Of a DNA stretch of 32,347 nt, positions 1 to 32,347 are shown in pieces. Below the pieces are notes generated by a model, which had not been told where the DNA came from, made no database searches, and was given only the letters and a program-made list of their open reading frames with translations. This DNA comes from Pirellulales bacterium (GTDB lineage: Bacteria > Planctomycetota > Planctomycetia > Pirellulales > Thermoguttaceae), in the NCBI GenBank assembly GCA_016935315.1, contig JAFGRD010000048.1:1-32347 (forward strand), in the 5' to 3' direction. A program made the position numbers and the translations under genes. The stretch's first letter is position 1, and every line of letters starts with the position of its first letter.

Positions 1-893
1 ACGCCTCCACGGACGAGAGCGATTCGTATGCCGAGACGGCCGAGAGCACCGAGACGGCCGAGAGCGAGAGCGACGCCGGCTCGGACGCAGACTACTCTTA
101 CGAATACGACAAGTACGGCGTGTACGAGTACGAGTCGGAGCGGAACACTTGGGAGCAGGACAACGCCGCCGGCGACGGCTCGGAGGCCGGCCGCGAGAAT
201 TCCGGCTACAACGGCTACAGCGTGGCGTATCCCGAACAAGAGAACGCCTACGTGGAATCGCCGGCCGACGATCCTTGCCAGTATCAGGATCCCTGCGAGT
301 ATGAAGACCCCTGCAAGTACGAGGACCAGGGCGCGCACGGGTACGAGTACGACTATGGATACGAGTACTCATATCCGGAGGACAAGTACGGATACGAGGA
401 GGACTTCAGCAGCGAGGCTGAGCAGAGCGGCGCCCAGGACGAGGCGTCCGAGACGGCAGACTCCGAGAGTGGGCTGGAGCTGTCGTATTGGCTGCCGAGC
501 GAGGTGTTGATTGCTTCGGACAGGGAGGTCCTGGCGGAGTTGGCGCGGCTCAGCGAGGAGCCTGCCGGAGTGCGGCACGCGCGTCTGTTCGACTACCTGG
601 AAAGCCTCGGCTGGGAGGCGGCAGACTTCGTCGAACGATTCGAGGACACCACGGGAATCGAGGTCCTCGATCTGGCCGATGATCCGCCGGCTGCCGCGGC
701 CCTGCTGGCGGCGTTTCGGCTGGTCGAGCGCGGCGAAGTGGAAATGGACCGGGGGATCGACATGTTGTGGCGCGGCTTCGAAGGCCTTTCGGAGGAGTGG
801 CTCCGCGACGTGAACGAGATCACCAGCGAGCAGCCCCAATGGGATGACAGCTCCTCGACCCGGCGTGCCGCCGCCGAGTTGCTGCTTTGCTGA
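1..893 (+). CDS. Acidic Tyr/Glu/Asp-rich hypothetical protein (5' truncated)
   Basis: The reading frame is open from the left edge (first full codon at base 3) to TGA at 891-893, so the true start lies outside the window; the GTG at 120 is internal. The visible ~130 N-terminal residues are low complexity, dominated by Ser, Glu, Asp and Tyr. They include three near-repeats of the form DPC-x-Y-x (around 270-325) and a run of alternating Tyr and Glu. From about base 470 the composition becomes normal and helical, ending in a compact Leu/Glu/Trp-containing domain of about 135 residues. I do not recognise the family. No signal peptide can be judged because the start is missing. The acidic tract suggests a disordered, possibly cation-binding or surface-exposed region, but that is inference. 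An intrinsic terminator follows, so this is the last gene of its unit. Confidence 0.7.
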   Translation, partial: ASTDESDSYAETAESTETAESESDAGSDADYSYEYDKYGVYEYESERNTWEQDNAAGDGSEAGRENSGYNGYSVAYPEQENAYVESPADDPCQYQDPCEYEDPCKYEDQGAHGYEYDYGYEYSYPEDKYGYEEDFSSEAEQSGAQDEASETADSESGLELSYWLPSEVLIASDREVLAELARLSEEPAGVRHARLFDYLESLGWEAADFVERFEDTTGIEVLDLADDPPAAAALLAAFRLVERGEVEMDRGIDMLWRGFEGLSEEWLRDVNEITSEQPQWDDSSSTRRAAAELLLC

Positions 894-972
894 GTGCCAC
901 AACCATGGCCGGGCGACCGGGCGTTCCTGACTCACGTGGCCGCCCATAACACATTATCACCAAAAGGCTTAC

Positions 973-1006
973 GGCCCAGGCGGCAACGCGTCGCCTGGGC
1001 CTTTTT
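973..1006 (+). terminator. Intrinsic terminator after the acidic protein gene
   Basis: A perfect 10-bp stem (973-982 pairs with 992-1001, GGCCCAGGCG / CGCCTGGGCC) with a 9-nt loop is followed directly by five T residues at 1002-1006. The upstream AAAAGG also partly pairs with the T tract, so it may work in both directions. It sits 80 bp after the stop codon of the upstream gene. Confidence 0.85.
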
Positions 1007-1103
1007 GCGTCTGTCGGGGGGGGCAGCCTCCGCAGCCGGAAATGTCCGCGTTCTCCCACGTCGCTATCCGGGCGGCCGCTCGGGCCGATTCACTGGTTTT
1101 TGG

Positions 1104-1133
1104 TTGGCAAAATCTCGAAGCATTGAGTAGAAT
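1104..1133 (+). promoter_or_regulatory. Sigma70-type promoter for the VWA/STN gene
   Basis: TTGGCA at 1104-1109 and TAGAAT at 1128-1133 are separated by 18 bp, a good match to the housekeeping -35/-10 pattern. They lie in a locally AT-rich stretch between the upstream terminator and the start codon at 1248. Predicted by eye only. Confidence 0.5.
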
Positions 1134-1247
1134 AAGCGTTGTTGGCTGGTAGTCAATTTCAATGAGAAATTCTCTGCGCACCCGGGCCGTCGCCTCGGAA
1201 CACGACGCGTCGGGGTCCGCGTCATTTTTACGTTGGAGAACGTAGAC

Positions 1248-4200
1248 ATGTCCAAGCATCTTTTCGTCCGATCGGCCATGCTGCCCTTGGCGGCGTGGGC
1301 AGTCGCCCTATGGGGCGCCGTCACCCTGGTTGGCAGCGTCTATGGTGCCGAATCGAGCATTGAGGCAGCTCGACTCGAACGTTTCACGCACACCGACGGC
1401 ACCGACTTCTTCGCGCTGAGCCTACGAGCCAAAACCGTGGCGCCGGCGGCGGGCGCCCGCGACGTCGTCGTGCTGTTCGACACGGCGGCCAGCCAGACGG
1501 GCGATTTCCGGAAGGAAGCGATGGCTGCGCTAAAGGGCGCCCTCTCGGCACTCGCTCCCACCGACCGAGTGCACCTGCTGGCCGTGGATCTCAACGCCGT
1601 GCCGATGACGAAAGGCTTCGTCGCCCCGGATAGCCCGGAGATGGCCGAGGCGCTGCAGAAGCTCGATCGTCGGGTTCCGCTGGGCGCCGGAGACATGCAA
1701 AAGGCGATGACCGCGGCGGCCGACAGTTTCGCCGCCGATTCGGGCAATCCCCGCGCGGTGGTCTACATCGGCGAAGGCAGCAGCCGCGCCAATCTGCTGG
1801 ACGCCGAGGAGTCCAGGCAAATCGTGGCCAGGTTGCGCGACGCTCACATCCCCGTCAACAGTTGCGCCATCGGTCCGCGTCCCGACCGACAGCTCCTGGC
1901 CGCGTTGGCGGGCCGCACGGGCGGAACGATCGTGGAGGCGGACCAGCAGTCCGGCCAGCGCTTGGCTCAGGCGGCCCAGGCCGCGGTCACCTGGCCTTCG
2001 GCCAACGTGAGTTGGCCGGCCGGATTCAACGTCTATCCCGAACAGGTTCCACCGTTGCGGTCCGATCGCGACAGCGTGGTGATTGGCACGTTCTCCGGTC
2101 AAGGGCCGTTCGATATCAGCATGGATACCACCGGCGCGGCAGGCGCCGAAACGCTTTCCTGGTCGGTGACACCGGGGCTATCGACCGATGACAACAACTA
2201 CCTGGTCCAGTTGGTCGATGAAGCCAAAATCGACGGAGGCCTGGGCCTACCGGTGGTCGATTCGGCGACCTTGAAGCTGATTCGAGAAGAGATCAACACC
2301 GGTGGACGCAGCTTCAGCCAACTGGCACGCCAGGCCTTGGCGTCGGGAAACCTCGACAGCGCCGAGCGGCTGGCCGCCGAGGCCTTGCGCCGCGATCCGG
2401 GCAATCCGGACGCGCTGGCGGTCCAAGGGGCGGTGGCGAAGCGTCGCCAGGGCGAGGTGCCACCGGCCGCCGAGCCGCTGGTCGACGCGGGCATTCCGCC
2501 CGTGGCCGGTGTTCCGGGCCCGGGCGGCGATGACTTCAATCTGATCGGCCCTGCCGGCGGCGGCGGCGAGTTCGCCGAAGCGTTCGGCCAGGAACGGAGG
2601 ATGGTCGAACAGGTCATGCGGACCCAGGTGCAAAATGACGTCAACCAGGCCCGGGCCCAGATGGGAACCTATCCCGAAGGGGCCGCGCAGAACCTCAAGA
2701 TCTCGCTGGAGACGCTCAAGCAGGCCCCGGATCTCCGTCCCGAGGTCCGCGACCAGTTGGTCGGCGTGGTTCAGGCGGCGTTGCGTGCGGCCCGCCGGCG
2801 CCAGGTCGAGGTCGAATACGAGCGCCAGCAGCGCGACCAGGTCCTGGCGGAAGCCAAAGAACGCATGCTCATCAATGAGAACCTGTTGCGCAAGCAACAG
2901 AAGGACAAGCAGTTGATGGACCGGTTCGACTCGCTGATGGACGAAGGCCATTACCGGCTCGCCGAAGAAGCGGGCGCGGCGGAAGTCCAGAAGGGAATCG
3001 TCAACGAGGCCCTCGAGTCCGACATCGCCAAGGTAGCTCGCGTGGCGACCCATAACTCCCGGAGTATGGGCTACCTGGCCGACGCGTTGGCGCTGCGGGT
3101 GTTGCGTCAGAAGGGCGTGGTCGACGCGCTGTATCAGACGGAGCTGTCGCACGTTCCCTTCCCCGACGAACCACCCATCGTATACCCGGCCGCCGAAGTC
3201 TGGGAGCAGTTGTCGGCCCGGCGGAAGGAGAAGTACTCGTCGATGAGCCTGGACCAGCTGGGGACGAAGGAGAAAGAGATTGCCGACGCGTTGAAGTCGC
3301 CCACCGAGTTGGACGGCATCGTCGAAATGCCTTTGCAGGACGTGATCGATTTCCTCAAAGACTACCACCAGATCGAGATTCAAATTGACCACAAGGCGTT
3401 GGACCAGGTAGGCATTCAACCCGACGTGCCGATTACCAAGGACCTGAAGGGGATCTCCTTGAGGTCGGCTCTGCGGCTGATGCTGCGCGAACTGGACCTG
3501 ACCTACATGATCAAGGACGAAGTGCTCTTGATCACCACGCCCGAGGCAACCGAAGAGGAGTTGACCACCCGTGTCTATCCAGTGGCTGATCTCGTGCTGC
3601 CAATCCAGAGCAGCATGGGGATGGGCGGCATGGGAATGATGGGCATGGGCGGCATGGGAATGGGCGGAGGCATGGGAGGCATGGGCGGCATGGGCGGCAT
3701 GGGAGGCATGGGAGGCATGGGCGGAGGCATGGGGGGTATGGGTGGCATGGGAGGAGGCATGGGCGGCATGGGAATGGGCATGTTTAACGTGCCGCGTGGC
3801 GTCCTGCCTGAGGTCCCGCCCGGCGGGTTCCGTGCCTTCTCGGTCGAGGACGACCTGTCCGCCTCGCCCAAGGCGGCCAAGAACGCGCCCAGTGCGGGCA
3901 AAGCGGAAGCAATGCCCACCGACTTCGCGCCGGGAACCGATCCGCACGTCGTGTGGGAGCAGTATTTCTCGGCCCACCAGCCCGAGCCGGAGGCGGTTCG
4001 CAATGCCGTTCGCCGGCTGAGAGACGCCAAGAAGTTCGACCACGTGATTGCCCTGGTCAGCGCGGCCTTGCGGCACAACCAGGCCCAGCCGTGGATGTAC
4101 GACGCGATGACCATCGCCATGCAAATCGAAGGGTGGTCGCAGGAAGAGATCGAGCGCGCCGTGATGTCGGCGGTCGACTTTGCCAACAATGCGGCCGACT

Positions 4201-5384
4201 TGATGCACGTCGGTGCCTATCTTGTCCGTCTCGGCTTGGACCGGCGGGCGTTGCAGGTGTTCCATCAGGTGGCCGAAGCGGAACCCCTTTGGCCCGAGCC
4301 TTACATGCTTGGCCTGAAAACGGCCAAGCGACTAGACGATCTGGAGGGCATCCAGTGGTCGACGCTGGGGATTCTCAGCCAGGCCTGGGCCAAGGATCAA
4401 GTGGAGGTGGGCAAAGCGGGTCTCTACGCAGCCAAGGCCGCACTGGAACGACTGCGCCGGGAGAAGCGGTTCGAAGAGGCCGAGCGATTCGAGGCCGCGT
4501 TGAATCAGGCGATCCGGCGCGACTGCGTGATTGTCGTCTCTTGGACCGGCGATGCCGACGTGGACCTGGTGGTGGAAGAGCCTTCCGGCTCGGTCTGCTC
4601 TTTGCGAAATCCCCGCACCAGCTCCGGAGGCGTCATGCTTGGCGACACCTTCTCGCGCGTCGGCGACGACAGCTTCAAGAAGGGATACCGGGAAGTCTAC
4701 GTTTGCCCCAAGGGATTCGACGGGACGTACCGGCTGCTGGTCCGCCGCGTTTGGGGCAAGGTCACGGCCGGCAACGTGTCGGTCGAAGTGTGCACGCACT
4801 ACCGCAGCGAGGACGAAGCCCACCTGAGCAAGAACATCGCCTTGACGAACGACGAGGCCGTGGTGGCGTTCGACCTGGAAGGCGGGCGCCGCCGGGAGCA
4901 ACTCCAACAGCACCAAGTGGCCAACGCGGCGGTCGGACAGATCGCCGTGGGACGCCAGGTCCTGGCCCAGCAGCTTGCAGCCGCCTTCGATCCCGCCGCG
5001 CTGAGTAGCCTGGCGATGGCCCGCAGCGGCGACGACTTCCGCTTCAACCCGTTGTTCCGGACCGGTGGGGCCGTCGGCTACCAGCCGGTGATCATTACGT
5101 TGCCGGAAGGCACCAACTTGGGGGCTACGGCCGTGGTCTCGGCCGATCGGCGTTATGTCCGCATCACGCCCCAGCCGTTGTTTTCCGGCATTGCCGAGGT
5201 CAACGTCTTCAACATGTCCACCGGCTCGAACACATCGGGGGCCGGCGGAACCGGCGGCCAGGGGTTCAGCGGCCTCGGCGGTGGTACGGGCGGGACCGGC
5301 GGCGGCTATAGCGGCGGCGGCTTCGGCGGCGGCATGGGCGGCGGCATGGGCGGCATGGGCGGCGGCGGCATGGGCATGTTCTGA
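1248..5384 (+). CDS. Giant exported VWA / TPR / STN / DUF2135-like protein with Gly-Met tracts
   Basis: The ATG at 1248 is preferred over the in-frame TTG at 1233 because GGAG lies at 1235-1238 at normal spacing. The product is 1378 residues. Residues 1-35 form a signal peptide (cleavage near VYGA). Residues ~68-260 resemble a von Willebrand A domain. Its metal-site motif reads DTAAS (Asp78) where DxSxS is expected, so the first Ser is missing. A TPR-like unit lies at ~350-402 and a charged coiled coil near 520-590. An STN-like (secretin/TonB short N-terminal) domain is at ~683-784. A Gly/Met-rich tract (788-844) comes next, then helical repeats. Residues ~1092-1190 resemble the DUF2135/YfaP fold (WTGDADVDLVV motif). 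A second Gly/Met tract forms the C terminus. The family is known mainly as large planctomycete surface or periplasmic proteins without an assigned function; a scaffold or adhesion role is a guess. It stands alone between a terminator and the convergent tsaD. Confidence 0.85.
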   Translation: MSKHLFVRSAMLPLAAWAVALWGAVTLVGSVYGAESSIEAARLERFTHTDGTDFFALSLRAKTVAPAAGARDVVVLFDTAASQTGDFRKEAMAALKGALSALAPTDRVHLLAVDLNAVPMTKGFVAPDSPEMAEALQKLDRRVPLGAGDMQKAMTAAADSFAADSGNPRAVVYIGEGSSRANLLDAEESRQIVARLRDAHIPVNSCAIGPRPDRQLLAALAGRTGGTIVEADQQSGQRLAQAAQAAVTWPSANVSWPAGFNVYPEQVPPLRSDRDSVVIGTFSGQGPFDISMDTTGAAGAETLSWSVTPGLSTDDNNYLVQLVDEAKIDGGLGLPVVDSATLKLIREEINTGGRSFSQLARQALASGNLDSAERLAAEALRRDPGNPDALAVQGAVAKRRQGEVPPAAEPLVDAGIPPVAGVPGPGGDDFNLIGPAGGGGEFAEAFGQERRMVEQVMRTQVQNDVNQARAQMGTYPEGAAQNLKISLETLKQAPDLRPEVRDQLVGVVQAALRAARRRQVEVEYERQQRDQVLAEAKERMLINENLLRKQQKDKQLMDRFDSLMDEGHYRLAEEAGAAEVQKGIVNEALESDIAKVARVATHNSRSMGYLADALALRVLRQKGVVDALYQTELSHVPFPDEPPIVYPAAEVWEQLSARRKEKYSSMSLDQLGTKEKEIADALKSPTELDGIVEMPLQDVIDFLKDYHQIEIQIDHKALDQVGIQPDVPITKDLKGISLRSALRLMLRELDLTYMIKDEVLLITTPEATEEELTTRVYPVADLVLPIQSSMGMGGMGMMGMGGMGMGGGMGGMGGMGGMGGMGGMGGGMGGMGGMGGGMGGMGMGMFNVPRGVLPEVPPGGFRAFSVEDDLSASPKAAKNAPSAGKAEAMPTDFAPGTDPHVVWEQYFSAHQPEPEAVRNAVRRLRDAKKFDHVIALVSAALRHNQAQPWMYDAMTIAMQIEGWSQEEIERAVMSAVDFANNAADLMHVGAYLVRLGLDRRALQVFHQVAEAEPLWPEPYMLGLKTAKRLDDLEGIQWSTLGILSQAWAKDQVEVGKAGLYAAKAALERLRREKRFEEAERFEAALNQAIRRDCVIVVSWTGDADVDLVVEEPSGSVCSLRNPRTSSGGVMLGDTFSRVGDDSFKKGYREVYVCPKGFDGTYRLLVRRVWGKVTAGNVSVEVCTHYRSEDEAHLSKNIALTNDEAVVAFDLEGGRRREQLQQHQVANAAVGQIAVGRQVLAQQLAAAFDPAALSSLAMARSGDDFRFNPLFRTGGAVGYQPVIITLPEGTNLGATAVVSADRRYVRITPQPLFSGIAEVNVFNMSTGSNTSGAGGTGGQGFSGLGGGTGGTGGGYSGGGFGGGMGGGMGGMGGGGMGMF
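3613..3782 (+). repeat. Gly/Met-rich tandem coding repeat
   Basis: About 55 codons of short units meaning Met-Gly-Gly and Met-Gly-Met-Gly, encoded by runs of ATGGGCGGC and ATGGGAGGC variants. Synonymous differences between units show it is not a perfectly fresh expansion. The tract links the STN-like domain to the C-terminal half of the protein. A similar but Gly-richer tract closes the gene at about 5230-5384. Confidence 0.85.
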
Positions 5385-5385
5385 T

Positions 5386-5423
5386 CCGCCCGCGCGCCGA
5401 TAACAGGAGTTTCCGGCGGGCGG
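5386..5423. terminator. Possible hairpin between convergent genes
   Basis: CCGCCCGC at 5386-5393 pairs perfectly with GCGGGCGG at 5416-5423, with a 22-nt loop, in the 58-bp gap between the VWA gene and convergent tsaD. There is no T tract, so a termination role is weakly supported. Confidence 0.25.
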
Positions 5424-5442
5424 TGTTCTCCGTGTCGAGGAC

Positions 5443-6471
5443 TCAGCCCGTCTTGCGCACGACGCCGGGAAAAACGTCCAGGTCGAGGTCTTCGACCAGT
5501 CCCGCGCGGAGCCGCTCGACGGCAATCGCGCCCATCACGGCGTTGTCGGTGCACAGTCGCAGCGGCGCCACGTGGAGCCGGATGTCTCGGCGATCGGCTT
5601 CCTCCTTCAGTCGCTGGCGAAGCCTGGTGTTGGCCGCCACTCCTCCGCCGACGCAGAGGATACTCAGACCGGTCTGTCGCAAGGCCGCAAATGCCTTGCC
5701 CACCAGGCAGTCGACCACCGCCTCCTGAAAGCTGGCCGCCAGATCGGCCACCTGGGAGTCGGCGAGTTGGACCTTGGCGAAGTCCTGTCGGCCGGGCCCG
5801 ACGAGCTGATAGCGCACGGCTGTTTTCAGCCCGCTGAAGCTGAAGTCGAGCCGGTCTTCGTCCCGCAACAGCGCGCGGGGCAACCGATAGGCGGTCGGGT
5901 CGCCGTGCTCAGCCGCCCGCTGGATCGAAGGGCCGCCCGGATAAGGCAGCGAGAGCATGCTGGCCACCTTGTCGAACGCCTCGCCCGCCGCATCGTCGGT
6001 CGTGGCGCCCAGCAGGTCGAACTGCAGCGGTCCGCCGCAGCGGTAGAGACTGGTGTGGCCGCCGCTGACGATCAGTCCGACGCAGGGAAATACGTCCTCG
6101 TCGCTGGCCAACCGGCACGCGTAAATGTGCGCCTGGAGGTGATTGACGGCCACCAGCGGCACATCCAGGGCCACGCAGAGTGCCTTGGCGGCCACCAGCC
6201 CCACCAGCAGCGACCCGGCCAGCCCGGGCGTGTTGGCCACGGCCACCGCGTCCAGCTCGGCCAAGGAAACGCCCGCCTGCCGCAACGCCTGGTCGATCAC
6301 CGGGAGGATCCGCTCCAGATGGGCCCGCGAGGCAATTTCGGGCACGACGCCGCCAAACCGCTTGTGCAGATCGTCTTGCGAGGCGACCACCGAGCCCAGC
6401 ACCTCCAGCCGGTCGGTTACCACGGCCGCGGCCGTCTCGTCGCACGTCGTTTCCAGGGTAAGAAGCTTCAC
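5443..6471 (-). CDS. tsaD: tRNA N6-adenosine threonylcarbamoyltransferase TsaD
   Basis: TsaD transfers the threonylcarbamoyl group from threonylcarbamoyl-AMP to A37 of tRNAs that read ANN codons, working with TsaB and TsaE in the cytoplasm. The 342-residue product starts with LTLETTCDET, the family's opening motif, and keeps the metal-binding His111 and His115 in VNHLQAH. It also has SGGHTSL, FSFSGLKTA and the late CVGGGVAANTRLR and CTDNAVM motifs. I chose the GTG at 6471 because it gives the usual short N terminus. Another GTG at 6501 would add ten residues, and neither has a clear Shine-Dalgarno sequence. It lies about 100 bp downstream of the S41 protease on the same strand and may be cotranscribed. 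Length and motifs are complete. Confidence 0.95.
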   Translation of the reverse strand: MKLLTLETTCDETAAAVVTDRLEVLGSVVASQDDLHKRFGGVVPEIASRAHLERILPVIDQALRQAGVSLAELDAVAVANTPGLAGSLLVGLVAAKALCVALDVPLVAVNHLQAHIYACRLASDEDVFPCVGLIVSGGHTSLYRCGGPLQFDLLGATTDDAAGEAFDKVASMLSLPYPGGPSIQRAAEHGDPTAYRLPRALLRDEDRLDFSFSGLKTAVRYQLVGPGRQDFAKVQLADSQVADLAASFQEAVVDCLVGKAFAALRQTGLSILCVGGGVAANTRLRQRLKEEADRRDIRLHVAPLRLCTDNAVMGAIAVERLRAGLVEDLDLDVFPGVVRKTG

Positions 6472-6598
6472 GTCGGCGGCCCGTTGGCAGACCCGTAGCA
6501 CTATTCGGCCAAATGGTAGCTCAAATCGCGCGACTTCGAATTCGCGACCCTTCGCAATCGCAACAGGCTGAATTCTTGTGATTCAGCTACGAGTCGCG

Positions 6599-8218
6599 CT
6601 AGCCGCTCTTGCCGGCCTTGGTTTCTGCCGCCGGGTTTCCCTCCGCCGGCTTCTCGGCAGTGTGGAGGTCCTTCTCGGCGCGGGCCAATTCCTCGGTCAG
6701 GTAATCGACAGCCTTCTGCAATTGGCGATCGACAAACGCCCGGTCGTCGGGCTTGGCGCCCTCCGGTTGAACGCCGGCGTCGGCGGCCGGCTTCGCGTCA
6801 CCGGCTGGCTTCGCATCACCGGCCGGCTTGGCATCGTCGGTTGGCTTGGCATCGTCGGTTGGCTTGGCATCATCGGCTGGCTTCGCATCACCGGCCGGCT
6901 TGGTATCGTCAGCTGGCTTGGTATCGTCAGCTGGCTTGGTATCATCGGTAGGCTTGGCATCGTCGGTGGGCTTCGGATCACCGGTCACGACGCGGACGAT
7001 GTCGCGCTGGCGTTGTTGGCGCAACAGAGTACCGGTCTCTCGGGCGTTGAGCTTCACCTCGAACCCCGGATCGGGCTTCACGCCCCATTCGTCTTCGTCC
7101 TTGGCGTTGGGAAAGCGGTGGATGTTCTTTCCGCTGGGACGGCGATAGCTGGCGGTGGTCAACTTCAACGCACTGCGGGGCTTCATGTCCTCCGGATCGA
7201 TCTCCAGCTCGATAACGTTCTGAACACTGCCTTTGCCCCAGGTCCTTTCTCCGACAATGACCGCCCGGTGGTGGTCTTGAAGACAGGCGGAAACGATCTC
7301 GCTGGCGCTGGCGCTGTATCGATTCACCAGCACGACCATGGGGAAGTCTTCGAAGGTGCCCTCCGCTTCGGCCTCCCAAGTCCGCTCGGGGCTGTTGCGA
7401 CCTTCGGTGCTGACCAGGCGGCCCTTGGAGACGAACAGGTCGCAGACTTCGATCGCGGAATTCAGCAGCCCGCCCGGATTGAACCGCAAATCGAGGATCA
7501 GCCCGCGCCGCCCGGCGTCGCGCATCTGTCGGACGGCCTTGCGAATCTCGCCGGCCGTGTCGCGGCTGAACGCGGTGACTCGCACGTAGCCGATCTGCTG
7601 CCGGGAAGCGAGGTTGTACTCCCAGGCGCCGTCCGCCTTGCGGCGATCGCCCAAAACGGTCTCGACGTGGATGATCTCGCGAGTCATCGTCACGTCGATC
7701 TCTTCGGTGGAATCGGCGTGAACGATGGTGATCGACACGTCGGTGCCCGCCTTGCCTTTCAGCCGCTGCACGGCCTCGTCCAGGCGGATTCCGTCGGTGC
7801 TCTCGCCCGCGATCTTGACGATCCGGTCGCCGGCCAGCAGCCCGGCCCGCTGGGCGGGCGTGCCGACCAACGGGCTGACCACGGTCAGTTGCCCGCCCAC
7901 GAGGTCGACTTGAATGCCGATGCCGCCGAACGCGCTCTCCACGGTGCTGCGAAACGGCTCCCACTCTTTCGGGCCGATGTAACTCGAGTAGGGATCCAAC
8001 TTGCCGAGCATGCCCTCGATGGCGGCTTCCATCAACTCCCGGCGGTCGACCTTCTTGACGTAGTTGCGTTCGACCTGGTCCATCGTATCAACCAGGATCT
8101 TATACAGTTCGTAGTAGTCGTCCTCGCTCGGCTTCGACCGTTCGGCCGATGCGCCGGCCGCCGCAAGACCACAGAGAACAACCAGCACCAGCAAGAAAGC
8201 AGGGATGCGTCGAGCCAT
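6599..8218 (-). CDS. Carboxy-terminal processing protease (S41 family) with Lys-Pro repeat tail
   Basis: CtpA/Prc-type serine protease that trims or degrades proteins outside the cytoplasm. The 539-residue product has a signal peptide (1-25), an N-terminal helical region, a PDZ domain (~95-180) and the S41 core. Ser304 in YSASASE and Lys329 in WGKGS form the expected Ser/Lys dyad, 25 residues apart as in the E. coli and B. subtilis enzymes. Unusually, residues ~416-481 are eleven consecutive hexapeptides of the type KPxDDA, followed by a short helical C terminus. The repeat probably forms an extended, charged linker, perhaps through cell-envelope material, but this is inference. The ATG has a strong GGAGG seven bases upstream. 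A promoter-like pair lies at 8333-8361. tsaD follows on the same strand. Confidence 0.93.
   Translation of the reverse strand: MARRIPAFLLVLVVLCGLAAAGASAERSKPSEDDYYELYKILVDTMDQVERNYVKKVDRRELMEAAIEGMLGKLDPYSSYIGPKEWEPFRSTVESAFGGIGIQVDLVGGQLTVVSPLVGTPAQRAGLLAGDRIVKIAGESTDGIRLDEAVQRLKGKAGTDVSITIVHADSTEEIDVTMTREIIHVETVLGDRRKADGAWEYNLASRQQIGYVRVTAFSRDTAGEIRKAVRQMRDAGRRGLILDLRFNPGGLLNSAIEVCDLFVSKGRLVSTEGRNSPERTWEAEAEGTFEDFPMVVLVNRYSASASEIVSACLQDHHRAVIVGERTWGKGSVQNVIELEIDPEDMKPRSALKLTTASYRRPSGKNIHRFPNAKDEDEWGVKPDPGFEVKLNARETGTLLRQQRQRDIVRVVTGDPKPTDDAKPTDDTKPADDTKPADDTKPAGDAKPADDAKPTDDAKPTDDAKPAGDAKPAGDAKPAADAGVQPEGAKPDDRAFVDRQLQKAVDYLTEELARAEKDLHTAEKPAEGNPAAETKAGKSG
6776..6973 (-). repeat. Eleven 18-bp coding repeats (KPxDDA-type hexapeptides)
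   Basis: 198 bp made of eleven in-frame 18-bp units in the S41 protease gene. The third residue alternates Thr/Ala and the fourth and sixth vary (DDA, DDT, GDA, ADA). High identity between adjacent units suggests recent expansion by slippage or unequal exchange, so copy number may differ between strains. The repeat also creates a long artificial antisense ORF. Confidence 0.9.
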
Positions 8219-8332
8219 CGATCAACCTCCCGGTGATGAGCCGGCCACAAAGAACCGGCCGGGCAAGCCGGCCGCGCCATGGCAACGGGTTCCGTCGTGT
8301 GCGCGCTCCATCGTGTACGCGATACGCAGTTA

Positions 8333-8361
8333 AGTATAGTGAACTCGCGTAGGCCAGGCAA
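8333..8361 (-). promoter_or_regulatory. Sigma70-type promoter upstream of the S41 protease gene
   Basis: Read on the minus strand, TTGCCT (8361-8356) and TATACT (8338-8333) are separated by exactly 17 bp, close to the housekeeping consensus. It lies about 115 bp before the protease start codon and is the likely promoter of protease plus tsaD. Confidence 0.55.
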
Positions 8362-8502
8362 GGCGGGTTGACCATAGCCCGGTCGAGGGCAGTTCACATT
8401 CGGGCTCAGACCCACCATCTGTGTGTGCTTGTGCGGACCGTTCGCGGCTCGCGCCTGCTCCGCCCGGCCGTGGCTCCCTTGGCCGCCACCGCTGCCGCTG
8501 GG

Positions 8503-9147
8503 CTACGACGGCCGCACGTGATGCACCCATGCCGGCGGTACGTTGGGCCATACCCAGTCGCGACGAATCTCGTGGGGCCCCAACACGGCCTGCATCGCCT
8601 GCCCGATCCCCCGCAGCCGGGCCCGTTCGGCCCGGCCGCTGATCAGCGCCCGGGCGCGCCGCACGGCAATGTACTCGAAGAACGACAGGGTTCCCCCCGC
8701 CTTCAACAGCCCGGTCAGTGTGGCCAGAATCTGCCGGACCGCGTCCCCTGAGAAGTTGTTCAGCGGCAGGCCCGAAATAATCAGATCGTAGCTGCCGGCG
8801 TCGCGGAGATCTTCGACCGGGCAGTGCAACACGCGCGAGCGGTCGGCCACGGCCCGAAAGGCTTCGTCGGTCTCGAAGCGATGTCGGAGTTGCCGCACGA
8901 AGCTCTCGTTCAACTCGACCAGGTCCAGCCGGTCGTCGGGTCCCAGGCCCGCGACGATTCGCCGGGTGACCGGCCCGGTGCCCGGCCCCACCTCCAAGAT
9001 CTTCCTTCCTTCGGCGGCGCCCTCGGTGACGAACCGGGCCAGCGCAGCCGCCAGGAACCGCCCGCTGGGCAAGATGGCCCCGGTGGTGTGGAAGTTCCTC
9101 AAGAACTCCTTGAAGAACAGCCCGTGTTCCGAGAGTCGACCTGGCAT
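8503..9147 (-). CDS. SAM-dependent phospholipid N-methyltransferase-like protein
   Basis: The 214-residue product is a class I SAM methyltransferase: motif I is EVGPGTG (~52-58), an acidic residue ends the second strand in LVELN (~76-80), and the catalytic-loop segment reads SGLPLNNFS (~125-133). The start FFKEFLRNFHTTGAILPS and the SGLPL motif resemble PmtA-type phosphatidylethanolamine N-methyltransferases and the related rRNA adenine dimethylase branch; the first is the better match. The likely reaction is stepwise methylation of an amino-lipid headgroup at the membrane to give phosphatidylcholine or a methylated relative. The substrate is inferred, not shown. The ATG at 9147 has no Shine-Dalgarno sequence. 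Its leader contains GCGAGTCCTAGACC, which is shared with galT and ruvX and forms one end of the inverted-repeat element at 9151-9382. Confidence 0.8.
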   Translation of the reverse strand: MPGRLSEHGLFFKEFLRNFHTTGAILPSGRFLAAALARFVTEGAAEGRKILEVGPGTGPVTRRIVAGLGPDDRLDLVELNESFVRQLRHRFETDEAFRAVADRSRVLHCPVEDLRDAGSYDLIISGLPLNNFSGDAVRQILATLTGLLKAGGTLSFFEYIAVRRARALISGRAERARLRGIGQAMQAVLGPHEIRRDWVWPNVPPAWVHHVRPS

Positions 9148-9150
9148 GGT

Positions 9151-9382
9151 CTAGGACTCGCAAAAGAATCGGTTGGGCATACGTGAAAGTGCAAGGGCGC
9201 GCAGCGGCCTTGCTCTTTCATCACACGCTGGCTGAAGATGCCTTTGAGTCTGGTGGTTTTCTCCCGATCAGGAGTTACCCAAAATCGACGTCTCACACAG
9301 GAGGAGCATTATGGGTGGAGAGGCGTCTGCGCCGCCTTTCCACCCATGAGAATGCCCAACTTGTTCTTTTGCAAGTCCTTAG
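9151..9382. repeat. Intergenic element bounded by ~30-bp imperfect inverted repeats
   Basis: The left end (9151-9180) and the reverse complement of the right end (9353-9382) share CTA-GGACT-GCAAAAGAA, a few mismatches, and then GTTGGGCAT. The element is 232 bp and fits between the start of the methyltransferase gene and the stop codon of the barrel-protein gene. Inside are a strong hairpin (9311-9347) and a 29-base segment at 9204-9232 that recurs with four differences at 27239-27267. It encodes nothing convincing. The structure is MITE-like or REP-like, but no target-site duplication was verified. Confidence 0.55.
9311..9347. repeat. 15-bp stem hairpin inside the intergenic element
   Basis: Bases 9311-9325 pair with 9333-9347 with one mismatch (ATGGGTGGAGAGGCG against CGCCTTTCCACCCAT) around a 7-nt loop. 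It lies 32 bp past the stop codon of the minus-strand barrel-protein gene and could stop transcription or protect a 3' end. No T tract follows on either strand. Confidence 0.6.
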
Positions 9383-10791
9383 TATCGCCTGACGGCAAAG
9401 GTGCCGTTGTCGGCCAGGCGGAACATGGGTGTGAACTGGTTTTCCATGCAGTGGTTGCCACCGCCGAGTTTCAACTCGATGCCCAGCGACACGTTCCACA
9501 TCTCCTCGTCCTGTCCGCCCACGCCGCTGGCGCTGGGAAGCACGTAATTGACGTTGCCGACCATCGACCACCGCGAGTTCAGCGGCACGCGGGCGTCGCC
9601 GCCGAAGAGGTACTGGCCGGGCTCCTCGGCGATTCCCAGCCAAGCCGTCGTCTCGGCCCCGCGCGACCAGCAGCGGCGATAGTACAGGCTGCCTTGGGCC
9701 ACCGGCTTGAAACGCTCCAGCGTCACGAGGTCCGTTCCGTGGCGCAACTGCGCCGTGTCTCCGTCGTTGGGAATACAGGCCAACATGCCGATCTCCGTGC
9801 ACGGGCTCCACTCGTAGGCGAGCTTCACGCGCCACTGCGACATCCGGAACGACCAGTAGTAGCGGTCGTAGAGCCAATCGAAGGCGAAGCCGTACTTCAG
9901 ACGCCGCTGGCCAAACGGTGCCCGCTGAAAAAGCCCCACCGTGGTGAAGTTTTGGCTGCGGACCGTGCTGTCGGTGAACTGGCTCCCGTGAAAGTCGCTG
10001 ATCACGCCGCTGGTGCCGACCTGGACCCCGAGGTCCCAGTGCGAGACCAGCGGAAGACCGGCGTTCGCCGCGAAGCGGACGCCGAAGTTGCCGTTGAGGT
10101 TGTCCAGGTCGACCGGCCCCTTGAAGGCATCGACCGCGGTGACGAACCGGATGTCGGGCAGCTCCGTCATGCACGACGTGCACGAGCCGGCGAACACGTC
10201 GACCAGGCCGTCAGCCAGCTCCGGGCCCGAGCAAGACGCGCCATAGACCGCGTTGGAGCAGCCGTCGAGCATCTCGCAGCCCCCCGGCACGTCTTCCGAT
10301 TCGACCAAGGGGGTCGCCAGATCCACGTCCATGCCGGCCTCTTCCTCTTCCTTGAAGGGGTTTGCCCCTTCGTCGGCTTTGGCCGCCTGCTGGTACGACA
10401 CGGTCTCGGTGGGCACTTCCTTTGCGGCAACGATCGTGCGAGTGTCTGCGTGTTTGGGATGACTCGCGGCTTCTTGCTCGGATCGGTGCGAGTCGTAGTA
10501 CGTGGTGACCGCATACTCGACGGACGAGTTGTTGCCGCTGTACAGCCCGTCCAGCGTCCGCTGTAGTGTCTGGAGCTCGCCGGGAGTGAGGACCCGGCTG
10601 CCCTTTCGGAGAATCGAGGCCATTTCCCAGCGGCTCAGCGCGCCGTCGGCCATGGCGACGGCCACCGCGGCCTGGACCTGCTGTCGGCCGGCCACCACCG
10701 CGCGCCCGTTGGCTGAAGCCAAGCTCGACAGGCTGCTGCCGATGACGGTCGCCATTAGGGCGAGAAGCCCGATCTGAAGTCGATAGTTCAT
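9379..10791 (-). CDS. Cys-rich predicted outer-membrane beta-barrel protein
   Basis: I chose the ATG at 10791 (470 residues) because AGGAGG lies at ideal spacing; the frame extends 12 codons further upstream without such a signal. Residues 1-27 form a signal peptide ending ASA. A helical N-terminal domain follows, then an acidic linker with a Glu run. A short Cys-rich segment (near 170-210) reads GGCEML, DGCSN, ASCSG and GSCTSCM. The C-terminal ~260 residues are alternating, aromatic-rich strands such as KYGFAFDWLYDRYYWSF and WSMVGNVNYVLP, typical of a beta barrel. It resembles planctomycete-restricted outer-membrane proteins of unknown function, possibly the family called DUF6666, though I could not check this. 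The Cys cluster suggests disulfides or metal binding. Transcription is divergent from padR across a 392-bp region. Confidence 0.75.
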   Translation of the reverse strand: MNYRLQIGLLALMATVIGSSLSSLASANGRAVVAGRQQVQAAVAVAMADGALSRWEMASILRKGSRVLTPGELQTLQRTLDGLYSGNNSSVEYAVTTYYDSHRSEQEAASHPKHADTRTIVAAKEVPTETVSYQQAAKADEGANPFKEEEEAGMDVDLATPLVESEDVPGGCEMLDGCSNAVYGASCSGPELADGLVDVFAGSCTSCMTELPDIRFVTAVDAFKGPVDLDNLNGNFGVRFAANAGLPLVSHWDLGVQVGTSGVISDFHGSQFTDSTVRSQNFTTVGLFQRAPFGQRRLKYGFAFDWLYDRYYWSFRMSQWRVKLAYEWSPCTEIGMLACIPNDGDTAQLRHGTDLVTLERFKPVAQGSLYYRRCWSRGAETTAWLGIAEEPGQYLFGGDARVPLNSRWSMVGNVNYVLPSASGVGGQDEEMWNVSLGIELKLGGGNHCMENQFTPMFRLADNGTFAVRRY

Positions 10792-11183
10792 TCGGATATC
10801 CTCCTGCTGGAAGTGAGTTGCTTGCACCTGCCGCTAACCTGTCTGGCGTGGGAGCCGGCTGCCCGGACTCAAGAGGTCCCTGCTCAAAAAGTCCCTACGT
10901 TCCGCACCACCGGCACAGGTAGAATTCTCATCGGGACCGATTCAACCGGAACTTGACGCACAGATCCCCCAATCGGCAGTTTTTACACCACCCCCGGTCG
11001 GACAATCGGAATAACTGATACAATCTCTTGAATCGCCCTATTTTGACGCCTTGTTGACGTTTGCACAGTCTATGCGCGAGGACGACTTGACCGAAGTGTT
11101 ACCGGATTTCAAGAAAATGTGTTGACTCGCCATATGTGGATATGATATACATAGACAGGCGATACATGAACAGGAGGGAGCCG
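10792..11183. other. Divergent promoter region (barrel protein / padR)
   Basis: This 392-bp gap lies between two divergently transcribed genes. The half near padR is AT-rich and holds a promoter overlapping an ATGT/ACAT inverted repeat (11122-11153). The TTGACG word occurs several times (for example near 11050). I see no ORF with coding character and no recognisable structured RNA. The promoter of the minus-strand gene could not be pinned down. Confidence 0.5.
11122..11153 (+). promoter_or_regulatory. padR promoter overlapping a candidate PadR operator
   Basis: TTGACT at 11122-11127 and TATACA at 11146-11151 are 18 bp apart, a good sigma70-type promoter. An inverted repeat TATGT (11133-11137) / ACATA (11149-11153) overlaps the spacer and the -10 box. 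PadR repressors are known to bind ATGT-N-ACAT type palindromes, so autorepression is plausible. The 11-bp spacing is longer than the 8 bp described for Bacillus PadR. Confidence 0.5.
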
Positions 11184-11552
11184 ATGGGCGAGAAATCGAG
11201 CACGGACATGATCCACGGAAACCTCGATCTGTTGGTGCTTTCGGCACTGGCGGACGAGCGGAAATACGGGTATCTGATCCAGCAGAGCCTGGCGGCCGCC
11301 TCGGCAGGCATGGTCCATGTCCAGGCCGGAACGCTCTATCCGCTGTTGCACCGGCTCGAGGCCGAAAAACTGGTCCGCAGCTCTTGGGACCATTCGACCG
11401 GCCGGAAGCGCAAATGGTATGAGCTGACCCCCGCCGGGCGGAAGCGGCTTACGCACCAGGCCGACCAGTGGCAGCAGTATGCCGAGTGCATGTCGCGGAT
11501 GCTCCGCGGCGCGCTGGGCTCGGCGCTGAGTCCCGCGGGAGGCACGCTATGA
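11184..11552 (+). CDS. PadR-family winged-helix transcriptional regulator
   Basis: A 122-residue DNA-binding protein. It has the PadR hallmarks HGNLDLLVLSAL at the start, YGYLIQQSL, and the wing segment GTLYPLLHRLEAEKLV followed by GRKRKWYELTPAGRK. The length fits the short PadR subfamily-1 type with a single C-terminal helix for dimerisation. The ATG at 11184 is chosen because AGGAGGG sits six bases upstream; an earlier in-frame ATG at 11166 has none. The gene overlaps the next by ATGA, so the two proteins are almost certainly made together. PadR genes are often paired with a gene for a helical permease-prefix (HAAS) domain protein, as here. Likely role: repressor of this operon, with its activity tied to the partner; the signal is unknown. 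Confidence 0.92.
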   Translation: MGEKSSTDMIHGNLDLLVLSALADERKYGYLIQQSLAAASAGMVHVQAGTLYPLLHRLEAEKLVRSSWDHSTGRKRKWYELTPAGRKRLTHQADQWQQYAECMSRMLRGALGSALSPAGGTL

Positions 11553-12589
11553 GTCGCGGGATGTCGCCGCATGAGTTTCAGAACTACCTCGGGCTGCTGA
11601 GCCGTCTGCTCCGGCTGCGGTCGGCACAGCGCGAAGCCGTCGAGGACGAGCTGCGGGCGCATCTGGAAGATCGCTTCGCCGCGTTGACCTCGCGGGGCAT
11701 CGAGCCGGATCGGGCCATTTCCCTGGCACTGGCGGAGTTTGGCGACGCGGCCGCGTTGGCCGCCGAGTTCTCCGCCGTCTCTCGAATTCGCAGAAGGAGG
11801 TGGATGATGCGCCTGTCGATCGTTTCGATGGCGGCCTCGGTGTTGGTGGCGGCCGTAGTGGCCTCGCTCTGGCCCGACAGTTCCGGTCCCCTGGCCGACG
11901 GTGTGGCCCGCGCGCAACAGGCCGAGCAGCCGGCGGCCGCCGAAATGCCCGAGATGGTCAGAACGGCCAAGACGGATGCCAACGCCGAGACCAGGCAGAA
12001 GCTGGAGAAGCTGGCCACGGCGGACTTCATCGAGTACCCCCTGGTAGACGTCCTCGCTCACCTGACCGAGGTTGCCGGTGTCCAGGTGTACGTGGATCAC
12101 CGGAGTCTGGACGAGGTCGGCATCCAACCCGACGTGCCCATCACCATGGACTTGAAGGACGTGCCCGTCGAGATGCTGCTGCGTCTGATCCTGAGGCAGC
12201 TCGATTTGACGTACATGCTCGATCACGGCGTGGTCGTGGTCACCACGCCGGAGGAAGTGGAGCAGAGCCTCGAAATCCGGGTCTACCGGGTCGACGGGCT
12301 GGTGGAGGCGTCGGGCCCGCAAGCAGCTCTGGAGGCCGCCACGGAAAGTGCCGATCCGTACTTCGGAAGGGACATGAGGCCGGGACACGGCGGACGGCCC
12401 CACGGCCTCGACGAGTTGATCAGCTTGATCACATCGACCGTCGTCCCGGAGAGTTGGGAAGACGTGGGTGGTCCGGCCACGATCAAACCGTTCCGCGACA
12501 CGCTGGTCGTCTTGCAGACCCAATTCGGACAGCACAAGGTGGAGAAGCTGCTGCAGCACCTTCGGGAGGCCGTTGCCAAGGAGAAGTAG
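11549..12589 (+). CDS. Membrane protein: HAAS/permease-prefix domain + TM + periplasmic STN-like domains
   Basis: This 346-residue protein starts at the ATG overlapping the padR stop, with GGGAGG six bases upstream. Residues ~5-82 form a helical domain (HLEDRFAAL, ALAEFGDAAALAAEF) typical of the permease-prefix/HAAS domains encoded next to PadR. RRRR at 81-84 then precedes one TM helix (~87-108), which places the helical domain in the cytoplasm and the rest outside. Residues ~150-250 are an STN-like domain closely resembling that of the giant protein at 1248-5384: both contain VGIQPDVPIT and LDLTYM, and a hand count gives about 39 identities in 68 aligned positions. Residues ~286-342 (ELISLITSTVVPESWEDVGG) resemble a secretin N-type domain. 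There is no secretin pore. The simplest reading is a transmembrane sensor or anchor signalling to PadR; this is inference. Confidence 0.85.
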   Translation: MSRGMSPHEFQNYLGLLSRLLRLRSAQREAVEDELRAHLEDRFAALTSRGIEPDRAISLALAEFGDAAALAAEFSAVSRIRRRRWMMRLSIVSMAASVLVAAVVASLWPDSSGPLADGVARAQQAEQPAAAEMPEMVRTAKTDANAETRQKLEKLATADFIEYPLVDVLAHLTEVAGVQVYVDHRSLDEVGIQPDVPITMDLKDVPVEMLLRLILRQLDLTYMLDHGVVVVTTPEEVEQSLEIRVYRVDGLVEASGPQAALEAATESADPYFGRDMRPGHGGRPHGLDELISLITSTVVPESWEDVGGPATIKPFRDTLVVLQTQFGQHKVEKLLQHLREAVAKEK

Positions 12590-12612
12590 ACGCTGCAGGG
12601 TGTGCATTTCGG

Positions 12613-12645
12613 GTTGGGCAGGCGGCTTGTGTCCCCCTGCCCAAC
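12613..12645. terminator. Hairpin between convergent genes
   Basis: GTTGGGCAGG (12613-12622) pairs perfectly with CCTGCCCAAC (12636-12645) around a 13-nt loop, in the 90-bp gap between the PadR operon and the convergent alpha-glucan cluster. The location suits a two-way terminator, but there is no T tract on either side. Confidence 0.4.
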
Positions 12646-12679
12646 CTCACCAATGCCCAGCCTATTCGTCTGCGCGCCC

Positions 12680-14863
12680 CTACCGCGTTACCGCCACCAC
12701 CTCGTCTTCCAGGTGGTTCTTCGCCCGATGGGTGTCGATGGCCATCTCCATGACCACGCCCCAGCGGCCGTTCTTGTCGGCCTTCACCAGCCAATGGGGC
12801 AGCACGACGACCGACTGGTGTACCAGCTCGAAACCGCCTTCCGACTGGCTGACCGTCTCGACGGGAAACGTCCAGAAGTGGGTGGGGCGTGAAAGCTTCA
12901 GTCCCACGTCGATGCCCAGGTACTCGTCGGCCAGCCCCAACGCCTTCGCACCCGAGAGGTCCAAACGCTCGCCGAGCTGTCCGAGGCGTTTGCCCTCGGT
13001 GTCGTGGAAGTAGCGGTCGTCGAGGCCGGAGGGCATGCCGGCGAAGTTGAACTCGACGCCGAAGTGCAAAGCCCGGTCGGCCGGCAAGCCTTCGAGCATG
13101 TAGGCGATCTCCAGCGTGGAACTGCCCGCGTCGAGCGTGACGCCCTTGGTGATCTTCAGCGGCGCATCGCCGGCCGTACCCTCGCCGATCAACTGAATCT
13201 GGATGCGGTCGGGATTGCGCCGCACCCGAGCTTCATAGCTACCCGTGATGAAACTGCCCTGGGCCGCGGCCTTGCCCGAGGCCACCTCCTCCAGCGTGGC
13301 TTTCTCGTCGAAGAACAGATCCAGCAGGCTCTTGCGGGGATGGTCGTCGTACTGGAGCTTCTGGTCGAGGTCCTTCTGCTTGAACACCACGCGCTCGTGA
13401 ATGCTGGCGCAGTCGCCGTTGTCCTGATGGCTGCCGGCGAGGACTTTGTGGTGGTACACCTCGAGGCGGCGGGTGAGCGTGGCCAGCAGGTTGTGTTGCG
13501 GCGAGCGAACGTCCAGCTCCGCGATTTGTCCGCCGCGGTGCGGGGCGAGCAGGACCATGAGCTTGTCGTTGGCCAGGCGGACTTCCTGACGGTGGTCGAA
13601 GTTGAAGTCGTCGGCGACGGCCTCGATCCAGGGCCCTTCCCGTCCGGCCGCGCGATCCAGGAGATTGTCCGCCGCGATCAGGTGTTGATAGACCGCATTG
13701 CGCAGGTGCGGCAGGTAAATCCCGCCGAAGGCCCCGTGCCAATACGCGCAGTTGCACTGGCCGCGATAGAGCTCCGTCTGCGCCTGGTCCAGCAGACTGC
13801 CCTCGGCCGGCTCGCCGTGGTTCTGCGCCCTCAGCGAATCCTGGAGCCGGCGGCTGACCATCATCATGCGGGTGTACATCTCGTCGGCTTCGGGATACTT
13901 GACTTTGAAGTTCCGCCAGAAGCCGCCGCGGACGAAGGGCCGCAAACTGGCCCAGAGGGGATGGCTCTTCATCTCGTGGGCGATCCGCTCGTACTCGATC
14001 AACTGCTCCGTGGGCAAGGCCCATTCGGTCATTTCGCGATAGCTGCAGTCGGGCAGATAGATCTTGCCCAGCGGCGCGACGTTGTCGATCGCCTCGGCCG
14101 GCGTCGTCGTCCAGATCCAGTCCTCGTTCTCGACCAGCACGTCGAAAAACCGTTGCAGCCAGCCGTTGTCGTAGACGTGCTGCTTGGTCTCCGGCCAGGA
14201 GCCGAACTTCTCCCCGTCGTCGCCGAAGACGACGACCGCGTCCGGCTCGCGCTCGGCAATCTCGGCCAGGTATTCGACCGTCGCCTCGGGCGGGCCAAAG
14301 GGAATCACGTAGCGGAGACGCTCGCTGCCGGGAAAAACGGAGATCACGCGGCCTTCGTCCTCGCTGAGCAGGTAACCGCTCAACTGCGATTCGGTCAGGC
14401 CGGCCGCCTTGAAATGGAAATCGTCGAGGATCGTGTATTCGATGCCGGCGGCGACCAGGTCGCTGACGAACGACTGCTCCCAGACGCGTTCGGGCACCCA
14501 CATGCCGCGGATGGTGGCATCCAGGCGGTCCTGAAGCCATCGCGTGTAGCGGCGGATCTGCCCGACGCGGTCTCGCGAGGGAATCATCGCCAGGATCGGC
14601 TCGAAAAAGGCCCCACCGATGATCTCCATCCGCCCCTCGGCCACCCGTTGCGCCAGCCGGTCCACGTAGTCGGGGTGATGGGCGTCGAGCCATTCCATCA
14701 ACGAGCCGCTGGTGTGCAAGGCGATCTTCAGCGAATCGTAGCGGCACAACAGGTCCAGAAACGGCCGGTAGCTGTCTTCATAGGCGCTCTGGAAAACGTG
14801 ATCGAAATTGCCGATCGGCTGGTGATTGTGCAGGGCGAGGATCAGTCGGATGGAGTTGGGCAT
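12680..14863 (-). CDS. GH57 family 4-alpha-glucanotransferase / alpha-amylase-like enzyme
   Basis: A cytoplasmic glycoside hydrolase family 57 enzyme of 727 residues acting on alpha-1,4-glucans. All five GH57 conserved regions can be read: HNHQP (12-16), GGAFFEPI (83-90), WVPERVWE (122-129) with Glu125 as nucleophile, FGDDGEKFG (213-221) with Asp216 as acid/base, and the later NFKVKYPEADEMY. The numbering is within two residues of the well-studied Thermococcus litoralis 4-alpha-glucanotransferase (Glu123, Asp214). The long C-terminal beta region (~400-727) fits the extra domains of that subfamily. Disproportionation of malto-oligosaccharides is therefore the favoured reaction, with hydrolysis as the alternative. 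The ATG at 14863 puts HNHQP at the usual place; a TTG seven codons upstream is less likely. No signal peptide. Last gene of the glgA-GH57-galT-GH57 cluster. Confidence 0.92.
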   Translation of the reverse strand: MPNSIRLILALHNHQPIGNFDHVFQSAYEDSYRPFLDLLCRYDSLKIALHTSGSLMEWLDAHHPDYVDRLAQRVAEGRMEIIGGAFFEPILAMIPSRDRVGQIRRYTRWLQDRLDATIRGMWVPERVWEQSFVSDLVAAGIEYTILDDFHFKAAGLTESQLSGYLLSEDEGRVISVFPGSERLRYVIPFGPPEATVEYLAEIAEREPDAVVVFGDDGEKFGSWPETKQHVYDNGWLQRFFDVLVENEDWIWTTTPAEAIDNVAPLGKIYLPDCSYREMTEWALPTEQLIEYERIAHEMKSHPLWASLRPFVRGGFWRNFKVKYPEADEMYTRMMMVSRRLQDSLRAQNHGEPAEGSLLDQAQTELYRGQCNCAYWHGAFGGIYLPHLRNAVYQHLIAADNLLDRAAGREGPWIEAVADDFNFDHRQEVRLANDKLMVLLAPHRGGQIAELDVRSPQHNLLATLTRRLEVYHHKVLAGSHQDNGDCASIHERVVFKQKDLDQKLQYDDHPRKSLLDLFFDEKATLEEVASGKAAAQGSFITGSYEARVRRNPDRIQIQLIGEGTAGDAPLKITKGVTLDAGSSTLEIAYMLEGLPADRALHFGVEFNFAGMPSGLDDRYFHDTEGKRLGQLGERLDLSGAKALGLADEYLGIDVGLKLSRPTHFWTFPVETVSQSEGGFELVHQSVVVLPHWLVKADKNGRWGVVMEMAIDTHRAKNHLEDEVVAVTR

Positions 14864-14968
14864 AGCGGACGCAGTATTCTTCAAAGCGGCTGGTGAGAAT
14901 CAAGACACTCCCCGATGAGCGCGGGAGCGCCCCGGAGCCAACTCCTTAATCGGCAGCCACGCTCTATT

Positions 14969-16009
14969 TTATCCAGTTTCCCTCGTTGGAATATCTTCCG
15001 GATCGCGACACTCGACCTCGACTTCCCGCAAGAAAGCGGCAGCCTGTTCAGGCGGCACCGGGTTGATGTAAAAACCAGTACCCCACTCAAAACCGGCCGT
15101 CTTCGTCAAACTCGGAATAATCTCTATATGCCAGTGATAGTGTCCCAGTTCTTGCGTGTCAAAGGGGGCCGTGTGGATTATGTAATTGTAGGCAGGCTGG
15201 TCAAGCGCGGCCTCGACTTTGGCAATTACCTGCCGCATCACGCCCGACAACTCGTCCACCTCGTTCTTCTGGATGTTCTCATAGTGGCTCGCATGCATCT
15301 TCGGCAGGATCCAGGTCTCGAAGGGGAACCGGCTGGCAAACGGGGCCAGGGCCAGGAACCCCGGCGTGTCGAGCACCACCCGCTTCTCGCTGGCCAACTC
15401 CTGCTGGATCATGTCGCAGTAGACACACCGGCCGCGATAGTTGTAGAACTCCAATGAACCGGTCATCTCTTCCCAGACGCTGATCGGCACGATGGGCGTG
15501 ACGATTAGCTGGCTGTGCGTGTGTTCCAACGAGGCTCCGGCCGCCGGCCCCACGTTCTTGAAGATCATGCCGTAGACGAAGCGAGGGTCCTTTTTCAGGT
15601 CGACCAGCCGATCGCGATAGACCCAGAACACCTCGCGAAGCTGTTCTTCGGAAAGCTCCGAGGTACTCAGCACGTGTTCGGGCGACTCGATGATCACTTC
15701 GTGGGCCCCCACGCCGCGCATCATGTCGTAGATTCCTTCCCCCCGCTTGTTCAGCTCACCTTCGATTTCCAGGGCGGGAAACTTGTTCGGAATCACCCGC
15801 ACGCGCCAGCCTCGACGGTTCGGCTGGGAGCCCGGCGACCGATACGCGATGATTTCGTTGGGCGTCTTGGCTTCGTTACCCTCGCAGAAGGGGCAGAACC
15901 GACCCGCATGGCGACGCTGCGAGGCGTCGAAATCGTGGGGCCGTTTGGCCCGGCTGGTGGCGATGATCACCCAGCGGCCGACAATCGGGTCTTTGCGCAA
16001 ATCGGGCAT
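14969..16009 (-). CDS. galT: Galactose-1-phosphate uridylyltransferase
   Basis: GalT swaps UMP between UDP-glucose and galactose-1-phosphate (Leloir pathway) through a uridylylated His. The 346-residue product begins [16 protein letters not shown]. It has the zinc-ligand pair Cys39/Cys42 in CPFC, and the active-site motif EHTHSQ with His165 as nucleophile (HPHGQ in the E. coli enzyme). A C-terminal HYHWHIEI segment corresponds to the second metal site. A second CxxC (CVYC) is present midway. The ATG at 16009 fits the family start; an upstream extension to 16114 is unlikely. It has no Shine-Dalgarno sequence, and its leader GCGAGTGCTTTTGACC nearly matches the one before ruvX. Its place inside an alpha-glucan cluster suggests it feeds glucose-1-phosphate into glycogen metabolism. 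ADP-glucose phosphorylase is a related possibility. Confidence 0.9.
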
Positions 16010-16138
16010 GGTCAAAAGCACTCGCGAAGCAGGGATCTTCGGTGGGAAGAAGGACGCAGTGTCGAAGGCACAACGTAACTCCGGCAAGGCGGCAAGTCCA
16101 GGGCCGTGGAACAAGAACCTCGGCGCGGCCGACAGGCC

Positions 16139-18334
16139 TTACGCTTGCCACATGATCAGCTCGTAGTCCGGTGACGGAACGGCCGTTTCGATGGCGCCCT
16201 CGTGGGGGATCCGTTCCAGCGACTTGTCGCCCTGCAGCAGCTCGAGGCAGAACTGGATCGGTTCGTCGGTGACAACTGCCAGGCTCTGGAAGGGCACGGC
16301 CAGTTCGAGCAGCAGGTCGCTGGCCGCCTCGATGTTCGACTCTGCCACCGCCACGTCGTCGTGGTAGAGCTGCACAATGGGCTCCTTCCACGCGGGGTGG
16401 GAGACCAGCAGCTCGAACCCTTCCGGCTGAAGGAAGACGACCCGAAGCGCGTCGATCTCGGCCAGTTGCTCGCGGGACGGGCCGCCGCGACAGTCCAACC
16501 GCAACAGCAGCCGCTGAGGATCGAAACCGAAGTAGAGGTCGGAGATCAGGCTGTCGGCGGCCATGGCCATGACGCCCCGGGCGCCCTGGTTGATGTGGTG
16601 CCCGGCGTTGATCCACTCGAAGTACGTCCGCCGTCCGTCGACTCTCACATTCAACAGTCCGGTCGGCTCGGAGTGCAATCGCCGGTGGTGTCCCTGGCTG
16701 ATCGGTTTGGCCAGTTCGGTCGGCGGTTGCTCGCCGAGGACCAGGTAGACGTTTTGCAGATGCTTGCGGAACAGTCGGTCGAACAGCCCGTCCTGGGCGC
16801 TGTTGTGGTCGTCGCCGAACCACCAGAACCAGTCGCTGCCTTCGGCGATGTAGAGCTCCTCCCAGGCCCGCTCAAGCAGCTCGGCCGGCTTTTCTTGCCG
16901 CTGGGCGGCCTGCCCGAGGAATTGTCGGGTCTCGTAGAGCGCATCCCATGCCCGATTGCACTCGGGATGCCCGATCCAGATGCCGAAGTTGTGTTGGATC
17001 CAACTGCCGGGGAAGAGGTGGCCGAGCTTGTCCGTGGCCGGATACTGCTGAAGGTAGTCGCAGATGCGCACGGGCGTGATTTTCGGGTGCGCCACCACGC
17101 CGCGGTAGAGCGCGCTGAGAAAATCGACGCCGCCGTTGGGGTAATACTCCCAGCAGTTCTCGCCGTCGAGTATGATGCTCACCAGCGTGGGCCGTTGGCC
17201 GGCGTTGCCCTTGGTGGCGCTGCCGATCGCCTCGATCTTGCCGAACAGATCCGCCACCGCGTGCTCCGCGTCGTAACGCTGGTAGTGAAACCCGATCTGG
17301 TCGCTCATCGCGTGGTCGCGGAAGACGATCTGCAGTTGCCGGCCCTGCTCCTCGACTCGCCACGGGCGGTAGAGCATCTCCGGGTTGCGCAGAAACCCGT
17401 TGCCGTCGCGGGAAATCCAGCCGTCGGTCGAACAGGAGAGGATCTCTTCGTCGGTGGCGATCCAGCGGATGCCGGCGTCGGCCACCGCGGGAATCATCCC
17501 CTGGCAAACCGAGCCTTCCGAAGGCCACATGCCGCACGGTTTCTGGCCGAATAGCTGCTCGTGAAACGCCACCGCCCGGCGGATCTGCTCCTGAGCGTCC
17601 TCGGCATATCCTTCGAGATATTTCGGCAGCATCACGTCGGGCATGGCTCGCCGCGCCTGCCGCTTGTCCCACAACAGCGGCAGAATCGGATGGTAAAAAG
17701 GCGTGGTGGTCAACTCGACCTGCCCCCGCTCCTGCAATTGCCGGTGCAGCGGAATCACCTCGGCCAGCAGCTCCATCTGCTTGTCCAACAGCCACAGCTT
17801 CTGCTTCTCCGTCCAGTTCCGCCCCTTCTTGCGAAACTCGGCCAACTCGGAATCCCGTTGGAAGGCCAGCGGGTGGATCCACGCCAGGTTCGACCAAACC
17901 TGCAAGTCGAGGATGTCCTTCTTGTTGAACCGTTTTCGGGCCCGATCGGCCGTGTCGACGGCGACGCCCCGCTTCTTGTACAGCTCGTAGTAGCGGCGAA
18001 AAGGCCGAATCATCTGGTCGGGATGGACCATGAAGAAGTTGTCTAGCAGGTAATCCAGATCTTCTTCGCTCAGTCCGTCCGCCGGCAGACGCGAAATCCG
18101 CAGATGGGTATCTTCCCGCCCCGACTGCGTATAGGCCGACAACTGAGCCAGCAGGCTTGGGACCAGGTTGATCGTGGCGTGCAACTCGGGCACCGCCTGC
18201 AGCAGCATCGCCATCCCCCAGTAGTCCTTGACCCCGTGCAGGCGGACCCAGGGCATCAGGTTCTCGCCGTCGACGTCGTCGGGGTAATAGGGCTGGTGCT
18301 GGTGCCAGAAAAGGGCCAACGCGACTTCGTGCAT
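16139..18334 (-). CDS. GH57 family amylase/amylopullulanase-like enzyme
   Basis: The second GH57 enzyme of the cluster, 731 residues and clearly different from the first. Conserved regions are HQHQP (11-15), TPFYHPILP (211-219), GMWPSEGSV (268-276) with Glu273 as nucleophile, and ILDGENCWEYYP (388-399) with Asp390 as acid/base. A late segment, GSDWFWWFGDDH, is typical of the amylopullulanase/alpha-amylase-like GH57 branch. It also carries a long helical insertion (~85-200) and a C-terminal beta domain. There is no signal peptide, so it probably debranches or shortens stored glycogen inside the cell rather than external starch. The ATG at 18334 has GAGGG at suitable distance. It follows glgA by 86 bp. 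Confidence 0.92.
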   Translation of the reverse strand: MHEVALALFWHQHQPYYPDDVDGENLMPWVRLHGVKDYWGMAMLLQAVPELHATINLVPSLLAQLSAYTQSGREDTHLRISRLPADGLSEEDLDYLLDNFFMVHPDQMIRPFRRYYELYKKRGVAVDTADRARKRFNKKDILDLQVWSNLAWIHPLAFQRDSELAEFRKKGRNWTEKQKLWLLDKQMELLAEVIPLHRQLQERGQVELTTTPFYHPILPLLWDKRQARRAMPDVMLPKYLEGYAEDAQEQIRRAVAFHEQLFGQKPCGMWPSEGSVCQGMIPAVADAGIRWIATDEEILSCSTDGWISRDGNGFLRNPEMLYRPWRVEEQGRQLQIVFRDHAMSDQIGFHYQRYDAEHAVADLFGKIEAIGSATKGNAGQRPTLVSIILDGENCWEYYPNGGVDFLSALYRGVVAHPKITPVRICDYLQQYPATDKLGHLFPGSWIQHNFGIWIGHPECNRAWDALYETRQFLGQAAQRQEKPAELLERAWEELYIAEGSDWFWWFGDDHNSAQDGLFDRLFRKHLQNVYLVLGEQPPTELAKPISQGHHRRLHSEPTGLLNVRVDGRRTYFEWINAGHHINQGARGVMAMAADSLISDLYFGFDPQRLLLRLDCRGGPSREQLAEIDALRVVFLQPEGFELLVSHPAWKEPIVQLYHDDVAVAESNIEAASDLLLELAVPFQSLAVVTDEPIQFCLELLQGDKSLERIPHEGAIETAVPSPDYELIMWQA

Positions 18335-18420
18335 GGCTATCCCTCGCTCTCCGTTGCCTCAGGATCCCCACGCGCCTCGCCGCGCGCGACGCGTCGAATC
18401 GCCGCCCGTCACGTTCGTTC

Positions 18421-19908
18421 TCAGACAGGAACGGTTCGCCTGGTACGCGACATGGTGGTCCGATACAGCTCCACGTATTGCCGGGCGCTGCGGCTCCAGG
18501 ACCAGTCCTGGCCCATGCCGGTCGCGATCAGCCGACCCCAGATCTCCGGTTGCCCATACGCCTCGCACGCCCGACGGAGCGTCTCGTTCATCGCCAACGC
18601 GCTGTACTCCTGAAAGCTGAAACCGTTGGCCGGCGGGGCGTCGGGGGCGGAGCCCGTTGCCGACGTGATCGTGTCGGCCAGCCCGCCCGTGGCGCGCACG
18701 ACCGGAACCGTGCCGTACTTCAAGCTGTATAGCTGGCTCAGTCCGCAAGGCTCGAACCGGCTGGGTTCCAGGAACATGTCGGCGCCGGCTTGGATCCGAT
18801 GGGCCAACGGATTGGAGAATTCCAGCCTGACCGCGAGCTTTTTCGGGAAGCGCTCGGCCAACGTCTCGAACAGCCGATGGTACTTCGCCTCGCCCATCCC
18901 CAAGACGACCCACTGGGCCTCGCCTTCCTGCAGCCAGCTCTGCACGACCTCCGCAAGCAGGTCGATTCCCTTCTGGTCGATCAGCCGCCCCACGAACCCG
19001 ATCAGCGGCACCCTCGGTTTGGCCGGCAGCTTGAGCTCCTTCTGCAGCGCCTGCTTGCAGGCGGCCTTGCCTTCGGCAACGCTCTTCAGGCTGTAGTTGC
19101 GGGCAAGGTGCGGGTCGTTTGCCGGGTCCCATTCGGCGTAGCTGACGCCGTTGAGAATTCCCGACAGCACGTCGCGACGCTGCTGCAACACTCCCTCCAG
19201 GCCGCAACCCAGCGGGTGGTTCTGGATCTCCTGGGCATAGCGCGGGCTGACCGTGCTGATCGCGTCGGCGTAGACCAGGCCCGTCTTCAGCAAGTTCAGC
19301 TTGCCGTGAAACTCCATCTCGTGCCAGTTGAAGTGTTTCCAGTCCAGGCCGCTTAGCAGCATGTCCCAGTGCCAGAACTGGCCCTGGTAGGCCATATTGT
19401 GAATCGTAAACAGCGTGGCAATCCGCTCGTAGCGGGGCACGCCGCGGTATTCCAGTTGGAGATACGCCGGCATCAGACCGGTTTGCCAATCGTTGGCGTG
19501 CAGGACGTCCACCTTCAGATCGAGCAACCGGATCGCCTCCATGGCGGCCCGGCAGAAGAACACGAACCGCTCGCAGTTGTCGATGTAGTCCTTCCCGTCG
19601 ACGCTGTAGAGATTGTCGCGGTCGAAGTACTGGTCTTGCTGGATCAGGTAGACCGGCACGTCGCCGTCGGGCAGGCGGCTCTGCAGCAGATGGCCGGTCA
19701 CCATCTTGCTGCCGATCGGCACGATGAAATCGATATTCAGTGGTTCGATCGGCAGGCCGCAATACCGGGTCTTGCGGTAGGCCGGCAGGATCAGCACGGG
19801 CTGGTGCCCCAGCCGGGCCAACTCGCTCGGCAACGCACCGCACACGTCGGCCAATCCGCCCGTCTTCGCAAAAGGAACCGCTTCACTGGTGGCCAACAGG
19901 ATGTTCAC
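18421..19908 (-). CDS. glgA: Glycogen synthase GlgA (GT5)
   Basis: Starch/glycogen synthase that adds glucose from ADP- or UDP-glucose to the non-reducing end of alpha-1,4-glucan. The 495-residue product opens with NILLATSEAVPFAKTGGLADV, whose KTGGL loop (Lys15) binds the nucleotide sugar. It continues with VDVLHANDWQTGL, TIHNMAYQG, ISTVSPRYAQEI and the C-terminal GFVGRLIDQKGIDL. The acidic site EPSRFEPCGLSQLYSLKYGT and the donor-binding region are intact. I chose the GTG at 19908 because GGGAGGGG lies just upstream and it gives the standard N terminus; the frame extends 15 codons further without such support. It is first in a four-gene minus-strand cluster with two GH57 enzymes and galT, pairing synthesis with remodelling and breakdown. 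Confidence 0.95.
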   Translation of the reverse strand: MNILLATSEAVPFAKTGGLADVCGALPSELARLGHQPVLILPAYRKTRYCGLPIEPLNIDFIVPIGSKMVTGHLLQSRLPDGDVPVYLIQQDQYFDRDNLYSVDGKDYIDNCERFVFFCRAAMEAIRLLDLKVDVLHANDWQTGLMPAYLQLEYRGVPRYERIATLFTIHNMAYQGQFWHWDMLLSGLDWKHFNWHEMEFHGKLNLLKTGLVYADAISTVSPRYAQEIQNHPLGCGLEGVLQQRRDVLSGILNGVSYAEWDPANDPHLARNYSLKSVAEGKAACKQALQKELKLPAKPRVPLIGFVGRLIDQKGIDLLAEVVQSWLQEGEAQWVVLGMGEAKYHRLFETLAERFPKKLAVRLEFSNPLAHRIQAGADMFLEPSRFEPCGLSQLYSLKYGTVPVVRATGGLADTITSATGSAPDAPPANGFSFQEYSALAMNETLRRACEAYGQPEIWGRLIATGMGQDWSWSRSARQYVELYRTTMSRTRRTVPV

Positions 19909-20624
19909 GCTTCCCCTCCCCGAATCGACTGCCGTGTACAGTGGGTCTGCCAATTATCACGAGTCCCGCAAATCCGCAAAAGGCGAAATTCGCCCGATTG
20001 CTACGTTTTCACATTCTGCACGAATCGCTTGCCCCCCCCTTCTATCTGTATCATATCTGCGGAGACAACACGCGGCGCGCGCGGATTGTCTGCCCCGCGG
20101 TATCGATAAAATCGGAATACTATCCGCAGAGGATCAATTTTTCCCAATCTGCGCGGTTGGATTTGCGGCTTTGCCGCGGGTCATGATCGGACATGGGGAT
20201 CGCCCCGGATTTGCCGTTGGAGGCCGGCTTTGACGCTGAAGGCCAGCCATGCCTGGCGGCCGCCGTTGGCCGGATACTAGTGACACAAGTCGTTGTAGCA
20301 AAGATGCTTATGGAGAGCTGTCGCCTCGCGTGGGTCAACGCAAGACCTGCAATCCCGCAGAACGTCCCTAGCGGTCGCTCTAGCGAAAGCGCCGGACCCG
20401 GAGTTGCCTGGGCGGATGCCATTCTCCTGGCTTATTGGGGGCATGCCCTGGGGGGTAGAACCGGTCCGCGATCCAGGGAGACGAAAACGCCACAAGCGCT
20501 TTTGATAGGACATCTACCGCAAAGCCTCTTGCGGATGGGATTGTGTCAGCACTCCACGGGGAACGGCAGCGTCTCCAGGAAGGACCGGCAAAACTCGACC
20601 GCAACGCGCTGGGGCAAGCGGGGC
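19909..20624. other. 716-bp intergenic region, no gene recognised
   Basis: This gap holds the upstream region of the glgA cluster and the downstream region of the oxidoreductase gene, both on the minus strand. Its glgA-proximal half is AT-richer, with a C8 run near 20032 and short related words such as ATCTGCGGA and TCCGCAGA that could be regulator half-sites. A small stem (CCGCAA/TTGCGG, near 20518-20535) could follow the oxidoreductase gene but has no T tract. ORFs of 100-157 codons on both strands here have no recognisable motif, no ribosome-binding site and unusual composition; I do not call them genes. A degraded gene cannot be excluded. Confidence 0.5.
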
Positions 20625-21947
20625 CTACTTCAGCACCCAGGGCTTGCGATACTCGTAGTGCAATAGGTCGTTGGCCGCTTGCGGGCTGGTGATTCGCTCC
20701 TTCTCGGCGTCCCACTCGAGCCGCTGGCCGGTGACCAGCGAAATGTTGGCCAACAGGCTCATCGTGGTCGAACGGTGGCCGATCTCGATGTCGGCATGCG
20801 GCTTCTGACGCGACTTGACGCAGTCGAGGAAGTTGCGGGCGTGCAGCGTGGTCAGGTCGTCCTCGCCCATGCCCGACTCGTCGACGATTGGCTCCATCCG
20901 CGGCGCGCTGTCCTGGAACTGGCCACCCCGCTCGGGAATCACCTCGAAGGCGCCGGTGCTGACGTAAAGCGTGCCCGAGGTGCCGCGGAGTTCCAACTCG
21001 GGACGCCGGAGCTTCGGATTGCGCGGGAAGGCCTGGTTGCCCGAGGCTTCGTATTGGCCGAAGATCGCCAGCCGGCCGGAGGCGAACTGGAAGGTCGCCT
21101 GAAGGGTGTCGGGCACGGTGCGGTCGTCGTCGACCGCGAACCGGCCGCCCATCGCACAGATCGACGCGGGGGCCAACTCGCCGGTGAGCCAGCGGATGGC
21201 GTCCAGGTAGTGCACGCCCCAGTTTGCCATCTGCGAGGAGTACAACTGCCACCAGCGAAACTTGTACGGGGCGATGGTGGGACGGAACGGCTGCTCGGGC
21301 CGCGGACCCAGCCACATGTCCCAGTCGAGATCGGCCGGCGGAGCGGTGGGCCGCGCCTTGCCGATGCCCGACGGGTACATGTTGCTCAGGCGAAACGACC
21401 GGCTGACCGTGATCTTCCCGAGCTTGCCCGAGGTGGTCAGCTCGACCAGCTTGGCGTAGAGCTGCGAGCTGCGGCGATGGGTGCCGACCTGGACCACGCG
21501 CTGGTTGCGGCGGGCGGCCTCGACCATGCGACGGCCTTCGACGACCGTGATCGAGAGCGGCTTCTCGACGTAGACGTCCTTGCCGGCGTCGCAGGCGGCG
21601 ATGGCTTGCAGGGCGTGCCAGTGGTCGGGCGTGGCGATGACCACGGCGTCGAGGTCGTCGCGGTCGATCAGCTTGCGAAAGTCGCCGTAGGTGGCGGCCT
21701 TGCCGCCGACACGCACGTTGGCCTTCTCGAGCGTCGGCTTGTGCACGTCGCACAGCGCTGCCACTTCCATGTCGGCATGGTGGAGAAACGCGTCCAGCAA
21801 TTGGCCGCCCCGGTTGGCGACCCCGATGAAACCGAGGCGAATCCGGTCGTTGGCGCCGAGCACCCGAGCGGCCGGCGCGGTGGCCGCGGCCAGCGTAGCG
21901 GCGGCGGAGACTTTGCTGAACGTGCGTCGGGTAACTCTCGGATTCAT
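20625..21947 (-). CDS. Tat-exported Gfo/Idh/MocA family oxidoreductase
   Basis: NAD(P)-dependent sugar-type dehydrogenase of the Gfo/Idh/MocA superfamily, 440 residues. The N terminus NPRVTRRTFSK followed by an Ala-rich stretch (~12-30) is a twin-arginine signal, so the enzyme would be folded with its cofactor and exported. The Rossmann motif GFIGVANRGG is at ~39-48 and the conserved EKP (128-130) carries the catalytic-site Lys. The C-terminal half has the family's open-faced sheet, with WWQLYSSQMANWGVHYLDAIRWL typical of the large planctomycete branch. The ATG at 21947 has GGAGG at ideal spacing; the frame's upstream extension is not used. No substrate can be read from sequence; related planctomycete proteins are very numerous. 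It stands alone between long intergenic regions. Confidence 0.92.
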   Translation of the reverse strand: MNPRVTRRTFSKVSAAATLAAATAPAARVLGANDRIRLGFIGVANRGGQLLDAFLHHADMEVAALCDVHKPTLEKANVRVGGKAATYGDFRKLIDRDDLDAVVIATPDHWHALQAIAACDAGKDVYVEKPLSITVVEGRRMVEAARRNQRVVQVGTHRRSSQLYAKLVELTTSGKLGKITVSRSFRLSNMYPSGIGKARPTAPPADLDWDMWLGPRPEQPFRPTIAPYKFRWWQLYSSQMANWGVHYLDAIRWLTGELAPASICAMGGRFAVDDDRTVPDTLQATFQFASGRLAIFGQYEASGNQAFPRNPKLRRPELELRGTSGTLYVSTGAFEVIPERGGQFQDSAPRMEPIVDESGMGEDDLTTLHARNFLDCVKSRQKPHADIEIGHRSTTMSLLANISLVTGQRLEWDAEKERITSPQAANDLLHYEYRKPWVLK

Positions 21948-22408
21948 GCTGATCCTCCGGCTGGAGTGCGTAGGGTTCGATGCGGCTACGCCCGATCGTA
22001 GATCGCCCAAACGTGTGGGTCAACCGGCGGCATGGGCAAAATCGGCAGGAAATGGGGGCAAAACGGCGCAACCGGGTACCCGGCGAGCGCTTGCCGCACG
22101 CCTGGCCGGACGTGGCGGCCCAACCGGGGGCGTGTGAGTCGGGGCAGCCGGGCCGACGGGCAGACCCGCTCGACCACACGGCAAGCTGGCGTCCGTCACC
22201 TTCGGTACTATAATTGAGCGAGCGGGATTCCTAACTGTCCCCTTAACAAAGGGGAAACGATAGCCGCGGTTCTTCGGCAAATGCGTGTCGGCGTGCCGCA
22301 CCGGAAGGGGGCGGATTGCCCGTTGCTGGCAAGTCCTTACCATACATAGGGTGGCGAGTCGCGACGGGGGCATTGCGATCCGCGATACGATCAGCCCGAG
22401 GGGTAGCG
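21948..22408. other. Divergent intergenic region upstream of the response regulator
   Basis: 461 bp between the minus-strand oxidoreductase and the plus-strand response regulator. A perfect TATAAT occurs at 22209-22214 on the plus strand, but without a clear -35 box. A short stem (CCCCTT/AAGGGG, around 22239-22254) follows. GCAAGTCCTT at 22329-22338 resembles the leader word found before galT, ruvX and the methyltransferase. No ORF here has coding character. Confidence 0.45.
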
Positions 22409-22891
22409 ATGTTGGAGAAGACGGTTCTGTTGGCCGAGGATGACGCGGGGCATGTGGCCTTGTTTCGTCGGGCAACGGCCGACAGCGGGGTCGAGTGCCG
22501 TTTGGAAGTCGTTCACGACGGAGTCGAGGTGATCGATTTCCTGTTCGCCACCGGTCAGTACAAGGGCCGCGACTCGCATGACTTGCCCGATCTGATCCTA
22601 CTGGACCTGAAAATGCCCAAAATGGGCGGGCTTCAGGTTCTCCAGGTGTTACGCCGGGTACGCGGGGAGGATCACACGCGGTTCCCCCCTGTCGTGGTGC
22701 TCACTTCTTCCGACCTCGATGCCGACGTCAAAGACGCCTATCGCTTTGGCGCCCAGAGCTACATCCGCAAGCCGCTGGATTACCCCCTTTTTGCCGCGGC
22801 CGTGCGAGAGACGCTGCAATACTGGCTCGGACTGAACCGGCCGGTTCCCCGATACCGGGCCAGTATGCATTGCGTCCACAACGGCCTTTGA
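22409..22891 (+). CDS. Stand-alone response regulator (Rcp1/CheY-like)
   Basis: A 160-residue protein consisting of one receiver domain. It has the acidic pair Glu10/Asp11/Asp12, phospho-acceptor Asp66 in LILLDLKMP, Thr99 in VVVLTSS and Lys121 in YIRKPLD, so it should be phosphorylatable. The loop around DFLFATGQYKGRDSHDLPDLI is typical of the Rcp1 subgroup that partners phytochrome-like or hybrid histidine kinases. No output domain is present, so it acts by protein-protein contact. The ATG at 22409 has GAGGGG five bases upstream; an upstream in-frame extension to 22316 lacks support. No histidine kinase gene lies in the window, so its partner is unknown. The last ~20 residues carry extra charged and Cys/His residues of no known role. 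Confidence 0.92.
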   Translation: MLEKTVLLAEDDAGHVALFRRATADSGVECRLEVVHDGVEVIDFLFATGQYKGRDSHDLPDLILLDLKMPKMGGLQVLQVLRRVRGEDHTRFPPVVVLTSSDLDADVKDAYRFGAQSYIRKPLDYPLFAAAVRETLQYWLGLNRPVPRYRASMHCVHNGL

Positions 22892-23054
22892 GCGGTCGCT
22901 CACAGCCGGGCGACGATCTTCCCGCGGATCTCGCGGTCCTCTCGATCATGGCGACGCTCCCGCGGTCTGCTGTCTTGCCCGTGGCCGACGCCTTACCCAA
23001 AGGCCACTGCGGCGGTGTGCGCAGGCGATCCACGGCGAAACGGAGAATGGGGGC

Positions 23055-23088
23055 TTGTGGCCGCCGCGTCTGGTAATACAATGTAATA
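23055..23088 (+). promoter_or_regulatory. Promoter with 10-bp-spaced direct repeats before the zinc operon
   Basis: TTGTGG at 23055-23060 and TACAAT at 23077-23082 are 16 bp apart. GTAATA occurs at 23073-23078 and again at 23083-23088, exactly one helical turn apart, straddling the -10 box. Ribbon-helix-helix repressors typically bind such tandem half-sites, so this is the candidate operator for the RHH protein encoded 33 bp downstream. Inferred from sequence only. Confidence 0.45.
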
Positions 23089-23120
23089 TCAACGCGGTGA
23101 CCATCTTTAGGAGCACCCCC

Positions 23121-23399
23121 ATGGCCGGTAAGCGGAAGCAGGAGACCATTACGTTCAAGGTGGACGAAGCGCTGTGGGACGCGATACGGCGAGTTCCGAA
23201 TCGTTCGGAGTTCATCCGTGCGGCCATTCTCTCGGCGCTGGAGGGAATCTGTCCGCTCTGCAACGGTGTCGGCAGTCTCACACCCGATCAGCGGCGCCAT
23301 TGGGACGCTTTTGCGAAGAGCCATGCCGTGGCGCAGTGTGCCGACTGCGACGCCATCCACCTGGTTTGCGTGGCGGCCGGAGACGACGTGCACGAATGA
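23121..23399 (+). CDS. Ribbon-helix-helix regulator with Cys-rich zinc-binding tail
   Basis: A 92-residue protein. Residues ~8-42 match the ribbon-helix-helix (CopG/MetJ-like) DNA-binding fold: the strand ETITFKVDE, then helix LWDAIRRV, then NRSEFIRAAILSAL. The tail carries CPLC (44-47) and CADC (73-76), plus His80 and Cys83, a plausible zinc site. The gene overlaps the ZnuA-like gene by ATGA and heads a metal-uptake operon, so it is the obvious candidate metal-responsive repressor. It would resemble NikR in logic, but has a Cys-based sensor instead of the ACT domain. The ATG at 23121 has AGGAG at normal spacing; an upstream extension to 23055 would cover the promoter. The metal sensed (zinc or manganese) is inferred from the neighbours. 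Confidence 0.88.
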   Translation: MAGKRKQETITFKVDEALWDAIRRVPNRSEFIRAAILSALEGICPLCNGVGSLTPDQRRHWDAFAKSHAVAQCADCDAIHLVCVAAGDDVHE

Positions 23400-24340
23400 C
23401 CCAGCCTGGTCGCAGACATGCTTGCAGACGTGCGGCGTCCGCCTCGTGCATGCCGGGGTTCTGCCTGTGGTGCGCAATCATCGTGCCGGGCTTCTGCGGC
23501 ACGGCCCGGGCGAAGCCCCTGGAGGTGTTTGTCGGCATTCCCCCTCAGGCGTATCTGGTGGAGCGCATCGGCGGCGAGCACGTGGTGGTGCATGTCCTGA
23601 TGCAATCGGGCCAGGATCCCCATACCTTCGAGGCCACGCCGCGACAGATCATGGCATTGCGCGGTGCGGAGCTCTTCTTAACGGTTGGCATGCCGTTGGA
23701 GAGTCGGTTGGCGGAGAAGATCCGGGGCAGCGGTGCGCGGCTGACCGTCGTCGATACGGCTCGGGGAATCCCACGACAGGCGATGGCCGCCGCCGGTGAG
23801 CATGACCATGGTGACGATCACGGCCACGATCATCATCACGACGTGGGCGAAGCCGACCCGCACGTTTGGCTGGCGCCTCCGCTGGCAAAGACGCTGGCAA
23901 CCAACGTCGCCGACGCGTTGTGCCGGGCCGATCCGGCGCACGCCGACGACTATCGCCGCCGCCTGGCGACGCTGAAGCAAGACCTGGACGCGGTCCACGC
24001 GGAGATCGATCGCATCTTGAGGCCGTACCGGGGACGGCCTTTCTACGTCTTCCATCCCGCGTTCGGTTATTTCGGCGCTACGTACGGGCTGAAGCAGGAA
24101 TCGGTGGAGTCCGGAGGCAAGTTGCCCGCGCCCCGGCAGCTCCGCGCACTGATCAAGCAGGCGAAGGCCGAGCAGGTGAAGATCCTCTTCGTTCAACCGC
24201 AGTTCGACCAGCGGACCGCCGCCGTGGTGGCCGAGTTGATCGGCGGGGCCGTGGTTCCGATCGATCCGCTGGCGAAGGACCTTCTGGATAACTTCCACGA
24301 AATAGCCGCGAAGATCGAGGGGACGCTTTCGCCGCGGTAG
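23396..24340 (+). CDS. Zinc/manganese ABC transporter substrate-binding protein (ZnuA-like)
   Basis: Cluster A-I solute-binding protein that captures a metal ion outside the cytoplasmic membrane and delivers it to the permease. The 314-residue product has a long basic N terminus and a hydrophobic signal segment (~20-38, cleavage near ARA). The metal-binding histidines are His76 in DPHTFE, His156 in DPHVWL and His220 in VFHPAFGYF, with a late acidic ligand in VVPIDPLA. Between the first two is a His/Asp-rich loop (~135-149) containing HDHGDDHGHDHHHD, the hallmark of zinc-specific ZnuA proteins, so zinc is more likely than manganese. The ATG at 23396 overlaps the stop of the RHH gene and has only a distant GGAG, suggesting translational coupling. 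It is followed by the ATPase gene after a 50-bp gap. Confidence 0.93.
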   Translation: MTQPGRRHACRRAASASCMPGFCLWCAIIVPGFCGTARAKPLEVFVGIPPQAYLVERIGGEHVVVHVLMQSGQDPHTFEATPRQIMALRGAELFLTVGMPLESRLAEKIRGSGARLTVVDTARGIPRQAMAAAGEHDHGDDHGHDHHHDVGEADPHVWLAPPLAKTLATNVADALCRADPAHADDYRRRLATLKQDLDAVHAEIDRILRPYRGRPFYVFHPAFGYFGATYGLKQESVESGGKLPAPRQLRALIKQAKAEQVKILFVQPQFDQRTAAVVAELIGGAVVPIDPLAKDLLDNFHEIAAKIEGTLSPR

Positions 24341-24390
24341 GCTGCTTGTCGCCTGGGAACAGAGAACTCTCAGCGAAAGGTTCGAACATC

Positions 24391-25164
24391 ATGTCGCCTG
24401 AAGGGCCGGTCATCGATTTACAGGGAGTCAGCTTTGCCTACGACCAGGCGCCTGTTCTGGAGGACGTGAATCTGTCGGTTGCCCGGCGCGAATCGATTTG
24501 CATCGTGGGTCCCAACGGGGGTGGGAAAACCACGCTGTTGAAGCTGATTTTGGGGCTGCTGAATCCGCAGTCGGGCCGGGTGGAGGTGTTCGGTCAGACC
24601 CCGCGTCGTGCCCGGCTGCGCGTCGGATATATGCCCCAATTCTACCGGCACGACCCGCAATTCCCCATTACCGTCACGGACATCGTGCTGATGGGCCGGC
24701 TGGGGCGGCCGGGATTGGCCGGGTGGTTTGGCTGGTACGATCGCGCCGATCGCCGGGCGGCGCGCGACGCCTTGGCCGAGGTCGGCATGGATTCGTTCGC
24801 CGGTCGCCCGTTCAGCGAGCTTTCCGGCGGCCAGCGACAGCGGGTGTTGATTGCCCGGGCGCTCTGCTGCCAGCCCGATCTGTTGCTGCTGGACGAGCCA
24901 ACCGCCTATGTCGACACGCTGATCGAAGCCCGGCTGGTCGAGATTCTCAAGGAGCTCAACCACCGGATGACCATTGTGATGGTGTCGCACGACCTGGGAT
25001 TCGTTTCGGAGATGGTGCAGCGAGTGGTGTGCGTCAATCGCCGCGTGCTGGTCCATCCGGCCGAGGCGATCAGCAGCGAGGCGATCCGCGAGGTCTACGA
25101 CGGAGAGGTCCAAATGGTCCGGCACGACGACGTCCTTTCGCAGCGGGGCTCCCGCGATGAGTGA
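24391..25164 (+). CDS. Zinc/manganese ABC transporter ATP-binding protein (ZnuC-like)
   Basis: The ATPase subunit that powers metal uptake, 257 residues. Walker A is GPNGGGKTT (40-48), the Q-loop YMPQF (80-84), the signature LSGGQRQR (144-151), and Walker B LLLLDEPT (164-171), followed by the D-loop YVDT. The H-loop is in MVSHDLGFVS. The C-terminal extension to EVQMVRHDD is typical of metal-type transporters. I chose the ATG at 24391 because it fits the family start and has AAAGG upstream; the frame extends 15 codons further without support. Its last 8 bases overlap the permease gene. Together with the flanking genes it forms one transport complex at the cytoplasmic membrane. Confidence 0.95.
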   Translation: MSPEGPVIDLQGVSFAYDQAPVLEDVNLSVARRESICIVGPNGGGKTTLLKLILGLLNPQSGRVEVFGQTPRRARLRVGYMPQFYRHDPQFPITVTDIVLMGRLGRPGLAGWFGWYDRADRRAARDALAEVGMDSFAGRPFSELSGGQRQRVLIARALCCQPDLLLLDEPTAYVDTLIEARLVEILKELNHRMTIVMVSHDLGFVSEMVQRVVCVNRRVLVHPAEAISSEAIREVYDGEVQMVRHDDVLSQRGSRDE

Positions 25165-26008
25165 GCTGTTCGACGCCCTCGGCGACCCCGACTTCCCGCT
25201 GATGCGCCATGCGCTGTTTGCCGGAGTGCTGGCCAGCGTGGCGTTCGGCGTGATGGGTACGTACGTGGTCACGCGGCGGATCAGCTACCTGGCCGCGGCG
25301 ATTGCCCATTGTGTGCTCGGCGGCATCGGGGCCGCGCTCTATTGCCAGGCGGCACTGGGCCTTGCCTGGTGTCAGCCGATGTACGGAGCCGTGGCGGCTG
25401 CCTTGATCGCCGCGCTGATCATCGGACTGGTCAGCCTCTACGCCCGCCAACGCGAGGACACGGTGATCGGGGCCTTGTGGGTGATCGGCATGGCGGGCGG
25501 GCTGCTGCTGATCGCCAAGACTCCCGGCTACGTCGATCCGATGAATTACCTTTTCGGCAACATCCTGCTGATCTCGCGGCACGATCTGTGGCTCGCGGCC
25601 GGCTTGGACGTGCTGGTCGTCGGACTGGTTTTGCTGCTGCACAACAAGTTCCTGGCCGTCTGCTTCGACGAACAATTCACCGAACTGCGCGGCGTCCGCG
25701 TGAAGTGCCACTATCTGCTGCTGCTGTGCCTGACCGCGTTGACCGTGGTGCTGTTGGTCCGCGTGGTGGGCATCGTGATGGTGATTGCCCTGTTGACGCT
25801 GCCGGCGGCGGTGGCCGGCCACTTCTCGCAGACCTTGCGGCAGATGATGGTTCTGGCGGTGCTGTTCTGCGTTGTTTTCGTCACGGCCGGCCTCGGCATC
25901 AGCTATCCCTACGATCTGCCCACCGGCCCCGTGATCGTAGTCCTGGCCGGCGCGGTCTATCTGGCCGTGGCCGTCGGCTGTCGGCTGTTGCGACCCCATC
26001 GGACATAG
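25157..26008 (+). CDS. Zinc/manganese ABC transporter permease (ZnuB-like)
   Basis: Membrane subunit of the metal importer (ABC-3 family), 283 residues with about eight hydrophobic helices. Landmarks are GVMGTYVVTRRISYLAAAIAH near the start, the conserved MNYLFGNILLI loop (about 130-142) that contacts the ATPase, and VVGIVMVIALLTLPAAVAGHF in the second half. The first 8 bases overlap the end of the ATPase gene (ATGAGTGA), so translation is coupled. It is the last gene of the operon: RHH regulator, binding protein, ATPase, permease. No terminator hairpin with a T tract is visible after it. Confidence 0.95.
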   Translation: MSELFDALGDPDFPLMRHALFAGVLASVAFGVMGTYVVTRRISYLAAAIAHCVLGGIGAALYCQAALGLAWCQPMYGAVAAALIAALIIGLVSLYARQREDTVIGALWVIGMAGGLLLIAKTPGYVDPMNYLFGNILLISRHDLWLAAGLDVLVVGLVLLLHNKFLAVCFDEQFTELRGVRVKCHYLLLLCLTALTVVLLVRVVGIVMVIALLTLPAAVAGHFSQTLRQMMVLAVLFCVVFVTAGLGISYPYDLPTGPVIVVLAGAVYLAVAVGCRLLRPHRT

Positions 26009-26091
26009 TGTCATCCGGCGCCCAAAGCGACGCACGCCGGGACCCATGGCCGGCTCGCCGGGCGGTGTTTCGACTTGCGGCGTCGGCCGTG

Positions 26092-26145
26092 TTGCCGACA
26101 CAGGCCAAGTGATTCATCTTGCCGACAGAGGCCAAGTGCTCCATA
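26092..26145. repeat. Two tandem 27-bp direct repeats
   Basis: Bases 26092-26118 and 26119-26145 are adjacent copies with 23 of 27 positions identical by hand count; both start TTGCCGACA and contain AGGCCAAGTG. They lie between the permease gene and the lipase-like gene. No function is evident. They could be regulatory half-sites for the downstream gene or a remnant of a longer array. Confidence 0.6.
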
Positions 26146-26210
26146 ATGCCGGGTGTGCGGCATGATTGCTGCGGTCTTCCGGGCGTCGACTGCGATGAGG
26201 GTCTTCTCGG

Positions 26211-27230
26211 ATGAAAACGGCTACAGTTCCAGTGATTCTCGGTTCAGTGCTGGTCGCGCTGACGGCCCTCCCTGCCGGCGCGAGGGCCGATGGGCCGATC
26301 AACCTGCCCGAGTTCCGCATGCCCACCATGGGCGGAAAGCAGTTCTGGGCCGATGAGTTCTTTTTCCACCAGTGGCGGATCCAGCGCAACGTGCTGACCG
26401 GGCATTGCCGGCTGTTGGATGAGGGTGATTTCCGCCACGAGTCGGGTACGTTTCGCGAGTGCCGGTCGCGGCTCGAAGGGATTCGCCGCGAGCAAAACTT
26501 GCCGCCGATGCAAGGCAGGGCGGTGATCGTCGTCCACGGGCTGTTCCGCAGCCGTTCGTCGATGGAAAAGCTCTGCCGACACTTGCGGCAGCAGGGTGGC
26601 TACACCGTCTTCAACGTCGGTTATCCCAGCACCCAGCGCGACGTCGGCAGCCACGCCCGGGCACTGGACCAGATCATCGAGAACCTCTCGGGCATTGAAG
26701 AGATCAACTTCGTCGCTCATAGCATGGGCAACATTGTGGTTCGCCACTACTTGGCCGATCACACGCGGGACAGTTCGCCGTCGGGGAGTCCCCCTTCAAC
26801 GATCGTCCGCCGGCCCGATCCGCGGATCAGGCGGTTTGTGATGCTCGGCCCGCCTAACCACGGCTCGTTGGCCGCGGTGGCCCTGTCCGAGAACGCGGTA
26901 TTCAAGATACTCGCGGGCGAGGCCGGCCAGGAGTTGGGCGCCGAATGGGCCAAGCTGGAAGACAGGCTGGCCACTCCCGCGTGCGAGTTCGGGATCGTCG
27001 CCGGCGGCAGGGAGGATCGATGGGGCTACAACCCATTGGTGCCCGGCGACGACGACGGCACGGTCAGCGTGGCCAGCACGCGCCTGGCCGGGGCCCGCGA
27101 CTTCGTGGTCGTACCCGTCCTGCACTCGTTCCTTGTCACCGACAAGAGGGCCTTGGAGTACACGCTGCGGTTTCTTCGGGAAGGCCATTTCTCCGCCACC
27201 GGCGAACGCAGGCCGGTGCCCGTCCAGTAG
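26211..27230 (+). CDS. Secreted lipase-like alpha/beta hydrolase
   Basis: A 339-residue exported hydrolase. Residues 1-27 form a signal peptide (cleavage near ARA). The oxyanion-hole region is VVHGLFR (108-114). The nucleophile is Ser171 in AHSMGN, the GxSxG-type elbow with Ala in the first place, as is common in lipase class 2-like and PGAP1-like enzymes. The acid residue probably lies in PGDDDGTVSV and the catalytic His in VPVLHSFLV near the C terminus, in the order expected for the fold. The first ~90 residues are an extra N-terminal region rich in aromatic and charged residues. The likely substrate is a lipid or ester outside the cytoplasm; the exact one cannot be read. It is followed by ruvX after 59 bp. 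Confidence 0.88.
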   Translation: MKTATVPVILGSVLVALTALPAGARADGPINLPEFRMPTMGGKQFWADEFFFHQWRIQRNVLTGHCRLLDEGDFRHESGTFRECRSRLEGIRREQNLPPMQGRAVIVVHGLFRSRSSMEKLCRHLRQQGGYTVFNVGYPSTQRDVGSHARALDQIIENLSGIEEINFVAHSMGNIVVRHYLADHTRDSSPSGSPPSTIVRRPDPRIRRFVMLGPPNHGSLAAVALSENAVFKILAGEAGQELGAEWAKLEDRLATPACEFGIVAGGREDRWGYNPLVPGDDDGTVSVASTRLAGARDFVVVPVLHSFLVTDKRALEYTLRFLREGHFSATGERRPVPVQ

Positions 27231-27238
27231 CGCAGAAC

Positions 27239-27289
27239 ACGGCCTTGCTCTTCCACGACACGCTGACTCTCTTGCGAGTCCTTGTGACC
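27239..27289 (+). repeat. ruvX leader containing a shortened copy of the 9151-9382 element
   Basis: Bases 27239-27267 match 9204-9232 at 25 of 29 positions (both begin CGGCCTTGCTCTT and contain ACACGCTG). They are followed at once by CTCTTGCGAGTCCTT, which resembles the right end of the element at 9151-9382 in the same orientation. The ~130 bp that separate these parts there are absent here. The copy abuts the ruvX start codon. Confidence 0.45.
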
Positions 27290-27760
27290 ATGCCCGCCAA
27301 TCACCAGACCGCCCCCGGCCGCGTCGCCGGGATCGACTATGGAACCGTGCGGGTGGGGATTGCCCTGAGTGATCCGGAGCGGAAGCTGGCCAGTCCGTAC
27401 GAAAACTACACGCGTCGCGGGCTGCAACAGGACGCCCGACGTTTTCGACAGTTGGTGGCCGACGAGGATGTCGCGCAATTCGTGGTCGGCTTGCCCATCC
27501 ACTTGGACGGCCGCGAGAGCGAGAAGTCGACGGAGGCCCGGCGGTTCGGCCGGTGGCTGGCGGAGGAGACCGGCGTGCCGGTCGAGTATTTCGACGAGCG
27601 TTTTACGTCGTCGGAGGCCGAACAGTTTCTGCTGGGGGCCGACATGACCCGAAAGCGCCGCAAGCGGCGGCGCGACATGCTGGCCGCCCAGATTATGCTC
27701 AGCGCTTACCTCGAATCGCAATGCCGGGGCCAAGAGGATCCCGGCCCGCTGGACGGCTGA
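27290..27760 (+). CDS. ruvX: RuvX/YqgF family pre-16S rRNA processing nuclease
   Basis: YqgF-type RNase H-fold nuclease, 156 residues, involved in trimming the 5' end of 16S rRNA; earlier described as a putative Holliday junction resolvase. It has the opening GIDYGTVRVGIALSD (Asp16 as metal ligand), VVGLPIHLDG, the acidic motif YFDERFTSSEAE, and the C-terminal RRDMLAAQIMLSAYL with the last Asp of the active site. All expected residues are present. The start is ATG at 27290; a GTG two codons earlier is possible. There is no Shine-Dalgarno sequence. Instead the leader carries GCGAGTCCTTGTGACC, nearly identical to that of galT. The gene converges with the antiporter gene, with only 18 bp between the stops. 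Confidence 0.93.
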   Translation: MPANHQTAPGRVAGIDYGTVRVGIALSDPERKLASPYENYTRRGLQQDARRFRQLVADEDVAQFVVGLPIHLDGRESEKSTEARRFGRWLAEETGVPVEYFDERFTSSEAEQFLLGADMTRKRRKRRRDMLAAQIMLSAYLESQCRGQEDPGPLDG

Positions 27761-27778
27761 ATCGACCGCGAGACCCGC

Positions 27779-29398
27779 CTACCAGGAATCCATGTCTTGC
27801 AGCAGTCGGCGTACGGCCCCCGTCGCCTCGGCCTCCTCGCTGACCACGGCAGAGGCCCCGGCCTTTTCCAGCGAGGACGTGTTGACCCCGTAACGGCAGC
27901 GGACCACGATGCTGCACGCCGGATTCAGACTGCGCAGCGTCTTGACGATTTGCATGGCGGTCCGATCCTCGGGCACGGAGACGACGGCCAGTCGGGTGTG
28001 GGCCGCGTCGGCGCGCTCGAGCACCTCCGACTCGCGCGCATCGCCGGAAACGGTACGGAAACCCTGCTGTGCGAAGGGATACAGGTTCACGGGACTCAGG
28101 TCGATCAGGCAGACGTCAACGCCCATCATCTCCAGTTGCGAGGCCGCCTGCCGGCCGATCGGCCCGAGGCCGATGACGATCGCCTCTTGGGGCAATGCCG
28201 GCAGTCGCTTCAGCCCCGGCTCCGGCTGGTAGCCCTCCACCGACGATTGACGGGTCCAGCGGAGGCCTGTCTTCAGCAACGGCGGAGTAAGGACGAGCGT
28301 TCCGATAGCCACGAACAGCATCCGATTGTAAGTGGCCGCGTCGACGAGATTGGCGCGCAGCCCTTCGGAGAGGAGCACAAAGGAGAGCTCGCCCAACTGG
28401 GCCAGACCGAGTCCCATTCCGGCCGCGGCTCGCCAAGGCAGCCCGGTGACGCGCAGTGCGATTGTGGCCCCGGCGGCTTTCACCACCAACACGGCCAGGA
28501 GTGCCGCACACATCAGCAGCGCTGCGTCTTTCAAAACGCCCAAATTCAGCAGCGTTCCCAAACTGACGAAGAAGACCACGCCAAAGGATTCGCGGTACGG
28601 CAAGATCAACGCATCGATCTGGCCGGTCAATCGGTTCCCGCTGAGGGCCAAACCGGCCGCAAAGGCCCCCAGAGCGGGCGGCAGACCGGCCTTCACGGCA
28701 CCCAGGCAGAAACCCCCCAGAACGATCAGGCTGAACAAAACCACCAGCTCCACGCTGCGCAAGCCGCTTAGAATCGGCACCATCCAGCGGGCGAACACCT
28801 TGCGAAGCACCAAGACCGCCGTCACAAACAGCACGGAATTCAGCGCCAACTGCAAGTACGACCAGGCGAGGGGGCCCTCTTCCTTCCCGGCCAAGAGCGG
28901 CACCAACAGCATCAGCGGCACCAGGGCGACGTCCTGAAACAGCAGGATTCCGATGGCCCGCCGGCCTTGGGGGGAGGCCGTCTCGCCCCACTCGGCCAGG
29001 GCGCGGAAGACCAGCACGGTGGAACTCAGCGCCACGGCCGAGGCGATCAGAATTGCCGACTTCCAGAAGACGCTCGCCAGCACGCACGCCAAGAAAACCG
29101 GCGCCGCGACCAGGGCCATCTGGACGCTGCCGCCGAGGAAGAAGTAGCGACTCAGTCGGACGAGTTCCTCCAGCGAGAACTCGATTCCAATCGCGAACAG
29201 CAGCAACAAGGCACCGGCACGGGCCAGGTACTCGATTTCCTGCATATCCTCCGCAATCAGGCCGAGTCCCCCGTGGCCGATGACCGCGCCGGCCAGCAAG
29301 TGCCCGACCAGCATGGAAAAGCCCAGGCGTTTCGCCACGACCCCGGCAACCAGGCCGGCGATCAGGATAATCAGTAGATCATGAATAAACTCGACCAT
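27779..29398 (-). CDS. CPA2 monovalent cation:proton antiporter with C-terminal RCK domain (KefB/YbaL-like)
   Basis: A membrane exchanger that moves K+ or Na+ against H+, 539 residues. The N-terminal ~380 residues hold about 12 hydrophobic helices with CPA2 landmarks: GHLLAGAVIGHGGLG, AIGIEFSLEEL, ALSSTVLVFRAL, and LLFQDVALVPLM with the conserved Gln-Asp. A GGF-like segment and GLAQLGELSFVL follow. Residues ~405-525 are an RCK/TrkA-N domain (VIGLGPIGRQAASQLE, then LIDLSP) that binds NAD(H) or another nucleotide and gates transport. This order matches KefB/KefC and YbaL. The ATG at 29398 was chosen because it gives the normal short N terminus; an ATG five codons upstream is possible, and the longer frame to 29566 is not credible. 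Ion specificity is not readable. Confidence 0.93.
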   Translation of the reverse strand: MVEFIHDLLIILIAGLVAGVVAKRLGFSMLVGHLLAGAVIGHGGLGLIAEDMQEIEYLARAGALLLLFAIGIEFSLEELVRLSRYFFLGGSVQMALVAAPVFLACVLASVFWKSAILIASAVALSSTVLVFRALAEWGETASPQGRRAIGILLFQDVALVPLMLLVPLLAGKEEGPLAWSYLQLALNSVLFVTAVLVLRKVFARWMVPILSGLRSVELVVLFSLIVLGGFCLGAVKAGLPPALGAFAAGLALSGNRLTGQIDALILPYRESFGVVFFVSLGTLLNLGVLKDAALLMCAALLAVLVVKAAGATIALRVTGLPWRAAAGMGLGLAQLGELSFVLLSEGLRANLVDAATYNRMLFVAIGTLVLTPPLLKTGLRWTRQSSVEGYQPEPGLKRLPALPQEAIVIGLGPIGRQAASQLEMMGVDVCLIDLSPVNLYPFAQQGFRTVSGDARESEVLERADAAHTRLAVVSVPEDRTAMQIVKTLRSLNPACSIVVRCRYGVNTSSLEKAGASAVVSEEAEATGAVRRLLQDMDSW

Positions 29399-29565
29399 GC
29401 CCGTTTGCCTCATCGGCACCCAACGGTACAAGACGATTGACCCTATTGGTCTACCGCACGATGGGGCTGGCGTCAATGTCCAGGTGCTCGCGCCGGACAG
29501 AACGCCGGCGCGGCGCAAAGGCATGTAGACTACAGAGGACCCCGCACTCGGCTTTTCGGTATTCA

Positions 29566-29601
29566 CGAAAAAAGCCCATGTCCCGGAAGGGACATGGGCT
29601 T
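29566..29601 (-). terminator. Strong intrinsic terminator of the nfeD-flotillin operon
   Basis: A perfect 13-bp stem (29572-29584 with 29589-29601, AAGCCCATGTCCC / GGGACATGGGCTT) with a GGAA loop (TTCC on the minus strand). Read on the minus strand the stem runs into a run of six T residues. It lies 38 bp after the flotillin stop codon. Confidence 0.9.
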
Positions 29602-29638
29602 GTCAGGGCGTTGGCAGATCCAGCCGGGTGTCTGCCGC

Positions 29639-31264
29639 TTAGTCGTCGGTTCGTGCCGTCTGCGTCGGAGGATCGGCCGGCTTCGCGCCAGGCTGTTCTT
29701 GCTTGCCGTCCATGCCTGCCATGCCGCTCAATGTGGCCAGTGTCTCGGGCAATTGCACGCCGCCGACGTCCTTCATGACTTGCATCATCGGCGGCAGCGT
29801 GCGGGCCATGTTGCTCAGCCAATTGGCCGTGCTGCTGCCGCCGTTGGCATTGGGAGCATCCCAAACGACCACCTTATCGAACTTGATGTTCGAGATCGCC
29901 CGGGCCGAGGCATCGACCAGGTTGTCGAAGTGCTCCAGCATCAGCATCTGGAATGCCTGCTGCGCGCCGCCACAGGCCTCGACAATCCGTTTCAGACCTT
30001 CGCCCTTCTTGGCGAGAATCTCGAAATTACCGCGGGCCTCGGCTTCCAGCTTGGCGAAGATGGCGGACGCTTCCCCTTCGGCCTCGATGCGGCGCTTGGC
30101 GGCTTCTGCTTCGGCCTCGACCTCGATCTTGGCCTTTTCGGCCTTGGCCGGAGCTTCCAGCTCGGCCCGGCGTTTGGCCTCGATCCGCTGCGCCTCGGCA
30201 ACGGCCGCCTTGGCTCGGGCAAGGTGTTCGGACTCGAGCACGGCGGCCTCGGCGACGACCTTCTTGGTCTCTCCGATTTGATAGGCTTCGGCCTTCTTCA
30301 CCTGCAACGTGGCCTGCGAAGCGGCGATGTCCGCCTTGGAGATGTTCTCGCCCTCGACTGCCCGGGCGTCGGCGTTGGCCAGCTTGACACGCATGTCGCG
30401 TTCGGCCTCCTTGACCTGGGCCTCGCGCTGGAAGGCGGCCGTCTGTTCGCCGACTTGTTGTTCTTTGTCGAGCTCGGCCACGCGGACCGACTGATCGCGC
30501 ATGGCTTCGCGGGTGCCGATCTTCTGGATCTTCTCGGCAAGCGCCACTTGGACGGCCTTTTCCCGCTCGGCCTCGGCCACGCGGATGGCCCCCATCTTCT
30601 CGTTGTCGGCCACGTCGCCGCGGGCCTTCTGAATGGCCTCGGAGGCGGCCTTTTGGCCGATCGCCTCGATGTAGCCCGATTCGTCAGTGATGTCGGTGAT
30701 GTTCACGTTGATCAGCACCAGGCCGATCTTCCGCAATTCCGGCTCCAGCGAGTTCTGGATGCTGCTTAGGAAGGCGTCGCGGTCGCGGTTGATCTCTTCG
30801 ATCTGCATCGATGCAATCACCTGGCGGAGTTGACCGAAGATGATGTCCTCGGCCTGCTTCTTGATTTCCGAGAAGCCGAGCCCCAACAGGCGGATGGCCG
30901 CGTTTTGCATGTACTCCGGCGACGTGCCGATGGCCACGGTGAACACGCTGGGAACGTTGACGCGGATGTTCTCGATCGACAACGCCCCGCGCAAGGGAAT
31001 CTCGATCTGCATCGGCTCCAGGCTCAGCCACGCGAAATCCTGGATCAGCGGTTTGACGAACGTGGCGCCTCCGGCGATGCACTTGGCCGCCTGGCCGCCG
31101 GTCTTCCCGTAAATCACCAGCACGCGGTTACTTGGGCATCGCTTATAGAACTTCAACACCACCGCGAAAACGGTGAACAAAACGATCACGACCAACACGA
31201 AGGTGACGATCCCGATCGTCTGCAGGTTGGTGAGTTGCTGGGCAAACAGGGAAGCGCTAAGCAT
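29639..31264 (-). CDS. Flotillin-like SPFH-domain membrane protein (YqiK/FloT-like)
   Basis: A scaffold protein of ordered membrane microdomains, 541 residues. One N-terminal TM helix (~17-38) is followed by an SPFH/band-7 domain (~45-200) with KTGGQAAKCIAGGATFVKP and the flotillin-type EIKKQAEDIIFGQLRQVIASM segment. Residues ~225-440 are a long Ala/Glu/Lys-rich coiled coil used in oligomerisation. The C terminus (~440-541) contains MLMLEHFDNLVDASARAISNIKFDKVVVWD, typical of the YqiK/FloT branch. The ATG at 31264 has AAAGGAA seven bases upstream. It overlaps the end of the NfeD-like gene by 8 bp, the standard operon pairing of the family. A strong terminator follows. Confidence 0.95.
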   Translation of the reverse strand: MLSASLFAQQLTNLQTIGIVTFVLVVIVLFTVFAVVLKFYKRCPSNRVLVIYGKTGGQAAKCIAGGATFVKPLIQDFAWLSLEPMQIEIPLRGALSIENIRVNVPSVFTVAIGTSPEYMQNAAIRLLGLGFSEIKKQAEDIIFGQLRQVIASMQIEEINRDRDAFLSSIQNSLEPELRKIGLVLINVNITDITDESGYIEAIGQKAASEAIQKARGDVADNEKMGAIRVAEAEREKAVQVALAEKIQKIGTREAMRDQSVRVAELDKEQQVGEQTAAFQREAQVKEAERDMRVKLANADARAVEGENISKADIAASQATLQVKKAEAYQIGETKKVVAEAAVLESEHLARAKAAVAEAQRIEAKRRAELEAPAKAEKAKIEVEAEAEAAKRRIEAEGEASAIFAKLEAEARGNFEILAKKGEGLKRIVEACGGAQQAFQMLMLEHFDNLVDASARAISNIKFDKVVVWDAPNANGGSSTANWLSNMARTLPPMMQVMKDVGGVQLPETLATLSGMAGMDGKQEQPGAKPADPPTQTARTDD

Positions 31265-31889
31265 GGCTGTTCCTTTCTACTTCCGGGGCGGGCTCGACTT
31301 GAACCGTATCCGACGCAATCACATCGGTTATGACTACTTTAGCTCCCGGAGCGAGCGCGTGTCCGGAAGTCAGTGCCAAGTACTCCATGGTCCGATTTTG
31401 CAGGTCAAGCTGGATTTTCCCCGTCCCCGAGGCCTCGGCCGGAATCGTGGTGTACACCGTGCCAAGCAGCCCCAGCGCGCGGCGCACGTGGGCGGTACCC
31501 TCGGACTTGAGCTTGTCGAGGCTGCGGATCAGGTAGTAGACCGCGTACATGGCAGCCACACCCGTAATCACCGCCACGACCAGCGTTTGGAAGCCTCCGA
31601 AACCGGCTGCCTGGCCGGCCAGGCCGGCCAATCCGAAGAAGGCCAGCGCGGCAATCACCGTGCGTAGCGAAATCACGCCGAACAGCCAAGAGGAATCGAG
31701 ATGACCGCCTCCCTCGCTGCCCACCCCGGCGTCAAAATCGGCGTCAAGGTCCAAATCCGTGTCGAAATCAACATCGTCCGGCAAGTCCAGGTCGAACGCC
31801 TCGCCGCCGAAGCCGATCAGCGTCAGCACGAACTGGACGACCATGACCGAACCACCGGCGACGGCGCAAATCAGAAAAAGGGCTCCCAT
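31257..31889 (-). CDS. NfeD-like membrane protein with OB-fold C terminus
   Basis: Flotillin partner protein of the short NfeD type, 210 residues. A first hydrophobic helix (~5-27) is followed by a strikingly Asp-rich loop (32-57, alternating Asp with Leu/Phe/Val, no Lys or Arg). Two more hydrophobic segments lie at ~67-120. The C-terminal domain (~128-205) has the NfeD OB-fold strands: RRALGLLGTVYTTIPAEASGTGKIQLDL and APGAKVVITDVIASDTVQVEP. The ATG has a perfect GGAGGAG upstream. Its end overlaps the flotillin start by 8 bp, so the two are cotranslated. The role is assumed to be assembly or regulation of flotillin domains; the acidic loop might bind divalent cations, which is inference. Confidence 0.9.
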   Translation of the reverse strand: MGALFLICAVAGGSVMVVQFVLTLIGFGGEAFDLDLPDDVDFDTDLDLDADFDAGVGSEGGGHLDSSWLFGVISLRTVIAALAFFGLAGLAGQAAGFGGFQTLVVAVITGVAAMYAVYYLIRSLDKLKSEGTAHVRRALGLLGTVYTTIPAEASGTGKIQLDLQNRTMEYLALTSGHALAPGAKVVITDVIASDTVQVEPAPEVERNSHA

Positions 31890-32347
31890 GATCTCTCCTC
31901 CTCACACGTCGGTTGACCATTTCCCTGAAGGGCCATTCGGTTTGCGAAGACAATTCTTGTGCGCGCACTTGATCGCTACAACCAGCCGGTCACTTTGGGA
32001 AAAGAAATCGGGGGCCGGCGTGTCTCCTGAAACATACGTTACCCTGCGGAGGGGCCTCGGCAGCAGGGTGGTCCTTTGGAGTGGTCCCGAGGCGCACTGG
32101 CAGCGGGAGGCCCATCGCCCCTACATCATGGGACGTCGGACGCGAAATGTCAAACGAATTCGTCCGCTGTAGGCCTCGACGCCGGCTTCGTGCAGACGAG
32201 ACAGGCCGAGACGGCGAGGCTGTCGGTCCGGCGGCCTTGCCACGCGAGCAACTCGGTCTCTTGATGTCTGCATTGCGAATGATCCAGGCCGACCAACGGG
32301 AGGCCGGCAGAATCGGGCTCCCGTTGGTCGCCCTCGCGCATTGACTG
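31890..32347. other. Terminal intergenic region, no confident gene
   Basis: 458 bp upstream of the nfeD-flotillin pair, running off the right edge. The ten-base palindrome GTGCGCGCAC lies at 31959-31968. A weak minus-strand promoter-like pair (TTGTAG, 17 bp, AAGAAT) spans it. ORFs of up to 87 codons exist but lack ribosome-binding sites and family motifs. A gene ending at 32344 on the plus strand cannot be excluded but is not called. Confidence 0.4.
32290..32330. repeat. Perfect 13-bp inverted repeat near the right edge
   Basis: CGACCAACGGGAG (32290-32302) is exactly complementary to CTCCCGTTGGTCG (32318-32330), with a 15-nt loop. No T tract is visible before the window ends. It may be a terminator for a gene beyond the edge or part of a dispersed repeat. 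Confidence 0.55.

Follow-up and report, generated by a model that had tools for sequence, protein, structure and literature searches.

A probable ribbon-helix-helix protein with a Cys/His tail heading a znuACB operon: a candidate third class of zinc-uptake regulator

The znuACB genes in a 32,347-nucleotide stretch of DNA (the window) are preceded by a gene for a small, probable ribbon-helix-helix (RHH) protein with a Cys/His tail, which we propose to be an autoregulated, zinc-responsive repressor of these genes that stands in the place of Zur and holds zinc in its tail. We put the probability of this reading at about three in four, with DNA binding and zinc sensing being inferred. The gene order, the operator, their joint conservation, the invariant Cys and His residues, and the lack of a recognizable Zur in the genome from which the window comes are shown by the sequences analyzed. 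Because the same gene order and operator recur in many distantly related bacteria, the protein appears to represent a zinc-uptake repressor class that has not been named.

Layout of the locus and start of the RHH gene

The features on which the argument rests are as follows.

23073–23089, + strand: operator GTAATAC-AAT-GTAATAT, over the presumed −10 hexamer TACAAT (23077–23082)
23109–23113, + strand: presumed ribosome-binding site AGGAG of the RHH gene, read directly
23121–23399, + strand: RHH protein with Cys/His tail, 92 amino acids, ATG to TGA as read from the sequence; RHH part at about residues 7–42
Tail residues of the RHH protein: C44, C47, H60, H68, C73, C76, H80, C83
23396–24340, + strand: ZnuA-like zinc-binding protein, 314 amino acids, with a His-rich loop (PF01297, E 2.3e-67)
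24391–25164, + strand: ZnuC-like ABC ATPase, 257 amino acids (PF00005, E 3.5e-33)
25157–26008, + strand: ZnuB-like ABC-3 permease, 283 amino acids (PF00950, E 4e-66)

The initial annotation placed the RHH gene at the head of znuACB, and both the sequence and the three Pfam matches bear out the order RHH-znuA-znuC-znuB; the described ATGA overlap, with the znuA start inside the RHH stop, is indeed seen at 23396–23399. The upstream neighbor encodes a response-regulator receiver protein. Inspection by eye of the genes after znuB revealed no shared zinc-related gene. The start at 23055 given in the initial annotation proved to be merely an in-frame TTG from the ORF finder. Judged from the sequence, the start is likely ATG 23121, because AGGAG lies at 23109–23113, homolog similarity sets in at residues 1–4 of the shorter form, in 11 of 20 family homologs the reading frame offers no earlier start codon, and an ORF of the longer form would cross the operator. 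The GTAATA repeat reported for the promoter is confirmed, its copies (23073 and 23083) being spaced by exactly 10 bp. A sigma-70 scan shows no promoter at the operator site; the −10 box beneath the repeat, with TTGTGG (23055–23060) as a poor −35 element, is a reading of ours.

The probable RHH fold and the Cys/His tail

The two Cys/His motifs are present as first described (C44PLC47 and C73ADC76-x3-H80-x2-C83), but the RHH identity of the protein is supported by sequence only below threshold, with PF01402 matching at E 0.002 and 18.4 bits against a cut-off of 20.5. The window protein stays below the cut-off of every Pfam and NCBIfam model; the NCBIfam aCcr1 model, which we take to describe an RHH family, gives 22.6 bits where 60 are required. 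At E ≤ 0.001, aCcr1 is matched by 55 of 58 members and PF01402 by three of the 58 (best, 2.2e-4). An AlphaFold model of middling confidence (pLDDT 73.6, pTM 0.36) has helices at residues 16–23 and 28–40, and its best VIA structure match is the PutA RHH domain 2rbf (residues 7–49, Z 4.0, rmsd 2.5 over 38 residues), while Foldseek alone returned nothing for the model at E ≤ 0.001. Four weak matches from viral contigs cover only the RHH part (residues 6–47).

Conservation of the tail is strict. Its five Cys residues, C44, C47, C73, C76, and C83, passed the conservation check, being invariant together with H60 and H68 in 83/83 homologs (those outside the family being from the best 80 of 288 relatives), and H80 is retained in 74/83 of the same set. 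Similarity of the tail to known profiles is weak (anti-TRAP 3lcz, E 0.0058; DnaJ zinc site 1exk, E 0.35). The original suggestion of zinc sensing by this tail, with DNA binding switched accordingly, is still an inference without any measurement of either.

Conservation of the neighborhood and the operator

Homologs occur in 20 of 99 genomes searched, all of one family, and ZnuA adjoins the RHH gene in 20/20, the genome of the window included. Outside the family, ZnuA adjoins it on the same strand in 50 of the 59 non-redundant homologs that could be evaluated among the best 80 of 288 relatives, so that the expected znu neighbor is found in both sets. Of these 80 loci, 17 were dropped because the protein was identical to one already included, and 4 of the remaining 63 end too early to judge neighbors; the other 208 relatives are weaker, and their neighbors are likely more varied. 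By submitters' names, the homologs fall into 16 phylum-level groups (best 80 of 288 relatives). A tree of the RHH protein has few columns, an unsettled bootstrap, and mixed groups; transfer of the gene, though possible, is not shown. Many ZnuA genes of the window's family lack an RHH gene. Among the exceptions outside the family, three Spirochaetota loci have the RHH gene followed by one for a CobW-family GTPase (L083 and L096 by Pfam cobW, L093 by likeness); GTPases of this family are often under zinc control. The Spirochaetota homologs L071, L076, and L080 have neither zinc genes nor the operator, which L096 lacks as well.

These data bear on whether the protein is a plain autoregulated repressor, or antitoxin-like protein, that merely rides with the znu genes and has a structural tail without a metal switch. 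Small RHH proteins are often autorepressors, and the three Spirochaetota homologs away from zinc genes fit such a role. However, the znuA linkage (20/20, and 50/59 among the best 80 of 288 relatives) is far above chance for genomes with one to five ZnuA matches, no toxin-like partner adjoins the gene in the window, and more columns are invariant in the tail than in the RHH part (12 versus 8 in 83/83 homologs; those outside the family from the best 80 of 288), leaving this explanation very improbable.

The symmetric consensus GTAWTAC-N3-GTAWTAC generalizes the promoter repeat of the window. With up to two mismatches, it is kept in 77/83 RHH promoters (those outside the family from the best 80 of 288 relatives), and the repeat thus passes its own conservation check; dinucleotide shuffles give an expected count of 0.14 in 83 promoters at the same tolerance. 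The final pattern was shaped after the promoters had been seen, and the count of 77 is therefore partly fitted. The controls were run with that same final pattern: reversed, it is found in 0/83 RHH promoters, and at RHH-less ZnuA loci of the same family it is found in 0/39 (53 regions, less 14 with a weak or incomplete ZnuA match or one truncated at a contig end). In the 7,102,429-base genome of the window, GTAATANNANGTAWTA occurs once, at the RHH-znuA promoter, which argues that the repeat is not due to chance. A search of 30 RHH genomes for the perfect 17-mer gives 7 sites, 6 of them before an RHH-led ZnuA, against 1 for its reversed form; outside the family, only perfect sites were sought genome-wide. 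Across the 80 loci (756,630 bases; best 80 of 288 relatives), no further site with up to one mismatch is seen. TTGAC occurs upstream of 38/78 operators against 2.1 expected, and since 33 of the 38 lie at 2–6 nt, the operator would be located between −35 and −10.

Within 61 family genomes, GTAWTANNNNGTAWTA has 61 matches, 15 at RHH promoters and 46 elsewhere, and the reversed-pattern control gives 93 against these 46. We take the non-RHH sites to be chance matches, and the operator consequently looks local in the family. Eight such sites were judged by eye, without a Pfam scan, as possible further regulon members; no obvious zinc gene follows any of them, and several fall inside ORFs. One of the eight, in a genome without an RHH match (G025), lies 26 nt ahead of an ORF whose product looks like a hybrid-cluster protein.

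Ownership of the operator rests on co-occurrence alone. The repeat could be the site of another regulator or a promoter feature, with the RHH protein acting elsewhere, and the G025 site, before an unrelated gene where no RHH gene is found, can be cited for this. We give the idea hardly any credence, considering that the operator goes with the RHH gene (77/83 with it, those outside the family being from the best 80 of 288; 0/39 without it), that it is single in the window's genome, and that symmetric heptamers 10 bp apart are what would be expected of neighboring RHH dimers, an inference from known RHH operators.

In the mechanism that we favor, in which the RHH protein represses its own operon, two RHH dimers would sit side by side on the operator, each on its own heptamer and separated by one DNA turn, covering the −10 region. 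When zinc is sufficient, metal in the C-terminal module (CPxCxGxG ... CxxC ... HxxC) would hold the DNA-binding form and keep znuACB off; under zinc shortage, the module would lose its metal, DNA binding would fail, and the importer would be made. The protein would then act locally as Zur or AdcR act elsewhere. Operator binding, repression, zinc as the signal, the direction of the switch, and the number of dimers per site are all inferred.

The metal signal and comparison with known regulators

The window ZnuA, ZnuC, and ZnuB resemble zinc families of NCBIfam without reaching their cut-offs; the best matches, also below cut-off, are AztC for ZnuA and AztB for ZnuB, both zinc families. The His-rich loop of ZnuA is not decisive as a zinc marker, since the maximum number of His per 30 residues ranges from 2 to 13 in 65 RHH-linked ZnuA proteins and from 2 to 9 in 13 low-identity RHH-less ones. 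The genome of the window contains three Fur-family proteins, and a search among them for the zur gene came up empty: by best match and tree only, they resemble PerR or Fur (the tree omits two short fragments, and two more from RHH genomes were left out). The FUR, ZnuA, and perfect-17-mer searches covered 30 of the 63 loci; 4/30 RHH genomes have no FUR match, and the RHH-led ZnuA is the sole ZnuA match in 17/30 (range, one to five).

The protein might repress a metal importer yet respond to another metal (Mn, Fe, or Cd) or to Cys redox, with the zinc site acting as a structural element or thiol switch. Structural and redox zinc sites often contain all-Cys CxxC pairs, and the CxxC...CxxC site here could have a structural role only; Mn is a possible cargo of ZnuA-family proteins, and NCBIfam Mn models also match the window ZnuA, at lower score. 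Against this stand the AztC and AztB matches, sub-threshold as they are, the CobW partners in Spirochaetota, the conservation of H60, H68, and C83 besides the two CxxC pairs, and a second ZnuA-like system in the window's genome (C31, two permeases) that has neither RHH gene nor operator. We regard a signal other than zinc as unlikely, though not negligible.

Genetic linkage to zinc-uptake genes, with a conserved operator in the promoter, is a trait of zinc-uptake regulators as a functional class, and the RHH gene shows it. We further consider it probable that these proteins form a third structural class of zinc-uptake regulator, an RHH repressor with a Cys/His zinc module as sensor and an operator of its own, found mostly in uncultured bacteria of 16 phylum-level groups (best 80 of 288 relatives), where it replaces Zur and in some lineages reaches CobW GTPases and an uncharacterized hydrophobic family, maybe of zinc transporters. 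A zinc homeostasis review names Zur and AdcR as bacterial zinc-uptake regulators (PMC8000910). No regulator such as that proposed was found in a literature search limited to open-licence PMC papers, which left aside preprints, regulon databases, and papers behind subscription. If correct, the proposal would provide a widespread third regulator for lineages with znu genes but no recognizable Zur, a second metal sensor of RHH type alongside NikR, and an operator usable for finding zinc regulons and new zinc transporters in metagenome-only genomes.

The presumed job, zinc-dependent repression of znuABC or of a zinc ABC importer, is shared with Zur and AdcR, respectively. Zur, however, has a Fur fold and a Zur box and AdcR a MarR fold, and the window protein matches neither PF01475 nor MarR (Pfam, E ≤ 1). 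NikR, which binds nickel and controls a metal ABC importer, joins an RHH DNA-binding part to a C-terminal metal-binding part, as is proposed for the window protein, but in NikR that part is an ACT-like domain, whereas the window protein ends at 92 residues with a short Cys/His tail; the NikR operator is a long palindrome, unlike GTAWTAC-N3-GTAWTAC, and no NikR model is among the NCBIfam matches of the window protein at E ≤ 1. The CPxCxGxG half of the tail is shared, weakly, with anti-TRAP and DnaJ, but the second CxxC pair and HxxC are arranged differently from their zinc sites, and those proteins have no DNA-binding RHH part. RHH antitoxins adjoin a toxin gene, whereas the window gene is flanked by znuA and the receiver gene. 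Finally, MetJ, Arc, CopG, and PutA have tandem operator half-sites and the RHH fold, to which the window protein is only tentatively assigned; we know of no Cys/His tail of this kind among them, and they respond to other ligands or none, in contrast to the zinc module proposed here.

The RHH-led znu operon and its relatives

The ribbon-helix-helix (RHH) gene and its operon are arranged as follows:

23073-23089, operator, in front of the RHH gene
23121-23399, RHH gene, 92 residues
23396-24340, znuA
24391-25164, znuC
25157-26008, znuB

The RHH protein consists of a basic N-terminus, a strand (TITFKVD) and two helices with the turn PNRSEFIR, followed by a tail comprising C44PLC47-NGVG, a helix carrying H60 and H68, and C73ADC76-x3-H80-x2-C83. 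The initial annotation had started the gene at 23055; this TTG ORF is an ORF-finder artefact that would cross the operator. In 11 of 20 family homologs the upstream sequence offers no additional in-frame start codon. Elsewhere, the window encodes a large protein with long MGGMGG repeats (1233-5384, +) and, by reading of the sequence, a PDZ-protease-like protein with DAKPADDAKPTD repeats (6599-8218, -).

We searched 99 genomes, including the own genome, at E <= 0.001. RHH matches occur in 20, every one among the 61 genomes of the same family (Thermoguttaceae); the 38 genomes that represent the order's other families gave none. A ZnuA gene lies downstream on the same strand in all 20, one being cut by a contig end. 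Some ZnuA-family match is present in 54 of the 61 same-family genomes; many ZnuA genes of the family therefore lack an RHH gene. The own genome has a second ZnuA-like operon (L128, on its contig C31) with two permeases and neither RHH gene nor operator, which perhaps handles manganese or iron.

A scan of genome_contigs gave 288 relatives, and the analysis covers the best 80; 17 were duplicates of proteins already in the set, and 4 of the 63 new ones end too near the RHH gene to judge. ZnuA is next to the RHH gene on the same strand in 50 of the 59 evaluable loci among these best 80 of 288. The proposal that homologs adjoin znu genes is thus borne out within the family and outside it. By submitters' names, these relatives cover 16 phylum-level groups, including Planctomycetota, Bacillota, Spirochaetota, Myxococcota (titled Deltaproteobacteria), Zixiibacteriota, Hydrogenedentota, Lentisphaerota, Nitrospinota, Acidobacteriota and Gemmatimonadota, and nearly all bear metagenome-bin titles.

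A profile search of 392 evenly drawn genomes of the phylum gave 19 with RHH matches at E <= 1e-6. Eight span most of the RHH length (E <= 5e-36), including the own genome and G021, both with an RHH-led znuA; the other six have ZnuA next (three, one cut by a contig end) or the ~220-residue hydrophobic protein treated further on (three). Two intermediate matches, in G270 and G327, each have one locus with a znuC-like gene behind the RHH gene, joined in G270 by a znuB-like gene. The remaining nine, at E 1.3e-12 to 3.7e-15, match far less well and carry further Cys pairs; tblastn with the window's ZnuA, ZnuC and ZnuB found none of them in the stretches read, where other genes are unannotated. Loci L233-L241, of a wider phylum RHH set, encode proteins that combine CPxC with additional Cys pairs; they have no znu match near by and are possibly other metal or redox regulators. 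G270 holds four RHH matches, one behind a 710-aa gene that reads as TonB-receptor-like (L232:3333-3602, -) and another, in L231, opposite znu-like genes, with a Fur-family gene close by.

The proposed operator

GTAATA-N4-GTAWTA recurs in the family RHH promoters, often as the perfect palindrome TAATACAATGTATTA, and the consensus across all groups is GTAWTAC-N3-GTAWTAC, in which the heptamer and the whole are each their own reverse complement. The best match among 83 non-redundant promoters has no mismatch in 20, one in 41, two in 16, and three or more in 6. The repeat noted initially in a single promoter is therefore conserved, as evidenced by sites with <=2 mismatches in 77 of 83; dinucleotide shuffling predicts 0.14, and with the reversed pattern none of the 83 qualifies. 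None of 39 family ZnuA loci without RHH has the operator at 3 or fewer mismatches. TTGAC occurs within ~30 bases upstream of 38 of 78 operators, versus 2.1 expected. The gap is 2-6 bases in 33, which places the operator in the -35 to -10 space.

The family pattern occurs once in the own genome, at the window's RHH promoter, and the 80 loci (best 80 of 288), 756,630 bases in all, contain no extra site at <=1 mismatch. The looser GTAWTANNNNGTAWTA has 61 hits in 61 family genomes, 15 at RHH promoters, versus 93 for the reversed pattern, so that no extra target is evident. A search of 30 RHH genomes of other groups located the perfect 17-mer at seven places (reversed, one), six of them before an RHH-led ZnuA. 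The seventh, in a Lentisphaerota genome, precedes a 134-aa Cys/His-rich protein without Pfam or NCBIfam family (L325:1501-1926); by reading, an RND-efflux-like gene ends ~1 kb upstream, with a methyltransferase-like ORF between on the other strand. An operator-like GTATTACGATGTATTA (L220:1908-1923) lies 26 nt before a hybrid-cluster-protein-like ORF in G025, probably by chance; this genome lacks an RHH match.

Loci without an adjoining znuA

Nine of the 59 evaluable loci lack an adjoining ZnuA. In L068, ZnuB and ZnuC matches follow the RHH gene without a ZnuA match (Pfam was not run on these). In three Spirochaetota loci a CobW-family GTPase follows, directly in L083 (6270-7229) and L093 (3331-4359) and one gene later in L096 (7364-8677), assigned by Pfam cobW for L083 and L096 and by likeness for L093. 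The operator is degenerate in L083 and L093 (GTAAGACAATGTAACAC), and none was found in the L096 promoter.

In L056 and L095 the RHH gene precedes an unclassified hydrophobic protein of ~220 residues. This protein, with HPxH, LPHSGH and VPCCLxDI motifs, replaces the znu genes behind RHH and operator at L223:3624-4274 (the same gene as in L056), L225/L095 and L227. It is presumably a membrane protein and could possibly represent a new zinc transporter family. Relatives occur in 29 of 294 genomes of the phylum; among eight loci read, an RHH gene stands in front in three and not in five. Finally, L071, L076 and L080 (Spirochaetota) encode close RHH homologs followed by a GAF-HD protein (Pfam run on L071), with no operator and no zinc genes near by; these are at odds with the zinc reading.

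Fur-family genes, the presumed metal site and known regulators

Three Fur-family genes are present in the own genome; among solved structures, two of them match PerR best and one a Fur. The sequence read on either side of these genes, which in two cases stops at a contig end, gave no znu match. G027 and G051 are relatives that lack RHH, and in both a Fur-family gene diverges from an adjoining znuA. In a tree of 43 rows these two form a separate clade (100/100) on a long branch, with none of the rows from 18 RHH-bearing genomes inside it. We infer that they are Zur, with the caveat of the long branch and of a Fur as the closest solved structure to the G027 protein. In the 30 RHH genomes of other groups (30 of the 63 new loci), bins of unstated completeness that may be incomplete, any FUR match that shares a contig with a ZnuA match is more than 20 kb away from it; 4 of the genomes lack a FUR match, and in 17 the RHH-led ZnuA is the sole ZnuA match.

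The conservation expected of the Cys residues holds: all five, with H60 and H68, are identical in 83 of 83 proteins, and H80 is kept in 74, being otherwise mostly Tyr. The window protein has no Pfam or NCBIfam family at cut-off; at E <= 0.001 the aCcr1 model recognises 55 of 58 members, and RHH_1 recognises 3. Against solved structures, a 19-sequence profile found anti-TRAP (E 0.0058) and DnaJ (E 0.35) via CPxCxGxG. A structure model from 58 sequences (pLDDT 73.6, pTM 0.36) has helices at 16-23, 28-40 and 55-67 and strands at 68-72 and 79-83; its best match is the PutA RHH domain (Z 4.0, rmsd 2.5, 38 residues), a Z that alone is no proof of fold.

RHH dimers read the major groove through a paired strand. 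Here T11 is near-invariant (82/83) and K13 invariant; both lie on the strand and are inferred to be likely base contacts. Two dimers may sit on one DNA face, one per symmetric heptamer 10 bp apart, and by covering the promoter would repress it; with the RHH gene first in the operon under its own operator, negative feedback would follow. The Cys/His module would be a natural metal sensor, in which the two CxxC pairs are perhaps structural and H60, H68, H80 and C83 are candidates for a second, sensing site.

Such a regulator was not found in open-licence PMC full text (subscription papers, preprints and regulon databases lay outside the scope). A CopG-family hit in a Paracoccus zinc-depletion study amounts to a table row only (PMC5387054), and the uptake regulators given in a review are Zur and AdcR (PMC8000910). 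The RHH protein shares its presumed job with Zur and AdcR but by the tests run belongs to neither, and it shares its layout with NikR but by those tests is not a NikR. We rate it as a probable metalloregulator with a known fold, itself inferred, and with a new tail, operator and target.
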